The notes beneath the pieces are model-generated. The model saw only the letters and a program-made list of their open reading frames with translations. It ran no database searches and was not told the DNA's origin. Below, piece after piece: positions 1-64,000 of a stretch of DNA of 64,000 nucleotides (its first letter is position 1; every line of letters begins with the position of its first letter). A program made the position numbers and the translations under genes. Origin of the DNA: Butyricicoccus faecihominis (lineage in GTDB: Bacteria; Bacillota; Clostridia; Oscillospirales; Butyricicoccaceae). Location of the stretch: the NCBI RefSeq assembly GCF_024462775.1, contig NZ_JANGCE010000020.1, positions 1 through 64,000 of the forward strand. Direction: 5' to 3'.

Positions 1-145
1 ACCCGCTGAGCGGCCGCCATTTGGCGGTCGCTGTCGTGCTGTGTAGAAAACGATAACACCGAGTGACTGTATATTACTGATGCTGAAGGAACCGGTAGCG
101 CTACGGCCAAGGTCGCGGGGCGTGAACGCGTGCTCCAGAATGTTT
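1..145. other. Left-edge non-coding segment with a hairpin
   Basis: No gene is recognised before the stop codon at 146. A 10-bp inverted repeat (9-18 with 23-32, loop ATTT, one G-T wobble) could be a terminator or operator for a gene beyond the edge. At 44-58 the segment GAAAACGATAACA resembles a catabolite-responsive element with one mismatch, but there is no downstream gene in view to support this. Confidence 0.3.
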
Positions 146-1735
146 TTATTGAGCTGTTGGGTTTTCCTGCTTTCGATAGATGCTGGGGGAAACACCTGCG
201 TATTTTTTAAAAATATAACTAAAATAATGCGGTTCACTGTATCCGATCGCATAAGTGATGTCGGATAGCTTCAGATCGGTTTCCCGCAACAGTCGTTTGC
301 TTTGCTCAATACGAAATCGCGTTAAATACTCAATAAAGGTTTGCCCTACCTGCTGTGAAAACACAGTGCTAAAATGGTTGGGGCTAAAACCGGCTTCAGC
401 AGCGACCGTGTTAAGCGACAGGTCGCTGTCCGCATAGTGTTCCCGGATATATGCTTTTGCGCGTTGAAGCTCTTCACCATAATGCCCGCCCCGCCGGCAG
501 TCGCGTTGGGACACTACGGCTTCGATCATCTTGCGCGCATAGGAGAGGGTGCTGTCGTAGGTTAAGGCCGCCTGCATGAGGGTTTCACTGTCACCCGTAT
601 CTCGCAGGAGCGGAGGCTGTTCTGCATTGATCCGCCGCAATAGCCGCATAGAAGAAACGACCAGATCGGCGAGCAGATAATATCGATACAGCAAACTGGA
701 TTGATCCTCATCCTGAGCTGCACCGAAATGCTGCGCAAGCAAAAAATCGATATCTTCCTGAGAAACATGCTGTAGCCTATCCGCAAGCGGTACCGCATCC
801 GTAAAATCAAACCGCGGATAAAGTCCATGCTCAAGGTCAAGCGAACTGAGAATGGAACCGTGCGGCTGGCCCACCAATCCGCCGAGTGATCGGCTTGCAT
901 CGCGGTAGGACTGCGCAAATTCGCTCAGGCGCGATACGACCGAGCCGATTCCGACGGATAGTCCGGCGTTCAGCAGTCTTTTTGTTTCATGCTTCAGCGC
1001 TTGTGCGATCTCATATGCGGATTCCAGCGCGGCATCGCCGCTGCCGGCTCGAAGAAGCACAAGAAAGCCGTCGCCGCGCGCCGCCCAAAGCGAATCCGGC
1101 CGATCTGCGAGGATTCGGTCGAGCAGTATGTAAAATTGCCGGCGCAGCATGCCGTCGGGCGGTTCTGAAGTAGTGCGCACGTCAAGACAACATACAAGAT
1201 ACTGCCGCGCGGAAAGAGATATTCCTAGTTTTTGCGCGCGCTCAAGCGATTCAGAAGAAGAGAAGCATTCATCAACCAGACCGTTCAGCAGGTGCCCGAC
1301 GAGCAGCCTGTGTTTAGTATCTGGCGGATCGTCCGCTCCCGCAAAGTAAGTAGTGCGCTCCTCCTCGATCTTATGTACTGCTTTGTCTAGGCTGCCGAGC
1401 AACTGTGGCAGCGTAAACGGCTTTAGAATGTATTCGTCAACGCCGAGGGAGATCGCCTTTTGCGCGTATTCAAATTCATCGTGACCGCTCAAAATTAAAA
1501 GATGAATCCACGGCAGTTTTTTTCGGATCATCGCGCCGAGTTCCAGACCGTCGACAAAGGGCATACAAACATCAGTCAATACAATGTCGGGCTTAAGCTC
1601 CTGAATCATAGGCAAAGCCAGTTCGCCATCCGGCGCTTCACCGCAGATCGTATACGCGTTTGCCGCGCTCTGGAGCAATTCGCGGATGCCCTTGCGGATC
1701 ACTTCTTCATCGTCCACAATAAATAAACTATACAT
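146..1735 (-). CDS. AraC-family response regulator (YesN-like)
   Basis: This cytoplasmic DNA-binding regulator is the output of the kinase encoded just upstream. An N-terminal receiver domain (about residues 1-120) has the acidic pair VDDEE and the phospho-acceptor Asp55 in IVLTDVCMP, plus a KPF motif. The middle region is a poorly conserved linker. The C-terminal 100 residues form a double helix-turn-helix of the AraC type, with NHFSTVFSQQVGQTF and GYSEPHYFSYIFKKYAG. The length of 529 aa is normal for the YesN family. Start ATG 1735 has GGAGG just upstream. The gene lies 13 bp after the kinase gene. I infer that it activates the divergent transporter operon starting at 4512. The exact target site was not identified. 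Confidence 0.92.
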   Translation of the reverse strand: MYSLFIVDDEEVIRKGIRELLQSAANAYTICGEAPDGELALPMIQELKPDIVLTDVCMPFVDGLELGAMIRKKLPWIHLLILSGHDEFEYAQKAISLGVDEYILKPFTLPQLLGSLDKAVHKIEEERTTYFAGADDPPDTKHRLLVGHLLNGLVDECFSSSESLERAQKLGISLSARQYLVCCLDVRTTSEPPDGMLRRQFYILLDRILADRPDSLWAARGDGFLVLLRAGSGDAALESAYEIAQALKHETKRLLNAGLSVGIGSVVSRLSEFAQSYRDASRSLGGLVGQPHGSILSSLDLEHGLYPRFDFTDAVPLADRLQHVSQEDIDFLLAQHFGAAQDEDQSSLLYRYYLLADLVVSSMRLLRRINAEQPPLLRDTGDSETLMQAALTYDSTLSYARKMIEAVVSQRDCRRGGHYGEELQRAKAYIREHYADSDLSLNTVAAEAGFSPNHFSTVFSQQVGQTFIEYLTRFRIEQSKRLLRETDLKLSDITYAIGYSEPHYFSYIFKKYAGVSPSIYRKQENPTAQ

Positions 1736-1748
1736 AATTTATCCTCCG

Positions 1749-3176
1749 TTATGCCAAGTGGCTGGGAATGGTGAACGAAACCATGGTACCGCTTTTATAA
1801 ACGCTTTCAATCGTCAATCCGGGGGTATCGTAATACATACGGATACGCTGGTTGACGTTATACAGGCCAAATCCGGAGCGCGGGGCATTCTCAGATTGGA
1901 GCGCGCCGCGCAGCGACTTAAGCTGCGCTTCCGTCATGCCAATACCGGTATCGGATACGGTAAATGTCATCGTGCGGTCAGGGTTAAGCTTTGCAGATAC
2001 CGATATGCAGCCTCGGCTGCGCTTTTTTTTGATTCCATGATAAATGGCGTTTTCAACAAGCGGCTGAAGAAGCAATTTTAAAATATGGTACTCGCGCAAC
2101 GCTTCGTCAATATCGATTTTGTACTGCATGATGTTTCCGTACCGCACACTTTGAATCTGTAAATAGCTTTCAACATGCATTACCTCTTTACCGACTGTGA
2201 TAAAATCGCCGCCGCCGCTGAGAGAGATGCGAAAGAACTGGGTCAGCGCCATTGTAAGATCGACCACGGCTTCATTTTCTTTTTGCTGTGCGAGCCAAAC
2301 AATGGTATCCAGCGTATTGTAGATAAAATGCGGTGTGATCTGCGCTTGCAATGTGCGCATTTCAGCCTTGCGCAGATTGCGTTGATCGGCAATGCGGCTG
2401 TCGATCAGTTCATCAAGCTGATCTGCCATCGTGTTGAGGCTTTGCGTCAGCGTGGATAACTCGGACACGGCGGGCGGTGCGGCGCGCGCATCCAGATGGC
2501 CGGCGGCAAGCTGCACCGCCATGGTTTCCAGACAGCTGATTGGTTCGCGGATATCCTGCTGTACCGATCGGCATGAATCGACGGACAGCACTACGATGAT
2601 AAGCAACAGGAGCGCGGCGAGCAACGTAATGACAACGGCTGATGCGCGCAGCGATTGGTTGATATCCGCGATCACACCGATTTCAATATATATATACTCT
2701 TGCAATACGGTGCCGAGCAGGCCGGAAACGCTGCGGATCTCGCGCAGCGTCTGTTCATTGGAGTACATGGAAGAGTGACGATAAGGGGGCGCGCCGAGTT
2801 GTCCAATATAGGTGTTCAGTGTTTCAACAAGCTGCATGGCCGCCCGCACCTGCTGGCGGCTTTCATAGGTTTCGGTTTCATAGAGCAAATGGTCGAGCCT
2901 GCGTGATATTTCTTCCATGATACGCCGCTGTCCGCCGGTCTCATATGCTTGATTGCCGGCGACAATGTTCCAAAGCTCGGTTTCCAGCTGCGAGCCGGAC
3001 AGTCCAACAATGTCGCGCGCGTCCGCGATGTAACCGATATGCTGATGGTAACGCGCGGTCATGGGAAGTAAAAACACCAGCAGCAGTATGGTTGGGACGG
3101 CGAGTAAACTGACGATAAACAGGTAGGCGGAATGAAGCTGGCGGCGGATGCTTTGCGCTTTTTTCGTATATTTCAT
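1749..3176 (-). CDS. Sensor histidine kinase, YesM/LytS type
   Basis: A membrane kinase of 475 aa. It has one transmembrane segment near residues 18-40, an extracellular region of about 135 aa, a second segment near 178-199, a HAMP linker, then the His_kinase domain with the phospho-acceptor His283 in QITPHFIYNTLD. The HATPase domain has the N box PLVENAIYHGI, G1 box DTGIGM and G2 box GFGLYNV. Its start codon overlaps the end of the upstream binding-protein gene by 4 bp, so the two are translationally coupled. The binding protein probably presents the ligand to the kinase's outer domain, as in other three-component sugar-sensing systems. That role is inferred from gene order. Confidence 0.92.
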   Translation of the reverse strand: MKYTKKAQSIRRQLHSAYLFIVSLLAVPTILLLVFLLPMTARYHQHIGYIADARDIVGLSGSQLETELWNIVAGNQAYETGGQRRIMEEISRRLDHLLYETETYESRQQVRAAMQLVETLNTYIGQLGAPPYRHSSMYSNEQTLREIRSVSGLLGTVLQEYIYIEIGVIADINQSLRASAVVITLLAALLLLIIVVLSVDSCRSVQQDIREPISCLETMAVQLAAGHLDARAAPPAVSELSTLTQSLNTMADQLDELIDSRIADQRNLRKAEMRTLQAQITPHFIYNTLDTIVWLAQQKENEAVVDLTMALTQFFRISLSGGGDFITVGKEVMHVESYLQIQSVRYGNIMQYKIDIDEALREYHILKLLLQPLVENAIYHGIKKKRSRGCISVSAKLNPDRTMTFTVSDTGIGMTEAQLKSLRGALQSENAPRSGFGLYNVNQRIRMYYDTPGLTIESVYKSGTMVSFTIPSHLA

Positions 3177-4153
3177 ACAGCGGATTCTCCATTGACAAGC
3201 AGTGTTCCGGGCAGCAGCACGCTCTTGTCCGGTGTTTCGCCGTCCTGCAAACGCAGCACGGTATCTATAACCGTTTCGCCGAAATCAGTCAGGTCGCAAC
3301 GTCCGAGAACGTTGATTTCTCCGGCGCTAAAAGCCTCTAGAACCGATTCACCGCCGCCAAGAGAGAAAATATGTACATCCCGACCTGGGCGCAGGCCGTT
3401 TTCTCGCAAAGCGTCGACGGCACCAAGTGTCATTGCGTCGTTACAGGAAAGTACGGTGTCGAACTGATAGGAGTTATGCAGGAGCGCCCCTATCAGCTCT
3501 TGCGCCCGCGAACGCATATAGTCGCCGTTGACGCTGAAGTTTTGCTGGTTTCGGCCGGACGCGACCAGCGTATCGCGAAACCCATTTGAAATATCATGCG
3601 CGACGGAGGAAGCCACGGTTCCATTGAGCTGCACGAGCCAAAAGGGTTGTTCGCCCTGAACTTGCAGTAGCGTCGCGGCAAGCTGTCCTGCCAAGGCATA
3701 ATAATCAAAGCCGATATGATAAACCGGATAAGCTTCTTTTTGCAGATCCGCGTTATTCGACTGCGATAAGCGCTCGTTGATCGTGATCAGTGGAATCTGT
3801 GCCTCTTCCGCTTCTGAAAGGATATACTCCCAACCGTTTTCCATAACGGGAGAAAAAATAATCGCATCGGTACGATAGACCAGAAGGGTGCGGATCGCGT
3901 CAATCTGGTCGGATTGCGTGCGCGACGTCTGGATAATCGTTACCTGAATCCGCCTGCGTCGCGCGGCCTGCTGAACAGCATCATACATTTGTGTTTTCCA
4001 GTCGTCTTCGCAATCGGTCAGAACCAAACCGATCACGGTCTTAGGAGATGGCTGATCGCCGTCGGGTGCGGCAAACAACACGCGCCCTTCGACAAACAGC
4101 ATACCGGCGATGATCAAAGTGATCACCGCTAATAAAGATTTTCTGACGGACAT
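3173..4153 (-). CDS. Membrane-anchored sugar-binding sensor protein
   Basis: A periplasmic-binding-protein type 1 fold (ribose/galactose-binding family) of 326 aa. The open frame extends further upstream, but ATG 4153 is chosen because GGGAGG lies 7 bp before it. The N-terminus (SVRKSLLAVITLIIAGMLF) is one hydrophobic segment with no lipobox, so it is likely a membrane anchor rather than a free transport protein. The core shows the typical opening VIGLVLTDCEDDWKTQM and the late motif LSCNDAMTLGAVDALRENG. It is the first gene of an operon with the kinase and regulator, and diverges from the transporter operon. I infer that it senses the transported sugar and passes this to the kinase. Confidence 0.85.
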   Translation of the reverse strand: MSVRKSLLAVITLIIAGMLFVEGRVLFAAPDGDQPSPKTVIGLVLTDCEDDWKTQMYDAVQQAARRRRIQVTIIQTSRTQSDQIDAIRTLLVYRTDAIIFSPVMENGWEYILSEAEEAQIPLITINERLSQSNNADLQKEAYPVYHIGFDYYALAGQLAATLLQVQGEQPFWLVQLNGTVASSVAHDISNGFRDTLVASGRNQQNFSVNGDYMRSRAQELIGALLHNSYQFDTVLSCNDAMTLGAVDALRENGLRPGRDVHIFSLGGGESVLEAFSAGEINVLGRCDLTDFGETVIDTVLRLQDGETPDKSVLLPGTLLVNGESAV

Positions 4154-4511
4154 ACTGCGCCTCCCTCTTAAGGTGATAATAAATGCTAGAGAGAATAACA
4201 AAATATTCTATTTCAATGATACCGTAAGACGAAACGGGTTGCAACCGGCAACAAATTCCAAAAAATGCACAATTGAAGAAAAATGTTTGCTAAAGAGCCA
4301 ATAAAAATAGCGAAGATGGAAATTCCATAGGAGAAAAATACAAAGAGTAAAAGGGGTATGATATTTTATCATAAATTATTGTTAAAAGACCCGATGGTGA
4401 AAAAATTTCGTATATTTCAGGATTTTCGCAGTGCGAATAGGTTGTTATACTATGGATACATTAAAGACCAATCGGCCGGAGAACATGTAAAACAAAAAGG
4501 AGGAGCGAAAC
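4154..4511. promoter_or_regulatory. Divergent control region of the sugar-uptake island
   Basis: These 358 AT-rich bases separate the sensory operon from the transporter operon and must hold both promoters. A plus-strand -10 hexamer TATACT lies at 4446-4451, but no good -35 hexamer sits at the right distance, which suits an activator-dependent promoter. A 10-bp palindrome GGTTGCAACC at 4237-4246 is a possible operator. No tandem AraC-type site was clear by eye. Confidence 0.45.
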
Positions 4512-5630
4512 ATGAAAAAGAGAGGCTTATCACTGACCAGCCTGCTTTTGGCGGGTATGTTGACACTCACCGCCTGTAGTGGTAACGGAGAATCGGTAAC
4601 CGAAAAAATGGGTGAGGACAACAGCGGTGGTTCACAGATCGGCGCGGCGAATGTGCCGGAAGGCATGGTGGACACTTCACAGTTTCAGAAGGAGGGGCCG
4701 TATATCATTGGCTTTTCCAATATTTCAGTTGTAAACACATGGCGCATGCAAATGGTGCGCGAGCTGGAAACTGCCGCGCAGGAAAAAGGCGTTACGTTAT
4801 ACGTGACGGATGCGGGTAACGACACCTCCAAACAGGTTTCAGACATACAGGATTTGATGGCGCGCGGGATTGACGCGCTGTTGGTTGCGCCGGGATCGAC
4901 CACCGTCACGAATGCCGTGACAAAAAAGGCGCTGTCACAAAACATACCGGTCATCGTGTTCAATTCCGAGGTGGAGGATGAAAGCGCGTTTACCAGCTAT
5001 GTGGGCACGGACGCGGTCGAATTCGGCTATACCATAGGCAAATGGTTGGTCAATGAACTGGACGGTAAGGGGAACATCATTGTGCTGGACGGAACGGCGG
5101 GAAGCGGCGTAAACGAAATGCGGGAAGATGGATTGCATAAAGCGCTTAAGGAGTTGCCGGACGGTGGAGAAAATATCAACATCCTTGCGACCTATTATGC
5201 AGATTGGGCCTATGACAAGGGCAAACAGTCGGCTGAACAGGCGCTGGCGGCATATCCCGATATCGACGGCGTTTGGTCACAGGGCGGCGCGATGACGCAG
5301 GGCGCGCTGGAAGCATTTCAAGCGGCCGGGCGCCCGTTGGTGCCAATGACCGGCGAGGATGGAAACGGCTTTCTAAAGGCATGGAAAGCCGCACAGCCGG
5401 ACGGATTTAAGGCGGTCGCCGCGAGCGATCCTTGCTGGATGGGCGCTGTGGCGCTTGATACCGCACTGAGCGCGCTAAACGGCGAACCGGTCGAAAAGTA
5501 CAATTATATCCCGGTACCGACGATCACGGATGCTGATATCGACCAGTATGTGCGCCCGGAGTACTCTGATTCGTATTGGTGCAACACCAAAATGGATAAG
5601 GCGGTCGCGGATCAATACTATTTGGAGTAA
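4512..5630 (+). CDS. Sugar ABC transporter substrate-binding lipoprotein
   Basis: An extracellular solute-binding protein of the ribose/galactose type, 372 aa. The signal peptide ends in the lipobox LTLTACSG, with the lipidated Cys at position 22. The mature start YIIGFSNISVVNTWRMQM is the usual first strand of this family. GSGVNEMREDGLHKAL and VWSQGGAMTQGALEAFQAAG also fit. The start is preceded by AAGGAGG. It is the first gene of the plus-strand operon and delivers substrate to the ATPase and two permeases that follow. The substrate cannot be told from sequence alone. Confidence 0.92.
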   Translation: MKKRGLSLTSLLLAGMLTLTACSGNGESVTEKMGEDNSGGSQIGAANVPEGMVDTSQFQKEGPYIIGFSNISVVNTWRMQMVRELETAAQEKGVTLYVTDAGNDTSKQVSDIQDLMARGIDALLVAPGSTTVTNAVTKKALSQNIPVIVFNSEVEDESAFTSYVGTDAVEFGYTIGKWLVNELDGKGNIIVLDGTAGSGVNEMREDGLHKALKELPDGGENINILATYYADWAYDKGKQSAEQALAAYPDIDGVWSQGGAMTQGALEAFQAAGRPLVPMTGEDGNGFLKAWKAAQPDGFKAVAASDPCWMGAVALDTALSALNGEPVEKYNYIPVPTITDADIDQYVRPEYSDSYWCNTKMDKAVADQYYLE

Positions 5631-5651
5631 AAACGAAAGCGAGGGCTTGAT

Positions 5652-7166
5652 ATGGGACGTACGGTTTTGGAAACAAGAGATATTTGTAAATCGTTTTATG
5701 ATAATCTGGTGTTAAATCATGTAAATTTTACCTGTACGTCCGGAGAGATACACACGGTGGTTGGTGAAAACGGCGCCGGAAAATCAACGCTGATGCGCAT
5801 TATTTCCGGCGTCTATCAGCCGACTTCGGGAGAACTGTTTATCAACGGCGAACCGGTGCGGTTTACCAATCCTTTGCAAGCGCAGCAGGCCGGTGTCAGT
5901 ATCATCCATCAAGAATTCAATTTGGTGCCCCACCTCAGCATTGCGGAAAATGTATTTCTGGGTCGGCAGCTTTGCAAAAAAAACGGCAATATCGATGTTG
6001 CCGCGATGCGGTCCAAAACCGCCGCGCTAGCGGCCATGCTCCATATGGATTCAGATCCCGACAAGGCGGTATGCCGCCTAACGGTCGCACAGCAGCAGAT
6101 GGTTGAAATCATGAAAGCGATTGAGCTTAACACGCAGATTATTATTATGGATGAACCGACCGCCGCATTGACGCCAGTTGAGGTAAAAACTCTTTTTGAG
6201 ATTATGCGGCGGCTGCGTGACGACGGACGGACGATCATCTACATATCGCACCGCTTGAATGAGGTGTTTGACATTTCCGACCGTATTACCGTACTCAGGG
6301 ATGGTGTCGTGTCCGCGGCGCTGCGCACACAGGATACAACAAAGGACGAGGTGGTCAGACGGATGGTGGGCCGCAAGCTCGATAATATTTTTCCGCCGCG
6401 CGATGACGCGTGCCCAGGAGACGTGCGGCTTGAGGTTCGGAACATGGTGATAGCTCCGGGCAAGGCACCCGCAAGCTTTTCTGTACGCGCTGGAGAGATC
6501 TTGAGCATCACCGGATTGGAGGGGCAGGGGCAGCGCGAAATATTGCGCGCGTTATTCGGCTTGCATCAGCCGGTCGCCGGAGAAATTCTGGTTAACGGTA
6601 AGAGCGCCGCGCTGCGCAATACACACTCCGCGATGGCGCTGGGCTTTACTTTTTTAACGGACGACCGCAAGAACGAAGGGCTGTGCCTCGACCTGCCGAT
6701 ATACCGGAATATCAGCCTGCCGGTGTTCCACAGACTACAAAAAGGACCGTTTTTGACCATACGCGCAGAAAAACAAGAGGCGCGGCGATATATGGAGTTG
6801 CTGAACATCAAGGCGGAAAGCGCGGAAGAAACAGTGCGCAAGCTATCCGGCGGCAACCAGCAGAAGGTGCTGCTTGGCCGGTGTCTGTCTCCCGCGCCGC
6901 AAATATTGCTGGTGCACGAGCCGACGCGCGGTATCGACGTTGCGGCCAAGGTGGAGATTTATAACCTTTTAAAGACTTTGGCGCGCCGAGACCGGGTGGC
7001 GATCCTCCTTGTTTCAAGCGATTTAATGGAAGTGCTCCACGTCAGCGACCGTATCCTTGTCGTATATGACGGCGGCGTGACAGGGGAGTTGTCCGCGCGA
7101 GAGGCGACCGAGGAAAGCGTGATGCGTCTGGCGACCAATGTGGCGGAGGAGGGAGCGGCAGTATGA
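5652..7166 (+). CDS. Sugar ABC transporter ATPase, RbsA/MglA type
   Basis: A 504-aa double-nucleotide-binding-domain ATPase. The first domain has Walker A GENGAGKST, the variant signature LTVAQQQMVEI and Walker B IIIMDEPTAALTP. The second domain has a degenerate Walker A region (ITGLEGQGQREILRALFG), signature LSGGNQQKVLLGR and a VHEPTRGIDVAAK box. This asymmetry is normal for RbsA, MglA and XylG. It energises import through the two permeases encoded next and overlaps the first of them by 4 bp. Confidence 0.95.
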   Translation: MGRTVLETRDICKSFYDNLVLNHVNFTCTSGEIHTVVGENGAGKSTLMRIISGVYQPTSGELFINGEPVRFTNPLQAQQAGVSIIHQEFNLVPHLSIAENVFLGRQLCKKNGNIDVAAMRSKTAALAAMLHMDSDPDKAVCRLTVAQQQMVEIMKAIELNTQIIIMDEPTAALTPVEVKTLFEIMRRLRDDGRTIIYISHRLNEVFDISDRITVLRDGVVSAALRTQDTTKDEVVRRMVGRKLDNIFPPRDDACPGDVRLEVRNMVIAPGKAPASFSVRAGEILSITGLEGQGQREILRALFGLHQPVAGEILVNGKSAALRNTHSAMALGFTFLTDDRKNEGLCLDLPIYRNISLPVFHRLQKGPFLTIRAEKQEARRYMELLNIKAESAEETVRKLSGGNQQKVLLGRCLSPAPQILLVHEPTRGIDVAAKVEIYNLLKTLARRDRVAILLVSSDLMEVLHVSDRILVVYDGGVTGELSAREATEESVMRLATNVAEEGAAV

Positions 7167-8119
7167 AAATACGGGTATTGATCAGGAAGTACGATAACCT
7201 ATGTATCGTCTATGCGCTGCTATTTGCCGTGCTGCTTATCGGCACGGTATCCTCCCCGCGGTTTCTTACCACTGTTAATCTGGGTAATATTGCCGAACAG
7301 GCGGTTGGTCTGGGTATCGTGTCGCTGGGGCAGGCGCTGGCGATTCTTTTAGCTGGCATTGACCTTTCGGTCGGCGCTGTCGTCAGCTTGTCGACTGCGA
7401 TCATGTCGGTGGAGCTGCTGCCGGGAGCGCCGGGCGTGCTGCTCAATCTGGGTATCACAGTAGCGGCGGGGACACTCGTAGGTGCGTTCAACGGCTTTGG
7501 CATTGTGCGGCTGCGCATTCCTCCGTTCATTATGACGCTCTCGACAATGTGCATGGTCAATGGGATTGCGTTGAAGATTCGACCGGTGCCGGGCGGCTCT
7601 ATTCCGTATGGCTTTATGGATCTGTTATTTGGCCGCGTCGGTATTTTCCCACATGCGCTTCTCCTTTGGAGCGTTCTGGGTGCCGCGCTTATTTGGCTGC
7701 TGCATCATCGACGCTTTGGACGCAACCTTTATGCAATAGGCGGAAATGCGGCGACAGCGGCGCTATCCGGCATACCGGTCGGGCGTGTGCGGGTGCAGGC
7801 TCATGTTCTTTGTTCAGTTATTGCGGCGGTCGGCGGCATCTGCGTCGCTGCGCGCATGGGATCGGGGGACGCCACGCTGGGTGACCTAACCGGCATGGAT
7901 TCTGTTACAGTCTGCGTATTGGGAGGCATCAGCCTGTTTGGTGGACAGGGAAATATCGTCGGATTGCTGGCCTCTACCTTGATCCTCAGCGGCATCAGCA
8001 ATATTTTGAATATGATAGGCGTCAGCTCATATTACCAATATGTGTTCAAGGGCTTGGTCCTGCTTATCACTGTGTTGGTGTTTTCGGTTAAGAGCCGGCG
8101 AAAGGAGGGGCCGCAATGA
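7163..8119 (+). CDS. Sugar ABC transporter permease 1 (RbsC type)
   Basis: A 318-aa membrane protein of the BPD_transp_2 family with about 8-10 hydrophobic helices. Family marks include GQALAILLAGIDLSVGAVV and ILGGISLFGGQGNI-like text (VLGGISLFGGQGNIVG). It overlaps the ATPase gene by 4 bp and the second permease gene by 4 bp. Many ribose-type systems have one permease gene forming a homodimer. Two consecutive genes here suggest a heterodimer. Confidence 0.93.
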   Translation: MKIRVLIRKYDNLCIVYALLFAVLLIGTVSSPRFLTTVNLGNIAEQAVGLGIVSLGQALAILLAGIDLSVGAVVSLSTAIMSVELLPGAPGVLLNLGITVAAGTLVGAFNGFGIVRLRIPPFIMTLSTMCMVNGIALKIRPVPGGSIPYGFMDLLFGRVGIFPHALLLWSVLGAALIWLLHHRRFGRNLYAIGGNAATAALSGIPVGRVRVQAHVLCSVIAAVGGICVAARMGSGDATLGDLTGMDSVTVCVLGGISLFGGQGNIVGLLASTLILSGISNILNMIGVSSYYQYVFKGLVLLITVLVFSVKSRRKEGPQ

Positions 8120-9075
8120 TCGGTGGGCTTGTAAAACAAGTAAAAGGGATGATGCAAAAACGGGATATTCCGATTATTCTATGGGGATTGATCACGCTGC
8201 TGATCGTGCTTGGCCTTGTCTCTCCGAATTCAGTCAAACCCGCGCATTTGTTGGATTTTACCCGTCAGGCTGCGCCTATGATCCTTGCTTCGATCGGTCA
8301 GACGATCGTCATGCTGATCGGTGGGCTAGACTTGTCGGTTGCGGCTGTCATGGTGCTGGTGGACGTGGTAGCAGCGCAGATGATGATGAATGATCCGTCA
8401 AAGGCGTTGCCGGTCGCGCTGTTCTGCATCTGCATAGGCGCGGTGATCGGGCTGGTCAACGGTTTGCTGTGCGCGGTTCTACATATGCCGAGTTTTGTTG
8501 TCACGCTTGGTATGAGCACGTTGCTGCTCGGTGTCACACTGCTGTACAGCGGCGGTTCGCCCAAAGGATCAATCCCGGATAATTTCCGGTTTCTCGGCAC
8601 CGGATTTGCGGGCGGAATCCCAATGGCCGCGATCGTTTGGGCGGTCATTACCGTTTTGGTGGTACTGATGATGAAATTTCTTCCGATTGGGCGGTATATC
8701 GTTGCGACCGGCGTAAATCCTATGGCAGTTTATCAGTCCGGTGTGGACCATGTGCGCATCCAGTTGCTTTGCTATATGCTGTGCGGCGTGTTTGCGGCGC
8801 TGGCCGGGCTTCAAATATCGGCTTATATCGGCACGGCCAGCTTGCAGCTCGGCGAGGATTATCAGACGCGATCGATTGCAGTCGCGCTGCTTGGCGGCGC
8901 CGCCTTTACGGGCGGCAAGGGCAGCATTTCGGGTACAGTCGCGGCGAGCCTGTTTATGGTCGTTATGTCCAGTCTGGTCGCGGTGCTCCATATGGACGGC
9001 GGCGATCAGAGCATCATACAAGGGATCATCATTTTGGCCGGTCTGCTGCTGAGCAGTCTGAAAAAAGACGACTGA
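8116..9075 (+). CDS. Sugar ABC transporter permease 2 (RbsC type)
   Basis: A 319-aa polytopic permease of the same family as its upstream neighbour. It shows GQTIVMLIGGLDLSVAAVM and LLGGAAFTGGKGSISG, matching the conserved loops of the first permease. The coupling by a 4-bp overlap and the similar length suggest the two proteins pair in one membrane channel. It is the last transporter gene, and the metabolic genes follow 27 bp later. Confidence 0.93.
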   Translation: MIGGLVKQVKGMMQKRDIPIILWGLITLLIVLGLVSPNSVKPAHLLDFTRQAAPMILASIGQTIVMLIGGLDLSVAAVMVLVDVVAAQMMMNDPSKALPVALFCICIGAVIGLVNGLLCAVLHMPSFVVTLGMSTLLLGVTLLYSGGSPKGSIPDNFRFLGTGFAGGIPMAAIVWAVITVLVVLMMKFLPIGRYIVATGVNPMAVYQSGVDHVRIQLLCYMLCGVFAALAGLQISAYIGTASLQLGEDYQTRSIAVALLGGAAFTGGKGSISGTVAASLFMVVMSSLVAVLHMDGGDQSIIQGIIILAGLLLSSLKKDD

Positions 9076-9102
9076 TCCTCAATGGCAAAGGAGCGGAAGT
9101 AT

Positions 9103-9933
9103 ATGAAAGGCCTTGCGTTTGCAATTATTCGGTATGGTTCGATCTGGAACGATCCAGCGTGGAACGTAGCGGTGCCCAATCCCGCGACCGCGCATCATCC
9201 TCGGGCAGAAAGCGTATTTACGGAATATCCAGCCTCCTTTATCTTGATCCGGCACCCCAAAGTTGGGTACATCCTTTATGATGTAGGTGATTTTCCGGAC
9301 GGCGAGGACGGTGTTCCGCGTCCGGTTTATTGGAAAGAGTATTTTAGACCGCAAATGCGCCGTGAGGATTATATAGACCGCATTCTGCCGCGCTATGGCG
9401 TGCAGCTATCCGAGGTTTCGCATATCATCCTATCCCATATGCATTACGACCATGCGGGTGGCATCAAGTTTTTTAAAGGAACGCACGCAGCGCAAAACGT
9501 TTTTGTGCCGAAAGAGGACTTTGTACAGGGCTGTCTGGCTGCTTTAACGGCGGATAATGAACAAACGACCGAATCCCCTTATTGGCGCAGTATCATGACC
9601 GCGCCGGGCATTGCTTATCATTTGTTGGAGGAGGATACTGAATTGTTTCCGGGCGTTAAAGTGTTGTTGCTGCCCGGTCATACACCGGCTGTGGGTGCGC
9701 TTCTGCTCGAACTGGAAAGCGGGAATTATCTATTTCCAAATGATGCATGCAGCTCGCGGATCAATTACGGCCCGCCGGTTCATCCGACCGCCATCCTATA
9801 TGACAGCTTAGGATACGAAAAGAGCGTAATCAAGCTTCGCCGTATCGAGCGAGAGCATAAAGCCAAGTTAATTTACTCGCACGATCTGCAAGCGGATCAA
9901 AGCTACCGGCACTTTCCGTACTTTTATGAATAA
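9103..9933 (+). CDS. Metallo-beta-lactamase-fold hydrolase, AHL-lactonase family
   Basis: A 276-aa cytoplasmic hydrolase with the two-metal motif HMHYDHAGG, a later metal His in LLPGHTPAVG, the bridging Asp in FPNDACSS and a last His in IYSHDLQ. The residue pattern and length match the N-acyl-homoserine-lactone lactonase group. ATG 9103 is chosen over the in-frame ATG at 9082 because GGAG lies 9 bp before it. Its place in a sugar-uptake operon makes a sugar-lactone or sugar-ester substrate more likely than a quorum signal. That is an inference from context. Confidence 0.85.
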   Translation: MKGLAFAIIRYGSIWNDPAWNVAVPNPATAHHPRAESVFTEYPASFILIRHPKVGYILYDVGDFPDGEDGVPRPVYWKEYFRPQMRREDYIDRILPRYGVQLSEVSHIILSHMHYDHAGGIKFFKGTHAAQNVFVPKEDFVQGCLAALTADNEQTTESPYWRSIMTAPGIAYHLLEEDTELFPGVKVLLLPGHTPAVGALLLELESGNYLFPNDACSSRINYGPPVHPTAILYDSLGYEKSVIKLRRIEREHKAKLIYSHDLQADQSYRHFPYFYE

Positions 9934-9972
9934 AGCGTTTGATTTGCCTTCCTCTTTCTCTTCTTCTCTTGT

Positions 9973-10005
9973 GTGATGGAGGCGGGGATACCCCGCCTCC
10001 ATCAC
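9973..10005. repeat. Perfect 15-bp hairpin between hydrolase and dehydrogenase genes
   Basis: The arms GTGATGGAGGCGGGG and its exact complement are separated by ATA. There is no T tract on either side, so it is not a classical intrinsic terminator. It could stabilise or process the upstream transporter mRNA and set lower expression of the following dehydrogenase. Confidence 0.6.
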
Positions 10006-10072
10006 CACGGGATGATAAGAAAGCAGAGACTGAGGGCGCGGACACGTGCAAAAGGCGCAAGGAGGACTGGAA

Positions 10073-11656
10073 ATGACAAAATTGTCAAAGGCATCGCTGC
10101 ATGATAAGCGGCTATGGAAAGGCTACTTATTACCAGAGTTTGATTTCGACGCGGTGGCGCGAAAAACGCGTGAACAGCCGATATGGCTGCACTTTGGAGC
10201 AGGGAACCTGTTCCGCGCGTTTCCGGCGGTGTTGGCGCAGCGCCTGCTGAACAGCGGCGCAATGGAGCGGGGCGTCATTACCTGCGAAGGCTATGACGAT
10301 GAGATCGTTGCCGGATGTTTTAGACGATCTGATGATCTTACCATACACATCACACTGGAACCGGATGGTGCAATAGAAAAGGAAGTGATCGCCTCGGTCA
10401 CGGAGACGCTGGTTTTAGAGCAAGATAGGGCGCGGATAGAACAGATATTCGCCGCGCCATCGCTGCAAATGGCCACCTTTACCATCACAGAAAAGGGCTA
10501 TGCACTGTATGACGGCGAGCAGCGCTTGCTGCCCGAAGTCGCGCTCGATCTGAAAGCCGCGCCGGGAAACAGTCGATCCTTCATGGCCCGGCTGACGGAA
10601 TTGCTGTTGCACCGCATGCATAGCTGCGGCGCGCCGATCGCGCTTGTCTCCATGGATAATTGTTCGCAAAATGGAGACAGGCTGCGGCAAAGCGTTCTGT
10701 ACATTGCGGACAGCTGGTATAAATCAGGCAGATTGTCGGAGCGAGAGCGCATCTATCTGCTGCAAATGGTCTCGTTTCCGTGGACGATGATCGACAAAAT
10801 CACGCCGCGCCCAGAGCGCACGGTGGCGGAGCGGCTCGCGGCTGATGGCTTGCAGGATATCACACCGTTTATAACAAAAAAAGGAACATATATCGCGCCG
10901 TTCGTGAACGCGGAACGCCCACAGTATCTGGTGATCGAGGATGATTTTCCGAATGGCCGTCCGCCGCTTGATCAAGCCGGTGCGATTTTTACCGACCGGG
11001 AAACCGTTCACAAGGCAGAGCGTATGAAGGTAAGCGCGTGCCTCAATCCGCTGCAAACCGCGCTTGCAGTGTATGGCTGCTTGCTCGGCTATACTTCAAT
11101 CGCAGCGGAGATGCAGGATCCAGAACTGGCGGCGCTCGTGGGGCGCTTGGGCCGTGAGGAGGGGATGCCGGTTGTGAGCGATCCAGTGGTGCTGGATCCA
11201 AATAATTTCTTGCAAGAGGTATTACAGCTGCGTTTGCCCAATCCCTATGTTCCGGACACCCCGCAGCGCATCGCGACCGATACCTCACAAAAAATAGCGG
11301 CGCGCTTTGGTTATACCATACAAAGCCATGGCGAAAATGCGTGTGGACTCACCTGTGTTCCGCTTGTGCTTGCGGGCTGGATACGCTACTTAATGGCCGT
11401 AGATGATACGGGAAAGCCGTTTTCTTGCAGCGCTGATCCGCTGCTCTGCTGGCTGCAAGAAAAAATGTCGGGCATTTCGTTAGGAAGTGTGGGGGAGCAG
11501 AGCGTAGCGGCTGTGCGGTCTGTCCTATCCAATCGAAACTTGTTCGGAGCCGATCTGCAAGCGTGCGGACTGATGGATAAAACCATCGGTTATTGGGAAG
11601 AAATGACGGTAGCGCCCGGCGCTGTCCGGGCAGTACTGAAAAAATATATGGCTTGA
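10073..11656 (+). CDS. Mannitol/fructuronate dehydrogenase-family oxidoreductase
   Basis: A 527-aa polyol-specific long-chain dehydrogenase/reductase (UxuB/MtlD superfamily). The N-terminal nucleotide-binding region has WLHFGAGNLFRAFPA. The central motif VSFPWTMIDKITPRP is typical. The C-terminal substrate domain has KVSACLNPLQTALAVYGC. In members I remember, the last motif carries a catalytic His where this protein has Gln (codon 11054-11056). ATG 10073 is preferred over 10046 because AGGAGG precedes it. The enzyme probably interconverts a hexuronate or polyol and its keto form with NAD(P)H. The exact substrate is unknown. Confidence 0.85.
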   Translation: MTKLSKASLHDKRLWKGYLLPEFDFDAVARKTREQPIWLHFGAGNLFRAFPAVLAQRLLNSGAMERGVITCEGYDDEIVAGCFRRSDDLTIHITLEPDGAIEKEVIASVTETLVLEQDRARIEQIFAAPSLQMATFTITEKGYALYDGEQRLLPEVALDLKAAPGNSRSFMARLTELLLHRMHSCGAPIALVSMDNCSQNGDRLRQSVLYIADSWYKSGRLSERERIYLLQMVSFPWTMIDKITPRPERTVAERLAADGLQDITPFITKKGTYIAPFVNAERPQYLVIEDDFPNGRPPLDQAGAIFTDRETVHKAERMKVSACLNPLQTALAVYGCLLGYTSIAAEMQDPELAALVGRLGREEGMPVVSDPVVLDPNNFLQEVLQLRLPNPYVPDTPQRIATDTSQKIAARFGYTIQSHGENACGLTCVPLVLAGWIRYLMAVDDTGKPFSCSADPLLCWLQEKMSGISLGSVGEQSVAAVRSVLSNRNLFGADLQACGLMDKTIGYWEEMTVAPGAVRAVLKKYMA

Positions 11657-11703
11657 AACAGCTATCCCCGAGAAATGCAGTGAATTTCTCGGGGATAGCT
11701 GTT
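11657..11703 (+). terminator. Hairpin terminator after the dehydrogenase gene
   Basis: A 20-bp stem (11657-11676 with 11684-11703) with a 7-nt loop directly follows the stop codon. The T tract is weak. It closes the sugar-uptake operon. Confidence 0.7.
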
Positions 11704-11784
11704 CTGTCATGCGTTGGCCGCGCCCCCCAACCGGTCGTATGTTTTTTAAAAAGTATGACCGAACTGTGAAAAATGCCGATTCGG

Positions 11785-11814
11785 TTCGACTTTCTGTGCG
11801 CATTGTGTTATACT
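11785..11814 (+). promoter_or_regulatory. Candidate sigma-A promoter for the zinc-ribbon/degV genes
   Basis: TTCGAC at 11785-11790 and TATACT at 11809-11814 are 18 bp apart. They lie 30 bp before the start of the small gene. Confidence 0.5.
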
Positions 11815-11843
11815 AATGTCAATATAGCAAAGGAGAACCGGCA

Positions 11844-12032
11844 ATGACTATTTTAACCTGTGAATGCGGCAACGAGATCTATATCATGGACGAGACCGAC
11901 GCCACCGCGTGGCAGTGCGACGCTTGCGGCGAGTGGTATGATTTTTTCGGCGTCAAGGTCGCGCCGCCCGATCAGCGAAAGCCTGTTAGAACGCCCCATT
12001 CCGTCAACTGGAGCGCCGGAGAAGATCTTTAA
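11844..12032 (+). CDS. Small zinc-ribbon-like protein of unknown function
   Basis: A 62-aa acidic protein with CECGNE near the start and QCDACGEWYDFFG in the middle, giving four Cys in a CxC...CxxC arrangement like a minimal zinc ribbon. A clear AAAGGAG lies before the ATG and a -10 TATACT lies upstream, so I regard it as real despite its size. I do not recognise a named family. The degV gene starts 18 bp after its stop, so the two are probably co-transcribed. A metal-binding or RNA/protein-contact role is possible but unproven. Confidence 0.75.
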   Translation: MTILTCECGNEIYIMDETDATAWQCDACGEWYDFFGVKVAPPDQRKPVRTPHSVNWSAGEDL

Positions 12033-12050
12033 GAAAAGCGGGAGAGGTTT

Positions 12051-12929
12051 ATGAACCAACAAAAGATCGCATTGCTGACCGATTCCTGCGCGGACATTCC
12101 CGCGCATCTGATCAAAAGGTATGATATCTACGTTGTTCCACTTAAACTGATTTTTTTCGATGGCGAATTTTCCGATAATGTTGATATCACGCCGGACGAG
12201 GTATACCGCCGCTTAAAGACCGAGCTGCCCAAAACCACGCTGCCGAGCGGCGAAGCCGTGGAAAACGCCTTTATCCGTATCCGGGACGCCGGATATACCA
12301 AAGTGCTGGCCATCAATTTTTCCAGCGGATTAAGCGGCACGCATAATTTGGTACGCGTGGTCGGGGAAAATACGCCCGGGCTGGAGGTCGCGGCGTTCGA
12401 TACGCTGAGCGGTTCCCTAGGCACAGGCATGACGGTTTTGCAGGCCGCGCGCTGGATCGAGGAAGGGTGGAGCTGGCATGCGCTGACCCGCGCGCTGCCG
12501 CGCCTGATGGCGGATACCCATGTCTTTTTCTGCGTGGATACGCTGGAATATCTGCAAAAGGGCGGCCGCATCGGTAAAATCGCCGCGGTGGCTGGAACGC
12601 TGCTGCAGATCAAGCCGATTATTTCTTTTGCTCCGGACGGCGAACTGGTCAGCGTGTCCAAGGTGCGCGGTCGGAAATTCGCCATGGAGAAAATGGTGCA
12701 AATGGCCACGGCGCTGGTGCCGCGCGGCGCGCGTTTTAACCTTGCCGTGGCGCATGGCGATTCGCCGGGCGAGCTGAAAGAGATACGTTCCATGGCGCAG
12801 CGCGCCCTGCCGGACCATGAAAATTTTATGGAGGGCGAGATCGACTGCACATTAGGGGTGTATGTTGGCCCACATCTGCTCGGAATCGGCGTTCAACTGC
12901 TTGCAGACGAGCTTTTTGTCGAATTGTAA
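12051..12929 (+). CDS. DegV family fatty-acid-binding protein
   Basis: A 292-aa DegV protein. The first strand IALLTDSCADIP, the loop INFSSGLSGTHN, and VDTLEYLQKGGRIGK are family hallmarks. Members bind a fatty acid between two alpha/beta domains, and some serve as FakB, presenting the fatty acid to the kinase FakA. The gene is 18 bp after the small zinc-ribbon gene. No fakA gene is in the window, so whether this copy is a FakB partner is open. Confidence 0.93.
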   Translation: MNQQKIALLTDSCADIPAHLIKRYDIYVVPLKLIFFDGEFSDNVDITPDEVYRRLKTELPKTTLPSGEAVENAFIRIRDAGYTKVLAINFSSGLSGTHNLVRVVGENTPGLEVAAFDTLSGSLGTGMTVLQAARWIEEGWSWHALTRALPRLMADTHVFFCVDTLEYLQKGGRIGKIAAVAGTLLQIKPIISFAPDGELVSVSKVRGRKFAMEKMVQMATALVPRGARFNLAVAHGDSPGELKEIRSMAQRALPDHENFMEGEIDCTLGVYVGPHLLGIGVQLLADELFVEL

Positions 12930-13006
12930 CCCAATTCTAGCATCATTCGTAGTATCATATGATATGACAAATCAATAACAGGATAGGCAGGAAGGAATGA
13001 ACAGCA

Positions 13007-14812
13007 ATGCCTTATCAAGCGAGGCGGTATCGCCGCCGCCGAAGACGCAACAGCCATTACGGCGTGTTGATCGCGCTGATTTTACTGATCGTGATCGCGG
13101 TGCCCGTTGGGTTCCGGCTGGTAAAGGGCGTGACCGGCGCGATATTCGGCGGCAGCAAAAATCAGGTGGTATTTCAGGTTTATAATTCCAAGGCGTATGT
13201 GGGCGGCGAAATAAAGGATATGGGCGGCGCCGCGCCGTTTGTGGATGACAGCGGCACAGCCGTTGTACCGCTTAAGGCAATGTGCGAAAGCCTAGGCTTA
13301 GAGCCGGGCTGGGAGCAGGTGAGCAAAACCGCCTCGATCACACACAAAAAAGATACGGTCCGCGTGACTGTTGGCAGCAAAACGCTGCGCTTTAATGATG
13401 AAACGCGCACGATGGCAACCGCGCCCGCCATTGTGGACGGTACGACCTATGTGCCGGTGCGCGAGATCTGCGAGGCGCTTTCTTGGAAGACCGGCACGCT
13501 CGACGCGACCAAGGGCGATCTGATCGTCGTTTCCAAATCCAAAAAGGAGTTGGATGATGAAAAGCTCACGAAGATCGCGGAGGAAGCCCTTCCGAAGCTT
13601 GGCCCGTCGCGTCAACAGGTAGTGGACGGCAGCGTGCTGCTGCGCGTCGATTCCGATAAGCTGCTGCTCAGCGGCGAAGCAAAGTCGATGACCGATTCTC
13701 TGGGCAAGCGCGGCTGCGCGGTCATGGAGAATGACGGGACAAAATTCGTGCCGTTGGAAGGTGCTGTAACGGCCATGGGCGGCGAGGCATCCAAGGATGA
13801 CAAGAACCGATGGACGGTGAACGTCTTGGGCCGTGAATCCACTGTGGAGGACAACGGCAAGGCCAAGGTGGACGGCAAGCGCGTTAAAGGCGATAACTTA
13901 ACGGCGCACACCGATCCGGACAGCGGCCGCTTTTATGTTTCGGCGCAGCTGTTTGCCGCGCTGATCGGCGAGCATTACAGCGATCTGAATGACGGCAACG
14001 GTACCCTTGCTTTTACAAAATCCCCGCTGGACGGCTATGACAGCCAAAAGGCCTATTTGGATTCCATGCAGAGCGAACTGACCCAATCTGTCGGCGGCAA
14101 TATCCCGGAGGCGGATGTTTATATCGCGCTTTCCTTTGACGACGGCCCGACCGGCCCGCTGGACGGATATCCGGAAGGGCTGACCGCCCATCTGCTCGAC
14201 GGCCTGAAGGAGCGCGGCGCGCACGCCACGTTCTTCATGGTGGGCGAACGCATCAAGGGCTACGACGGGACGATGAACCGCTTGCTGGAAGAGGGGCACG
14301 AGCTGGGCAACCATACGATGACCCACCCCGGCGCAAAGCTTTCCGGTTTGGACGCGGAAAGCGTATACGATCAGGTGGAATCCAACAGCAAGCTGATCGA
14401 AGAGAAGACCGGCCACCGGCCCACGGTCATGCGCCCGGTCGGCGGCGGCGTAAACGCAACCGTGAAGGAACAGATGAAGGCGATCGGCGTGCCGATCGTC
14501 AACTGGAGCGTTGATACCGAGGATTGGCGTATACGCGATAAGGAAAGCGTGCGTAGCGCCATTGTCAATACCGCGGGCGACGGCGATATCGTGCTGATGC
14601 ACGACCTTTACACCACCTCGGTCGAAGGCTGTCTGGCCGCGATCGACGATCTGCAAAGCCGAACGGATAAGACCTATGCGTTTGTAACGATATCCGAGCT
14701 GGCGGCGATCAAGGGCATTACGCTGGAACCGGGCGTGGTTTACAACAACCTGTCCGACGCCACGGCGCAAAGTATTCAGGACGGCACCTATTCTCCGGCT
14801 GAATTCACGTAA
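13007..14812 (+). CDS. Membrane-anchored polysaccharide deacetylase
   Basis: A 601-aa protein. An Arg-rich N-terminus (RRYRRRRRRN) precedes one transmembrane helix (about residues 18-42). Then come two regions resembling copper-amine-oxidase N-terminal stalk modules (around 60-165 and 205-325). A C-terminal NodB deacetylase domain follows, with LSFDDGP (metal Asp pair), GNHTMTHP (metal His pair), a third motif RPVGGG, DTEDW and IVLMHD. Its likely job is deacetylation of peptidoglycan or another wall glycan outside the cell. The third motif differs from the RPPYG usual in the family. It stands alone between intergenic regions. AGGAAGG lies about 11 bp before the start. Confidence 0.88.
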   Translation: MPYQARRYRRRRRRNSHYGVLIALILLIVIAVPVGFRLVKGVTGAIFGGSKNQVVFQVYNSKAYVGGEIKDMGGAAPFVDDSGTAVVPLKAMCESLGLEPGWEQVSKTASITHKKDTVRVTVGSKTLRFNDETRTMATAPAIVDGTTYVPVREICEALSWKTGTLDATKGDLIVVSKSKKELDDEKLTKIAEEALPKLGPSRQQVVDGSVLLRVDSDKLLLSGEAKSMTDSLGKRGCAVMENDGTKFVPLEGAVTAMGGEASKDDKNRWTVNVLGRESTVEDNGKAKVDGKRVKGDNLTAHTDPDSGRFYVSAQLFAALIGEHYSDLNDGNGTLAFTKSPLDGYDSQKAYLDSMQSELTQSVGGNIPEADVYIALSFDDGPTGPLDGYPEGLTAHLLDGLKERGAHATFFMVGERIKGYDGTMNRLLEEGHELGNHTMTHPGAKLSGLDAESVYDQVESNSKLIEEKTGHRPTVMRPVGGGVNATVKEQMKAIGVPIVNWSVDTEDWRIRDKESVRSAIVNTAGDGDIVLMHDLYTTSVEGCLAAIDDLQSRTDKTYAFVTISELAAIKGITLEPGVVYNNLSDATAQSIQDGTYSPAEFT

Positions 14813-14817
14813 AACAA

Positions 14818-14856
14818 AAGCTGAACCCGGCAGTCACCGACTGCCGGGTTCAGCTT
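14818..14856. terminator. Bidirectional hairpin between convergent genes
   Basis: An 18-bp perfect stem with loop ACC (14818-14835 and 14839-14856) lies between the deacetylase gene and the convergent SLH gene. AAAA on the left gives U residues for minus-strand transcripts. The plus side has no T run. Confidence 0.7.
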
Positions 14857-14888
14857 GTCAAAACGCCGCTGCATCGCGGCTTGGACGT

Positions 14889-17000
14889 TTAACGCGCCAT
14901 GAAGTTGTAAAGAACGATGACGGCCTGCCCCCGCGTCGCGGTTTCATTCGGGTTAAAGCGGCCGTGCTCGTCGCCGCGGATTAGGCCCATGCCCTGCGCG
15001 GTGGCGACATAACCGTAATATTGGCTGGGAATCGCGGCGTCATCCGTGAACGAGGTGCGGTAAATACCGGTCAAGCCGGCGGTCTTGCCAAAGCCGGTGC
15101 CGTCGATCAGTATTTTGACCAACTGCGCGCGGCTCACGAGCTGATCCGGGGCGCGCTCGCTCCGGGTGAGCATACCGTGGGAGTAAGCGGCTTCGTACAA
15201 AGAGTCGGTGTCCTCCTCATAGTACATGCCGTTTGCGCTGAGGAGCAGAACGAGCAGATCGCGCTGGGTCAGCGCTTTGCCCGGCTGTAGCGTGCCTTCG
15301 CGGTAGCCGACGCCCAGTTCTGCTAGCGTCATGGCCTGTGGGTGAGAGGCCTCGGTAACATCGGAATAGGAGATTGCGCTGTTCCAAGAGGAGGTGGGGA
15401 ACAGCGTTTCGCCGGTTTTGGCGTCCACGCCGCGGCAGTACGTGTCGAATACGGCGGTATAGCCGAGCTTCCATTCAAGCAGGTAACGGCCGCCGGCCGC
15501 ATAATAATCGGCATATTTCGGGTAGTCCGGCATGGAAGGGATAAGTTCCTTGGGCACGGCCACGTATTGCAGGGTGACCGTCTGCGCGCCAAAGTACGCG
15601 TCCAGCGCTTTTTCGGCGGTGATCAGTCCATCCGCACGGTCAAAGGTCACGCTATCGTCCCAAGTATAGTAGAAGGAATCGACGAAGCCGCTCTGCCGGT
15701 CTATGCCTACGGTAAAGGCGTTGCCGGGGTAGGGGTGACCGTTGGCCTGCTCCGCATAGGTGTAGCGTACATAGCGGTTGCTGAAATCCAGCGTATCGTA
15801 CAGGGCGGTTTGCTCCGCCTGATCGGCAAAATAGCGCTTTAGGAACGCGGCCGCTTTGGCGTTTCCAGCGTCGCCCGCATAAGTGGTGGCAGCGTTTTTG
15901 ATCTCCTCGCCGCCATGGGTGGAAAGGTATTGCAGCGCGCCGGTGCGCGCGTCGACCTCGGCCGATTTAAACAGCGCGGGGTCTGTGCCGTTTTTTACAT
16001 ATTGCAGGCGGCACATGACCGCGCCGGTCTCGTCATCCACCTGACTGTACTGTGCGCCGGACAGCTTGTAGCCGTTCAGGCCGAGTTCTGGCATGGCGCG
16101 CAGCTTCGCATCCAGCGCATCCGTACCCAGCACGCCTTCCAGCGCCGCTATGGCGTCCTGTTCATACGCGGAAAGACCGTTTTCAGCGGCGGCGTCCGCA
16201 CTGGAACCGGCGTATGCGCCGCCATAGCCTTTGTCACGTGCCTTTGTGTACAGTTGATCCAGATCGACGAGCGCGCCGGTCTGCGCGTCCACATAAAAAT
16301 CGTTTGCAGCCTGCGGTACGTAGCGCAAGACCGCCTGCGTTTCGCCTTCTTCCAGCACGTATTCCAGCCGCAGCTCGTTTGTGGCGCGCAGCTTTGCCGC
16401 CGCCGCTTCCTTGGTCACGGCAGGCGTTTTGGAGGGAATGGCGCCGATGCGCGGCTCCTCGTTGCGGGAATAAGAGGTCACCGTCAGATCGGGCAGTGAA
16501 ACGTGCACGCGCAGGGTCACGGGCGTGGGCACGCCGTCATAGGTCATCTGTCCGGAAAAGCTACAGGAATCGGTGTTATAGATCGAAATGTCGTCGTTAT
16601 CATTTTCAAATACATAGCCCTCCTTCTCGCGCATCAAGCGGGATACAAAGGCGTCCGCCGCGGCAAGCGCCTCGCCGCGGGTTGATTTGGGCAGCTTGGG
16701 CGCGTAGTCGTCCCGGTAGGCGCTGTTTCGCCCTCTTTGCCAATAGGAATAGATCGTGCCGTCCTCGCCGGCCTGCACCTCAAGGGATTCGCCGTCCCCC
16801 GACCAGCTGAGCGACCAATAGGTTAGGCCCATTTCACTCGACTGATAGCCCTTGAAATCGGTGTACTGGTCGCCGACGTCGATCTGCGCCTTAACCAGCT
16901 TTGTCACCTTGGCGAGCTGGTCGGACTGCGGCGCTTCGGCCGCGAAGGCGGAGCCGAAAAGCAAGCATGCAGATAAAATGATAGAGATCGCCTTTTTCAT
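14889..17000 (-). CDS. Secreted YcdB/YcdC-repeat protein with C-terminal SLH domains
   Basis: A 703-aa exported protein. The signal peptide is MKKAISIILSACLLFGSAFA. The body has repeated YcdB/YcdC-like modules with the recurring pattern of a residue-rich VDAQTGALVDL or VDARTGALQYL strand. The last 160 residues hold SLH-type repeats (SYSDVTEASHPQAMTL, then SFTDDAAIPSQYYGYVATAQ and FNPNETATRGQAVIVLYNFM), which tether proteins to secondary wall polymers. Start ATG 17000 follows AAAGGAGGG. It is monocistronic. The function of the YcdB-like head is not known to me beyond cell-envelope location. Confidence 0.85.
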   Translation of the reverse strand: MKKAISIILSACLLFGSAFAAEAPQSDQLAKVTKLVKAQIDVGDQYTDFKGYQSSEMGLTYWSLSWSGDGESLEVQAGEDGTIYSYWQRGRNSAYRDDYAPKLPKSTRGEALAAADAFVSRLMREKEGYVFENDNDDISIYNTDSCSFSGQMTYDGVPTPVTLRVHVSLPDLTVTSYSRNEEPRIGAIPSKTPAVTKEAAAAKLRATNELRLEYVLEEGETQAVLRYVPQAANDFYVDAQTGALVDLDQLYTKARDKGYGGAYAGSSADAAAENGLSAYEQDAIAALEGVLGTDALDAKLRAMPELGLNGYKLSGAQYSQVDDETGAVMCRLQYVKNGTDPALFKSAEVDARTGALQYLSTHGGEEIKNAATTYAGDAGNAKAAAFLKRYFADQAEQTALYDTLDFSNRYVRYTYAEQANGHPYPGNAFTVGIDRQSGFVDSFYYTWDDSVTFDRADGLITAEKALDAYFGAQTVTLQYVAVPKELIPSMPDYPKYADYYAAGGRYLLEWKLGYTAVFDTYCRGVDAKTGETLFPTSSWNSAISYSDVTEASHPQAMTLAELGVGYREGTLQPGKALTQRDLLVLLLSANGMYYEEDTDSLYEAAYSHGMLTRSERAPDQLVSRAQLVKILIDGTGFGKTAGLTGIYRTSFTDDAAIPSQYYGYVATAQGMGLIRGDEHGRFNPNETATRGQAVIVLYNFMAR

Positions 17001-17038
17001 AATGTTTCCCTCCTTTAATAGGTTCCCTATTGTTTTAG

Positions 17039-17058
17039 ACGAAGCGCCTATGCTTCGT
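17039..17058. repeat. Short hairpin between pseudouridine synthase and SLH genes
   Basis: A 7-bp stem ACGAAGC/GCTTCGT with a 6-nt loop sits just past the stop of the pseudouridine synthase gene. It may be a weak terminator, but no U tract follows on the minus strand. Confidence 0.35.
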
Positions 17059-17062
17059 GTTC

Positions 17063-18034
17063 CTAAGAAAGCTGGAAGCCGGGGAAATATTTTCGCACAA
17101 AGGGAATGTCCTTGACCCGGAAGGTCTTGCCGTTTAAATAGGAGAGCGCGCCCGCGCCGTCCCCGAAGCGGAAGGTGAGGGAGTAGGCGTAAAGCGCCTG
17201 TCCCTTTTCACGGTACGGCCGGTTTTGTTCGTTTGACCCGTATTTGCCGTCGCCTAGCAGCGGACAGCCGATGGAGGCCATGTGGGCGCGTATCTGGTGC
17301 GTGCGGCCGGTCAGCAGTTCGCATTCGACAAGGGAAAGCCCGCCGTTTTTTGCCAGCGTGCGGTAGCGGGTGATCGCCGTTTTGCTGCCCGGCACCCGGG
17401 CGCTATGCAACGTGACCTGCTTGCGCTTTTCATCGCGGCGCAGAAAGTTCTCGATCTGACCGCTGGGCGGCGTCGGCGCGCCGTGCACGATCAGCAGATA
17501 TTTTTTGATCAATTCGTGTTCCTTGATCTTCTCATTTAATATACGCAGCGCTTCGGCGGTTTTTGCGGCGACGACAATGCCGCCGGTATTGCGGTCGATT
17601 CGGTTGCATAGGGCGGGCGAGAAGGACGCGGCGTCCGCCGGGTCCCACGCGCCTGTCTGCACCAGATAGGCCTGAATGTGCGCGATCAGCGTATCGGCGT
17701 CGCCGGACTCGTCGGCGTGGACGACCATGCCGGGCGCCTTGTCGGCAAGTAAAATGTTTGCATCCTCATAAATCACCGTGAGTTTGGGGGACGAGATCAG
17801 CCGGAACGCCTCGTCCTCCCGCACGGGGGAGAAATACGCATCGTTGAGATAGAGCTGTACAAGGTCGCCCTCGGACAAGCGGAGCGAAGCCTCGGCCCGC
17901 TTGCCGTTCACCTTGATGCGCTTGAGGCGCAGATATTTATGCATCTGGCCGCCGCCAAGCCGCGGCACCGCTTTTTCAAGAAATTTGTTCAGGCGCTGGC
18001 CGCTGTCGTTTTTCGCGATACTGTACTCTTTCAT
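17063..18034 (-). CDS. RluD/RluC-family pseudouridine synthase
   Basis: A 323-aa RNA-modifying enzyme that isomerises uridine to pseudouridine, most likely in 23S rRNA. An N-terminal S4 RNA-binding domain (MHKYLRLKRIKVNGKRAE) precedes the catalytic domain with the active-site Asp in LCNRIDRNTGG. LTGRTHQIRAHMASIGCPL is the later family motif. The target positions cannot be read from sequence. It is transcribed alone, toward the SLH gene. Confidence 0.92.
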   Translation of the reverse strand: MKEYSIAKNDSGQRLNKFLEKAVPRLGGGQMHKYLRLKRIKVNGKRAEASLRLSEGDLVQLYLNDAYFSPVREDEAFRLISSPKLTVIYEDANILLADKAPGMVVHADESGDADTLIAHIQAYLVQTGAWDPADAASFSPALCNRIDRNTGGIVVAAKTAEALRILNEKIKEHELIKKYLLIVHGAPTPPSGQIENFLRRDEKRKQVTLHSARVPGSKTAITRYRTLAKNGGLSLVECELLTGRTHQIRAHMASIGCPLLGDGKYGSNEQNRPYREKGQALYAYSLTFRFGDGAGALSYLNGKTFRVKDIPFVRKYFPGFQLS

Positions 18035-18175
18035 AGCAGGGTCCTTTCCCGGTTATTCTCTTCCTTTTAGTATAGCGGATTTGATCAAAAAAGCAAATGC
18101 CGCGGCAGGTATTCGCGCCGTCTGTGGGAAAGGGAGGGAATGGACAGAAAAAGCCGCGTTTTGCGCAATTTTTGG

Positions 18176-18205
18176 TTGACAAATGGGAGCGCGGTATAGT
18201 ATACT
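18176..18205 (+). promoter_or_regulatory. Sigma-A promoter of yceD-rpmF
   Basis: TTGACA at 18176-18181 and TATACT at 18200-18205, 18 bp apart, lie 25 bp before the yceD start. The -35 is a perfect consensus match. Confidence 0.8.
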
Positions 18206-18230
18206 ATTCCATGTACCATGTGAGGTTGAC

Positions 18231-18740
18231 ATGAAGATTGATTTAAGAAAACTTACCGGCGCAGCCGTCGCTTCCATACCGTTTTCGGAAACGATCTCTC
18301 TGCGCGAGGAAAAGCTTTACGGCGCATATCCGTTTCAAAGTCCGGTAACGCTCAGCGGCGAAGTGTCCAACGAGCGGGGCGTTATCCGATTGACGGGAAC
18401 GATCAAGACGATCTATTCGACTTGTTGTGCGCGTTGTCTGGAGCCGCTCGAGGTTCTCTTGACGGCTGAAGCCGACGTGATCCTTACCACCGATCCCGAG
18501 GCCGAGGAGGACGACGAAGTCTTAGTGCTCACGACCGACACCGTGGATCCGGCGGATATCCTAGTGCCCGAGTTGATTTTGCAGGTCGAAATGACATACC
18601 TCTGCAAGGAGGACTGCAAAGGCCTCTGTCCGCATTGCGGCGCGGACCGCAACAAGGTGACCTGCAACTGCGAAAGCCAGCAGATCGATCCTCGATTTGC
18701 CGCGCTGCGCGCGCTGCTCGATCCGAAAGAGGACGAGTAA
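18231..18740 (+). CDS. yceD: YceD/DUF177 family protein
   Basis: A 169-aa protein of the DUF177 family, which is linked to 23S rRNA accumulation and is usually encoded directly before rpmF, as here. It has a paired-Cys cluster CCARCLEPL in the middle and CKEDCKGLCPHCGADRN near the end, suggesting metal binding. ATG 18231 is chosen because the upstream in-frame ATG at 18183 lies inside the promoter. It precedes rpmF by 54 bp. Confidence 0.88.
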   Translation: MKIDLRKLTGAAVASIPFSETISLREEKLYGAYPFQSPVTLSGEVSNERGVIRLTGTIKTIYSTCCARCLEPLEVLLTAEADVILTTDPEAEEDDEVLVLTTDTVDPADILVPELILQVEMTYLCKEDCKGLCPHCGADRNKVTCNCESQQIDPRFAALRALLDPKEDE

Positions 18741-18794
18741 ACGTTTCATTAGTCAAAAAGAATCATAGAAGATAAAGTAGGAGGTGTATCCACC

Positions 18795-18980
18795 ATGGCA
18801 GTACCGAAGAGAAAGATCTCGAAAGCCCGTCGCGACAAGCGCCGTAATTCTCACTGGAAGCTCTCTCTGCCCGGCATGAGCAAGTGCCCCAAGTGCGGCG
18901 AGATGAAGCTGAGCCACAGAATGTGCAAGGCTTGCGGCTATTACAACGGCCGCGAGGTCGTCGCCGTCAAGGAAGCGTAA
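18795..18980 (+). CDS. rpmF: 50S ribosomal protein L32
   Basis: A 61-aa basic protein. The start [17 protein letters not shown] and the zinc-ribbon cysteines [20 protein letters not shown] are diagnostic of the four-Cys form of L32. GTAGGAGGTG lies upstream of the start. It shares its transcript with yceD. Confidence 0.98.
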
Positions 18981-18999
18981 GGCTAGACAGAATGAAAAT

Positions 19000-19031
19000 G
19001 GAGAAGGCGGATGTGCTTTCTCCGTTTTTTT
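19000..19031 (+). terminator. Terminator after rpmF
   Basis: A 6-bp stem GGAGAA/TTCTCC with a 12-nt loop is followed by G and seven T. It is short but well placed 19 bp after rpmF. It may only partly stop transcription into the next gene. Confidence 0.6.
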
Positions 19032-19050
19032 ATGGATGGAGGTGTGCCGT

Positions 19051-20367
19051 ATGGCGTCACGGATCACGCAAATAGACGCGGGCAGTCCGGCGGAACGGGC
19101 CGGGCTTCGCGTGGGGGAGACCCTGCTCGATATCGGCGGCACGCCGATCCGCGATGTGCTGGACTATAAATTTTACAGCTACGACGCAGCGCTTACCCTG
19201 CGCGTGCTGGCGGCGGATGGACAAACCATCCGCGACGTGTCGGTGCAAAAGCGCGAAGGCGAGCCGCTCGGTCTGAATTTCGAGCATTATTTGATGGATG
19301 GCATGAAGCGCTGCTCCAACAGCTGTGTTTTTTGCTTTATTGATCAGCTGCCGAGAGGTATGCGGGAAACGCTTTATGTCAAAGATGACGATGCGCGCAT
19401 GTCCTTTCTGATGGGCAATTATATTTCTCTTACCAATCTGTCCGAGGACGATGTCGACCGCATTTTGCGCATGCGCATCTCACCGGTCAATATCTCGGTG
19501 CAGACGACAAACCCCGCGCTTCGGGTCGAAATGCTGCGCAATCCGCGCGCGGGCGAGGCGCTGAAGATCATGGAGCGCTTTGCGGCGGGCGGCATTACGA
19601 TGAATTGCCAGCTTGTGGTGTGCGTGGGTCTTAACGACGGGGAAGAACTGCGGCGTTCGCTCCGCGATCTGCGGACTCTCTATCCGGCGGTGAGCAGTGT
19701 CTCGGTCGTTCCGTTTGGACAGACGCGCCACCGCGAGGGCCTGTATCCGCTGCGGGAGACCACGGCGGAAAGCGCGGGGGAAGTTCTCGATATCGTAGAA
19801 CCCTTTGCGGCCGATTGCCTGCGGGAGATCGGCACGCGCCTTGTCTGGTGCGGGGATGAGCTGTACCTGAAAGCGCGGCGCGAGCTGCCGGACGCGGACT
19901 ATTACGAAGATTTTACCCAGTTTGAAAACGGCATCGGCATGCTGCCGCTGTTTGCCGAGGAATTCCGTCTGGCGTTGCCGGACTACAAGGGCCGTTCCGC
20001 CCGCCCCTTCACCATAGCGACCGGTACGGCGGCCGCGCCCTCGCTTGCAAAGCTGCTTGACGAAGCCGCCGCCGCATGCGATAATTTAAGAGGAAATGTT
20101 TGCGCGATTCAGAACAATTTTTTTGGGCACAGCGTATCGGTCGCGGGTCTGATAACGGGGCAGGATTTGATCGCACAACTGAAAAACCGAAACGATCTTG
20201 GCGAGCGTGTGCTGATTTCAGCCAATATGCTGCGCGACGGCGGCGACGTGTTTCTGGACGATCTAACGCCCCGGCAGGTATCGGAAGCCATCGGCGTGCC
20301 GCTCGTACCCGTTGAGATCGACGGCGCGGACCTTTTGGAAAAAATCTTTCAATCAATCAGTAGTTAG
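19051..20367 (+). CDS. DUF512 radical-SAM-like iron-sulfur protein with PDZ domain
   Basis: A 438-aa protein. The N-terminal PDZ-like region (AGSPAERAGLRVGETLLDIG) is followed by a radical-SAM-type cluster CSNSCVFCFIDQLPRGMR (CxxxCxxC) and a C-terminal DUF512 domain. ATG 19051 is used since the upstream in-frame ATG at 19036 is part of the GGATGGAGG ribosome-binding site. The family is widespread in Clostridia and Cyanobacteria, often next to der as here. Its reaction is not established. The last residues (QSISS) run into a repeat-like sequence. Confidence 0.9.
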   Translation: MASRITQIDAGSPAERAGLRVGETLLDIGGTPIRDVLDYKFYSYDAALTLRVLAADGQTIRDVSVQKREGEPLGLNFEHYLMDGMKRCSNSCVFCFIDQLPRGMRETLYVKDDDARMSFLMGNYISLTNLSEDDVDRILRMRISPVNISVQTTNPALRVEMLRNPRAGEALKIMERFAAGGITMNCQLVVCVGLNDGEELRRSLRDLRTLYPAVSSVSVVPFGQTRHREGLYPLRETTAESAGEVLDIVEPFAADCLREIGTRLVWCGDELYLKARRELPDADYYEDFTQFENGIGMLPLFAEEFRLALPDYKGRSARPFTIATGTAAAPSLAKLLDEAAAACDNLRGNVCAIQNNFFGHSVSVAGLITGQDLIAQLKNRNDLGERVLISANMLRDGGDVFLDDLTPRQVSEAIGVPLVPVEIDGADLLEKIFQSISS

Positions 20368-20467
20368 AAGTTAGGAATGAATGGATCGCGCAAGGCGCGA
20401 CAGATCATATGGCCGGCATAGCCGGCGCCAAAATTACTAATTACTAATTTCTCATTGCTAATTAGTT
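20359..20467. repeat. Candidate intergenic repeat element
   Basis: The gap before der begins AGTAGTTAGAAGTTAGGAATG and ends with iterated TTACTAAT units plus TCTCATTGCTAATTAG. The two ends are imperfect inverted copies of each other. The middle holds a TCGCGC-AAG-GCGCGA hairpin (20386-20400) and GCCGGCATAGCCGGC. This layout suggests a small mobile repeat whose left end overlaps the stop codon of the DUF512 gene. Confidence 0.45.
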
Positions 20468-20482
20468 AAAGGGGGTTTTACA

Positions 20483-21808
20483 ATGTCAAAACCGATCGTC
20501 GCGATCGTCGGACGGCCGAACGTGGGCAAAAGTCAACTGTTCAACCGTTTGGCGGGCAAGCGGCTTTCCATCGTGGAGGATACGCCCGGCGTGACACGCG
20601 ACCGGCTGTATGCGGATAGCGATTGGCGTGGACGCGATTTTACCGTGGTCGACACAGGCGGTATCGAACCGTCGAACGATAATGAAATATTGCAGTTTAT
20701 GCGCTATCAGGCCGAAACCGCCATCTCGAACGCGGATGTGATCATCCTGATCACCGACCTGCGCACCGGCATCACGGCGGCCGATCAGGACGTGGCCGCC
20801 TTGCTGCAGCGGTCGGGCAAGCCGATCGTGCTGGCTGTTAACAAGTGTGACAAGCCCGGTCAGCCCGAGCCTGAGTTTTACGAATTTTACAATCTCGGCC
20901 TTGGCGAGCCGTACGGCATTTCCGCGCTGCACGGCTACGGCATGGGCGAGCTGCTGGACGCGGCTTACGAGTATTTTCCGCCCGCGGACGAAGCGGAAGA
21001 GGACCAAGGCCGCATCCGCGTGGCGCTGATCGGCAAGCCGAACGTCGGCAAGTCCAGCCTTTTGAACCGTGTGCTCGGCGAAGAGCGCGTGATCGTTTCG
21101 GATATTGCCGGTACCACGCGCGACAGCGTGGACGCGCAACTCGATAATGCATACGGCAAATTCACCTTTGTCGATACCGCCGGCATTCGCCGCAAAAGCA
21201 AGGTGGAGGAAAAAATAGAAAAGTACTCCGTTATGCGCTCGCTTCTCGCGATTGAGCGAAGCGACGTGTGCGTCATCATGATCGACGCGACCGAAGGCGT
21301 GACCGAGCAGGACACCAAGGTGGCCGGCGAGGCGCATAACGCGGGTAAGGCGTGCATCATCGTGGTGAACAAGTGGGATCTCGTCGAAAAGGACGGGAGC
21401 ACCATGAAGGAATATACCTTGCAGGTGCGCGAGGGACTGGCCTATATGCCCTACGCGCCGGTGCTGTTCATCTCCGCGCTGTCCGGCCAGCGCGTGGAAA
21501 AGCTTTTTTCGCTGATCTGCGAAACGTATGAGCAGAACCATATGCGCATACCGACCGGCCAGCTCAACGCGATCTTGGCTGAAGCCACCGCCCGCGTTCA
21601 GCCGCCGACCGACAAGGGCCGCCGCCTGAAGATTTATTATATGACGCAGGCAGGCGTATGCCCGCCTACCTTCGTCTGCTTCTGCAACGATGCGCGGCTG
21701 TTCCATTTTTCCTACCAGCGCTATCTGGAAAACCAGATCCGCGAGGTGTTTGGACTGACCGGTACGCCGGTGCGCATGGTCGTGCGGCAGCGCGGCGATA
21801 AGGAATAA
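20483..21808 (+). CDS. der: Ribosome biogenesis GTPase Der (EngA)
   Basis: A 441-aa double GTPase needed for 50S subunit assembly. The first G domain has GRPNVGKSQLFN, DTGGIE and NKCD. The second has GKPNVGKSSLLN, DTAGIRRK and NKWD. A C-terminal KH-like domain follows (KIYYMTQAGVCPPTFVCF). The length is standard. AAAGGGGG precedes the start. It heads a run with plsY and gpsA, an order common in Clostridia. Confidence 0.97.
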   Translation: MSKPIVAIVGRPNVGKSQLFNRLAGKRLSIVEDTPGVTRDRLYADSDWRGRDFTVVDTGGIEPSNDNEILQFMRYQAETAISNADVIILITDLRTGITAADQDVAALLQRSGKPIVLAVNKCDKPGQPEPEFYEFYNLGLGEPYGISALHGYGMGELLDAAYEYFPPADEAEEDQGRIRVALIGKPNVGKSSLLNRVLGEERVIVSDIAGTTRDSVDAQLDNAYGKFTFVDTAGIRRKSKVEEKIEKYSVMRSLLAIERSDVCVIMIDATEGVTEQDTKVAGEAHNAGKACIIVVNKWDLVEKDGSTMKEYTLQVREGLAYMPYAPVLFISALSGQRVEKLFSLICETYEQNHMRIPTGQLNAILAEATARVQPPTDKGRRLKIYYMTQAGVCPPTFVCFCNDARLFHFSYQRYLENQIREVFGLTGTPVRMVVRQRGDKE

Positions 21809-21832
21809 GACAGAAAACGGAGTGACGACAGT

Positions 21833-22471
21833 ATGACCATGCTGCAATTTGGGATCATCGCGGTGAGCGCCTATTTGCTGGGTTCTTTGAGCTTTGCGAT
21901 CATCGTATGCAAAATGACGCTGCACAAGGATATCCGCGATTATGGTTCGGGCAATGCGGGCCTTACCAACGCGTACCGCACCATGGGGGCGGGGAAAACG
22001 CTGCTTGTACTGCTGGGCGATATCGCCAAGGGCGCGGCCGCCGTGGCGATCGGCGCGTTGGCGGCGGGCAATCTCGGCAAGCTACTCGCGGGTGTTTTCG
22101 TCATATTGGGCCATATGTTCCCGGTTTATTTCGGTTTTCGGGGCGGCAAGGGCGTGCTGGTCGGCGCGACGATGCTGGCGCTGTTCGATTGGCGCATCTT
22201 CTTGATCGCGTTGGCCTGCTTCTTGATCGCCGTGCTTTTTACGCGGTGGATCTCGCTCGGCTCGATCTTGGGCGCGGCCAGCTTTCCGATCACCATGTTC
22301 ATTTTTTACCGTGATCCCGTACTGGTGGGCATCGCGTTTGGCATGGCCGTCGCGGTCATCTTCATGCACCGCGCCAATGTCGGACGGATGCTGCATGGAA
22401 ATGAAAATAGGTTTTCCTTTCACAGCAAAAAGGCGATAGAAAACGCGCCGGAGGAGGAGAGCAAGCAATGA
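21833..22471 (+). CDS. plsY: Acyl-phosphate:glycerol-3-phosphate acyltransferase PlsY
   Basis: A 212-aa membrane enzyme that acylates glycerol-3-phosphate from acyl-phosphate, the first step of phospholipid synthesis. It has five or so hydrophobic helices and the family motifs YGSGNAGLTNAYR and FGFRGGKGV. It ends with a hydrophilic tail (ENAPEEESKQ). It overlaps gpsA by 4 bp, which fits since GpsA makes its substrate. Confidence 0.96.
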   Translation: MTMLQFGIIAVSAYLLGSLSFAIIVCKMTLHKDIRDYGSGNAGLTNAYRTMGAGKTLLVLLGDIAKGAAAVAIGALAAGNLGKLLAGVFVILGHMFPVYFGFRGGKGVLVGATMLALFDWRIFLIALACFLIAVLFTRWISLGSILGAASFPITMFIFYRDPVLVGIAFGMAVAVIFMHRANVGRMLHGNENRFSFHSKKAIENAPEEESKQ

Positions 22472-23481
22472 AGGTATTTGTACTTGGAACGGGCGGCTGG
22501 GGCATGGCTTTGGCCATGCTGCTCAGCGGCAATGGGCACGAGGTCACCTCGTGGACCTATTTGCAGGAGGAGTGCGACCTGCTGCGCGAAAAGCGCGCCA
22601 ATGAAAAGCTGCTGCCCGGCGTTCGTTTGCCGGAAAATATCGAATTGACGACCGACCTTTCGGGCGCCGCCCGCGCCGATCTGATCGTGCTTGCGGTGCC
22701 GAGCTTTGCGGTCGCGGGAACGGCGGAGCAGCTCGCGGACATCGTACCGGCGGGCACGGTCATCGTCAACGTGGGCAAGGGATTGGACGCGAAAAACGGC
22801 TACTGCCGCTTTTCCGAGACCATCGACCGCGCCATGGGAGGCAAGAACCCCGTCGTCGCGCTGACCGGGCCGACCCATGCGGAGGAGGTCGCGCGCAGCG
22901 TGCCGACCGCTATCGTAGCCGCCTCGCACAGCCGCGCCGCGGCGGAGCTGACGCAGGCCGCCTTTATGAACGACAGCTTTTTCCGCGTGTACACCTCCGC
23001 TGATCTGGTCGGCGCGGAGCTGGGCGGCGCGTTCAAAAATATCATCGCGCTGGGCGCCGGCATTTCGGACGGCTTGGGCCTTGGCGACAACTCCAAGGCT
23101 GCGTTTATGACCCGCGGCCTGACCGAGATCGCGCGTCTGGGCGTGCGCCTCGGCGCGCGGCAGGAGACCTTTGCGGGTCTTTCCGGCGTGGGCGATCTGA
23201 TCGTTACCTGCTGCTCGATGCATTCGCGCAACCGCCGCGCGGGCATCCTGATCGGTCAGGGTAAGACCGCGAAGCAGGCCATGGAGGAGGTCGGCGCGAC
23301 GGTAGAGGGCTATTACGCGACCGAAGCCGGTTATATGCTGGCGCAGAAGCAGGGCGTTTCCATGCCGATCGTTGAGTCGATGTACGGCGTTTTGTACCGC
23401 GATGTTGCCGCTAAGGACGCCATCCGTCAGCTTCTCGCGCGCCCGCGGCGCGGCGAGCACGAAGAGCTGTGGCTGAAATAA
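22468..23481 (+). CDS. gpsA: Glycerol-3-phosphate dehydrogenase [NAD(P)+]
   Basis: A 337-aa cytoplasmic enzyme that reduces dihydroxyacetone phosphate to sn-glycerol-3-phosphate. The Rossmann motif GTGGWGMALA is at the N-terminus. The catalytic region ELGGAFKNIIALGAGISDG includes the conserved Lys, and GLSGVGDLIVTC is the C-terminal family motif. It supplies PlsY, whose gene overlaps it. Confidence 0.97.
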   Translation: MKVFVLGTGGWGMALAMLLSGNGHEVTSWTYLQEECDLLREKRANEKLLPGVRLPENIELTTDLSGAARADLIVLAVPSFAVAGTAEQLADIVPAGTVIVNVGKGLDAKNGYCRFSETIDRAMGGKNPVVALTGPTHAEEVARSVPTAIVAASHSRAAAELTQAAFMNDSFFRVYTSADLVGAELGGAFKNIIALGAGISDGLGLGDNSKAAFMTRGLTEIARLGVRLGARQETFAGLSGVGDLIVTCCSMHSRNRRAGILIGQGKTAKQAMEEVGATVEGYYATEAGYMLAQKQGVSMPIVESMYGVLYRDVAAKDAIRQLLARPRRGEHEELWLK

Positions 23482-23509
23482 AAGACGAACTTTGTTTGAT
23501 GGTACTCTG

Positions 23510-23543
23510 AAAAGCGCCCGGATCGGTATCCGGGCGCTTTTCT
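23510..23543 (+). terminator. Terminator after gpsA
   Basis: A 14-bp stem AAAAGCGCCCGGAT with its complement and loop CGGT ends in TTTTCT. Confidence 0.85.
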
Positions 23544-23587
23544 ATGCATTTTCCGACCGGAACCGTGCGCCGGGTCAGAAATATTTT

Positions 23588-23616
23588 TTGCACAAAGGGC
23601 GTAAATTTGGTATACT
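23588..23616 (+). promoter_or_regulatory. Sigma-A promoter of murB
   Basis: TTGCAC at 23588-23593 and TATACT at 23611-23616 are 17 bp apart, 38 bp before the murB start. Confidence 0.75.
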
Positions 23617-23654
23617 ATTCTATATGAGTTTTCCTGAAGGTGTTGGAGGAGAGT

Positions 23655-24569
23655 ATGGTAACAACGCAAGAACTGATCGCTTTGCTGCAAGAGGCGGAAA
23701 GCGATATTGAAATATATGAAAACGAGCCGATGAGCCGCCACACGACCTTTGCGATCGGCGGCCCGGCGGATGTGTTTATACAGCCCAAAACCGTGGGCGC
23801 GCTGCAAAACGCGCTGCGTTGCCTGCGGCAAACCGAAACGCCTTATTTGATGGTCGGCAACGGTTCCAATATGCTGGTGTCGGACGCGGGCGTGCGCGGC
23901 GCGGTCGTTTGCACCGCAGAGATGGATCATATCGCGGTCGGTACGCGGGGGCGGATCACGGCGGGCGCGGGCGCGCTGCTTTCCGCGATCGCGCGGCGCG
24001 CCCAGCGCGAGGGCCTGACCGGCGCGGAGTTCGCCGGGGGCATACCGGGCAGCTTGGGGGGCGCGGTATTTATGAATGCCGGCGCGTATGACGGGCAGAT
24101 GGCGCTCATCGTGCGCCGCACCGAATATCTGGACGGCGAGGGCAACCTCTGCATGGCGGAAGGGCCGGAAAATGCCTTTGGCTATCGCAAAAGTATTTTC
24201 CGCGACCATCCGGAGTGGACGATCGTCCGCGCCGAGCTGGAGCTGGCCGAGGGCGACCCCGCGGCGATTCTGCTGAAAATGAACGATCTGGCGCAGCGGC
24301 GGCGGGAGAAGCAGCCGCTCAATTACCCCTCCGCAGGCAGTACGTTCAAGCGGCCCGAGGGGCATTTTGCTGGACAGCTGATCGAACAATGCGGCCTGAA
24401 AGGCCTGTCGGTCGGCGCGGCGCAGGTGTCGGAAAAACACGCGGGCTTTTTGATCAACCGCGGCGGCGCGACCTGCGCGGATATGCTAAAGCTGATCGAA
24501 ACCGTACAAAACCGTGTGCGGGAGGCGTTCGGCGTGCAGCTGGAATGCGAGGTTCGCATCATCGGATAG
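23655..24569 (+). CDS. murB: UDP-N-acetylenolpyruvoylglucosamine reductase
   Basis: A 304-aa FAD enzyme that reduces UDP-GlcNAc-enolpyruvate to UDP-MurNAc in peptidoglycan synthesis. MSRHTTFAIGGPAD, VGNGSNMLVSD and GGIPGSLGGAVFMNAGAYDG bind FAD. The proton-donor Ser lies in YPSAGSTFKRP. ATG 23655 follows GGAGG at 5 bp. A GTG at 23640 is in frame but lacks such a site. It begins the murB-rapZ-whiA run. Confidence 0.96.
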   Translation: MVTTQELIALLQEAESDIEIYENEPMSRHTTFAIGGPADVFIQPKTVGALQNALRCLRQTETPYLMVGNGSNMLVSDAGVRGAVVCTAEMDHIAVGTRGRITAGAGALLSAIARRAQREGLTGAEFAGGIPGSLGGAVFMNAGAYDGQMALIVRRTEYLDGEGNLCMAEGPENAFGYRKSIFRDHPEWTIVRAELELAEGDPAAILLKMNDLAQRRREKQPLNYPSAGSTFKRPEGHFAGQLIEQCGLKGLSVGAAQVSEKHAGFLINRGGATCADMLKLIETVQNRVREAFGVQLECEVRIIG

Positions 24570-24603
24570 CGAAAAACCGCAGGGAAAAGGAAAGGGCAAA
24601 AAA

Positions 24604-25461
24604 ATGTATTTTTTAATCGTTTCGGGTATGTCGGGCGCGGGCAAGAGCCGCGCGGCGGCCTCGCTGGAGGATCTGGGTTATTACTGCGTGGATAACCTGC
24701 CGATCGCGCTCATTCCGCGTTTTGCGGAGATATGCCTTGCCGCGACCGAGCGGTACGAGCGGGTCGCGCTCGTGACCGATGTGCGCACGGGCGGCGATTT
24801 TCAGCAGCTTTTTGATTCGCTCGATTCTATCCGCGACATGGGCTGCGAATATCGCATCCTGTTTCTGGATACCGACACGCAGATGCTGATCCGCCGCTTC
24901 AAGGAGACCCGGCGCAAGCATCCGCTGATGGATAAGGGCATCAGTATGACCGCGGCGATAGAAAAAGAGCGCGAAATGCTTTCCGTGCTGCGCAATCGTG
25001 CGGATTTTGTCGTGGATACCACGAATTTGTCGGCCGCGGGACTGCGCGAACGCCTGCTCTCGCTCTTTTCCGGGGCGGACAATATGGGCGCGCTTGAGGT
25101 CATCGTGCAGTCCTTCGGCTTTAAATACGGCATTCCGGCTGAATCCGATCTGGTGTTTGATGTACGCTTTCTGCCCAACCCCTATTATGAAATGAGCTTG
25201 CGCGAAAAAAACGGCACCGATCCCGATGTACGCGATTATGTGTTTCAAGGCGGCACGGCGGACGCTCTGATGAGCCACCTGACCAGCCTGATCGACTTTT
25301 TGCTGCCGCGTTATGTGTCGGAAGGCAAAACCAGCGTGGTGATCGGCATCGGCTGCACGGGCGGCAAGCACCGCTCGGTCGCGATCGCCGAAGCGCTCAG
25401 CAACCATATCCGGGGCAGGGATTACGGGGTCGTCACCATGCACCGGGACTATCAGCGCTAA
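24604..25461 (+). CDS. rapZ: RapZ/YvcJ nucleotide-binding protein
   Basis: A 285-aa P-loop protein with Walker A SGMSGAGKSRAA at its start and the C-terminal signature IGIGCTGGKHRSVAIAE. In enteric bacteria RapZ controls GlmS synthesis through small RNAs. In Firmicutes the homologue YvcJ hydrolyses nucleotides and its role is less clear. ATG 24604 is chosen since it begins the conserved MYFLIVSGMSG. It sits between murB and whiA. The yvcK gene that often separates rapZ and whiA is absent. Confidence 0.95.
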   Translation: MYFLIVSGMSGAGKSRAAASLEDLGYYCVDNLPIALIPRFAEICLAATERYERVALVTDVRTGGDFQQLFDSLDSIRDMGCEYRILFLDTDTQMLIRRFKETRRKHPLMDKGISMTAAIEKEREMLSVLRNRADFVVDTTNLSAAGLRERLLSLFSGADNMGALEVIVQSFGFKYGIPAESDLVFDVRFLPNPYYEMSLREKNGTDPDVRDYVFQGGTADALMSHLTSLIDFLLPRYVSEGKTSVVIGIGCTGGKHRSVAIAEALSNHIRGRDYGVVTMHRDYQR

Positions 25462-25494
25462 TCGCTTTTTCGCATATAGAAGGAGAAACACCCA

Positions 25495-26403
25495 ATGTCC
25501 TTTTCCGCTTTCGTCAAAACAGAGGCGTGCCGCGCGCCGATGCAGCGCGCCTGCTGTATCCGCGCGGAGGCATACGGCATGCTGCTCAACGCCTCCGTTT
25601 TTTCACATAAGCTGATTCGTCTGTCGACCGAGAACCGGGAAGTCGCGCGCCGCATCCGCGCGTTGCTCGATCGCGCCTTTTCCATCGAGGCGGAGCCGGT
25701 GCAGGCCGGCAAGAAACAACAGTTCATTCTGACCGATCCGGAGATAATCGGGCGTATCTTTGAAACGCTTGGGTATGATATCAAAAACCATGTGGCCTAT
25801 CACCTGAACCGCAATGTGCTGGAAAGCGATTGCTGTCTGGCCGCGTTCCTGCGCGGCGCGTTTTTGATGGCGGGTACGGTGGCCGGGCCGGATAAAAAAA
25901 GCCATTTGGAGCTGACCACCTCGCATGCAAGCCTTGCGGGCGAGCAGATGAGCCTGCTGCTCGATCTGCACCTGTTTCCCAAGCAGACCGAGCGAAGGAG
26001 CGTGCATGTGCTGTATTTCAAGGACGGCGCGAGCGTGGAGGATTTTTTAACGACGATCGGCGCGCCGCAATCCGCCATGGAGCTGATGGAAGCAAAGGTG
26101 GAAAAAAACCTGCGCAACACGATCAACCGTCAGGTAAACTGCGAGACCGCCAACCTGATGAAGACGACCGGCGCGTCCGCCCGGCAGGTGGCGGCGATCA
26201 CAGCGGCGCTGAACAGCCACGGAGATACTTTTTTTCCGGAAAACCTGCGCGAGACCGTGCGGCTGCGGCTTCAGTATCCGGCTGACAGCCTGTCCGAGCT
26301 TGCCGCGCGGTTCGATCCGCCCATCTCCAAGCCCGGCCTTAGCCACCGCCTGAAGAAAATCACCGAACGCGCGCTGGAGTGTACGCTCAGGGAGGAAGCA
26401 TAA
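25495..26403 (+). CDS. whiA: DNA-binding protein WhiA
   Basis: A 302-aa protein with a degenerate LAGLIDADG homing-endonuclease fold (FLRGAFLMAGTVAGPDK) and a C-terminal helix-turn-helix (LSELAARFDPPISKPGLSHRL). WhiA regulates sporulation in actinomycetes and chromosome segregation or division in Bacillus. AGAAGGAGAAAC precedes the ATG. Its stop codon abuts the dnaE start, so the two are coupled. Confidence 0.96.
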   Translation: MSFSAFVKTEACRAPMQRACCIRAEAYGMLLNASVFSHKLIRLSTENREVARRIRALLDRAFSIEAEPVQAGKKQQFILTDPEIIGRIFETLGYDIKNHVAYHLNRNVLESDCCLAAFLRGAFLMAGTVAGPDKKSHLELTTSHASLAGEQMSLLLDLHLFPKQTERRSVHVLYFKDGASVEDFLTTIGAPQSAMELMEAKVEKNLRNTINRQVNCETANLMKTTGASARQVAAITAALNSHGDTFFPENLRETVRLRLQYPADSLSELAARFDPPISKPGLSHRLKKITERALECTLREEA

Positions 26404-29400
26404 ATGGAACCCTTTGCCCATCTGCATGTCCATAGTGAGTATAGCCTGCTGGACGGCGCGTGCCGCATCGAGCAGCTCGTCGACCGCGTGGCCGATTTGG
26501 GGCAGACCTCGGTCGCCTTGACCGACCACGGCGTGATGTACGGCGTGATCGATTTTTATAAGGCTTGTAAAGCCAAGGGCATCCATCCGGTCATCGGGTG
26601 CGAGGTGTATGTCGCCCCGCGCTCTCGGCTGGAACGGAGCTATGTCGGCAGCGAGTGGCACAGCCACCTGATTCTGCTGTGCGAAAATATGACGGGCTAC
26701 CGCAACCTGATCCATATGGTAAGCCTTGGTTTTTCCGAGGGCTTCTATATGAAGCCCCGTATCGATATGGAGCTGCTGCGCGAGCACAGCGAGGGGCTGA
26801 TCTGCCTTTCGGCCTGCCTCGCGGGCGCGATCCCGCGCGCGCTGTCGGACGGCGACATCGACGGCGCTTACGAGCTGTGTGAGAAGTTTCTCACGATCTT
26901 TGACCGCGAGCATTTTTATCTGGAAATTCAGGACCACGGCATCGAAGCGCAAAGCCGCGTCAACGCCGGTCTGTTTAAGCTGGCGGAGGAACTCGAACTG
27001 GGGCTGGTCGCCACGAACGACGCGCACTATCTCACCCGAAAGGACGCCAAGCTGCAGGATGTGCTGATGAGCATCCAGATGGGTAAGACGGTGGACGACC
27101 CGACCCGCATGAAGTTTGAGACCGAGGAGTTTTACATCAAGGACGCGGACGAAATGGCCGCCCTGTTTCCCGAGCATCCGGAGGCGCTCGCGAACACCGT
27201 CAAGATCGCGGAGCGCTGCCATGTGGATTTTGAATTCGGCAAATACCACCTGCCCGAATTCGACGTGCCGGAAGGCTATACGGCGCTCCAGTACCTGCAA
27301 AAGCTATGCGACGAAGGCTTTGCGGAGCGTTACCCGGAGGACGACGGCACGGTGCGCGAGCGCCTGCAATACGAGATCGATATGATCGCGCAAATGGGCT
27401 TTGTCGATTACTTCCTGATCGTTTCGGATTTTATCGGCTATGCCAAGCGAAACGGCATTCCGGTCGGCCCCGGGCGCGGCTCGGCCGCGGGGTCGATCGT
27501 GTCCTACTGCCTCGCCATTACCGATCTGGACCCCATCCACTATTCGCTTTATTTTGAACGCTTTTTAAATCCCGAACGCGTGTCCATGCCCGATATCGAC
27601 GTGGACTTCTGCTATGTCCGCCGGCCCGAGGTCATCGAGTATGTCACTAATAAATACGGCAAGGATCGCGTGGCGCAGATTGTCACCTTCGGCACAATGG
27701 CCGCGCGCGGCGCGATCCGCGACGTGGGCCGCGCGCTCAACATACCTTATAACGACGTGGACGCCGTTGCCAAGCAGGTGCCGAACGAACTGCACATCAC
27801 GATTGAAAAGGCTCTCCGCGTTAATAAAGAACTAAAAAAGATGCACGACGAAAATCCGACCGTGCGCGAGCTGATCGACACCGCGCAGGCGCTGGAAGGC
27901 ATGCCGCGGCACGCTTCCACCCATGCGGCGGGCGTGGTCATCACCAAGGACCCGGTGGATACCTATGTGCCGCTCGCCAGAAACGACGAGCAGATGGTCA
28001 CCCAGTTCTCCATGACCACGCTGGAAGAGCTCGGCTTGCTCAAGATGGACTTTTTGGGCCTGCGCAACCTGACCGTCATCGCGGACGCGGAGAAAATGAT
28101 ACGCCGCCACACGCCGGAGTTTTCCATGGAGAAGGCCTCCACCGAGGATGAGGAGACCTATGCCATGCTGGCTCACGGTTCGACCATGGGTGTGTTCCAG
28201 CTGGAAAGCGCGGGCATCACCAACGTTGTAACCGGCCTGCGTCCGCAATCGATCGAAGATATCACCGCGGTCGTGGCGCTCTACCGCCCGGGACCGATGC
28301 AGTCTATTCCGCGCTACATCGAATGCAAGCACCATCCGGAAAAAGTCGTGTACAAGCACCCGATGCTGGAACCTATCCTAAAGGTCACCTACGGCTGCAT
28401 GGTGTATCAGGAACAGGTTATGGAAGTGTTCCGCCAGCTCGCGGGCTATTCGCTCGGCAAGGCGGATATGGTGCGCCGCGCGATGAGCAAGAAAAAGATG
28501 AAGGAGCTCGCCAAGGAGCGCGTCACCTTTATAAGCGGCAGCGAGGAGGAGGGCATCGACGGCGCGGTCAAGCGCGGCGTGCCCGAAAACATAGCCGCCT
28601 CGATTTTCGACGAGATCATGGATTTCGCCAACTATGCGTTCAATAAGGCGCACGCGGTGTGCTACGCGGTGGTATCGTACCGCACGGCCTACCTCAAGTG
28701 TCATTATCCGCGCGAATATATGGCGGCGCTTTTAACTTCGGTGCTCGATTGGTCGGAAAAAATCTCCGAATACATCGCTTCCACGCGGGAAATGGGTATC
28801 GCGGTGCTGCCGCCCGATGTGAACGAATCCTTTGACGGATTTTCCGTTTCGGGTGAAAATATCCGTTTTGGTCTGGCCGCCGTCAAGGGAGTGGGACGCG
28901 GTTTTATGAAGCAGCTTGTGGCCGAGCGGGAGCAGCACGGCCTGTTTCTCTCGTTCCAGCAATTCTGCGAGCGCATGTTCGACCGTGAATTAAACCGCCG
29001 CGCGGTGGAAAGCCTGATAAAAGCCGGCGCGTTCGATTCTTTAGGCTATCGCCGCAGCCAGTTGCTGCAAATCGCCAACTTGGTACTGGACGCGGTCTCG
29101 CAGGCGCGCAAGCGCAATATCGAAGGGCAGATGGATTTGTTCGGCATGGGCAACGAATCGGTGCAGGACAGTGAGATCGCTCTGCCCGATATTCAGGAGG
29201 CATCCAAGCGCGAGCTGCTCGCCATGGAAAAGGAGACCACGGGCCTTTATCTATCCGGCCACCCGATGGACGAATACGGCGATCTGGCGCGGGCGGCAAA
29301 CGCCGCCTCCATCCGCGCCATCATCGACGATCTGTCGGGCGAGGTCGAGGCCCCGGTCTATAAGGACGGTATGACCGTGCGTCTGGCCTGCGTTATCACT

Positions 29401-29919
29401 TCGGTTCGGCTGAAATCGACGCGTAACGGCTCCATGATGGCCTATGTCATGGCGGAGGACGAATCGGCCGCGATCGAGTTGGTCGTGTTTCCGCGTTCGC
29501 TCCAACAGTGCGGTTCGTATTTGACGGAGGATAGCGCCGTACTGCTCACCGGCAAGATCGACGCGCGCGAAGACGAAGCGCCCAAGGTGCTGCTCAACGA
29601 AGCGCAACCCTTGACGGTCGAGGCGGTGGATTCCACGCATTCGCGTGAAAAGCCGCAGGAATCGGTATTTACACCGCGGCAGGCAGCGCAAAAAGCGCCG
29701 CAGAAGCTGTATATCCGCGTGCCGGACATGGCGTGCGACGCATGCGGCCGAATCAAAAGTATTTTGGCCGGCCACGCGGGCGAAACGCCGGTGGTGTTCT
29801 GTCCGGCGGATACGGGAAAGCGGATGCTGGCGCCCCGCACGCTCTGGTGCGCGGCAGGCATCCCGCTGCTGACCGAGCTGCGCGCCGTCATCGGCGAAGA
29901 AAACGTAGCGATGAAGTAA
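26404..29919 (+). CDS. dnaE: DNA polymerase III alpha subunit DnaE
   Basis: A 1171-aa replicative polymerase. The N-terminal PHP domain starts HLHVHSEYSLLDGA. The C-family polymerase core has GPGRGSAAGSIVSY, the catalytic Asp pair in MPDIDVDFC and the third acidic residue in LKMDFLGLRNLT. It is followed by tandem HhH elements, an OB domain near residues 990-1075 and a short C-terminal tail with CDACGRIK. The start codon directly follows the whiA stop. The PHP metal-site residues look intact, so a proofreading activity is possible. Confidence 0.97.
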   Translation: MEPFAHLHVHSEYSLLDGACRIEQLVDRVADLGQTSVALTDHGVMYGVIDFYKACKAKGIHPVIGCEVYVAPRSRLERSYVGSEWHSHLILLCENMTGYRNLIHMVSLGFSEGFYMKPRIDMELLREHSEGLICLSACLAGAIPRALSDGDIDGAYELCEKFLTIFDREHFYLEIQDHGIEAQSRVNAGLFKLAEELELGLVATNDAHYLTRKDAKLQDVLMSIQMGKTVDDPTRMKFETEEFYIKDADEMAALFPEHPEALANTVKIAERCHVDFEFGKYHLPEFDVPEGYTALQYLQKLCDEGFAERYPEDDGTVRERLQYEIDMIAQMGFVDYFLIVSDFIGYAKRNGIPVGPGRGSAAGSIVSYCLAITDLDPIHYSLYFERFLNPERVSMPDIDVDFCYVRRPEVIEYVTNKYGKDRVAQIVTFGTMAARGAIRDVGRALNIPYNDVDAVAKQVPNELHITIEKALRVNKELKKMHDENPTVRELIDTAQALEGMPRHASTHAAGVVITKDPVDTYVPLARNDEQMVTQFSMTTLEELGLLKMDFLGLRNLTVIADAEKMIRRHTPEFSMEKASTEDEETYAMLAHGSTMGVFQLESAGITNVVTGLRPQSIEDITAVVALYRPGPMQSIPRYIECKHHPEKVVYKHPMLEPILKVTYGCMVYQEQVMEVFRQLAGYSLGKADMVRRAMSKKKMKELAKERVTFISGSEEEGIDGAVKRGVPENIAASIFDEIMDFANYAFNKAHAVCYAVVSYRTAYLKCHYPREYMAALLTSVLDWSEKISEYIASTREMGIAVLPPDVNESFDGFSVSGENIRFGLAAVKGVGRGFMKQLVAEREQHGLFLSFQQFCERMFDRELNRRAVESLIKAGAFDSLGYRRSQLLQIANLVLDAVSQARKRNIEGQMDLFGMGNESVQDSEIALPDIQEASKRELLAMEKETTGLYLSGHPMDEYGDLARAANAASIRAIIDDLSGEVEAPVYKDGMTVRLACVITSVRLKSTRNGSMMAYVMAEDESAAIELVVFPRSLQQCGSYLTEDSAVLLTGKIDAREDEAPKVLLNEAQPLTVEAVDSTHSREKPQESVFTPRQAAQKAPQKLYIRVPDMACDACGRIKSILAGHAGETPVVFCPADTGKRMLAPRTLWCAAGIPLLTELRAVIGEENVAMK

Positions 29920-29970
29920 GAAAGGCTGCCGCGGCTTGCTAAGAAATGGCTGCCGGGGAACAATAGCCCT

Positions 29971-29999
29971 TTACTCATACGGGGCAAAGATGATATAAT
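29971..29999 (+). promoter_or_regulatory. Candidate promoter of pfkA
   Basis: TTACTC at 29971-29976 and a perfect TATAAT at 29994-29999 are 17 bp apart, 48 bp before the pfkA start. Confidence 0.65.
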
Positions 30000-30047
30000 A
30001 ATCACAAATATTAGTTTTGAATGATTTCGGACAGGGGAGGCTCCTTT

Positions 30048-31022
30048 ATGGACAAGCAAATTCGCCGGATCGGCGTACTCACAAGCGGCGGTGACGCGCC
30101 CGGTATGAACGCATTGATCCGTGCGGTCGTCCGTACCGCTTCGGCGCATGACATCTCGGTGCTCGGCGTGCGTCGCGGCTACAGCGGCCTGATCAACGGA
30201 GACATTATTGAAATGGGTTCCCGCAGCGTGGACGGCATCATCCGCAAGGGCGGCACCATGCTGTACACGGCCCGCTGCAAGGAAATGATGACCGACGAAG
30301 GGCTGCAAAAGGCGGCGGATACCTGTAAATACCTCGGGATAGACGGCCTGATCTGCTGCGGCGGCGACGGCACCTTCCGCGGCGCGCAGGCGCTTTCCCG
30401 CATGGGCGTGCCCTGCATCGGCGTGCCCGGCACGATCGATAACGATATCGTCTGCACCGATTACACCATCGGCTTCGATACCGCGTGCAACACCGCGATC
30501 GAATGCATCGATAAGCTGCGCGATACCATGCAGTCTCATGAACGCTGCTCGGTCGTCGAGGTCATGGGCCGCCGCGCGGGCCATCTGGCGCTGCACGTTG
30601 GCTGCGCGGTCGGCGCTACCGCCATCCTGCTGCCCGAGCGTGAGATCGACTTCGACACCGAGCTGGTCGAAAAAATGCGTGTCGGGCGTATCAAGGGCCG
30701 TAACCACCACATTATCATCGTGGCGGAGGGCTACGGTTCCGCGCAGGAGGTGGCCGACCGTATCCACGAATCGACCGGTATCGATACGCGCGTGACCATT
30801 CTGGGTCATATCCAGCGCGGCGGCTCGCCCACGGCGCGCGACCGCGTCATGGCCACCCGCATGGGATACGAGGCCGTTATGGCGCTTGAGGCGGGTAAGA
30901 CCAACCGCGTCATCGTGTTTGACGACAACCGCGTGACCGATCTGGATATCGAGGAAGGACTTGCGCGGCAGAAGGATCTGGAACAGGATCTGTTCCTTGC
31001 CCAGCAAACGGTCGCGATCTGA
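30048..31022 (+). CDS. pfkA: ATP-dependent 6-phosphofructokinase
   Basis: A 324-aa glycolytic enzyme that phosphorylates fructose 6-phosphate. It has GVLTSGGDAPGMNA (phosphate-binding loop), CGGDGTFRGA, with Gly where PPi-dependent forms have Asp, and the catalytic PGTIDNDI. GFDTACNTA and IQRGGSPTARDR complete the active site. ATG 30048 is chosen since GGGGAGG lies 7 bp upstream. Its stop shares one base with the next gene's start. Confidence 0.97.
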   Translation: MDKQIRRIGVLTSGGDAPGMNALIRAVVRTASAHDISVLGVRRGYSGLINGDIIEMGSRSVDGIIRKGGTMLYTARCKEMMTDEGLQKAADTCKYLGIDGLICCGGDGTFRGAQALSRMGVPCIGVPGTIDNDIVCTDYTIGFDTACNTAIECIDKLRDTMQSHERCSVVEVMGRRAGHLALHVGCAVGATAILLPEREIDFDTELVEKMRVGRIKGRNHHIIIVAEGYGSAQEVADRIHESTGIDTRVTILGHIQRGGSPTARDRVMATRMGYEAVMALEAGKTNRVIVFDDNRVTDLDIEEGLARQKDLEQDLFLAQQTVAI

Positions 31023-31738
31023 TGGCTGGAAGCGTACTCATTACCGGAGGCACGCGCGGCATAGGCCGCGCCGCCGTCAAGGCATTTGCGCGCGCCGGTT
31101 GGCGCGTGGCCTTTACCTACCGCGAAAACCGCGCGGCGGCAGCGTCGCTCCTCGAGGAGTTCTCGCACGCCGTCGCGCTCGCGGGCGATGTTTCCCATCG
31201 GGATGAAGCAGAGCGCTGCGTCGCGGAAGCGCGCGTTTGCCTCGGCCCGCTGGATGCACTGGTGTGCAACGCGGGCATCGCCCAACAAAAAATGTTTTGC
31301 GACCTGACAAATGACGATTGGGATCGTATGCTCGGCGTCAATCTCATGGGCGCGGTGCATTTCATCCGCGCAGTGCTGCCCGATCTGATCCATAAAAAGC
31401 GCGGCAGCATCGTCACCGTGTCCTCTGTCTGGGGTATCGAGGGCGCTTCCTGCGAAAGCCACTATGCGGCGAGCAAGGCCGCGCTGATCGGCCTTTCGCG
31501 CTCGCTTGCCGCGGAATTGGGGCCGAGCGGTATCCGCGTCAACTGCGTCGCGCCCGGCGTGATCGATACCGAGATGAACGCCGCCCACACGGAGGATACC
31601 ATCCGCACCCTCGCGGAGCAAACGCCCCTTGGCCGCATGGGCACGGCAGAGGAGGTCGCGCAGACCATCCTGTTCCTCTGTTCGGACAGCGCCTCCTTCA
31701 TCACCGGCCAGACCATCGGCGTGACCGGCGGATTTTGA
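31022..31738 (+). CDS. SDR-family oxidoreductase (FabG-like)
   Basis: A 238-aa classical short-chain dehydrogenase. It has the cofactor motif ITGGTRGIGRA, NAGIAQ, catalytic Ser in VSSVWG, and YAASK carrying the Tyr and Lys. It ends with ITGQTIGVTGGF. The FabG-like pattern fits reduction of a 3-ketoacyl thioester, but no fatty-acid genes are adjacent, so substrate is unknown. It overlaps pfkA by 1 bp. Confidence 0.92.
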   Translation: MAGSVLITGGTRGIGRAAVKAFARAGWRVAFTYRENRAAAASLLEEFSHAVALAGDVSHRDEAERCVAEARVCLGPLDALVCNAGIAQQKMFCDLTNDDWDRMLGVNLMGAVHFIRAVLPDLIHKKRGSIVTVSSVWGIEGASCESHYAASKAALIGLSRSLAAELGPSGIRVNCVAPGVIDTEMNAAHTEDTIRTLAEQTPLGRMGTAEEVAQTILFLCSDSASFITGQTIGVTGGF

Positions 31739-31775
31739 AGCAGGCGGAATACATAGAAAAACAACCTACAAGCGA

Positions 31776-31816
31776 CCGAAGGGCCGGGAATCTATCTTAG
31801 ATTCCCGGCCCTTCGG
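31776..31816. terminator. Bidirectional hairpin between SDR and BCCT genes
   Basis: A 19-bp perfect stem (31776-31794 with 31798-31816) and a 3-nt loop separate the two convergent genes. There is no T tract. Confidence 0.7.
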
Positions 31817-31867
31817 CGGGGTATATAGAGGTATGTATGGGCAATTTTTGCTGCGGGACCTGAAGGC

Positions 31868-33499
31868 TTACTTGCTCGCGGAATCTTTCCGCGCCGCGTC
31901 CGCCGGTCTGCGTTTGAACACGCGCCCTTCGTACAGGGCCGCCTTATGCTCCGGCGGCAAGCCCTCAATTTCTTGGTCCAGCTTTCCGCTGCACATTTTA
32001 CCAAGCCCGCAGATGACGCAAAGCGTGACGATGAAGATGGGCAGGCCGAAGATAACGGACATAAACTGCAGCGCGCCGGTGCCGACCGCGCCGAGGCAGA
32101 ACAAGCACAAAAAGGTATCCACGCCGACCAGCGCGCCCCAGATGATCTTCATGGCCATAGGCGCTTCCTCGTCTTCCTGCTTGCGCGAGGTTTTGATGGT
32201 CATTTTGGCCAACGTGCCGGTCATGGCGTCGGCGAGGGTGATGAAGCCGAAAAACAGCGCCGCAACGACCAAGGGGATCATGATTCCGCTGAGCGGCATG
32301 TGTTTGAGCAGCGCATAGTTTGCAATCGGTATGCCGCCGGCGGCGATTTCTTCGCCCAGATTCGCGCCTCGAAACGCGTCCAGAAAGATGGCGTTCCCGC
32401 CGAACGCGACAAACCAGATCAGGTTGAAAACCCCGGGGCCGAGCACGTTGACCAGCAGGAAGCGCCGCCAAGTGTAGCCCACGGCGACCTTGCCCTGAAA
32501 AACGCCCATCAGCGGCGCATAGGCCATGATCCACGCGACGTAAAACACGGTGTTGTTGGAGATCCAGCCGTTTCCCACGTTAAATGAATCCGTTGCCGTG
32601 ATGTTGGGGATGAATCTGGTGAATACCTCGCCGATCACCTGCGTCATGATCTTGCATTCAAACACCGTCGGCCCGGCGATAAATAAGAACGCGATCACGA
32701 CCAGATAAATCCACGCGTTTGCATTGCTGATGATGGCCATGCCCTTTTTTACCCCGCGAAGCGAGGACATGGTAAAGGAACAGATGACCACCACAAGGGT
32801 AATGATATAAACAAGGTTGGAGGGGGAAATGCCAAACACATAGTTCAGGCCGGAAGCGAACTGCTGCACGCCGAGGCCAAGGGAGGTGACCATGCCGCCG
32901 ACCAGCCCCAGCAGGGCGATCACGTCAAATACCTTGCCGATTGGCCCGAAGGCTTTGTCCTTGATGATCGGATACAGCGCCGAGGAGGGGCGCGGCGGCA
33001 GCTTGTGGTTCATCACCATATAGCCGCAGATGAAGCCCCAGAAGGCGTACATGGCATAATAGATAAAGCTCCAATGAAACACCGATTGGGATAGCGCGCG
33101 TACCGCGGTGTCCATGGTTTCGGGCGCCATGTTCCACCATGCGGGCGGATTGTGGAAATAGCCGATCGGTTCGCCCACGGCATAGAATACCACGGCGGTG
33201 GCGGTACCGGCGCAGGTGACCATGGCGCACCAAGAAAACATGCCGTGCTTGATCTTAGCGTCCGGGCCGCCCACCTTTTTGCTGCCTACCGGCGTCAGGC
33301 AAACGACAAAGCACAGGATCAGAATGAGCGCCGTGATGAGCATCATGAACCAGCCGGTGGAATCGGTAACGGCGTTATACAGACCGGTCATGATATGGAC
33401 GAAGGATTCGTTGAACAAGAAGCCATAGAGGATGAGGGCTAGCAAAATGCCCGCGCCCGGGTAAAAGATGATCGAGTTGATCTTGAACTTTTTTTTCAT
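31868..33499 (-). CDS. BCCT-family transporter
   Basis: A 543-aa polytopic membrane protein of the betaine/carnitine/choline transporter family with about 12 helices. The family signature region shows GNGWISNNTVFYVAWIMAYA followed by PLMGVFQGKVAVGYTWRRF. Earlier the motif GEPIGYFHNPPAW matches the BCCT Gly-rich/Pro-rich segment. Compared by eye with BetP, the Trp-Trp-x-x-Trp substrate box is changed to Trp-Ile-Met-Ala-Tyr, so the ligand may not be glycine betaine. It is downstream of the TIM-barrel gene by 43 bp, likely in one operon, and would supply that enzyme's substrate. Confidence 0.92.
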   Translation of the reverse strand: MKKKFKINSIIFYPGAGILLALILYGFLFNESFVHIMTGLYNAVTDSTGWFMMLITALILILCFVVCLTPVGSKKVGGPDAKIKHGMFSWCAMVTCAGTATAVVFYAVGEPIGYFHNPPAWWNMAPETMDTAVRALSQSVFHWSFIYYAMYAFWGFICGYMVMNHKLPPRPSSALYPIIKDKAFGPIGKVFDVIALLGLVGGMVTSLGLGVQQFASGLNYVFGISPSNLVYIITLVVVICSFTMSSLRGVKKGMAIISNANAWIYLVVIAFLFIAGPTVFECKIMTQVIGEVFTRFIPNITATDSFNVGNGWISNNTVFYVAWIMAYAPLMGVFQGKVAVGYTWRRFLLVNVLGPGVFNLIWFVAFGGNAIFLDAFRGANLGEEIAAGGIPIANYALLKHMPLSGIMIPLVVAALFFGFITLADAMTGTLAKMTIKTSRKQEDEEAPMAMKIIWGALVGVDTFLCLFCLGAVGTGALQFMSVIFGLPIFIVTLCVICGLGKMCSGKLDQEIEGLPPEHKAALYEGRVFKRRPADAARKDSASK

Positions 33500-33542
33500 G
33501 TTATTTCAGCTCCCCCTATATGGGCGTTTCACCTCCTATTCC

Positions 33543-34457
33543 TTACCGTCCGCTTAGGCCCAAGCCCAGCTCCTCGCGCAAATACCGGATGCTGTCGATG
33601 CAGAACTGGACCTCCTTTTCCTGCGCGATATCCAGCGGTTCTCCGGCGCTGGGATATTCGACTTCAAAGGTGATGCGGTCGAAGAAAGCGGGGGAGAGAT
33701 CCTTGAGCGTTTGCAGCGTCTTTTTACAGTCGATATCGCCCTGTCCCAGCGCGACGCCTAGAAAATGCGCGCCCTGATCGTCCCGCACCAGCTTGTTATC
33801 ACAGAAGTGGCAGTTGAACGCGTAAGGCGCCAAACGCTCAACAGCGTATTGTGGGTTCTCCAAAACAGAAACCGAGTTAATGGTATCCACACAGGCGCCG
33901 ACCAGAGGATGATGGAGCTGCTCGATCACCCAAACGATCTCATCGGCGAAGGTCTCGGTGTGGTTCTCGATCGCCAAACGAATGCCGGTGCGTTCATATT
34001 CGGGCAACGCCTCTTTGATCTGATCGACGACGTCGCAGAGCTGCCGCATCACGGCGGGATGCATACAACTGCCGTATAGCGGCGTGGGGCGACGGATATC
34101 CAAACTGAACTTGACCAGATCCGCGCCAATCGCCTCCGCGACCAGACAGGCGCTCTCGAAGGTTTCGTTGAGGCGGGGATCGAACTCCTCATCCAGTGAG
34201 CAGTTGAATTCCATGTATAGGCCGTGATCCTCGGCGGCTTGCTTGATCCTAGCCAAGTTTTCCGGATCGTGTTCGACCAGATCACAGTTCGTCACATGCA
34301 AGCCGTCCAGCTTCCACTCCACAGCCAGATCCATGAGCTGAAATATGTTGATTCTTTGTTCGCGTTGCTCGCCCACAAACCCCCAGTTTTGACCTAAGCC
34401 GTTCAGGTGCAGGGTGTAAGTGTGCATACCCAGCTTCATTTTTCGATCGTTGTACAT
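33543..34457 (-). CDS. Xylose-isomerase-like TIM-barrel enzyme
   Basis: A 304-aa sugar-phosphate isomerase/epimerase-type TIM barrel. Candidate metal ligands fit the family order: Glu in RLAIENHTE, Asp in GACVDTINS, His in NCHFCDNK and Glu in ITFEVEYPS. Other members epimerise sugars, dehydrate inosose or cleave C-C bonds, so the reaction cannot be named. ATG 34457 follows AGGAGG at 7 bp. It lies between a sigma-54-like promoter and the BCCT transporter gene, so it probably acts on the imported compound. Confidence 0.82.
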   Translation of the reverse strand: MYNDRKMKLGMHTYTLHLNGLGQNWGFVGEQREQRINIFQLMDLAVEWKLDGLHVTNCDLVEHDPENLARIKQAAEDHGLYMEFNCSLDEEFDPRLNETFESACLVAEAIGADLVKFSLDIRRPTPLYGSCMHPAVMRQLCDVVDQIKEALPEYERTGIRLAIENHTETFADEIVWVIEQLHHPLVGACVDTINSVSVLENPQYAVERLAPYAFNCHFCDNKLVRDDQGAHFLGVALGQGDIDCKKTLQTLKDLSPAFFDRITFEVEYPSAGEPLDIAQEKEVQFCIDSIRYLREELGLGLSGR

Positions 34458-34546
34458 GGTCTTACCTCCTAAAATGATTTCTGCCCCGGCGGGACATTTG
34501 TTTTGTGGGCCGCCTGTATGCGGTCAGCTTGATATAAAGATAAAAA

Positions 34547-34562
34547 GCAATATTCCGTGCCA
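34547..34562 (-). promoter_or_regulatory. Sigma-54-like promoter of the TIM-barrel/BCCT operon
   Basis: Read on the minus strand, TGGCACG is followed by ATTGCT, a near-perfect -24/-12 pair. The GG-to-GC spacing is 11 rather than the usual 10, which lowers confidence. It lies about 90 bp before the TIM-barrel start and about 155 bp from an inverted repeat suited to an activator. Confidence 0.55.
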
Positions 34563-34715
34563 GCGCCGCTTTTCTCATCACGCTTTTCATATTTCAGCAG
34601 GTTGCATAAAAAAAGTCTGCTTCGCTGTGGTTTTTGATATTTTAAATTGTGCAAATCAGATAGAAACCGCTGAAAGCGGCTTAGTGGACATGATGACCGG
34701 CCTTGCAGAACAGAT

Positions 34716-34776
34716 AAAAGCGCAACCATATTTGCACCTGTACGACGGAAATAGGTGCAAATATGGTTGCGCTTTT
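34716..34776. repeat. 24-bp perfect inverted repeat, candidate activator site
   Basis: Arms at 34716-34739 and 34753-34776 are exact complements around a 13-bp spacer. Each arm contains GGTGCAAATATGG or its complement. Placement about 150 bp upstream of the sigma-54-like promoter is typical for an upstream activating sequence. No T tract follows, so it is not read as a terminator. Confidence 0.65.
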
Positions 34777-34883
34777 CAAAACAGAAGAAAAGATGAAATA
34801 ACCTTATTTTTTATGATATCTACAATCGCCTATTGATCGAAATGCTTCAAAACTAGGATTTTCAAAAGCGGCTCGGCGCGTGA

Positions 34884-34910
34884 AAATATATTTGCAGAGC
34901 AAATATATTT
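34884..34910. repeat. AT-rich 12-bp inverted repeat next to the activator stop codon
   Basis: AAATATATTTGC and its complement are separated by AGA. It contains the same TTTGC half-site as the larger repeat. It could be a second activator site or a weak terminator of the activator gene. Confidence 0.5.
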
Positions 34911-34913
34911 GCG

Positions 34914-36644
34914 TTAATCCGCCCGCGGTTTGGCGCTGAGGATGTCCTCCAAGACCAGTCCGTTGCGCTTCATTCTATGTTGCAGGTTCTGGCGGCTGAT
35001 GCCCAGTTGGCGGGCGGCCCGTGAGATATTCCCCTTATTTCTTTGTATGGCGCTGGTTAAAATGCAGCGTTCCACATTGGAAAGAACCTGTTCCAGCATA
35101 CCATCGTCCGCGGTTTCCAGCGCCAACCGCTGATAGCCGCATACGCTTTGGATATGCTCGGGCAGGTACTCTTTCCGGATCACCGTTTCCTCATAGGGGA
35201 GCAGGTTCATGGCGTGCTCGATGCAGTGCTGCAACTCCCGTACATTGCCCGGCCAGTTGTAGGCGCAAAAGATGGCGAGCACCTCTTCGTCCACGTCGGA
35301 CACGCTTTTAGACAGCTTTTTGTTCATTTGCTGAAAAAAGGAACGGATCAGGATCGGGATATCCTCCTTGCGCCGGCGCAGCGCAGGGATGCTGATGTTG
35401 ACCACGCCAAGGCGATAGAACACATCCTGACGGAGCGCGTTTTCCGCGATCGCCTGATAAGGCGGCACATTGATGTTGGACAGCACCCGCACATCAACGT
35501 GCTTTTCCTCCGTCCCGCCCACGCGGCGCACCACGCCGTCCTGCAGCACGCGCAGCAGCTTGGCTTGCAGCGTCATGCTCATGGAATTCAGTTCATCCAG
35601 CAGCAGCGTTCCGCCATTGGCCTGTTCAAACAGACCGGGGCGGCGTTCCGCTCCGGTATAGGCCCCTTTTTCGGTGCCAAACAGCATGGATTCCAGCAGG
35701 TTTTCCGGTATGGCGGCGCAGTTGATGGCTAAAAAAGGTCCGTCGGCCCGGTTGCTCGCGTTGTGAATGCTCTGCGCCACCAGCTCTTTACCGGTCCCGG
35801 TCTCACCGTAGAGCATGACCGAAGAATCAGACCGGGCAATCATTTTGCACCGCTCTATCATTTCTTTCATGAGAGCGCTCTGGCAAATAATATCGTCAAA
35901 ATGAAATTTTGCGCTTAAGCCGCTTTTTTGCGGCTTTTTCGCGGCCGGATGCTTTTTGAGCAGACCTTCTTGCAGATCAATGATTTGTTGGCTCAATACC
36001 TCAATACGTGAAACGTCCGCCGTCATGCAAAACACGCCTAAGATCGCGCCTTCCTCAAAAATCGGGTAGCTGTTGCACATGATATCCAGCCGTTTGCCAT
36101 GCAAGGTCGTATAGGCTTGCCGCCGGTCCTCAATGGGCTTTTTGTCCGCGATCACCACGGGAACGGTCAACTCATTGCCGTCGATACAGGTATACGCCTC
36201 ATTGATATCCTTGCCGACGACGTTTTCAGGCACCAGTGATTCCATCCGCATCAGCGCGTCATTGACCAGCATGATCCGCTTTTTTTCATCGCACAACAAG
36301 ATCGGCTCCCGGATCAGGTTCACAATGGTGCCCAGCATGCGGTGAGATACCTCGCTGGCCGCGTCACGAAAACAGATAAGCCGCGTGTGCGCGGGCAGGT
36401 CCACCCCCACGGGTGTAGGGCAGAGGGTCAGATATTTGGAAAATGCAATATTGATATATGTGCCCGGCAGCTGACGGGTCATATCGGGAAGAATTTCGGA
36501 AAGCGTTCGTCCCTTGAGCGCTCCCGCGTCGGCAAGGAGACAGTCTGCCGCTTCGTTGCTCTCCAGAATAATATCGTCGTTTGAAATGAGGACCGCACCT
36601 AAGCCGAATTGGGAGAGAAAACGCATCGCCTCAAGATATACCAT
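34914..36644 (-). CDS. Sigma-54-dependent transcriptional activator (RocR-like)
   Basis: A 576-aa enhancer-binding protein. Two PAS-like sensor regions occupy about residues 1-100 and 110-220 and should bind the inducing signal. The AAA+ domain has Walker A GETGTGKE, the sigma-54 contact loop GAYTGA (Tyr for the usual Phe) and GGTLLLDELNSM as Walker B. A Fis-type helix-turn-helix ends the protein (NISRAARQLGISRQNLQHR). ATG 36644 is chosen because AAGGAGG lies 5 bp before it. The frame's first ATG at 36662 has no such site. It is transcribed toward the TIM-barrel/BCCT genes, its likely targets. Confidence 0.93.
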   Translation of the reverse strand: MVYLEAMRFLSQFGLGAVLISNDDIILESNEAADCLLADAGALKGRTLSEILPDMTRQLPGTYINIAFSKYLTLCPTPVGVDLPAHTRLICFRDAASEVSHRMLGTIVNLIREPILLCDEKKRIMLVNDALMRMESLVPENVVGKDINEAYTCIDGNELTVPVVIADKKPIEDRRQAYTTLHGKRLDIMCNSYPIFEEGAILGVFCMTADVSRIEVLSQQIIDLQEGLLKKHPAAKKPQKSGLSAKFHFDDIICQSALMKEMIERCKMIARSDSSVMLYGETGTGKELVAQSIHNASNRADGPFLAINCAAIPENLLESMLFGTEKGAYTGAERRPGLFEQANGGTLLLDELNSMSMTLQAKLLRVLQDGVVRRVGGTEEKHVDVRVLSNINVPPYQAIAENALRQDVFYRLGVVNISIPALRRRKEDIPILIRSFFQQMNKKLSKSVSDVDEEVLAIFCAYNWPGNVRELQHCIEHAMNLLPYEETVIRKEYLPEHIQSVCGYQRLALETADDGMLEQVLSNVERCILTSAIQRNKGNISRAARQLGISRQNLQHRMKRNGLVLEDILSAKPRAD

Positions 36645-37069
36645 CACTGCCTCCTTATCCATGATCGTTACGGGCCGTTCGTTTGGAATTACATTATTAT
36701 ATCATAAGATCGGCAAACGTACAGAAGATTGTGCAGGTGGCAAAATAAGAAAGCGCAGAAAAGGAGGCCCCCTGCCCCGGGGGGTATGTCCCGTCGAAAA
36801 TCAAATTTTCTTGATTTTCGCGCTTTTGATCGAAGCGTTATGATATAATTATGAAAACATCGGCTGCCCATCGTGCGCGGGCAGCCGGTGCTTTATGTTT
36901 TTCTGAGCAAGCGGTGTTTCCGGAACGAAGGAGGGTAGAGAAGCCGAGTACAAATGCAAGAAAAAGTAATTATGTGGAGGCAAGGGGGTATACCCCCTTT
37001 GAACAGCTCTAGAAGAGCTGTTCAAAGGGCTCTGTTCCTCCGTCTACAAACAAGAAGGAGGATAAAAGT
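36645..37069. promoter_or_regulatory. Divergent region and long structured leader
   Basis: The gap separates the sigma-54 activator from the SLH protein gene. Minus-strand -10 TATAAT (36696-36701) and plus-strand -10 TATAAT (36844-36849) both sit in the context TTATGATATAAT. Neither has a strong -35. Between them lie a CCCC/GGGG hairpin and the 10-bp repeat CGAAAATCAA/TTGATTTTCG (36795-36820). The rest is leader of the SLH gene. Confidence 0.5.
36858..37062 (+). ncRNA. Structured 5' leader with alternative hairpins and possible RBS masking
   Basis: A 12-bp stem (36858-36869 with 36879-36890, one G-U) opens the leader. Later, AAGGGGGTATACCCCCTT (36982-36999) overlaps a second 16-bp stem (36995-37010 with 37014-37029), so only one can form. 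TCCTCC at 37036-37041 can pair with the ribosome-binding GGAGGA at 37057-37062, or with GGAGG at 36976-36980. I do not recognise a known riboswitch family. Confidence 0.45.
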
Positions 37070-39880
37070 ATGATACAAAAACGAATCAAGCGAGCGTCGG
37101 CTTATCTGCTCGTCATATGTCTGCTGTTTAGTTTCTTTCCGGTAAAGGCAACGGCGGTGGACGATCCGGATCAGGCGGGAAACAATACTTTGTTAAACAG
37201 TATCAATCAGAAGGGCGGTGCTGGCAGCGCGGAAATTGACCCTGCAACGGGACATGTGAAACTGTTGAGAGATGTACAATTACAGTCCTCTATTACAGTA
37301 TTTCGGTATAGCGCAACACTGGATTTGAACGGATATAAATTGGCGCATGATACAAGTTATGCGATCTATGTAACGGGTGACTACCGCTTGTCGTTGCTGG
37401 ACGCCAAAGGAACCGGCCAAGTAAAAGGCGGCGGCTCAACGTTTAAAGCGGTTTTGGTTCAGGCTGGCGCTGAATTAGTGGTCAATAACTGCACGATTTC
37501 CGGCGGGATCAATATCGATCAAAGATCGATACTTGAGGTGACCGGTCCTTTTCAGACCGATGCGTTTTTTGGACAGGGAACAATCCGCATCCACAATGGC
37601 CAGACGCTCGATCTGAGCGGCCTAGACGGATCGACGATGTCCTTCGGAGAGCGGCTGGTTGAGTTGGCGCCTCTTGGGGCGGGGGAGACATGGGATACCG
37701 CGACGCCGCTGATCAAGACGGGTCCTTATGTGCTGAAAGATGCTTTTATCATGGAAGATCCGCCGGAAGGATATTTTATGTCATATGCAGCACAAAGCGG
37801 ACTTCAAACGTGGACGCTTACAAAGAAATTACCGGATTCCCTAAAAGTCTCGTACAGCCTGCCGGAGCATGTGTCCGCGTCAGAATTGCCATCCCAAGTT
37901 CCTTATGGCGGAACGCTTACCGTTGTGCTCCAGCCACAGGAGGGATACGCTGTTACAGAAGGGAACATCCATGTGTGGAACGCTGCGGATCTCACGGGAG
38001 CGGAGCTGCCGAAGCAGTATGATCCAAACACGCGCACGCTGACCGTGGAGCAAGTAAAGACTGATTTGAAAATCCGGATTTTGGAGAAGATCCAGCTCAC
38101 CTATGATACGGACCCTGCCGGCGGAACGCTTACCGTGATCGGTATTAACGGCGCACCGATCGCCGCTGATAAGCTGGTGGCTCCGAATGCCCAAATTAGG
38201 ATCACCGCTACGCCGGATGAGGGATACGCTCTGGCCTCGCTTACGGTAAACGGCCAGCCGTTTGCGTCCAGCGATACATATACCGTGACCGAGCCGCTTG
38301 CGATCATAGCGGAGTTTGAAGTGTCCGAACAACCGCCGGCCTATCCCACGGTGCCCGATCAAAAAGTGAAGAGCGGCATGCTCTATGCGGGCTATCAGAC
38401 ACTGCTGTCGGCAACCGGCGGCGCGCCGCTCCACTGGAGCGTCAGCAACGAAGAAGGAAACCGTCTGCCTAACGGATTGCGCCTTGACCCGGCTACCGGC
38501 GCGCTCTCCGGTATGCCGGAGGAGAGCGGTACGTTCCTCTTCACCGTGACGGTTACAAACGCTGTCGGCTCCGCGAGCAAACAGCTCAGCATTCTGATCA
38601 ATCAGCGCGATGTGCCTCCGGTCACCGGCGGCAGTTCGGGAACAAGCGGCGCCAAGGTGTCAGCCGTTACCGGAACGCCTACCGCAGACGATCCCAACCC
38701 ACCCACAGTGGGGGAGGTGACGCCCACCGCCCGGGTGGATCAGGCTGGTAAAGTACGGGTGACGATCACCGACCGGGACATTCAAAACGCCATTGACAAA
38801 GCGCTCGCGCAGGCCAAGAAGGACGGCGCGCAGGAGAACGGCATCGCCGTGTCCATCGATCTTACCGGACTTAAAACCGTGTTTCACACCCTGCCGCTGA
38901 CACTTTCCAAGACGGCCTACGGCAAGCTGGTGGACGCCGGGGTGCGGTACCTTTCCATCCGCACGCCGCAAATCTCGCTGACCATTGATTTGGCGGCCCT
39001 GCAAACCATTTATGACGCCGCGTCCGGCGACGTGACCATCGACGCGACCAAGGCCGAAAGCCTGCCGGAAGCGCTCCGGGACCGCCCGGCCTACGATCTC
39101 ACCGCGACGAGCGGCGGCAAGCTTATTTCGTCCTTTGGCGGCAATGTGGACATCGCGCTGCCCTATACTCCGCAAAGCGGAGAGCGCAGCTCCGACCTGC
39201 GCATGGCCTGGGTAGAGACGGACGGGACGGTGCGGCATCTGGCCGGCTCCCAATATGACGGAAACGCCAAGGCTGTACTGGGGCAAACGAATCACTTTAC
39301 CGTGTTCGGCATCACAGACTATCCGGAATTCACCGATATCAAGGGCCACTGGGCCGAGGACGATATCCTGTTCGTGGCAAGCCAAGGCCTATTGATTGGA
39401 ACCGGCAAGACTGTTTTCACACCGGAGGGAACCATCACGCGCGGCATGTTCGTGACGGCGCTGTACCGGCTCGCGGGTTCGCCGCAAAGCGATTCCGCGG
39501 GCAAGGCTTTTGCCGATGTGTCCGCGAACGCTTACTACACGGACGCGGTGCGGTGGGCGGCGGCTCAAGGCATTGTTCGGGGCGGGAGCGATGGTCTGTT
39601 CCGGCCGGACGAGTCGGTCACACGCGAGCAGCTCGCGGTGATGCTTGATGGATACGCCGGGAAAATGGACTACACCGTTTCCGCAGTACAGGACGAAACC
39701 GCATACGCCGACGCCTCGCTTATCAGCGCATGGGCGCGGCAGGCGATAACGGAGATGCAGCGGGCAGGCATCATGCAAGGTAAGCCGGGCGGTAAGTTCG
39801 ACCCGCAGGGTACCGCCACACGCGCCGAGGCCGCCGCCGTATTGCGCCGTTTTATCGAGACCGTTACAGACGGCCAATAA
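37070..39880 (+). CDS. Large SLH-anchored surface protein with Ig-like region
   Basis: A 936-aa exported protein. Signal peptide at residues 1-30 (LLVICLLFSFFPVKATA). Residues about 40-250 form a beta-rich region with CTISGGINIDQRS, perhaps beta-helical. A bacterial repeat domain (ITATPDEGYALASLTVNG) and a putative-Ig domain (LRLDPATGALSGMPEESG) follow. A middle region of about 190 residues is then followed by three SLH repeats (FTDIKGHWAEDDILFVASQG and two more). It is probably a structural or adhesive protein in the wall. No enzymatic motif was recognised. The ribosome-binding site AAGGAGG may be masked by leader pairing. Confidence 0.85.
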   Translation: MIQKRIKRASAYLLVICLLFSFFPVKATAVDDPDQAGNNTLLNSINQKGGAGSAEIDPATGHVKLLRDVQLQSSITVFRYSATLDLNGYKLAHDTSYAIYVTGDYRLSLLDAKGTGQVKGGGSTFKAVLVQAGAELVVNNCTISGGINIDQRSILEVTGPFQTDAFFGQGTIRIHNGQTLDLSGLDGSTMSFGERLVELAPLGAGETWDTATPLIKTGPYVLKDAFIMEDPPEGYFMSYAAQSGLQTWTLTKKLPDSLKVSYSLPEHVSASELPSQVPYGGTLTVVLQPQEGYAVTEGNIHVWNAADLTGAELPKQYDPNTRTLTVEQVKTDLKIRILEKIQLTYDTDPAGGTLTVIGINGAPIAADKLVAPNAQIRITATPDEGYALASLTVNGQPFASSDTYTVTEPLAIIAEFEVSEQPPAYPTVPDQKVKSGMLYAGYQTLLSATGGAPLHWSVSNEEGNRLPNGLRLDPATGALSGMPEESGTFLFTVTVTNAVGSASKQLSILINQRDVPPVTGGSSGTSGAKVSAVTGTPTADDPNPPTVGEVTPTARVDQAGKVRVTITDRDIQNAIDKALAQAKKDGAQENGIAVSIDLTGLKTVFHTLPLTLSKTAYGKLVDAGVRYLSIRTPQISLTIDLAALQTIYDAASGDVTIDATKAESLPEALRDRPAYDLTATSGGKLISSFGGNVDIALPYTPQSGERSSDLRMAWVETDGTVRHLAGSQYDGNAKAVLGQTNHFTVFGITDYPEFTDIKGHWAEDDILFVASQGLLIGTGKTVFTPEGTITRGMFVTALYRLAGSPQSDSAGKAFADVSANAYYTDAVRWAAAQGIVRGGSDGLFRPDESVTREQLAVMLDGYAGKMDYTVSAVQDETAYADASLISAWARQAITEMQRAGIMQGKPGGKFDPQGTATRAEAAAVLRRFIETVTDGQ

Positions 39881-39906
39881 GTGCGACCGACATAGAGACA
39901 AACACA

Positions 39907-39952
39907 AAAGAGCGCCCGGATACGCAACATTCCGCGTATCCGGGCGCTCTTT
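39907..39952. terminator. Bidirectional terminator between two SLH genes
   Basis: A 19-bp stem with an 8-nt loop. CTCTTTCT ends the plus side and AAAAG begins it, so both convergent genes can end here. Confidence 0.8.
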
Positions 39953-39983
39953 CTAATGCAATATTACTTTACTTTGCTCCGGT

Positions 39984-42971
39984 TTACAGCACCGCGAGCA
40001 CCTTGGCGATCTCGCCGCGGGTGATCTTGTTGTTGGGCCGCAGGGTGTTGTCCTCGTAGCCGCTGATGATACCGGCGGAAACGCAGATCTTTACCTGCTC
40101 GGCCGCCCAGCTGGGCACGGAGGAAGCGTCCTTATAGCCGAGGGAAGCCGCCGCGTAGCCGCGCGGCAGGCTGCGGCCGATCACAGTCATGACCTCGGCG
40201 CGGGTAATATCCGCGTTCGGTGAGAAATAGAGCTTGTCGCCCGATTTTTGGCCGCCCATGATGCCCGCCTTGGATACGGCGTATACCGCGCCGCGCGCCC
40301 AAGAGGGAATTTCGCCGTCGTCCGCGAAGTCCAGCTTGCCGCTGTACGAGGTGTCGAGGCCGAGCATGCGCGCCATCGATACCGCGAACTCCATGCGGCG
40401 CAGATTGCGGCCGGGATTGAAATAGTTCTTGCCGCCCGCAGTCTCGCCCTTCATTACGCCGGTCGTATACAGGAGGGAAGCGTAGCCCTTGGCCCAGTTG
40501 CCCTCCGTATCGGCAAAGGGATTCGACCCGCCGCTCGCGGTCACGGTAACCGACTTGCGCGAGCGGTTGCCCGCATCGTCCTGCGCTTCGATCGTCACGG
40601 TGTGCGTGCCGGCCGCGAGCGCGGCGGTGGTCACCGTCAGGGAGGAGCCGCTCATTTTGGCGGCGCCCGTGTTGACCTTGCCGTCCACCTTGACGATGAT
40701 GTTTTCCGCGCGCACCGGGTATTTGCCGCTTTCCATGGTCGCCGAACCGGTAATCGTCGCGGCGGCGCCGCCCGATACGGTGAGCGAGGTCTTATCGACG
40801 GAAAGCTTCGGCGCGTCGGTGTTTGTAATCGCGTGGTGGTCGGTCGCAATAATCTGGTCGAGGTAAAGAACGGAATTTGCCGCGCCGTCGCCCGAGCGCT
40901 GCATGCGCAGTCCGGTAAACGTCTGCGCGCCCTCGGGGATCGTCGCGCTAAGCTGCTGCCACGAGCCGGTGGTCGCAGCGGATAGGGGAGCGGTGAGCTC
41001 GCCGCCGTCCGCGCCGGTGAACACCGCGAGAAGCGATTCCGCCGTGCCGGTGGAGCGCGCGTAGAGCGATAGATATTTCATGCCGCTCACGCTTACGCCG
41101 GACATGGACAGCGTCGCGGTGTCGACCCGGGTACCGTCAAACACGCCCATGAGCGATTTCTCGCCGCGCGCGACCTGCGTGTAATCCTCGGTAACCGAAA
41201 GGGCCACGCCCTCGGTCGCGGTAAACGGCTGCGCGGACTCAAAGTCCGCGATCTTCTGGCCCTTCTGCGGGTCGCCCATGCCGACGTTCACATCCACCGT
41301 TTTCTTGGTGTTGCCGTAGGCGCAGGTGAGCGTGCCGCTCGCCATGTTGGTGGACGCGGTGAACAGGCCGTTTTCATCCACCGTGCCCACGCCGCCCGTT
41401 ACCGACCATGTGAAGGAAGAGTTGATGGAAGCCATCTTCTGGCCTTGGTGATAGGCGGTGCCGTCCAGCTGCATGGTCTTGCCGGGCTTTAAAGAGATCG
41501 AGGAGACCTCGCTTCCGTCGCTTTGCAGCGAAATGGAATTAACGTCGCCCGTGACGGAAACAGTCATGGACCCTTCAACGGTGCCGTTCGAGCCGATGAT
41601 TGTGGCGTTGCCGGTCGTCATACCGGCGGTAAAGGTCTGCCCTTCAACCGTACCGAGCGAGTCGGAGACCGTATAGACAAGATCGGTCGGCGCGTTCGCC
41701 GGTCCGTAGGCCGAATCCGCGCCGCCCACGGCAAAATACGTGGAAGCGCCGGGCATCAAATAACGGTAGCTCGGCGAGAGCACCGCATGCGCGGTTACGC
41801 CGTCAAACACCGCGTTATTGACAAAGAAAATATAGTTGGCGCAGGAACGCTGCGACCCGTCCGAAGGCTTGGTCAAAAGCGTGGCCTCGCTCGTGCCGGG
41901 TTGCCGCAGCGCCATGGCGGACGAGCCGCCGCCATCCAGACAGATGACGCTGACGCAGCCGAGCTCGATCATCTCCTGTCCCAGTTCAGCCGCGGACAGT
42001 CCGACGCTGTGCGAGGATTGCAGGCCGTCGATCTCGTACAGGACGACCGTGCCGTCCGCCTTGACGCCGACCGCGCTGCGCGCCGTTTTGGAGGAAGCCG
42101 CGTCGATGCCGGAGGTGGTGACCGTGCCGTTTTCAACCAGCAGCTTGCCGCCCACGGCGTACTGTACGTCGCTCCATGATTTATCCGCCGAATATACGTT
42201 CAGCGTCACTTCCTCGCCCACCGGGAAATCGACCCAGCTCGGCACCTTGGCGCCGTCCGATTTGGTCAGCACCATCTGGTTTTCCGTAATGGTGAGCGGG
42301 GTGGAGCCCGTGCCCTTGTTGATGACCTTCATCTTGACCGAACCGTTTACCTGCACCGGCGTATCGTCCACGCGCTCCAAAATGATATTGGTGCCGTTCG
42401 CGGAAAAATGCGTGGAATCATCGTAATTATGGTCCAGCAGGTACGCGCCCGCCGTAGTGCGCGTTTTATTAAAATAGGAGACCGAGACCGTGCCGCTCGC
42501 GCCGGTGATCTTCATATCCATGGTCGGCCTGCCGGTGACGGCGGAGCCGTCCTCCTTAAAGCCGACGGCGTACTGCCACGCATCGGAGGAGATCAGCTCG
42601 CCTTCGTCGATGACAAGGCCGATCGGAATGCCGCTCGACATGACGAAGAAGTCGGCGTTCGTTCCGCCGATCACGCGCTGTCCTTGGTTCTCCAAGTACT
42701 TCACCGCGTTCATGATGGTGGCGTTGCTGCCGTATAGCTGTTCATCGGCGTAAACGATCAGCGGAGATACCGTGCCGTTCGGCTCGTAGGTCAGAATATT
42801 GGCTTTTTGCAGGCCGGAGGCGTTCTTGCCCTCGGTTCTGGTGTAGGTCAGCCCTTCACCGACCGGATAGGAATAGGAAAAGCCGCTCGAGAACGCCGCG
42901 CCCGCCGTGCTCAGCAGGGTTAGGCTCAGCGCGAGCGCCAGCGCGCGGATGGATCTGCGAAAGTGTTTCAT
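39984..42971 (-). CDS. SLH-anchored phosphodiester glycosidase (NAGPA-like)
   Basis: A 995-aa exported protein. The signal region is RRSIRALALALSLTLLSTA. The N-terminal half holds a NAGPA/DUF2233 domain with GGTNADFF, GLVIDEGELISSD and ICLDGGGSSAMALRQ, the family's conserved residues. It is followed by Big/Ig-like and carbohydrate-binding-like modules and three SLH repeats at the end. Such enzymes cleave phosphodiester-linked sugars, so a wall-polymer or teichoic-acid substrate is plausible. ATG 42971 follows AGGAG and the signal peptide starts there. The gene lies only 16 bp after the aroE-aroK stop. Confidence 0.86.
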   Translation of the reverse strand: MKHFRRSIRALALALSLTLLSTAGAAFSSGFSYSYPVGEGLTYTRTEGKNASGLQKANILTYEPNGTVSPLIVYADEQLYGSNATIMNAVKYLENQGQRVIGGTNADFFVMSSGIPIGLVIDEGELISSDAWQYAVGFKEDGSAVTGRPTMDMKITGASGTVSVSYFNKTRTTAGAYLLDHNYDDSTHFSANGTNIILERVDDTPVQVNGSVKMKVINKGTGSTPLTITENQMVLTKSDGAKVPSWVDFPVGEEVTLNVYSADKSWSDVQYAVGGKLLVENGTVTTSGIDAASSKTARSAVGVKADGTVVLYEIDGLQSSHSVGLSAAELGQEMIELGCVSVICLDGGGSSAMALRQPGTSEATLLTKPSDGSQRSCANYIFFVNNAVFDGVTAHAVLSPSYRYLMPGASTYFAVGGADSAYGPANAPTDLVYTVSDSLGTVEGQTFTAGMTTGNATIIGSNGTVEGSMTVSVTGDVNSISLQSDGSEVSSISLKPGKTMQLDGTAYHQGQKMASINSSFTWSVTGGVGTVDENGLFTASTNMASGTLTCAYGNTKKTVDVNVGMGDPQKGQKIADFESAQPFTATEGVALSVTEDYTQVARGEKSLMGVFDGTRVDTATLSMSGVSVSGMKYLSLYARSTGTAESLLAVFTGADGGELTAPLSAATTGSWQQLSATIPEGAQTFTGLRMQRSGDGAANSVLYLDQIIATDHHAITNTDAPKLSVDKTSLTVSGGAAATITGSATMESGKYPVRAENIIVKVDGKVNTGAAKMSGSSLTVTTAALAAGTHTVTIEAQDDAGNRSRKSVTVTASGGSNPFADTEGNWAKGYASLLYTTGVMKGETAGGKNYFNPGRNLRRMEFAVSMARMLGLDTSYSGKLDFADDGEIPSWARGAVYAVSKAGIMGGQKSGDKLYFSPNADITRAEVMTVIGRSLPRGYAAASLGYKDASSVPSWAAEQVKICVSAGIISGYEDNTLRPNNKITRGEIAKVLAVL

Positions 42972-42987
42972 GGTTCTCCTCGTTTTC

Positions 42988-44373
42988 TCAAATGCTCTTA
43001 ACAACTTTTTCGAGTACTTCGGAAATCTTGGGGCTGCGTACCGAAACATCGGATACGCGGTGATAGGTACCCTTGCGCGCGTGGTAAAGGCGCGTGGTCT
43101 CGGATTGGCCCGAAGGACCCGCGATCAGCGGGCGGGAATCCGAATAGGAAAGGTTTTTCAAAATGCGGTAATACGGCGTGTCGAGGTGGATGAGAAGGCC
43201 GGTCGATTTGACCGCTCTTACGTTTTCCTCGCGCAACACCGCGCCGCCGCCGAGCGAAAGGACGATACCGCTTTTCTGGCTCAGCTCCTTGAGGTAAGTG
43301 GTCTCCCGGTCGCGGAAGTAGGCTTCGCCCTCGGCCGCGAAAATATCGGAGATTTTGCGGCCTTCCTTGTCCTCCAAATACTGATCGGCGTCGATAAAGG
43401 TCAGGCCGGTCAGCCTTGCCAGCTTGCGCCCAATGGTTGTTTTACCGCTGCCCATGAAGCCGCACAGCACGATGTTCTGCTTGCCGTGCTTTTCCGAAAG
43501 GCGTTTGACCGCCATTTTGCCGTATAAGCGGCGCAGGATGGTCTCGCACGCGGCGGGATCAAAGGCGTCGCCCGTCCAAATGGTCTGTGCGTGCGCCGCC
43601 TGCATGACCAGCATGAACAGCCCGTCGCGCGTTTTCGTTTTCTTCGGGTTGGCCAGACGCATGGTGGCCGTGACCGGCGGGTTATAGATCGCGTCGAACA
43701 CATACTCGGTCTTGCGCGGCAGGTAGTGCAGCGGCGCCTGCTCCTCCTTGGGAAACATGCCGACCGGCGTGGAATTTAAAACGATCTGCACGTCGCGCGG
43801 GATATGGCGGCGGCTGAACACCGCCACCTTGGCGCGGGGCACGGCGGAAACGATCTGTTGCTGCAGCACCTGCGCCTTTTCCAGATCGCGGCCCGTGATC
43901 GTGAGCACCGCGCCCTCGCGCGCGCAGTGGTACGCCATCACGGACGCCGCGCCGCCGTAGCCGATCAGAAGCACCTTTTTGCCCGAAAGGGAAACTTTGT
44001 CGCGCGTAAGCGATTCGGCAAAGCCCAGAATATCGGTATTATAGCCGATCGCCTTGCCGCCCCGGAAGGCGACGGTATTGACCGAGTGCAGGTCGCGCGC
44101 GGCCGTGTCGACATCGTCCAGCAGGGGAATGATCGCTTTCTTGTGCGGAATCGTGCAGTTGATACCGCCGAGCTTTTGCCTTGCAAGGTCAAACGCCTCT
44201 TGCAGCTGCTCCGGCGGCACGGCGACCGCGATATAATCGGCTTCGCGCCCGGAAGCCGCGAACAGGGAAGCGTGCAGCTCCGGGCTCATGGTATGGCCGA
44301 GCGGCCAGCCGAACAGGGCGTAGGTCTCACGCTTTGGCTGATAGGCGCGAAACTCTTCCATGGTAAGCAGCAT
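42988..44373 (-). CDS. aroE-aroK: Fused shikimate dehydrogenase-shikimate kinase
   Basis: A 461-aa bifunctional enzyme. The N-terminal AroE part has YALFGWPLGHTMSPELHASL, NCTIPHKKAI and the NADP loop VLLIGYGGAAS. The C-terminal AroK part has the P-loop GFMGSGKTTIGRKLA, the shikimate-binding FIDADQYLE and SLGGGAV. Together they turn 3-dehydroshikimate into shikimate 3-phosphate. ATG 44373 with GGAGG at 9 bp is chosen. A TTG at 44382 overlapping the aroA stop is an alternative. Confidence 0.93.
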   Translation of the reverse strand: MLLTMEEFRAYQPKRETYALFGWPLGHTMSPELHASLFAASGREADYIAVAVPPEQLQEAFDLARQKLGGINCTIPHKKAIIPLLDDVDTAARDLHSVNTVAFRGGKAIGYNTDILGFAESLTRDKVSLSGKKVLLIGYGGAASVMAYHCAREGAVLTITGRDLEKAQVLQQQIVSAVPRAKVAVFSRRHIPRDVQIVLNSTPVGMFPKEEQAPLHYLPRKTEYVFDAIYNPPVTATMRLANPKKTKTRDGLFMLVMQAAHAQTIWTGDAFDPAACETILRRLYGKMAVKRLSEKHGKQNIVLCGFMGSGKTTIGRKLARLTGLTFIDADQYLEDKEGRKISDIFAAEGEAYFRDRETTYLKELSQKSGIVLSLGGGAVLREENVRAVKSTGLLIHLDTPYYRILKNLSYSDSRPLIAGPSGQSETTRLYHARKGTYHRVSDVSVRSPKISEVLEKVVKSI

Positions 44374-44378
44374 TGCGG

Positions 44379-45650
44379 TCAACCTCCAAGCCGGTCCAGC
44401 GTGTCGAAAAAGCCGGGATAGGAGATGGAAACGACCTCAGGATCGGCAATGCGGCTCGCGCCGTCCGCCGCAAGCGCGAGCACCGCGAGGCTCATGGCGA
44501 TGCGGTGATCGCCGTAGGTGGCAAAATCCGCACCGCGCACGGTCTTGCCGCCGCGGATGATCATGCCGTCCGCCGTTTCCTCGATATCGACGCCGGCCTT
44601 TACAAGCTCGGTCACCATGGCCGCGATGCGGTTGGATTCCTTCACCTTTAGTTCCGCCGCGTCGCGGATCACGGTCGTGCCTTTTGCAAAGGCGGCGGCC
44701 ACGGCGATCACCGGCAGCTCGTCGATCAGCCGGGGGATGATGGGGCCGCCGATCTCGGTGCCATGCAGCGCGCTATGGCGCACGGTCAGGTCGCAGACCG
44801 GCTCCGCGCCGTCCAGATGGTTCGATTCCGTAATATCCGCGCCCATGGCGCGCAGTACGTCGATCACACCCGTGCGCGTCGGATTGACGCCGACGCCCTG
44901 AATGGTCAGCTCGCTGCCCGGTACGATCGCGCCCGCGGCGAGGAAAAACGCGGCCGAGGAGATGTCGCCCGGCACCGCGATATCGATGGCGTGCAGGTCC
45001 TCGGGCGGGTCCAGCGTGATGACGTTGCCGTTCGTTTCGATCTCTACGCCAAGCGCGCGGAACATGCGCTCGGTATGGTCACGCGAGGGCGTGGGTTCGA
45101 TCACCGTGGTCTGCCCCTCGGCGTAAAGACCGGCGAGCAGGATGGCGCTTTTTAGCTGCGCTGAAGCGACCGGCAGGGTGTATTCCATACCGTACAACTC
45201 GCTCGGGTAAAGCGTCAGCGGGCAAAAATTGTCATCCCGGCCATGGATGCGCGCGCCCATTTCCCGCAGCGGCCCGATCACGCGGCCCATGGGCCGCTTC
45301 TGGATCGAAGCGTCGCCCGATACGGTCACGGTGAACGGCTGGCCCGCGAGAATGCCGCAGATCAGCCGGGTGGTCGTGCCGCTGTTGCCGGTGTAGAGCG
45401 GGCCCTCAGGCTCGGACAGGCCGTGCAGACCCACGCCGTGCACCACCACCTCCGTGTCGTTTATCTCGATCTCCACGCCCATTTTGCGGAAGCAGTCGAT
45501 CGTGGAAAGGCAATCCTCGCCCATCAGAAAGCCGGTGATGCGGGTCTCGCCGCTGGCCAGCGCGCCCAGCATGACGGCGCGGTGCGAAATGGATTTATCG
45601 CCCGGCACGGTGATACAGCCGCGCAGCGGGCCGGATGGTTTCAGTTGCAT
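44379..45650 (-). CDS. aroA: 3-phosphoshikimate 1-carboxyvinyltransferase (EPSP synthase)
   Basis: A 423-aa enzyme that joins shikimate 3-phosphate and PEP. It has GDKSISHRAVMLGALA at the start, GNSGTTTRLICGILAGQPF and the late motif LRVKESNRI-like text (LKVKESNRIAAMVTEL), then YGDHRIAMSLAVLAL. Shikimate-site residues look intact. It lies 7 bp after pheA. Confidence 0.97.
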   Translation of the reverse strand: MQLKPSGPLRGCITVPGDKSISHRAVMLGALASGETRITGFLMGEDCLSTIDCFRKMGVEIEINDTEVVVHGVGLHGLSEPEGPLYTGNSGTTTRLICGILAGQPFTVTVSGDASIQKRPMGRVIGPLREMGARIHGRDDNFCPLTLYPSELYGMEYTLPVASAQLKSAILLAGLYAEGQTTVIEPTPSRDHTERMFRALGVEIETNGNVITLDPPEDLHAIDIAVPGDISSAAFFLAAGAIVPGSELTIQGVGVNPTRTGVIDVLRAMGADITESNHLDGAEPVCDLTVRHSALHGTEIGGPIIPRLIDELPVIAVAAAFAKGTTVIRDAAELKVKESNRIAAMVTELVKAGVDIEETADGMIIRGGKTVRGADFATYGDHRIAMSLAVLALAADGASRIADPEVVSISYPGFFDTLDRLGG

Positions 45651-45656
45651 GTCTTG

Positions 45657-46796
45657 TTATTCCTCCGTCGTTTGGGCAACCCGGTAGCTGCCAATGACTT
45701 TGATGTAGGGGAGCTCCTCGTACAGCTGGTACAGCATCGCCCGTACCGCGTGGTCGTTCAGATTGCCGGTGAAGTCGATGTAAAACACATAGCACCACGG
45801 GCTGTCCTTCATCGGGCGGGAATGGATCTCCGTCATGTCTACGCCGTAATCCGCGAAGATGTCGAGCACGCCGCGCAGTGAACCGGCAATGTTCGGGATG
45901 TGGAAGGCGATTTCAATGCGGTTGTCCTCCGGCTGCACGGTCAGGTTGCGGCTCACCGCGATAAAGCGGGTCTCGTTATGCTTGAGGTCGTTGATGCCCT
46001 CGGCCAGAACGGATAGCCCGTAAAGCTCCGCCGCCTGACGCGAGCAGATCGCGGCAAGCGCCTTGTCCCCGCGCGCGGCGACGTTTTTCGCCGCGATCGC
46101 GGTGTTGGCCACCTCGATGGCTTCCAGTTCGTGTTCGGCGATAAAATCATGGCACTGGGGCAGCGCGTGCGGGTGCGAGCATACCTGTTTGACATCGCCA
46201 AGCGAAGCGCCCGGCACGGCGGCCAAACAGTGGCGGATCTTTTTGATTGTAGAGCGGTTGATCGAAAGGTCGTATTGCAGCAGCAGGTCGTATACCTCGC
46301 TGACCGTGCCCGCGGTCGTGTTTTCGACCGGCACCACGCCCGCGTCCACCACGCCGTCGCGAACGGATTGGAACACCTGCTCCCATGTCGGCACATGCTG
46401 CGGCTCGGTCTCGGGGAAGAGTGAGCGGGCGGCAAGTTCCTGATAAGCGCCCGGCACGCCTTGGTAATAGACGGTTTTCGGCGAAAGCGCCTGCCGCATG
46501 GCATGAATGGGGAATTTCGAGGGGACGTGCCGCAGAGTTTGGCTGTACTGGTATTCGCGGCTCGCGCGGATCATGCTTTGCAGCAGCGCCACGTACTTGA
46601 GCCGCAGCTCCTCCTCCATACCGGCCGCGCGCTTTTCGAGTATTTCGGCCTCGCGGTCGGGTTTGAAGATCTTATCGTCCGTCTCGGCCTTGGTTTCGGC
46701 TACCTCAAGCGCGAGCGACATGCGTTTTAAAAACAGGTCGCGTATTTGTTCGTCCACCTTGTTGATATCGGTCCGGATTTCAGGCAGGTCACGCAT
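45657..46796 (-). CDS. pheA: Bifunctional chorismate mutase/prephenate dehydratase
   Basis: A 379-aa enzyme that makes phenylpyruvate from chorismate. The N-terminal AroQ mutase segment is about residues 1-90 (IRTDINKVDEQIRDLFLKR). The dehydratase domain begins YYQGVPGAYQELAARSLF and has VVPVENTTAGTVSEV. The C-terminal ACT regulatory domain carries GSLRGVLDIFADYGVDMTEI and HSRPMK, which bind Phe for feedback control. It overlaps aroC by 8 bp. Its presence fits a phenylalanine-responsive leader. Confidence 0.95.
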   Translation of the reverse strand: MRDLPEIRTDINKVDEQIRDLFLKRMSLALEVAETKAETDDKIFKPDREAEILEKRAAGMEEELRLKYVALLQSMIRASREYQYSQTLRHVPSKFPIHAMRQALSPKTVYYQGVPGAYQELAARSLFPETEPQHVPTWEQVFQSVRDGVVDAGVVPVENTTAGTVSEVYDLLLQYDLSINRSTIKKIRHCLAAVPGASLGDVKQVCSHPHALPQCHDFIAEHELEAIEVANTAIAAKNVAARGDKALAAICSRQAAELYGLSVLAEGINDLKHNETRFIAVSRNLTVQPEDNRIEIAFHIPNIAGSLRGVLDIFADYGVDMTEIHSRPMKDSPWCYVFYIDFTGNLNDHAVRAMLYQLYEELPYIKVIGSYRVAQTTEE

Positions 46797-47880
46797 AACC
46801 CTTCGCCTCCCTCAACAGATCGGCCAGCGCAACGGCGCAGGCGGCTTCGATCACCGGCGCGGCGCGCGTGACGATGCAAGGATCGTGCCGCCCGTGGATG
46901 GAGAGCGGCTCCACCTTGCCGGTGCGGAGATTCAGCGTGCGCTGCTCGGCGGCGATCGACGGCGTGGGCTTGATCGCCGCGCGAACCAAAAGGGGCATGC
47001 CGCTTGTGATGCCGCCCAGCACGCCGCCGTTGTTGTTGGTCTCGGTGCGTACCGCGCCGTTTTCCTCACACAGAGGATCGTTCGCGTGCGAGCCGCGCAT
47101 GGCGGCAAAGCCGAAGCCCGCGCCGAACTCCACGCCCTTGACGGCGGGCACGGCGAATAGGATAGAGGACAGGCGGCTTTCCACCGTGTCCATCATCGGG
47201 CTGCCAAGCCCGGCGGGCAGTCCGGTGGCGGCGCATTCGATCACCCCGCCGACCGAATCCTGCTGGGTGCGCGCGTCCTCGATTGCGGCGAGCATGGCGG
47301 TGAGCGCGCGGGGATTGTTTACCGGATAATCGGCAAGGCGCAGCTTTTCGAGCTGCTCGGCGGGCACGGACACGTCGTCAAACGGCATGTCCTGTATCTG
47401 CGCGATGGATTGGATGTGCGAGCCGACCAGTACACCCTCGCTCCGCAGCCACAGCTTGCAAAGCGCGCCCGCGAAAACAAGGGGGGCGGTCAGCCGCCCG
47501 GAAAAGTGGCCGCCGCCGCGCGGATCGCCAAAGCCCTTGTACCGGACAAAGCCGGTATAATCGGCGTGGCCGGGGCGCGGCTGGTCGGCAAGCTCGGCAT
47601 AGTCGCCCGAATGCTGGTTGGTGTTTTCTATCACCGCGCAGATGGGCGTGCCGGTCGTTTTGCCGCTTCGCATGCCCGAAAGCACGCGGGGCAAATCGGC
47701 TTCCCGCCGCGCGGTGGACTGCTTGTTGCGGCCGGGCGCGCGGCGTTCCATTTCGCGCAGAACAAAGGCTTCGTCGTAGGGTACGCCGGGCGGGAACCCG
47801 TCTATCGTTACGCCGATCCCGGCCCCGTGCGATTCGCCAAAGATGGAGATCTTGATGCTGTTTCCCCAAGTGGAGCCCAT
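46789..47880 (-). CDS. aroC: Chorismate synthase
   Basis: A 363-aa FMN-dependent enzyme that converts EPSP to chorismate. It starts GNSIKISIFGESHGAGIGVTI and has GRNKQSTARREAD, RPGHADYTG, DPRGGGHFSGR and RHDPCIVTRA, all family marks. It lies 12 bp after aroB and overlaps pheA. Confidence 0.97.
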   Translation of the reverse strand: MGSTWGNSIKISIFGESHGAGIGVTIDGFPPGVPYDEAFVLREMERRAPGRNKQSTARREADLPRVLSGMRSGKTTGTPICAVIENTNQHSGDYAELADQPRPGHADYTGFVRYKGFGDPRGGGHFSGRLTAPLVFAGALCKLWLRSEGVLVGSHIQSIAQIQDMPFDDVSVPAEQLEKLRLADYPVNNPRALTAMLAAIEDARTQQDSVGGVIECAATGLPAGLGSPMMDTVESRLSSILFAVPAVKGVEFGAGFGFAAMRGSHANDPLCEENGAVRTETNNNGGVLGGITSGMPLLVRAAIKPTPSIAAEQRTLNLRTGKVEPLSIHGRHDPCIVTRAAPVIEAACAVALADLLREAKGYA

Positions 47881-47892
47881 TTTGCGCCCTCC

Positions 47893-48936
47893 TTACAGTT
47901 TCAAAATATAGTCGTGCAGCGTTTCGGCCGCGATCGGCGTGATCTCCGCCCGGCCCGGTTCTCGCACGAGAATAAAGTTCACCGTGCCGCCGAACTTCTT
48001 TTTATCGGACAGCAGCGCTCCGTAGACCGCTTCACGGTCGTATCGCAGCTCGGACGGCAGACCGAGCTGCGTGAGCAGACGGATGAGCGGCGCGGATAGA
48101 TCCTCGTTTCCCATTGCCGCGGAAAGCCGCATGGCCGCGACCATGCCGATGGCGACCGCCTGCCCATGCGTCAGATCGACATAATGGCCGAGCTTTTCCG
48201 CCGCGTGACCGATCGTGTGGCCGAAGTTCAGGATCATGCGCAGGCCGGTGTCGTGCTCGTCGATCGCGACCACGTCGCGCTTGATCTTGACGCACTCGTA
48301 AATAAGCGCTTCGATCTGGTTTTGATAGTCCGGCTGCGCGGCCATCTCCAAGATCGCGGGATTTGCGATATAGCCGTATTTGACCACCTCGGCCATGCCG
48401 TCCGCCAAAGTTTTCTCGGGCAGGGTTTGGAGCACGGCGGGGTCGATCAGCACCAGCCGGGGCTGGTAGAACGCGCCCGCCAAATTTTTGCCTTCGGGCA
48501 GATCAACGCCCGTTTTGCCGCCCACCGAGGAATCGACCTGCGCCAAAAGCGTGGTTGGGATCTGGCAGAGCGGCACGCCGCGCAAAAAGGTCGCGGCGGC
48601 AAAGCCCGTGATATCGCCGGTCACACCGCCGCCAAGGGCAATGATCAGATCTCCCCGCGTCATACCGGCGGCCAGCAGGTCGTGGTAAATGGTCTCCACG
48701 GTCGCAAGGCGCTTGTGTTCCTCGCCCGCGGGAATGACCGTATGGGATACCGGCAGGGAAAACTGGCTGGCAAGCGCCTCAAGGTACAGCGGCGCAACGG
48801 TCGAATCGGTCACGATATGTACGCGGCTGGGCGTGAACGCCTCGCCGCAAAGGGACGCCGCGCGGCCCAGAAGGCCGGTTTCGATATAGATATCGGATAC
48901 GCCGTTCGCACCCGTCAGGCTTAAATGATACGACAC
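47893..48936 (-). CDS. aroB: 3-dehydroquinate synthase
   Basis: A 347-aa NAD- and zinc-dependent enzyme that cyclises DAHP. It has ALGGGVTGDITGFAAATFLRG, PTTLLAQVDSSVGGKTGVD and the metal His in NFGHTIGHAAE. Start GTG 48936 is chosen because AAGGAG lies 8 bp upstream. GTG 48945 is closer than usual to that site. Confidence 0.95.
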   Translation of the reverse strand: MSYHLSLTGANGVSDIYIETGLLGRAASLCGEAFTPSRVHIVTDSTVAPLYLEALASQFSLPVSHTVIPAGEEHKRLATVETIYHDLLAAGMTRGDLIIALGGGVTGDITGFAAATFLRGVPLCQIPTTLLAQVDSSVGGKTGVDLPEGKNLAGAFYQPRLVLIDPAVLQTLPEKTLADGMAEVVKYGYIANPAILEMAAQPDYQNQIEALIYECVKIKRDVVAIDEHDTGLRMILNFGHTIGHAAEKLGHYVDLTHGQAVAIGMVAAMRLSAAMGNEDLSAPLIRLLTQLGLPSELRYDREAVYGALLSDKKKFGGTVNFILVREPGRAEITPIAAETLHDYILKL

Positions 48937-48970
48937 TGACAACACTCCTTCGCGTGGTGTTTTGATCGGG

Positions 48971-49987
48971 TTATATCTCGCGGCCCACAGCGGCGGCGAT
49001 GGCGCGCAGGTTATGCATGGTTTCGTGGAACGAATCGTAGGTGAGCGACTGCGCGCCGTCCGACATAGCGTGCGCCGGATCGTTGTGCACCTCGATCATC
49101 AGGCCGTCCGCGCCGGCGGCGACAGCAGCCTTGGCCAGCGGCTCCACCATCCAGTAAATACCGCCCGCGTGGCTCGGGTCTACGATGACGGGCAGGTGGC
49201 TCATGCGCTTGAGCACCGGCACCGCCGAAATGTCCAGCGTGTTGCGGGTGTAGGTCTCGTAGGTGCGGATGCCGCGCTCGCACAAAATGACGTTTTCATT
49301 GCCGCCCGCCATCAGGTATTCGGCGCTCATCAAAAATTCTTCCATGGTGTTGGCAAAGCCGCGCTTTAAAAGTACGGGCTTGTTCACCTGACCCAGTTCC
49401 TTGAGCAGCTCGAAGTTCTGCATGTTGCGCGCGCCCACCTGAAAGCAGTCGCACTTTTCCATGAACAGATCGATGTGGGCGGGGTTGGTGATCTCGGTCA
49501 CGACCGGCAGACCCGTATCCTGACTGGCTTCGTGCAGCAGATCAAGGCCTTCGGCCTTCATGCCTTGGAACGAGTACGGGGAGGAGCGGGGCTTCCAAGC
49601 GCCGCCGCGCAGCACGGTCGCGCCGTCGGCCTTGACGTGGCGCGCCACGTCGATGATCTGGTCGTGGCCCTCTACCGAGCACGGACCCGCCATGACGACG
49701 ATCTTTTTGCCGCCCACGACAACGTCCCCTCCGATGGCAACGCTGGAATCGTCCGGGTGGAATTTGCGGTTGGCGAGTTTGAAGGGCTCCTGCACCTTAA
49801 TAATGTTATCCACCTGCGGGTCGCGCAGCAGCGCGTCGCGGTCCACGGCGGCAGTGTCGCCCACAAGGCCGATCACGGTGGTGCCCGTGCCAAAGATCGG
49901 GTTGGCCTTTACGCCCATCCTCTCAATGTGACGGGACAGCTCCTCTACATGTTCCTTGGTGGCGGTGGGTTTCATAATGATAATCAT
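48971..49987 (-). CDS. aroF: DAHP synthase, AroF/AroI-beta type
   Basis: A 338-aa enzyme for the first step, from PEP and erythrose 4-phosphate. A ferredoxin-like regulatory domain (about residues 1-70, IIIMKPTATKEHVEELSRHI) precedes the barrel, which has VVMAGPCSVEGHDQI, GGAWKPRSSPYSFQGM and IVDPSHAGG. This N-terminal domain often binds Phe or Tyr for inhibition. It is the first gene of the operon. AAAGGAG precedes the ATG. Confidence 0.95.
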   Translation of the reverse strand: MIIIMKPTATKEHVEELSRHIERMGVKANPIFGTGTTVIGLVGDTAAVDRDALLRDPQVDNIIKVQEPFKLANRKFHPDDSSVAIGGDVVVGGKKIVVMAGPCSVEGHDQIIDVARHVKADGATVLRGGAWKPRSSPYSFQGMKAEGLDLLHEASQDTGLPVVTEITNPAHIDLFMEKCDCFQVGARNMQNFELLKELGQVNKPVLLKRGFANTMEEFLMSAEYLMAGGNENVILCERGIRTYETYTRNTLDISAVPVLKRMSHLPVIVDPSHAGGIYWMVEPLAKAAVAAGADGLMIEVHNDPAHAMSDGAQSLTYDSFHETMHNLRAIAAAVGREI

Positions 49988-50058
49988 GGTTCATTTCTCC
50001 TTTGCAAAAGTGGTTTGTGGTTGGGGGATTCTGTTTGTCTTTCGCGGCAAAAAAGCAT

Positions 50059-50345
50059 AAAAAAAGCCTTTCATCCACAAAGAGGGACGAAAGACAAACG
50101 GTTTCCGCGGTACCACCCACATTCGGCAAAATGCTTGCCGCACTTTTTCGGATACAAAAAGTATATCCTATCCCAGTAACGGAGGAAACCCGGCGGCGCC
50201 TACTGAAAAAACGGTTCAGCGCTGCGGCTCAAGAGGGAACTTCATCATACCGGCGCCTGCGTCCGTTCTCAGTCGGGCCGGACACTCCCTGTAAGCCGCA
50301 CTTGGGATAATTACTTTCCTCTGTCATCGCTTTGTGCAATATATA
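50059..50345 (-). ncRNA. T-box leader, likely phenylalanine-specific
   Basis: On the minus strand the leader has a conserved stem I region (50345 downward), a candidate specifier TTC at 50239-50237 just before the family tail CTTGAGCC, the T-box GGTGGTACCGCG (50107-50118) and a terminator (50059-50093) whose arms CTTTCGTCC/GGATGAAAG end in seven T. Uncharged tRNA would pair with the T-box and allow read-through into the aro operon. The motif and terminator are seen. The codon is judged by eye. Confidence 0.88.
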
Positions 50346-50350
50346 TTGAT

Positions 50351-50379
50351 ATTATAAATTCACCCGTTCGGTTTGTCAA
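50351..50379 (-). promoter_or_regulatory. Consensus sigma-A promoter of the aro operon
   Basis: On the minus strand TTGACA (50379-50374) and TATAAT (50356-50351) are exactly 17 bp apart. It is the best promoter match in the window. Confidence 0.9.
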
Positions 50380-50445
50380 TGGTTTTTTGAAGGAAAATGG
50401 AAAGTAGACGGCCGTGTTTTTCGCACGTACTTTTTTCCCCAACCT

Positions 50446-50476
50446 GTCATAAGCGGGACAGGCCGCCGCATAGAGT
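50446..50476 (+). promoter_or_regulatory. Candidate sigma-E promoter of spoIIIA
   Basis: GTCATAAG at 50446 and CATAGAGT at 50469-50476 resemble mother-cell sigma-E elements, 15 bp apart. The -35 overlaps a CCTGTC/GACAGG inverted repeat (50443-50462). Confidence 0.4.
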
Positions 50477-50492
50477 AAGACAGGTGATTAGA

Positions 50493-51383
50493 ATGGAAAT
50501 GAACAAGGACGAGGCCCTCCGGCAGGCGCTGGAATGCATGCCGCCGCCGCTGTTGACGGCGCTTACCGGCAGCGAGGCGGCGGGCACGGTGGAGGAAATA
50601 CGCCTGCGCGCAGGCAGGCCGCCCGCTTTTAAAACAGTTGGCGGCGAGCGGGAAACGGCGCTTGAGCCGCTCACGCCGGAGATCCTGCGCGACATCCTGT
50701 CCCGCGCCGCGCGGTATTCGGTACATAGCTATCAGGAAAGCCTGCAAAACGGATTTTTGACGCTGCCCGGCGGGCACCGGCTCGGCGTGTGCGGCACCGC
50801 GATCATGGAGGATCGCGAGGTGCGCGGCATCCGGCAAATATCCTCCTTGAACCTGCGCGTCGCCCGGCAGATCGACACGGTGGGACAGGATATCCGGCTG
50901 ACAAACGGGGACAGGCTGGTATCCACTCTGCTGCTCTCGCCGCCGGGCGCGGGCAAGACCACGCTTTTGCGCGAGCTGACGCGCCGCGTGTCCGATCAGG
51001 GCGTGACGGTGGCGGTAGCGGATGAGCGCAGCGAGCTCGCCGCGCTCAGCGGGGGCCGGCCGCAGTTCCAAATCGGCTCGTGCACCGACGTGATAGAGGG
51101 ATGCGGAAAAAAACAGGCGGCCATTATGCTGCTGAAAACCATGTCGCCCACTCTTTTGGTGTTCGACGAGATCACCGCGCCTGCGGATGTGGAAGCGGTA
51201 TCCCTTTGCGCGCACTGCGGCGTGGCCGTGTTTGCCAGCGCGCACGCACGGGACGTACAGGACCTATCCCGCCGCGCGCTCTACCGCAAGCTGCTCGGTC
51301 TTAGGCTGTTCCGGCAAGCGGTCGTCATTTCGGTGGAGGGTGGGGAGAGGCGCTATCAAACGATACCCTTAAAAGGAGGATGA
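50493..51383 (+). CDS. spoIIIAA: Stage III sporulation protein AA
   Basis: A 296-aa cytoplasmic ATPase of the secretion-like channel between mother cell and forespore. It has the N-terminal EEIRLRAGRPP, Walker A SPPGAGKTTLLREL and LLVFDEIT as Walker B. ATG 50493 is used, and the frame's upstream part lacks homology. It opens the eight-gene spoIIIA operon. Confidence 0.95.
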   Translation: MEMNKDEALRQALECMPPPLLTALTGSEAAGTVEEIRLRAGRPPAFKTVGGERETALEPLTPEILRDILSRAARYSVHSYQESLQNGFLTLPGGHRLGVCGTAIMEDREVRGIRQISSLNLRVARQIDTVGQDIRLTNGDRLVSTLLLSPPGAGKTTLLRELTRRVSDQGVTVAVADERSELAALSGGRPQFQIGSCTDVIEGCGKKQAAIMLLKTMSPTLLVFDEITAPADVEAVSLCAHCGVAVFASAHARDVQDLSRRALYRKLLGLRLFRQAVVISVEGGERRYQTIPLKGG

Positions 51384-51387
51384 GGAA

Positions 51388-51906
51388 ATGCTGAGGCTGC
51401 TTGGAGCGGTCATGATATTCGGTTCGTGCGCGGCGCTGGGCCTGTCCGCGAGACAGGCGCTGGGCCGGCGGATCGCGGCGGCGGACGCCATGCTGCTCGC
51501 CCTTTCATTGATCGAAAGCGAAATATCGGCCTGCCGGGCGACGCTGCCCGAGATCATCAATGAGCTGTCGGAAAACGAAAACGAGGCGGTCTGCTGTGTT
51601 TTTATGAGCTTACAGCGCCGTATGCGCGAACAAAGCGGCCTGTCGCTCGGCTACCTGTGGCGGCAATGCTTCCGCGAGACCGGAGCAGAGGTCGGCCTTG
51701 GCCGGGAGGAGTGCGAGATCCTCGGCGACGCGGCCAATTTCCTGGGCCGCTACCATGCGGAGGAGCAGCTCGCGGGCTTGCGGCAGGTTGCGCGCCGCCT
51801 CACCGCCGCGCGGGACGCGGCGGCAATGGATCTGCAAAACAAGGGGAACCTGTACCGCACCTGTGGGATCGCGATGGGCATCCTGCTCGTGCTGGTGCTC
51901 ATATGA
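51388..51906 (+). CDS. spoIIIAB: Stage III sporulation protein AB
   Basis: A 172-aa protein with an N-terminal hydrophobic helix (LLGAVMIFGSCAALGLSA) and a C-terminal one (CGIAMGILLVLVLI). GREECEILGDAANFLGR is typical. It is structurally related to GspF-type secretion proteins. The gene starts 4 bp after spoIIIAA. Confidence 0.93.
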   Translation: MLRLLGAVMIFGSCAALGLSARQALGRRIAAADAMLLALSLIESEISACRATLPEIINELSENENEAVCCVFMSLQRRMREQSGLSLGYLWRQCFRETGAEVGLGREECEILGDAANFLGRYHAEEQLAGLRQVARRLTAARDAAAMDLQNKGNLYRTCGIAMGILLVLVLI

Positions 51907-51918
51907 GCGGAGGAAAGC

Positions 51919-52113
51919 ATGGATGTTGATCTGATTTTTAAAATCGCCGCCGTGGGGATTCTGGTCGCTGTGCTCAGCCAGCTGCTGACCCGCTCGGGGC
52001 GGGAGGAACAGGCGCTGATGACCACGCTCGCCGGGCTCATCGTCGTGCTGATGCTGATCGTGCAGGAGATCAGCCAGCTGTTCTCGATGATGAAAAGCGT
52101 GTTCGGCTTTTGA
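51919..52113 (+). CDS. spoIIIAC: Stage III sporulation protein AC
   Basis: A 64-aa membrane protein with two hydrophobic segments (IAAVGILVAVLSQLL and GLIVVLMLIVQEISQ), the expected size and sequence of SpoIIIAC. GCGGAGG precedes the ATG. Confidence 0.93.
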   Translation: MDVDLIFKIAAVGILVAVLSQLLTRSGREEQALMTTLAGLIVVLMLIVQEISQLFSMMKSVFGF

Positions 52114-52115
52114 AC

Positions 52116-52502
52116 ATGGGCGATCTGCTTGCCCTGTGCGGCATCGCGCTCGCCGCGATCGTGCTGACGCTGACGCTGAAAAAGGAGAGCCCCGCCATCG
52201 CCTTCCTGCTGGCGCTCACCGCGGGGCTGGTCATCCTATTTCGCGTATTCTCGGGAATGGGCGGCGCGGTGCGCGAGATCACGCAGGTGTTCGCGCAGGG
52301 CGGCATGAGCGAAACGCTTTATCTGCCGGTGATCAAAACGGTCGGCGTGGCCGTGGTCGTGCGGGTGATGGGCGCGCTCAGCCGGGACGCGGGGCAGTCC
52401 GCCCTCGCGGCAAAGCTGGAGATCGCGGGTTCGGTGCTGGCAATCGCGCTTTGCATGCCGCTTTTGCAGCAGGTGCTGAGTCTGATCGAGGAATGGATCT
52501 AA
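52116..52502 (+). CDS. spoIIIAD: Stage III sporulation protein AD
   Basis: A 128-aa membrane protein with about four helices, similar at its start to SpoIIIAC. ATG 52116 lies 2 bp after the spoIIIAC stop. TTG 52110 overlapping that stop is an alternative. Coupled translation is likely since no strong ribosome-binding site is seen. Confidence 0.92.
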   Translation: MGDLLALCGIALAAIVLTLTLKKESPAIAFLLALTAGLVILFRVFSGMGGAVREITQVFAQGGMSETLYLPVIKTVGVAVVVRVMGALSRDAGQSALAAKLEIAGSVLAIALCMPLLQQVLSLIEEWI

Positions 52503-52522
52503 AAATCCTGAAAGGAACGGAA

Positions 52523-53620
52523 ATGGGAAAAAACATATGCTTCGCTGTTCTGCTCGCGCTGCTGTTCCTTTCTCCGGCATACGCGGTGGGGGAAACGCCC
52601 GATGTGGGGCAGGACAGATTGGCGGACGCGCTGCCCGCCGAGCAGCAGGAATACTTAAACGGTATTACGCCGGATAGCGCGACCGATCTGACCGCGTCGC
52701 TTTCCGGCATGTTTGGGAACTTTGCGGAGGATGGGCAAAACGCGGTGCAAAGCGCCTTCCGCGGGCTGCTGCGCGTGGCCGGCGTGGTCGTGCTGACGGC
52801 GGTGGCGCGCGGTTTTTCCTCGGCCGCGGGCGGCGCGGCGGATTCGGCGATCGATATGGCGGGCGCGCTCGGCTGCGGCGCGATCCTGCTTACCGATTTT
52901 TCGGGCGTGCTGAGCCTGTGCCGACAGGCGCTCGAACAGATCAGCGTGTTTTCCGCGACCTTGCAGCCGGTTCTGGCGGCGGCGCTGTCGGTGGGCGGCT
53001 CTGCGGTAACGGCCACGGCGCTGCAGGTCGCCACCATGCTGGTGTTCGATCTGGTCATCCGTCTGGTGACAACGCTGCTCGTGCCCGCCGCCTGTGCTTA
53101 TCTCGCCATCACCGCTGTGGACGCGGCGACCGGCAACGGTCTGCTGCACGGGCTGGCGGACGGCATCAAAAGCCTGACGGCGGGCGCTTTAAAGCTGATC
53201 CTTACGCTGTTTATCGCCTATATCACGATCGCGGGCGGCGTTTCGGGAAGCGTGGACCGCATGGCGCTCAAAACAGCCAAATTCGCGGTGTCGGGCGCGG
53301 TGCCGGTCGTAGGCGGTATCCTGTCGGACGCGACCGAAACCATGCTCACCGGCGCGGCCCTGCTGAAAAATTCGGTCGGCGTGTTCGGCATGCTGTGCAT
53401 CACGGCAATCTGCATCGTGCCGTTTTTGCGCGCGGGCGCGTGCTACTTATTCTATCGCATCGGCGCCGCCGTGTTTTCACCGCTTTGCAGCAAAAACATG
53501 GAGGGGCTGCTCTCGGGCGTCGGCACGGGCTTCGGCCTGCTGCTCGGCATGCTTTCCACATGCAGCATGATCCTTTATTTTGAACTTGTCTACGTCATTG
53601 CGATGGTGAAGCCGGTATGA
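52523..53620 (+). CDS. spoIIIAE: Stage III sporulation protein AE
   Basis: A 365-aa protein with a signal peptide (CFAVLLALLFLSPAYA) and a polytopic membrane body with LFIAYITIAGGVSGSVDR and AVPVVGGILSDATETML. It is the putative permease-like part of the channel. ATG 52523 is chosen since AAAGGA lies 6 bp upstream and the signal peptide starts there. Confidence 0.93.
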   Translation: MGKNICFAVLLALLFLSPAYAVGETPDVGQDRLADALPAEQQEYLNGITPDSATDLTASLSGMFGNFAEDGQNAVQSAFRGLLRVAGVVVLTAVARGFSSAAGGAADSAIDMAGALGCGAILLTDFSGVLSLCRQALEQISVFSATLQPVLAAALSVGGSAVTATALQVATMLVFDLVIRLVTTLLVPAACAYLAITAVDAATGNGLLHGLADGIKSLTAGALKLILTLFIAYITIAGGVSGSVDRMALKTAKFAVSGAVPVVGGILSDATETMLTGAALLKNSVGVFGMLCITAICIVPFLRAGACYLFYRIGAAVFSPLCSKNMEGLLSGVGTGFGLLLGMLSTCSMILYFELVYVIAMVKPV

Positions 53621-54099
53621 TGGAATTATTTAGAACGATCCTGCTGCGCGTCACGCTGGCGGGCGCGGCGTCCTCGCTGGCGCTGTCGGTGGCCAAGGAT
53701 TCGGCGCTGAAAGAGATCGTGCGTATCGCGGCGGGGCTTTTGATGGCGCTTGCGCTGTTACAGCCGCTGTCCGGGCTGCGTCTGACCGATCTGGCAAGGC
53801 GGGCGGACACGGCGGCGGGGGACGTCTCGATCGCGGAATTGGAGGCGCAAAACCGACAGACGACGCTGAACGCCATGGGCGCCGCCGTGGCAAGCGCGCT
53901 GGAACAGCGCGCGTCCGAGATCGGCATCGAATGCACGGTGCTTGTCACCATGGCGACCGATGAGGACGGACTGCTGCAAACCGATCACGTGACCGTATTT
54001 TACCGCAAAAAGGACGCCGCCCGCCTTGCGGAGCTGCAAGAGCTGATTTTAAAGGAGAGCGGCGTGCCCGCGGACCGACAGGAGCTGATTGAAAAATGA
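53617..54099 (+). CDS. spoIIIAF: Stage III sporulation protein AF
   Basis: A 160-aa protein with two N-terminal helices and a soluble C-terminal domain, as expected for SpoIIIAF. It overlaps spoIIIAE and spoIIIAG by 4 bp each. Confidence 0.88.
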   Translation: MMELFRTILLRVTLAGAASSLALSVAKDSALKEIVRIAAGLLMALALLQPLSGLRLTDLARRADTAAGDVSIAELEAQNRQTTLNAMGAAVASALEQRASEIGIECTVLVTMATDEDGLLQTDHVTVFYRKKDAARLAELQELILKESGVPADRQELIEK

Positions 54100-54650
54100 A
54101 GAATATTGATTTAGCGCCGCTGCGGAAGGCGGCGGAAAAATGCCTGCCGCTGCTGAAAAAGTACCGCGCGGTGATCATTGTGCTGCTGACCGGCGTGCTG
54201 CTGCTCGCCTCCGGCGGCTGGTTCCGCGACGCCGCGGAGGTAAAAGCGCCGCCCGCCGGTACGGAACCCGCGGGCGAGGGGTTTAATCTGGCGGAGTTCC
54301 AGCAGGCGCTCAGCGATCAGCTCGGCGCGATCGAGGGAGTGGGCCGCGTTTCGCTGCTGCTCTCGCTCGATGAAACGGAAGAGGCCGTGTACGCGGTCAA
54401 CGTGCGGCAAACCAAAAACGGTACCAGCGGACAGAGCTATGAAAGCGATCTGACCGTTTTATCGGATGGCAGCTACGGCGAAACGCCTGTTACGGTCAAA
54501 AGCCTGCTGCCGACCTTTCGCGGCGCGGTGGTTTTGTGCGAAGGCGCGGATAACACCGCGGTACGCTATGCGGTGACGCAGGCGGTTTCGACAATATGCG
54601 GCGTGGGTACGGACAAAGTTACGGTTCTGAAAATGGCGGCGGAGTCATAA
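54096..54650 (+). CDS. spoIIIAG: Stage III sporulation protein AG
   Basis: A 184-aa protein with one transmembrane helix (AVIIVLLTGVLLLASGG) and an outer ring-building domain that ends VSTICGVGTDKVTVLKM. SpoIIIAG forms a large ring in the intermembrane space. Confidence 0.92.
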   Translation: MKNIDLAPLRKAAEKCLPLLKKYRAVIIVLLTGVLLLASGGWFRDAAEVKAPPAGTEPAGEGFNLAEFQQALSDQLGAIEGVGRVSLLLSLDETEEAVYAVNVRQTKNGTSGQSYESDLTVLSDGSYGETPVTVKSLLPTFRGAVVLCEGADNTAVRYAVTQAVSTICGVGTDKVTVLKMAAES

Positions 54651-54684
54651 GTCTTAGTAATGAAACACGGGAGGGCGATTTTGC

Positions 54685-55221
54685 ATGAAAAAGATCAAGA
54701 AGCGCGGGGCGGTGTACGGCGTGATCGCGCTGATGCTGTGCGTTGCGGTATACCTGAACTGGAGCCACGTCGGCGCGCCGGAGGATTTGATGGTGGCGCG
54801 GCAGACGGACGGCGCGGCGGACACGGCGGCACAGGATGGCGGGTCGGCTGAGACGAGCGCCCAGTCGGACGACTACTTTGTATCCTCGCGCCTGACGCGC
54901 GAACAGGCGAGGGACGAGGCGGTCAGCATCCTGAAGGAAACAACGGAAAGCGAAATGGCGGACGCGGAAGCAAAGGAACAGGCCGCCGCCAAGATATCGG
55001 TGCTGGCTGAAAACTCGGTGACCGAGGCACGGGTGGAAAGCCTGATCCGCGCCAAGGGCTATGTGGACGCGGTGGTCATGATCGGGGATGACAGCGTCAA
55101 CATCGTCGTCGAGCCGCCCGAGGGTGGTCTGGCCGCGACCGACGTCACCGTCATTAAAGATATCGTAATGTCCGAAACCGATATGGCGGCAGGGCAAATT
55201 AAGATCGTAGAAGCGGCCTGA
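54685..55221 (+). CDS. spoIIIAH: Stage III sporulation protein AH
   Basis: A 178-aa protein with an N-terminal anchor (GVIALMLCVAVYLNW), a low-complexity linker and a C-terminal ring domain related to YscJ/FliF (KGYVDAVVMIGDDSVNIVV). It pairs with SpoIIQ across the intermembrane space in Bacillus. It ends the spoIIIA operon. Confidence 0.94.
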   Translation: MKKIKKRGAVYGVIALMLCVAVYLNWSHVGAPEDLMVARQTDGAADTAAQDGGSAETSAQSDDYFVSSRLTREQARDEAVSILKETTESEMADAEAKEQAAAKISVLAENSVTEARVESLIRAKGYVDAVVMIGDDSVNIVVEPPEGGLAATDVTVIKDIVMSETDMAAGQIKIVEAA

Positions 55222-55236
55222 CAGACACATTTTGCT

Positions 55237-55264
55237 TTGCTTTTTGGGCAAACTGTGCTATAAT
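55237..55264 (+). promoter_or_regulatory. Promoter of the Asp23 gene
   Basis: TTGCTT at 55237-55242 and an extended -10, TGCTATAAT, with hexamer 55259-55264, are 16 bp apart. Confidence 0.7.
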
Positions 55265-55288
55265 GCCCCTAAAGGAGAGTGAGCTTTT

Positions 55289-55696
55289 ATGGCAGACCAT
55301 AAGGAATATTGGTCAACCGCGGGCGATCAGGGCACGATTAAGATATCGGAGGACGTCGTCGCTTCCATCGCTGCGCTTTCCGCATCCGACACCGAAGGCG
55401 TCAGCGGGCTGTATTCCAGCCTGACCAGCGACATCGTCAGCTTTTTAGGTAAGAAAAATTTGTCCAAGGGCGTCCGCATCGAACTGTCGGACGAGGGCAC
55501 GGTCAAGATCGAGATCAGCTTTTTGGCGCTTTTCGGCCACAATATCCGCGATGTGGCGCGGGCTGTACAGGAAAACGTCAAGGCGTCGGTCGAGTCGATG
55601 ACAGGCCTTACCGTGACCGAGGTGAACATTCACGTTGGCGGGGTCACCTTTGAAACCACCGCGGCGGCCGAATCCGAACCGGTGGAAGAAAAATAA
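55289..55696 (+). CDS. Asp23/Gls24 family envelope stress protein
   Basis: A 135-aa protein of the Asp23 family (YloU/AmaP-linked). ISEDVVASIAALSASDTEGV and VTEVNIHVGGVTF are the usual opening and closing motifs. Members are abundant, membrane-associated and linked to wall stress. It has its own promoter and terminator and is monocistronic. Confidence 0.93.
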   Translation: MADHKEYWSTAGDQGTIKISEDVVASIAALSASDTEGVSGLYSSLTSDIVSFLGKKNLSKGVRIELSDEGTVKIEISFLALFGHNIRDVARAVQENVKASVESMTGLTVTEVNIHVGGVTFETTAAAESEPVEEK

Positions 55697-55707
55697 CGCT
55701 GCTCTGG

Positions 55708-55741
55708 AAGCGCCGTATGCTGCTGCATACGGCGCTTTTTT
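55708..55741 (+). terminator. Terminator after the Asp23 gene
   Basis: A 13-bp stem AAGCGCCGTATGC with its complement and loop TGCT is followed by TTTT. It is a clear intrinsic terminator. Confidence 0.9.
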
Positions 55742-55770
55742 CGGTTGAGCGGCTGTTTCCCTTTTGTGGG

Positions 55771-55799
55771 TTGCGCCGAGAGGGAAATCGTGCTATAAA
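55771..55799 (+). promoter_or_regulatory. Promoter of the lipoprotein pair
   Basis: TTGCGC at 55771-55776 and TATAAA at 55794-55799 with an upstream TGC are 17 bp apart. Confidence 0.7.
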
Positions 55800-55822
55800 A
55801 GAGAAAAGGAGGGGAGCCGGAG

Positions 55823-56662
55823 ATGAAACGAATTTGGTTAGTGCTTACGCTTTTCGGCTTGCTTACGGGCTGCGCGGCGCAGCGGCAGGCACCCGCCGCG
55901 AATGAACGGGTGGAACCGGATCAGCCGGTGCAATACTTTGTTTGCTCAACGGATCGTTACAAAAAAAGCTGTGTGGTCTCGTCCGACGGGCGGGTTCTGG
56001 TGCCGCTGAGCGCAAAGACGAAAGAGGTCGTCCAGAATGCAAAAGGCGAGTTTTGCTATATTTTGACCTCCGAAGTGGTGGACGCTGAAAATGGGTCCGT
56101 GTCCAATGTGGAAATCTTGGATGGACAGGGAAAAGCGCTTGTAAGCGTTTCGATCCCCCTGCGTTCGTTGGATTCGGGCTGGTCAAACGGCGCTTATCCG
56201 GTCAATAAGGGCGCGCCGGCCGACCGGCTGCGCTTTTCCGTCTGGCAGGACGGCATCGTGAGTGTTTACGATGGAAAAGCGAGCGAGGTTTTGCATCTGA
56301 GCGAGAACTCGTATATTCTTGGGGGAAACGAGCACCTGATCATGGTGGAACGCGAAAGCCGCATTAAGCTGTACGATTTGGACGGCAAGCCGATCGAGAC
56401 CGAGCGGGAATATGCTTATATAGGTTACTACGGCGATGTGAACGAAGCGTCGTGCTTCGCCCTCGGATACGCGGGCAGCGATGACAGCGCGCTTTGCGAT
56501 CTGTTTTCGCCGGATGGCAAAGTGCTGCTGCGCGGTCTGCGCGATATTACCGATGTTGGGGAGGACTACGTCGTCTGCACCAGAGGGTTTTCCTGCGGTA
56601 TCATGGACCTGAAGGGCAACTGGATCGCAAAGGAAAGCATTTTCACCGGATTGGAGGATTGA
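55823..56662 (+). CDS. Lipoprotein of unknown function
   Basis: A 279-aa exported protein. The lipobox LLTGCAAQ marks it as a lipoprotein. The mature part has beta-rich repeats resembling WG or beta-propeller units, such as SSDGRVLVPLS and DLDGKPIETEREYAYIGYYG. I do not recognise a named family. It is the first gene of a two-gene unit with a phosphate-type binding protein that starts 3 bp after its stop, so a joint role is likely. Confidence 0.8.
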   Translation: MKRIWLVLTLFGLLTGCAAQRQAPAANERVEPDQPVQYFVCSTDRYKKSCVVSSDGRVLVPLSAKTKEVVQNAKGEFCYILTSEVVDAENGSVSNVEILDGQGKALVSVSIPLRSLDSGWSNGAYPVNKGAPADRLRFSVWQDGIVSVYDGKASEVLHLSENSYILGGNEHLIMVERESRIKLYDLDGKPIETEREYAYIGYYGDVNEASCFALGYAGSDDSALCDLFSPDGKVLLRGLRDITDVGEDYVVCTRGFSCGIMDLKGNWIAKESIFTGLED

Positions 56663-56665
56663 CGG

Positions 56666-57589
56666 ATGAAAAAAAGAGTTCTTGCCTGCCTGCTGCTGTT
56701 AACGCTTGCAGGGTGCGCGTCTCAAAGCCGGCCGCAGCCGCCCGCCGCAGATACGCCTCCGGCGGAACGGCCGGCGCAGTCGATCGAACCGATCCTATCG
56801 CCCGCGGATTATCCCCGCGTGGATGGCTCGACCGCAAACTTACCGATGATGGCGGCCATACGCGCCGCTGCGACCGGCGAGTCCCTCGAGCAAGCGGAGG
56901 CGATGACTACCTGCCGCAAAACACCCGAGGCATGGATGGCGCTGGCGAACGGCGAAGCCGATCTGCTGCTCGTTTACGAAGCGAGCGAGCAAACGAAAAA
57001 GCGGCTGGACGAAATCGGCAATGAACTGGTGATCACGCCGATCGGGCGCGACGCGCTCGTATTTTTGGTGAACGACGGCAATCCGGTCACCGGCCTGACG
57101 CAGGAGCAGTTGACCGATATCTATACCGGTGCCATAACAAACTGGAGCGACGTGGGCGGCGCGGGGGCGTCCATCGCCGCCTTTCAGCGGCCGGAGGCGA
57201 GCGGCAGCCAAAGTCTGTTCATGAAGCTGCTGATGCGGGACAAAAAGCCGGTTGAGGCGCCAACCGAACTGCGCCCGGAAGAAATGGGCGGATTGGTCGA
57301 TTCCATTGCCGAATACGATAATTCCGCGAACGCTTTAGGCTATTCGGTCTATTATTACGTATCGCGCATGTATGGTATGGATGGCTTACGCTTGCTCGAC
57401 GTGGACGGCGTTTCGCCGTCCAGCGAAACGATCGCCTCCGGCGCATATCCGCTCATCAATGAATATTATCTTGTTACGCGCGCCAATGAACCGGCAAACA
57501 GCCCGGCCGCAAAGCTGCGCGCCTTTATCCTGTCGGATACCGGGCGCAGCGTGATGGAGCAAGCCGGGTACGTGCCGCTGCAAGGATAA
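56666..57589 (+). CDS. PstS-like substrate-binding lipoprotein
   Basis: A 307-aa lipoprotein (LTLAGCASQ) of the type 2 periplasmic-binding fold. It has VDGSTANLPMMAAIRAAATG and LTQEQLTDIYTGAITNWSDVGG, the hallmark of PstS-type phosphate-binding proteins. QRPEASGSQSLFMKLLM also fits. No pstCAB genes are near, and the upstream partner is an unknown lipoprotein, so transport of phosphate is not certain. Confidence 0.87.
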   Translation: MKKRVLACLLLLTLAGCASQSRPQPPAADTPPAERPAQSIEPILSPADYPRVDGSTANLPMMAAIRAAATGESLEQAEAMTTCRKTPEAWMALANGEADLLLVYEASEQTKKRLDEIGNELVITPIGRDALVFLVNDGNPVTGLTQEQLTDIYTGAITNWSDVGGAGASIAAFQRPEASGSQSLFMKLLMRDKKPVEAPTELRPEEMGGLVDSIAEYDNSANALGYSVYYYVSRMYGMDGLRLLDVDGVSPSSETIASGAYPLINEYYLVTRANEPANSPAAKLRAFILSDTGRSVMEQAGYVPLQG

Positions 57590-57633
57590 TACCGCAAAGA
57601 GCCGGCCTGCGGCACGAGAAGTTTTCAAAAAGT

Positions 57634-57663
57634 ACGGCCCGGCGGAAGTTCGCCGGGCCGTTT
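57634..57663 (+). terminator. Terminator after the PstS-like gene
   Basis: An 11-bp GC-rich stem with loop GAAGTT ends in TTT. The short hairpin CAGG-AAAA-CCTG at 57674-57685 followed by CTTTTTC may help it. Confidence 0.75.
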
Positions 57664-57705
57664 GGCGTTGTTTCAGGAAAACCTGCTTTTTCTTTGTCTA
57701 TCCGC

Positions 57706-57734
57706 TTGCGTTTTTGGCGAAAATAGGATAGAAT
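57706..57734 (+). promoter_or_regulatory. Promoter of nusB
   Basis: TTGCGT at 57706-57711 and TAGAAT at 57729-57734 are 17 bp apart, 49 bp before nusB. Confidence 0.65.
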
Positions 57735-57783
57735 AAGGCGTATTCAAGTGTATTCGACATGAAACGAGGAGGAGCTTGCCACC

Positions 57784-58323
57784 GTGAGCAGAAAACAAGC
57801 AAGAGAGATCGCCCTGCACCTGATTTTTGAAATGGGGTTTCAGGATTTCAAGGCGGAAGAGGTGCTGGCCGACCGGCTGGACGAGAGCATCATGGCTTCG
57901 ATCAGCGGCGATATCGCGCTGTACGCAGGTAAGCTGGGCGAGGCGGAAACATCGTATATCCACGAGGTCGTAATCGGCGTGGCCGGTCGCCTGAGCGAAC
58001 TGGATCGGGATATCGAAGCGTTCTCACACGGCTGGAAGCTCAGCCGCCTGTCGCATATGACTATCGCCATTTTGCGGCTGGCCCTTTATGAATCGCGTTA
58101 CGTTGCCGATGTGCCGGTTGGCGCGGCCATCAATGAAGCGGTCGAACTGGCTAAGATCTACGACACCGAGGAAGCCGCCGCCTTTATCAACGGCATTTTG
58201 GGTTCGATTGTGCGCGCGGAAAACAGCGGCGACGCGCCTATGGATCAAACAGTGGCAGAGACTGCCGCGGAATCGGCCGAACCTGCGGCGCCGCAGCCGG
58301 AAGCCGCCGCATCCAATGTGTAA
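57784..58323 (+). CDS. nusB: Transcription antitermination protein NusB
   Basis: A 179-aa RNA-binding protein for rRNA antitermination. It opens SRKQAREIALHLIFEMGFQ and has LSHMTIAILRLALYE and GAAINEAVELAKIYDTEEAA. A 25-residue Ala/Glu/Pro-rich tail makes it longer than usual. Start GTG 57784 follows GGAGGAG. It overlaps the next gene by 8 bp. Confidence 0.94.
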   Translation: MSRKQAREIALHLIFEMGFQDFKAEEVLADRLDESIMASISGDIALYAGKLGEAETSYIHEVVIGVAGRLSELDRDIEAFSHGWKLSRLSHMTIAILRLALYESRYVADVPVGAAINEAVELAKIYDTEEAAAFINGILGSIVRAENSGDAPMDQTVAETAAESAEPAAPQPEAAASNV

Positions 58324-59251
58324 ACGTTTTTTGGGGGTGGATACCTCCAATTACCGCACCTCGGCTGCGATCTTTGAATCAGACACCCTTTGCTGGGTTA
58401 ACGAGGGGGAGCTGCTTACGGTGCCCGCGGGCGCGATCGGCCTGCGCCAATCGGACGCGCTGTTCCAGCACACTGTGCGTCTGCATGAAAAGATAGGCGC
58501 GCTGCCCAGAGGGCCTGTTTGCGCCGTTGGTGTCAGTACCCGGCCGCGCGCGGTCGAAGGTTCGTATATGCCCTGCTTTTTGGCAGGCGAAAGCGCCGCG
58601 CGGAGCGCGGCGCATTTGCTTTCCGTGCCGCTTTTTCCTTGTTCCCATCAGCAGGGACATATCGCGGCAGCGGCGCTGTCCGCCGGGCGGTTGGCGCTGC
58701 TGGATGCGCACTTTCTTGCGTGGCACCTGTCCGGCGGCACGACCGAGTTGCTGTTGGTGCGCCCGGGGGAGGACGGCCTGCCGGACTGTGCATGCATCGG
58801 CGGTACGACCGATCTGTCCGCGGGTCAGCTCGTCGACCGGGCGGGCGCGGCGCTCGGCTTATCCTTTCCCAGCGGAGCGGCGCTCGATCGGCTCGCGCTG
58901 GACGCCGCGCCCGAAAAGGGCGCAAAGCCGCGCGTGACGGATGGTTATTTTTCGCTTTCCGGCATGCAAAATCAGGTGGAAAGTCGGGTCCGAAAGAAGG
59001 AGCCGCCCGCGCAGATCGCGCGCTTTACACTAGAAACAGTGGCGAGCGCCGTTTGGGAAGCGACCCGGCAGGCGCGGCGGCAATACCCTTATCCCGTTTT
59101 GTGCGCGGGCGGGGTCATGGCAAGCGAAATACTGCGCGCAAGGTTTGCGGAGCAAGAGAATATCTTCTTTGCCGAACCGCGTCTTTCTGGCGATAACGCG
59201 GTCGGAGTAGCGGTATTGGCCGCCCGGCAGTATGAAAGGACAGAAAATTGA
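58316..59251 (+). CDS. TsaD/Kae1-like paralogue
   Basis: A 311-aa ASKHA-fold protein related to TsaD (tRNA threonylcarbamoyladenosine synthesis). FLGVDTSNYRTSAAIF matches the TsaD opening. SHQQGHIAA keeps the HxxxH metal pair. HLSGGTTELL replaces the usual SGGHT. SGDNAVGVA retains the late Asp. It is about 30 residues shorter than TsaD. The start overlaps nusB and the stop overlaps xseA, so it is in that operon. A true tsaD presumably lies elsewhere. The function of this variant is not known to me. Confidence 0.85.
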   Translation: MCKRFLGVDTSNYRTSAAIFESDTLCWVNEGELLTVPAGAIGLRQSDALFQHTVRLHEKIGALPRGPVCAVGVSTRPRAVEGSYMPCFLAGESAARSAAHLLSVPLFPCSHQQGHIAAAALSAGRLALLDAHFLAWHLSGGTTELLLVRPGEDGLPDCACIGGTTDLSAGQLVDRAGAALGLSFPSGAALDRLALDAAPEKGAKPRVTDGYFSLSGMQNQVESRVRKKEPPAQIARFTLETVASAVWEATRQARRQYPYPVLCAGGVMASEILRARFAEQENIFFAEPRLSGDNAVGVAVLAARQYERTEN

Positions 59252-60519
59252 GCACGGTATATTCAGTCACAAGGCTTAATAATGAGATCAAGGACCTGCT
59301 GGACGCCGTACCGGGTTACCGCAACCTTTTCGTGCAGGGCGAGATATCCAACTACAAGGCGCATTCCTCCGGCCACTATTATCTAACGCTCAAAGACGAA
59401 GGCGCGTCAATTAGCGCGGTGATGTTCCGTTCAGACGCGATGCGGCTGAAATTTCGTTTGGAAAACGGTATGAAGGTTATCGTGCGCGGGCGGGTCAGTT
59501 CGTTTCCGCGCACCGGGCAGGTGCAGCTTTATCTAAACGAGATTGTGCCGGACGGCGCGGGCGCGCTGAACTTAGCGTTTGAGCAGCTCAAAAGCAAGCT
59601 GCACGCAGAAGGGCTTTTCAATGAAGCGTACAAAAAGCCTATTCCCGCCTGTCCCTCGCATGTCGCGCTCATCACCTCGCCCACGGGCGCGGCGGTGCGC
59701 GATATGGTCCGTATTTTGGGCAGGCGCTGGCCGCTGGCCCGGGTGACGCTGTACCCTTCGTTGGTGCAGGGGCCGGGCGCGGCGCCCAGCATCTGCCGCG
59801 CGCTCGCGCTGGCCAACGCTGTGGGCGAGGCCGATGTTATTTTGTGCGGCCGCGGCGGCGGTTCCATGGAAGACCTGTGGGCTTTTAACGAAGAAGCGGT
59901 CGCCCGCGCGATCTTTGAATCGGAGATCCCTGTCATTTCGGCGGTTGGGCACGAACCCGATGTAACAATCGCGGATTTTGTAGCCGATCTGCGCGCGCCG
60001 ACGCCCTCGGGCGCGGCGGAACTGGCTGTGCCCGATCGGGCGGAGTACCGCGTGGCGCTGCGCTCGCTGGAGCTGCGGCTGCACACAGCGGGATTGCGGC
60101 ACATGCAGACCAACCGGCGGAGGCTGGACGGTTTGGCCGAGCGGCTCGCCGCGCGCACGCCGGCAAAGTATATTGATGAAAAACGCCTGCAACTGGACAG
60201 CGCGTGCGAACGCCTGCTCGGCGCGCAGGCGGCCCGCCTTGACCGGGAGCGGCAGTATGTGCGGCTATTGGGGCAAAAGCTATCGGCTGCGGGGCAGCGC
60301 GGCGTGCAAGCGCGCAGGCTGCGCTTTAGCCGTCTGGTCGCCACGCTGGATGCGATCAGCCCGCTCGGCGTTCTGGCGCGTGGCTATGCGATCGCGGAAG
60401 GGGAAAAGGGCGTTGTTGTAGATGCCGCCGCCCTTCACGCGGGCGACCGTCTGCGCGTGCGCTTTGCGAAGGGCGTGGCAACTTGCAGTGTTTTGGATAC
60501 CGAGAAGGGAGAAGCATAA
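59248..60519 (+). CDS. xseA: Exodeoxyribonuclease VII large subunit
   Basis: A 423-aa nuclease subunit with an N-terminal OB fold (NLFVQGEISNYKAHSSGHYY) and a catalytic core with ALITSPTGAAVRDM, CGRGGGSMEDLWAFNEE and SAVGHEPDVTIADFVAD. It starts at TTG 59248 overlapping the upstream stop, with AAAGGA 7 bp before. The C-terminal coiled-coil binds XseB. Confidence 0.96.
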   Translation: MSTVYSVTRLNNEIKDLLDAVPGYRNLFVQGEISNYKAHSSGHYYLTLKDEGASISAVMFRSDAMRLKFRLENGMKVIVRGRVSSFPRTGQVQLYLNEIVPDGAGALNLAFEQLKSKLHAEGLFNEAYKKPIPACPSHVALITSPTGAAVRDMVRILGRRWPLARVTLYPSLVQGPGAAPSICRALALANAVGEADVILCGRGGGSMEDLWAFNEEAVARAIFESEIPVISAVGHEPDVTIADFVADLRAPTPSGAAELAVPDRAEYRVALRSLELRLHTAGLRHMQTNRRRLDGLAERLAARTPAKYIDEKRLQLDSACERLLGAQAARLDRERQYVRLLGQKLSAAGQRGVQARRLRFSRLVATLDAISPLGVLARGYAIAEGEKGVVVDAAALHAGDRLRVRFAKGVATCSVLDTEKGEA

Positions 60520-60752
60520 TGGCGGAAAAGTCATTTGAAAGCCAGATGGAGCGCTTGGAAGAGATCGTTCGCCTGCTTGAGCGCGGCGAAGCGCCGCTGA
60601 GCGAAAGCATCAAGCTGTTCGAGGAGGGCACGAAGCTCTCCGCCGCGATGGGCAAGCTGCTGGACAAGGCCGAGCAAAAGGTGACGGTCATGCAAGAAAG
60701 CGAGCAGGGCGAACTGGTCGAAACGCCCTTTGTACCGGAGGAAGAGGTATAA
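60519..60752 (+). CDS. xseB: Exodeoxyribonuclease VII small subunit
   Basis: A 77-aa helical protein with SFESQMERLEEIVRLLERGE and LSESIKLFEEGTKL, standard for XseB. The start shares one base with the xseA stop. It forms the nuclease with XseA. Confidence 0.96.
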   Translation: MAEKSFESQMERLEEIVRLLERGEAPLSESIKLFEEGTKLSAAMGKLLDKAEQKVTVMQESEQGELVETPFVPEEEV

Positions 60753-60753
60753 T

Positions 60754-61635
60754 ATGGAACTGGAAAAGACGCTTCAAGAGGATATCGCCCTGATCGAGTC
60801 CGCGCTGCGCGACTACCTATCAGGTGAGAACGGCGAGGGCTATGACGAGATCTTCGACGCCGCGAAGTATGCGGCCCTTGCGGGCGGCAAGCGGCTGCGC
60901 CCCGTGATATTGTTGGAATTTTGCCGCCTGTGCGGCGGGCGCAAGCAGAAGGCGCTGCCTTTTGCCTGCGCGCTTGAAATGATCCACACGTATTCGCTCA
61001 TTCACGATGATCTGCCCTGTATGGACGACGACGACCTGCGCCGCGGCCGCCCGACCTGCCATAAGGTATACGGCGAAGCGACCGCTGTACTGGCGGGAGA
61101 CGGGCTGCTGACGCGGGCCTTTGAGACCATGGCAGGCGCGGACTGCGCGCCCGAGATCGCACTGGCCGCCATACGCTATATGTCCCGCGCCGCCGGTATG
61201 AATGGTATGATCGGCGGACAGGTGCTCGATATGGCGAGCGAGGGCAAGCAGATATCCCTTGATACGTTAAACCGCCTGCAGAAGCTAAAAACAGGCTGCT
61301 TGTTATGCGCCGCGGCCGCTGTCGGCTGTATCGCGGCGGGCAAAAGTGATGAGACAACGCTTGCCGCCGCAGAAATTTTTGGAAATAAGCTGGGCCTTGC
61401 CTTCCAGATCGAAGACGATCTGCTCGATATTGAAGGGGACGCGGCCGTGCTTGGAAAGTCGGTCGGTAAGGATGAAAAGAGCGAAAAATCAACCTTTCCC
61501 GCGCTGCTTGGCATGGAGAAGTGCCGGGAACTGGTCAATGCTCTTACCGATGAAGCCGTGGCTGCGCTCGATCATTTCGGGGGCGATCCGCTGCTTGAAG
61601 CCCTATCCCGCAGTCTGATCGGCCGGGTTAAATAA
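60754..61635 (+). CDS. ispA: Polyprenyl diphosphate synthase (IspA-type)
   Basis: A 293-aa prenyltransferase that condenses isopentenyl and allylic diphosphates, probably to farnesyl diphosphate. It has the first Asp-rich motif HDDLPCMDDDDLRRG and the second QIEDDLLDIEGD. AALAGGKRLRPVILLE binds substrate. Start ATG 60754 is 1 bp after the xseB stop. The xseA-xseB-ispA order is common in Clostridia. Confidence 0.94.
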   Translation: MELEKTLQEDIALIESALRDYLSGENGEGYDEIFDAAKYAALAGGKRLRPVILLEFCRLCGGRKQKALPFACALEMIHTYSLIHDDLPCMDDDDLRRGRPTCHKVYGEATAVLAGDGLLTRAFETMAGADCAPEIALAAIRYMSRAAGMNGMIGGQVLDMASEGKQISLDTLNRLQKLKTGCLLCAAAAVGCIAAGKSDETTLAAAEIFGNKLGLAFQIEDDLLDIEGDAAVLGKSVGKDEKSEKSTFPALLGMEKCRELVNALTDEAVAALDHFGGDPLLEALSRSLIGRVK

Positions 61636-61646
61636 ACGGATATGGA

Positions 61647-61686
61647 AAACGGTGCAAAGGCGAAATGCTTCTGCACCGTTTTTTTA
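61647..61686 (+). terminator. Terminator after ispA
   Basis: A 10-bp stem AAACGGTGCA/TGCACCGTTT with a 15-nt loop is followed by a run of T. Confidence 0.85.
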
Positions 61687-61791
61687 TCTTGATGGGGAAA
61701 TGCGCACGATAAAAACATGTAAACTGACAATGACAAAGGTGTAAAATGGCGGAGGTTTACTGCTCTACTGCTTTTTAGTATCAGTCAAGCA

Positions 61792-61820
61792 TTGCTATTT
61801 TTGCTTTGCTTTGCTATACT
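61792..61820 (+). promoter_or_regulatory. Candidate promoter of the diguanylate cyclase gene
   Basis: TTGCTA at 61792-61797 and TATACT at 61815-61820 are 17 bp apart. The spacer is a TTTGC repeat. Confidence 0.6.
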
Positions 61821-61944
61821 TTGATAAATGGGAGTATGAACAAAATAATACTTGTTGTGTGTGACGGCACAAGCAAAGCCATGTCCCGGACAAAAGCCGT
61901 GTAGCGAAGCCGAGATAGAGCGTTTGGAAAAACGGGGGTTTATA

Positions 61945-64000
61945 ATGGATACACAGCCTATTTCTTTCAGCAATGATGAACAAGCGGTTTTAGACCACAT
62001 TCCCGGCGGCGTCCTACAGTGTCTGGCTGACGATACATGGACGATGCTAGCGGTCAACCGAGGCTTTATCGATATGTTTGGATATTCCCGCGAGGAGCTG
62101 TCCGAATGGTTCGGCAACCGTTTTATAGAAATGATCGTGCCGGTGGATCGCGAGATTATGCAGCGCATGGCCGGGCAGCAGATCAAGAAGAACGGCAAGG
62201 CTATCGTCAACTGCCGGGTGCGCTGTAAAGACGGCGCGGGCAAATGGGTGCTGAACAGTATCGAAACGAGCCGTGACGCATCCGGCGGCGAGCGGATGTT
62301 TTGCGTTATGCTGGATGTAACGGAATCCAGAAACGACAGGGAAAAGCTGAGATTGTCTCTGGAACGTCATCGGATTATCATGGATCAGACGGCCGATATC
62401 ATTTTTGAATGGGACATTCGCGCGGATACCATGTTTTATTCCGCGAACTGGATGCGTAAATTCGGATATGAACCGATGACGGATGCAATCTCCTTGCAGC
62501 TGCCGCAGAATCAACATGTCCATCCGGAGGATATGCCGCAGCTGTTGGAGCTTATGAAAAATGCTCGGGAGGGCATACCCTATTCTTCGATCGAGATCCG
62601 CATACAGGACGCGGAGGAACGGTATATCTGGTGCCGCGTCCGTATCACCGATCAGTATGATGAGAACGGAAAGCCGCTGAAAACCGTGGGCGTGATCACC
62701 GATATCGACCGGGAAAAGCGTTTGGTAGACGATTTGCGGCGCCGGGCTGAGCGGGACGCGCTGACCGGGCTTTACAACCGTGAGGAGACCGAGCGGCAGA
62801 TTAAGCACTGTTTGGAGCGCTATCCTGAAGATATCTGCGCGCTTTTGATGATCGATATCGATAACTTCAAGCAGATCAACGACGGACAGGGGCACCTGTT
62901 CGGGGACGCGGTGCTGACCGAGCTGGCCGCGGGCATGAAGAAGCTGACCCGCCGGACCGATACGGTCGGAAGAATCGGCGGGGATGAATTCACGATATTT
63001 TTAAATAACCTGCCTTCCAAAGAAGTGGCGCAGGACAAGGCGGGCAAGCTTCTGGATATGTTCACCCATCTGTTCGAGGGAGAAAAATCCCTGACAGAGG
63101 TCACCTGCAGCATCGGCGCGGCGATCTATCCGGATGACGGTACCGATTTCCAATCGCTTTATCACAGCGCGGACCTCGCGCTGTATCGGGCCAAGAGCCA
63201 AGGGAAGAACCAATACGTGCTGTTCGATCCGAGGGACGCCGTGCCGATCAACCAGATCGGGTATTCCTCCATCGGCGCATCCATCGATTCGGATCAGCGC
63301 ACCGCGGGGCTGCAGGGCGACTTGGTCAGCTATGTGTTCCAAATCCTTTATGATACGGCGGATATGGAGTGCGCCATCCAACTGATCCTAGAGATCGTGG
63401 GCAAGCGCTTTGATGTAAGCCGGGCTTATATTTTTGAAAACAGTTCGGATGGAAAATATTGCGATAATACCTATGAATGGTGCAATGAGGGGATCGCCCC
63501 GGAAAAGGACAATTTACAACACTATCCCTATGAAGATGTAACGGGGTATAAGGATTTATTTAAAGACAACGCCATTTTCTATTGCCGCGACGTCCGTTCG
63601 CTCACGCCGGCGCAGGCGGCTCTTTTTGAAGGGCAAGGGATCTGCTCCACATTGCAGTGCGCGATCCGGGAGAACAATCAGTTTCGCGGGTTTGTAGGCT
63701 TTGACGAATGCACAGGCATGCGGATGTGGACCAAGGAAGAGATCGGCATTTTATCGCTAATCTCCCAAATGCTGACGATCTTTTTGGAAAAAAAACATGT
63801 GATGGAGCGCGACCGGCAAATGACGCTGCAGCTCAATACCATTCTAGATATGCAGGACGCCTATATTTACGCGGTCGATCAAACCAACTACGAGTTGCTT
63901 TACTTAAACCACAAAACAAAGGAGCTGGACGCTTCGGCGCGGGTCGGCATGCCATGCTACCGGGCGTTTTTCAGCAGAGAGAGCCCTTGCGAGACCTGTC
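61945..64000 (+). CDS. PAS-PAS-GGDEF-GAF-PAS signalling protein (partial)
   Basis: A diguanylate cyclase-like protein, truncated by the window's right edge after about 685 residues. Two PAS domains (about 15-130 and 135-260) precede a GGDEF domain with RIGGDEFTIFL at residues 345-349 and an RRTD inhibitory site five residues upstream. A GAF-like domain follows (about 450-615, FDVSRAYIFENSSDG), and then the start of a third PAS region with CYRAFFSRESPCETC. It should make c-di-GMP with product inhibition. An EAL or HD-GYP domain could lie past the edge. The ribosome-binding site is weak (CGGGGG). Confidence 0.9.
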   Translation, partial: MDTQPISFSNDEQAVLDHIPGGVLQCLADDTWTMLAVNRGFIDMFGYSREELSEWFGNRFIEMIVPVDREIMQRMAGQQIKKNGKAIVNCRVRCKDGAGKWVLNSIETSRDASGGERMFCVMLDVTESRNDREKLRLSLERHRIIMDQTADIIFEWDIRADTMFYSANWMRKFGYEPMTDAISLQLPQNQHVHPEDMPQLLELMKNAREGIPYSSIEIRIQDAEERYIWCRVRITDQYDENGKPLKTVGVITDIDREKRLVDDLRRRAERDALTGLYNREETERQIKHCLERYPEDICALLMIDIDNFKQINDGQGHLFGDAVLTELAAGMKKLTRRTDTVGRIGGDEFTIFLNNLPSKEVAQDKAGKLLDMFTHLFEGEKSLTEVTCSIGAAIYPDDGTDFQSLYHSADLALYRAKSQGKNQYVLFDPRDAVPINQIGYSSIGASIDSDQRTAGLQGDLVSYVFQILYDTADMECAIQLILEIVGKRFDVSRAYIFENSSDGKYCDNTYEWCNEGIAPEKDNLQHYPYEDVTGYKDLFKDNAIFYCRDVRSLTPAQAALFEGQGICSTLQCAIRENNQFRGFVGFDECTGMRMWTKEEIGILSLISQMLTIFLEKKHVMERDRQMTLQLNTILDMQDAYIYAVDQTNYELLYLNHKTKELDASARVGMPCYRAFFSRESPCETC

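Follow-up and report, generated by a model that had tools for sequence, protein, structure and literature searches.

Among described systems, the closest to the locus reported here are the sigma-54 enhancer-binding protein (EBP) regulons of the Clostridiales. According to the text of Nie et al. (2019, PMC6615313), 65% of the activators in this group control a single operon, the UAS lie mostly 100–250 bp upstream, with multiple sites being common, and the promoter class common to these regulons is represented by an N5 consensus, TGGCAY-N5-TTGC. The text of a 2025 survey gives a consensus with variable spacing, TGGCACN5-7TTGCT (PMC12316311). A different kind of likeness is found in the uptake-signal terminators of Neisseria and the Pasteurellaceae where, as described in the text of Kingsford et al. 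(2007, PMC1852404), inverted copies of a protein-recognised motif form a terminator stem. It is argued there that selection should act against terminator-like palindromes of binding sites wherever transcription would be cut short by them.

The locus described here belongs to Butyricicoccus faecihominis and lies in a 64,000-nt stretch of contig NZ_JANGCE010000020.1 (the window), from a genome of 3.69 Mb (G000). As in the regulons presented in the text of PMC6615313, a Fis-HTH activator gene adjoins one operon and is accompanied by multiple candidate UAS. It departs from them in promoter spacing, which is N6 instead of N5, and in the form of the sites: the nearest named NCBIfam family, PrdR, has TGT-N10-12-ACA sites, whereas the dyad of the family in the window is GCAAA-N4/5-TTTGC. 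This sets the dyad apart from the PrdR sites in the text of that paper, among whose other groups one with the same motif may exist. The gap between activator and operon is, with high probability, a single-operon sigma-54 control region in which an inverted pair of sites doubles as the terminator of the activator gene. From the analysis, GCAAA-N4/5-TTTGC emerges as the candidate site of a family of sigma-54 activators in relatives of Butyricicoccus.

The activator and the sigma-54 machinery

The arrangement of the locus is given in Table 1. The activator carries an AAA+ sigma-54 interaction domain (PF00158, 211 bits, E 1e-62), a Fis-type HTH (PF02954, 45.6 bits, E 5.6e-12) and a PAS_9 domain (32.4 bits), with a Walker A motif, GETGTGKE, at residue 286 and a GAYTGA loop at 333, which we take to be a loop of the GAFTGA type. 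Its best NCBIfam model is PrdR (NF041552), but the 370 bits scored fall far short of the cut-off, 795, and the protein was therefore not assigned as a PrdR regulator.

Table 1. Features of the locus, with positions in the window
Feature	Position	Strand	Description
Locus: activator gene, gap, TIM-barrel gene, BCCT gene	36662-34914, 34913-34458, 34457-33543, 33499-31868	minus	
Activator gene	34914..36662	minus	Sigma-54 enhancer-binding protein, 582 aa; PAS, AAA+, Fis-type HTH
Candidate activator site A	34899..34912	minus	GCAAATATATTTGC; perfect dyad; starts 1 nt past the activator stop codon
Candidate activator site B	34882..34895	minus	GCAAATATATTTTC; 17 bp from A
Candidate activator site C	34757..34770	minus	GCAACCATATTTGC; within one arm of the 24-bp repeat
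Candidate activator site D	34722..34735	minus	GCAAATATGGTTGC; within the other repeat arm, 35 bp from C
24-bp repeat	34716..34776	minus	Putative intrinsic terminator of the activator gene; shape fits both directions
Possible lone half-site	34649..34656	minus	ATTTGCAC; by eye, weak
Sigma-54-type promoter	34562-34547	minus	TGGCACGGAATATTGC; TGGCAC-N6-TTGC, one base over canonical
First target gene	33543..34457	minus	Xylose-isomerase-like TIM barrel, 304 aa; PF01261, 75 bits
Second target gene	31868..33499	minus	BCCT transporter, 543 aa; PF02028, 384 bits

The genome encodes sigma-54 twice, with two rpoN copies above the cut-off (C37:22805-24112 and C47:13273-14532). Together with the activator domains, and with sites and promoter that keep their positions while the spacers between them do not, this supports the reading of the gap as part of a sigma-54 enhancer-binding module, which had first been proposed in a preliminary description of the sequence. 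A full rpoN is missing from most genomes of the family, 18 of 87 exceeding the cut-off and 26 of 87 giving any match. In a second genome of the species (G004), one copy (C1:2088787-2089956) has an internal TAG and is presumably of the C47 type, the other copy resembling that on C37 in score and frame length.

A 14-bp dyad in the gap

The preliminary description had pointed to TGCAAAT, scattered in both orientations, as the half-site. The copies themselves are present: four are exact, against a shuffle mean of 0.35 (one of 1000 shuffles reaches four), and eight are found when one mismatch is allowed, against a mean of 4.5 (24 of 300 shuffles reach eight), a loose count that is weak on its own. 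As the unit of recognition TGCAAAT was set aside, because of this weak count and because the whole 64-kb window holds 10 copies against 12.2 expected, so no enrichment. What replaces it is a 14-bp dyad, GCAAA-N4-TTTGC, of which the gap has four copies in two pairs. The pattern GCAA-N6-TTGC occurs three times in the gap against 0.055 expected, a number reached in none of 1000 shuffles, and these three are the only copies in 64 kb. Sites A to D were counted with one mismatch allowed; a fifth one-mismatch match to GCAA-N6-TTGC (34547-34560) overlaps the promoter and was left out of the count. The second inverted repeat noticed earlier was found as described, with 12-bp arms at 34884-34895 and 34899-34910. 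The TGCAAAT copy at 34650 belongs to no dyad.

Genome-wide, exact GCAANNATATTTGC is confined to this gap in G000 (three places) and to the orthologous gap in G046 (four places), and in G004 it occurs in this gap and once more at C1:1078367, within a 210-aa ORF. When one mismatch is allowed, matches to the pattern hardly differ in number from those to the reversed control (34 against 33 in G000, 40 against 42 in G004), so such counts say nothing about weaker sites elsewhere. This operon probably makes up the whole regulon. A dispersed repeat or mobile element was also considered and rejected, as the 19-base core of the arms of the large repeat (34716-34776) is exact only at this locus in the 3.69-Mb genome, the three other matches having three mismatches each.

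Conservation of site positions

Locus L006, from an uncultured Butyricicoccus sp., encodes an activator 77% identical to that of the window, followed by the TIM-barrel and BCCT genes in the same order. Four exact GCAA-N6-TTGC dyads lie in its gap, together with a promoter of canonical form, TGGCATGACGATTGC. Measured to the T of the -24 element, sites A, B, C and D lie at 350, 333, 208 and 173 bp in the window and at 353, 336, 210 and 175 bp in L006, where the counterparts begin at 6818, 6835, 6961 and 6996 and share 12, 12, 12 and 11 of 14 bases; A and B are 17 bp apart in both. The sites are thus 79–86% identical and the promoter 75%. The spacers keep their lengths (111/112, 21/21 and 159/161 in window and L006) and little of their sequence, identity being 39% against 42% for shuffled sequence between B and C, 33% against 29% between C and D, and 47% against 43% between D and the promoter, the only spacer slightly above chance (13 of 200 shuffles are as good). 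The outer distances vary: from stop codon to site A there is 1 nt in the window, compared with 80 nt in L006, and the -24 element lies 105 and 93 nt, respectively, from the ATG. This is the pattern expected if protein-binding sites and their helical placement have been kept and little else.

The possible half-site ATTTGCAC, between D and the promoter, has its TTTGCAC beginning 93 bp before the -24 T in the window and 95 bp before it in L006. In the same spacer, 13 of the 15 bases of TGCAANNTGCTGAAA (34592..34606, minus strand) match L006, and in each species the stretch precedes the -24 T by exactly 44 bp.

Within the species, the gap of G004 differs from that of the window by 13 substitutions in 456 bp, none of them in sites, repeat arms or promoter, which together make up 95 bases; with p about 0.05, this is suggestive. 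Synonymous and nonsynonymous differences between the two genomes number 11 and 7 in the activator, 8 and 3 in the TIM barrel and 9 and 9 in the BCCT gene, and all the genes are intact.

Among 87 genomes of the taxonomic family, 12 match the activator at E 1e-80, and an orthologue (at least 77% identity) is found only in G000, G004 and G046; at E 1e-120, a sample of 391 genomes drawn from the class yielded none beyond G000. A search of genome contigs yielded eight loci, one of which is the orthologue. The exact module is carried by two species, the sole basis of this comparison.

Sites beside related activators

The search for the same sites beside related activators, which the preliminary description had suggested as a check, found dyad arrays at 8 of 23 loci, seven of them besides this species. 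At least two dyads (GCAAA-N4/5-TTTGC, at most one mismatch) occur within 520 bp of the activator stop codon at L015 (this species), L006, L062, L064, L078, L024, L022 and L080, where base-composition shuffles give 0.01–0.04 per gap. The 23 loci comprise 22 of the 24 family-search matches and L007, several of them read from longer stretches; L014 and L028, same-species copies of L015 and L059, were left out, as were L008–L013. Most dyads of the more distant family members span 15 bp, one more than in the window. Paired sites 32–35 bp apart recur at six loci (the window, L006, L062, L024, L022 and L080). A multi-site array is absent at 15 of 23 loci, including L017 and L020, where one isolated one-mismatch site each was left uncounted; the other 13 have no dyad within at most 520 bp past the stop codon, and in some of them the targets may lie elsewhere. 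For L030 and L031 the downstream sequence extends to just 79 and 106 nt.

These arrays bear on whether the dyads might serve another regulator, such as a repressor, instead of the adjacent activator. The specificity of a Fis-type HTH is unreadable from sequence, so that the pairing of this activator with this dyad is a prediction. Such a regulator nevertheless seems most improbable: the same class of dyad adjoins seven further members of the activator family, exact copies of the form found at this locus are absent elsewhere in the genome, and the HTH stretch ISRQNLQHRMKR is identical in the window and L006 orthologues, which share the 14-bp form.

Two of the related loci have features of their own. 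In the L064 gap (G033), about 72–115 nt past the stop codon, TTTGC and GCAAA half-sites alternate every 9–10 bp or so in a denser layout. At L080, an exact dyad, GCAAAGAAATTTTGC, lies a few tens of bases upstream of the activator gene and may mean autoregulation.

A putative promoter with an extra base

A -24/-12-like site about 150 bp from the large repeat had been pointed out earlier, together with an unusual 11-bp GG-to-GC spacing. The distance is 153 bases from the near arm, and the spacing is as claimed in the window and the same in the second genome of the species (L015, G004), so that GG and GC are 11 bp apart in both rather than the 10 bp of TGGCAY-N5-TTGC. Since the extra base is present in two genomes, a sequencing error is unlikely. 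With one base removed, the site scores 19.7 on a matrix trained on 11 promoter sites from these loci, which themselves score 16.7–23.2. No canonical N5 promoter is hidden elsewhere in the gap, the best N5 score being 2.9, at the N6 site itself, against at least 16.7 in training. The site is accordingly not classed as a canonical sigma-54 promoter, and would act as one provided that N6 is tolerated. The other seven promoters compared (L006, L062, L024, L022, L080, L078 and L067) are all N5, and the L064 gap has no promoter match.

The sequence TGGCACN6TTGC is itself not rare, and its significance lies in its place within the gap. The genome has only 5 exact matches, whereas its reversed control has 25, and N6 spacing as a genome-wide habit finds no support in these counts. 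All four exact genome matches to TGGCACGN4TTGC are on the contigs that carry activator genes, C12 and C37; with one mismatch there are 95, against 158 for the reversed control, so that loose matches are meaningless. A second sigma-54 factor dedicated to N6 promoters was considered and dropped, as G004 shares the N6 promoter, yet its second rpoN copy has a stop codon.

Judged by its sequence the N6 promoter is a putative one, which may be active, weak or dead. Decay, in which the inserted base inactivated or weakened the promoter and the operon relies on read-through or another promoter, is an alternative that we rate as doubtful, though not negligible. It would explain why both genomes of the species are N6 and the seven others compared N5, it accords with the N5 consensus in the text of PMC6615313, and the four exact TGGCACGN4TTGC matches, all on activator contigs, may be counted in its favour. 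Against decay, both elements are near-perfect and in place, as the matrix score indicates, and the genes behind them are intact in both genomes. A simple scan for a sigma-70-like promoter found none on the minus strand of 34200-35200, and the consensus in the text of PMC12316311 permits N5-7. Shared by two genomes, the N6 promoter lends itself to probing how strictly sigma-54 promoters must keep their spacing.

The 24-bp repeat as candidate site pair and probable terminator

The perfect 24-bp inverted repeat has, as had been described, arms at 34716-34739 and 34753-34776, separated by a 13-nt loop. It is the longest perfect inverted repeat in the 64-kb window (arms at most 40 bp apart), and 100 dinucleotide shuffles of the gap gave none longer than 10 bp. 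It consists of dyads C and D head to head, one per arm, extended outward, and is accordingly not one large operator. The expectation that the repeat would be found beside the orthologous activator failed: in L006 both sites are kept, though the extension past the dyads is absent, so the 24-bp repeat as such is not conserved. The C/D pair there makes a poor hairpin, its z being -2.1 where the pair of the window has -7.5. Past the activator stop codon, L006 has a hairpin of 16 bp that is separate from this pair.

In the window, the repeat alone folds at -38.1 kcal/mol, and a 91-nt RNA around it has a z of -7.5 on the minus strand and -8.8 on the plus. The hairpin is followed by a T-rich tail, TTTTATCTGTT, which is short and modest, so that the stable hairpin and U-rich tract of an intrinsic terminator are both found, the tract in a modest form. 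The lower stem, AAAAGCGC/GCGCTTTT, resembles that of other hairpins in the window, such as 23509-23542 and 39907-39952. From stop codon to promoter this is the strongest T-tailed hairpin, the next best reaching -9.4 kcal/mol. Judged by these features it is probably the terminator of the activator gene, with the caveat that it ends about 200 nt past the stop codon.

The same features could suggest that the repeat is only an intrinsic terminator and the TGCAAAT motifs incidental: the hairpin is very stable, its base is like those of other terminator-like repeats in the window, and no other T-tailed hairpin in the gap comes near it. We nevertheless find this scarcely credible, since L006 keeps both 14-bp dyads in position without the hairpin, dyads A and B lie outside it, and the exact motif is restricted to the gap genome-wide.

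A scan from stop codon to promoter in the eight gaps that have a promoter, run without a shuffle control, showed that each of them has a T-tailed hairpin at least as stable as -20 kcal/mol. The strongest is built on activator-type dyads in four (the window, L080, L078 and L067) and is separate from them in the other four (L006, L062, L024 and L022). In L080 and L078 the centre of the hairpin is an activator dyad, within perfect arms of 15 and 13 bp, and in L067 it is a related dyad, GCAAT-N5-ATTGC. The last case is post hoc, because the dyad was recognised, and the locus added, only after the hairpin had been seen; L067 also has a second T-tailed hairpin, of -17.9 kcal/mol, after the dyad hairpin. 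The even split among eight loci is suggestive. L064, with a perfect dyad-centred hairpin that has no T-tail, departs from the promoter pattern as well as from that of the terminator, and L062 has a perfect 16-bp inverted pair of sites without a T-tail and a separate terminator alongside. Extension of the stem of a single site past the dyad by at least eight pairs was seen in 3 of 25 array sites and 1 of 85 sites elsewhere, the latter coming from overlapping loci and including one, at L063 with an extension of 13, whose own surroundings are regulatory. None of sites A–D is singly extended, so the case for the window is that of the C/D pair.

It is also conceivable that the repeat acts only as a DNA-level operator, having acquired its symmetry by quasipalindrome correction or by selection for cooperative binding, with termination elsewhere or absent. 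The pair in L062 and the recurrence of pairs 32–35 bp apart at six loci would suit such a reading. Pairing outside the dyads, however, differs among the window, L080 and L078 and is self-complementary in each, which favours a role in RNA over a longer DNA palindrome, and the window, L080, L078 and L067 have no second T-tailed hairpin of -20 kcal/mol. A purely DNA-level role is therefore judged unlikely, and the repeat is read as a candidate site pair that is probably also a terminator.

As for why sites and terminator should have fused repeatedly, the plainest reason is that a palindromic site is already a short hairpin and evolves easily into a terminator. Fusion would mean that neither operator alone nor terminator alone is a safe reading of a palindromic regulator site at a 3' end. 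The nearest published parallel found is the inverted uptake-signal terminator of PMC1852404; the text of that paper describes a dispersed motif of hundreds of copies, whereas the window holds candidate enhancer sites of an activator whose own transcript probably ends there. In the literature searched for enhancer or factor sites within terminators, supplements excepted, no enhancer that forms the terminator of its own activator was found.

The proposition that such fusion is a recurrent and selected design, arisen separately at several loci, is put forward only tentatively, as we consider it rather improbable. If true, transcription of the activator gene would sweep polymerase through its own enhancer and stop there, coupling activator synthesis, enhancer occupancy and operon output. 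The coupling could be negative feedback, with bound activator displaced, or a roadblock that sharpens termination when activator is bound. Regulatory coupling of this kind is possible.

A further hairpin with a perfect stem (TTTGCAGGTGGTGCA ... TGCACCACCTGCAAA) lies at L063 10674-10710 (G023:C4), upstream of a gene for a CutC-like enzyme. It bears activator-type half-sites and is adjoined by a separate terminator-like hairpin.

Proposed regulation and target genes

In the regulation that we propose, the PAS domain of the activator would probably sense a small molecule, and activator dimers would bind the four 14-bp dyads, 173–350 bp upstream of the -24 element. Sites A and B, starting 350 and 333 bp upstream, are beyond the usual 100–250 bp, a caveat to their reading as enhancer. 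The AAA+ ring would assemble at the dyads and loop onto the RNA polymerase-sigma-54 waiting at the promoter, a contact predicted to switch on both genes of the operon, whose products would probably import and process a betaine-like quaternary amine. The flanks of head-to-head sites C and D have become perfectly complementary, so that RNA from the activator gene may form the 24-bp hairpin and halt transcription ahead of the operon. The scheme starts from what the sequences show, namely a conserved site geometry, exact sites confined to this gap, sites of the same class by related activators, and a hairpin of high predicted stability in a fitting place; that the activator binds, what its ligand is, that the operon depends on sigma-54, that the hairpin terminates and that an N6 promoter works are all predictions.

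The proteins of the operon give partial guidance to its substrate. The TIM barrel has no NCBIfam family and no PDB sequence match at E 0.001, and the best NCBIfam models of the transporter, bcct and betaine_BCCT, both score below cut-off. Homologues of the TIM barrel are rare, occurring in 5 of 394 sampled genomes of the order and 3 of 391 of the class, its own included; G046 carries the gene, yet is not among the matches in either sample. The neighbourhoods of these homologues or of related activators contain MttB-like methyltransferases (L062, L074 and L078) and CutC-like glycyl radical enzymes (L058 and L067), and BCCT transporters are also present in L058, L062, L074 and L080. Among the MttB-, CutC- and BCCT-like neighbours scanned, none reaches the cut-off of those models; the only models passed are the broad one for the glycyl-radical subfamily and, next to the TIM barrel of L058, one for an AgcS-type carrier. 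The activator family of the dyad sits beside betaine-, choline- and trimethylamine-type genes, as in quaternary-amine clusters, and differs in the window in that the operon is a TIM barrel and a transporter alone. A betaine-like quaternary amine is a reasonable guess for both inducer and substrate. In L074 1508-17133 (G806), a TIM-barrel homologue 57% identical to that of the window lies amid four MttB-looking genes in a run that also holds a BCCT and other transporters, activators and N5 promoters; one MttB-type gene and the BCCT of this run were scanned against the models.
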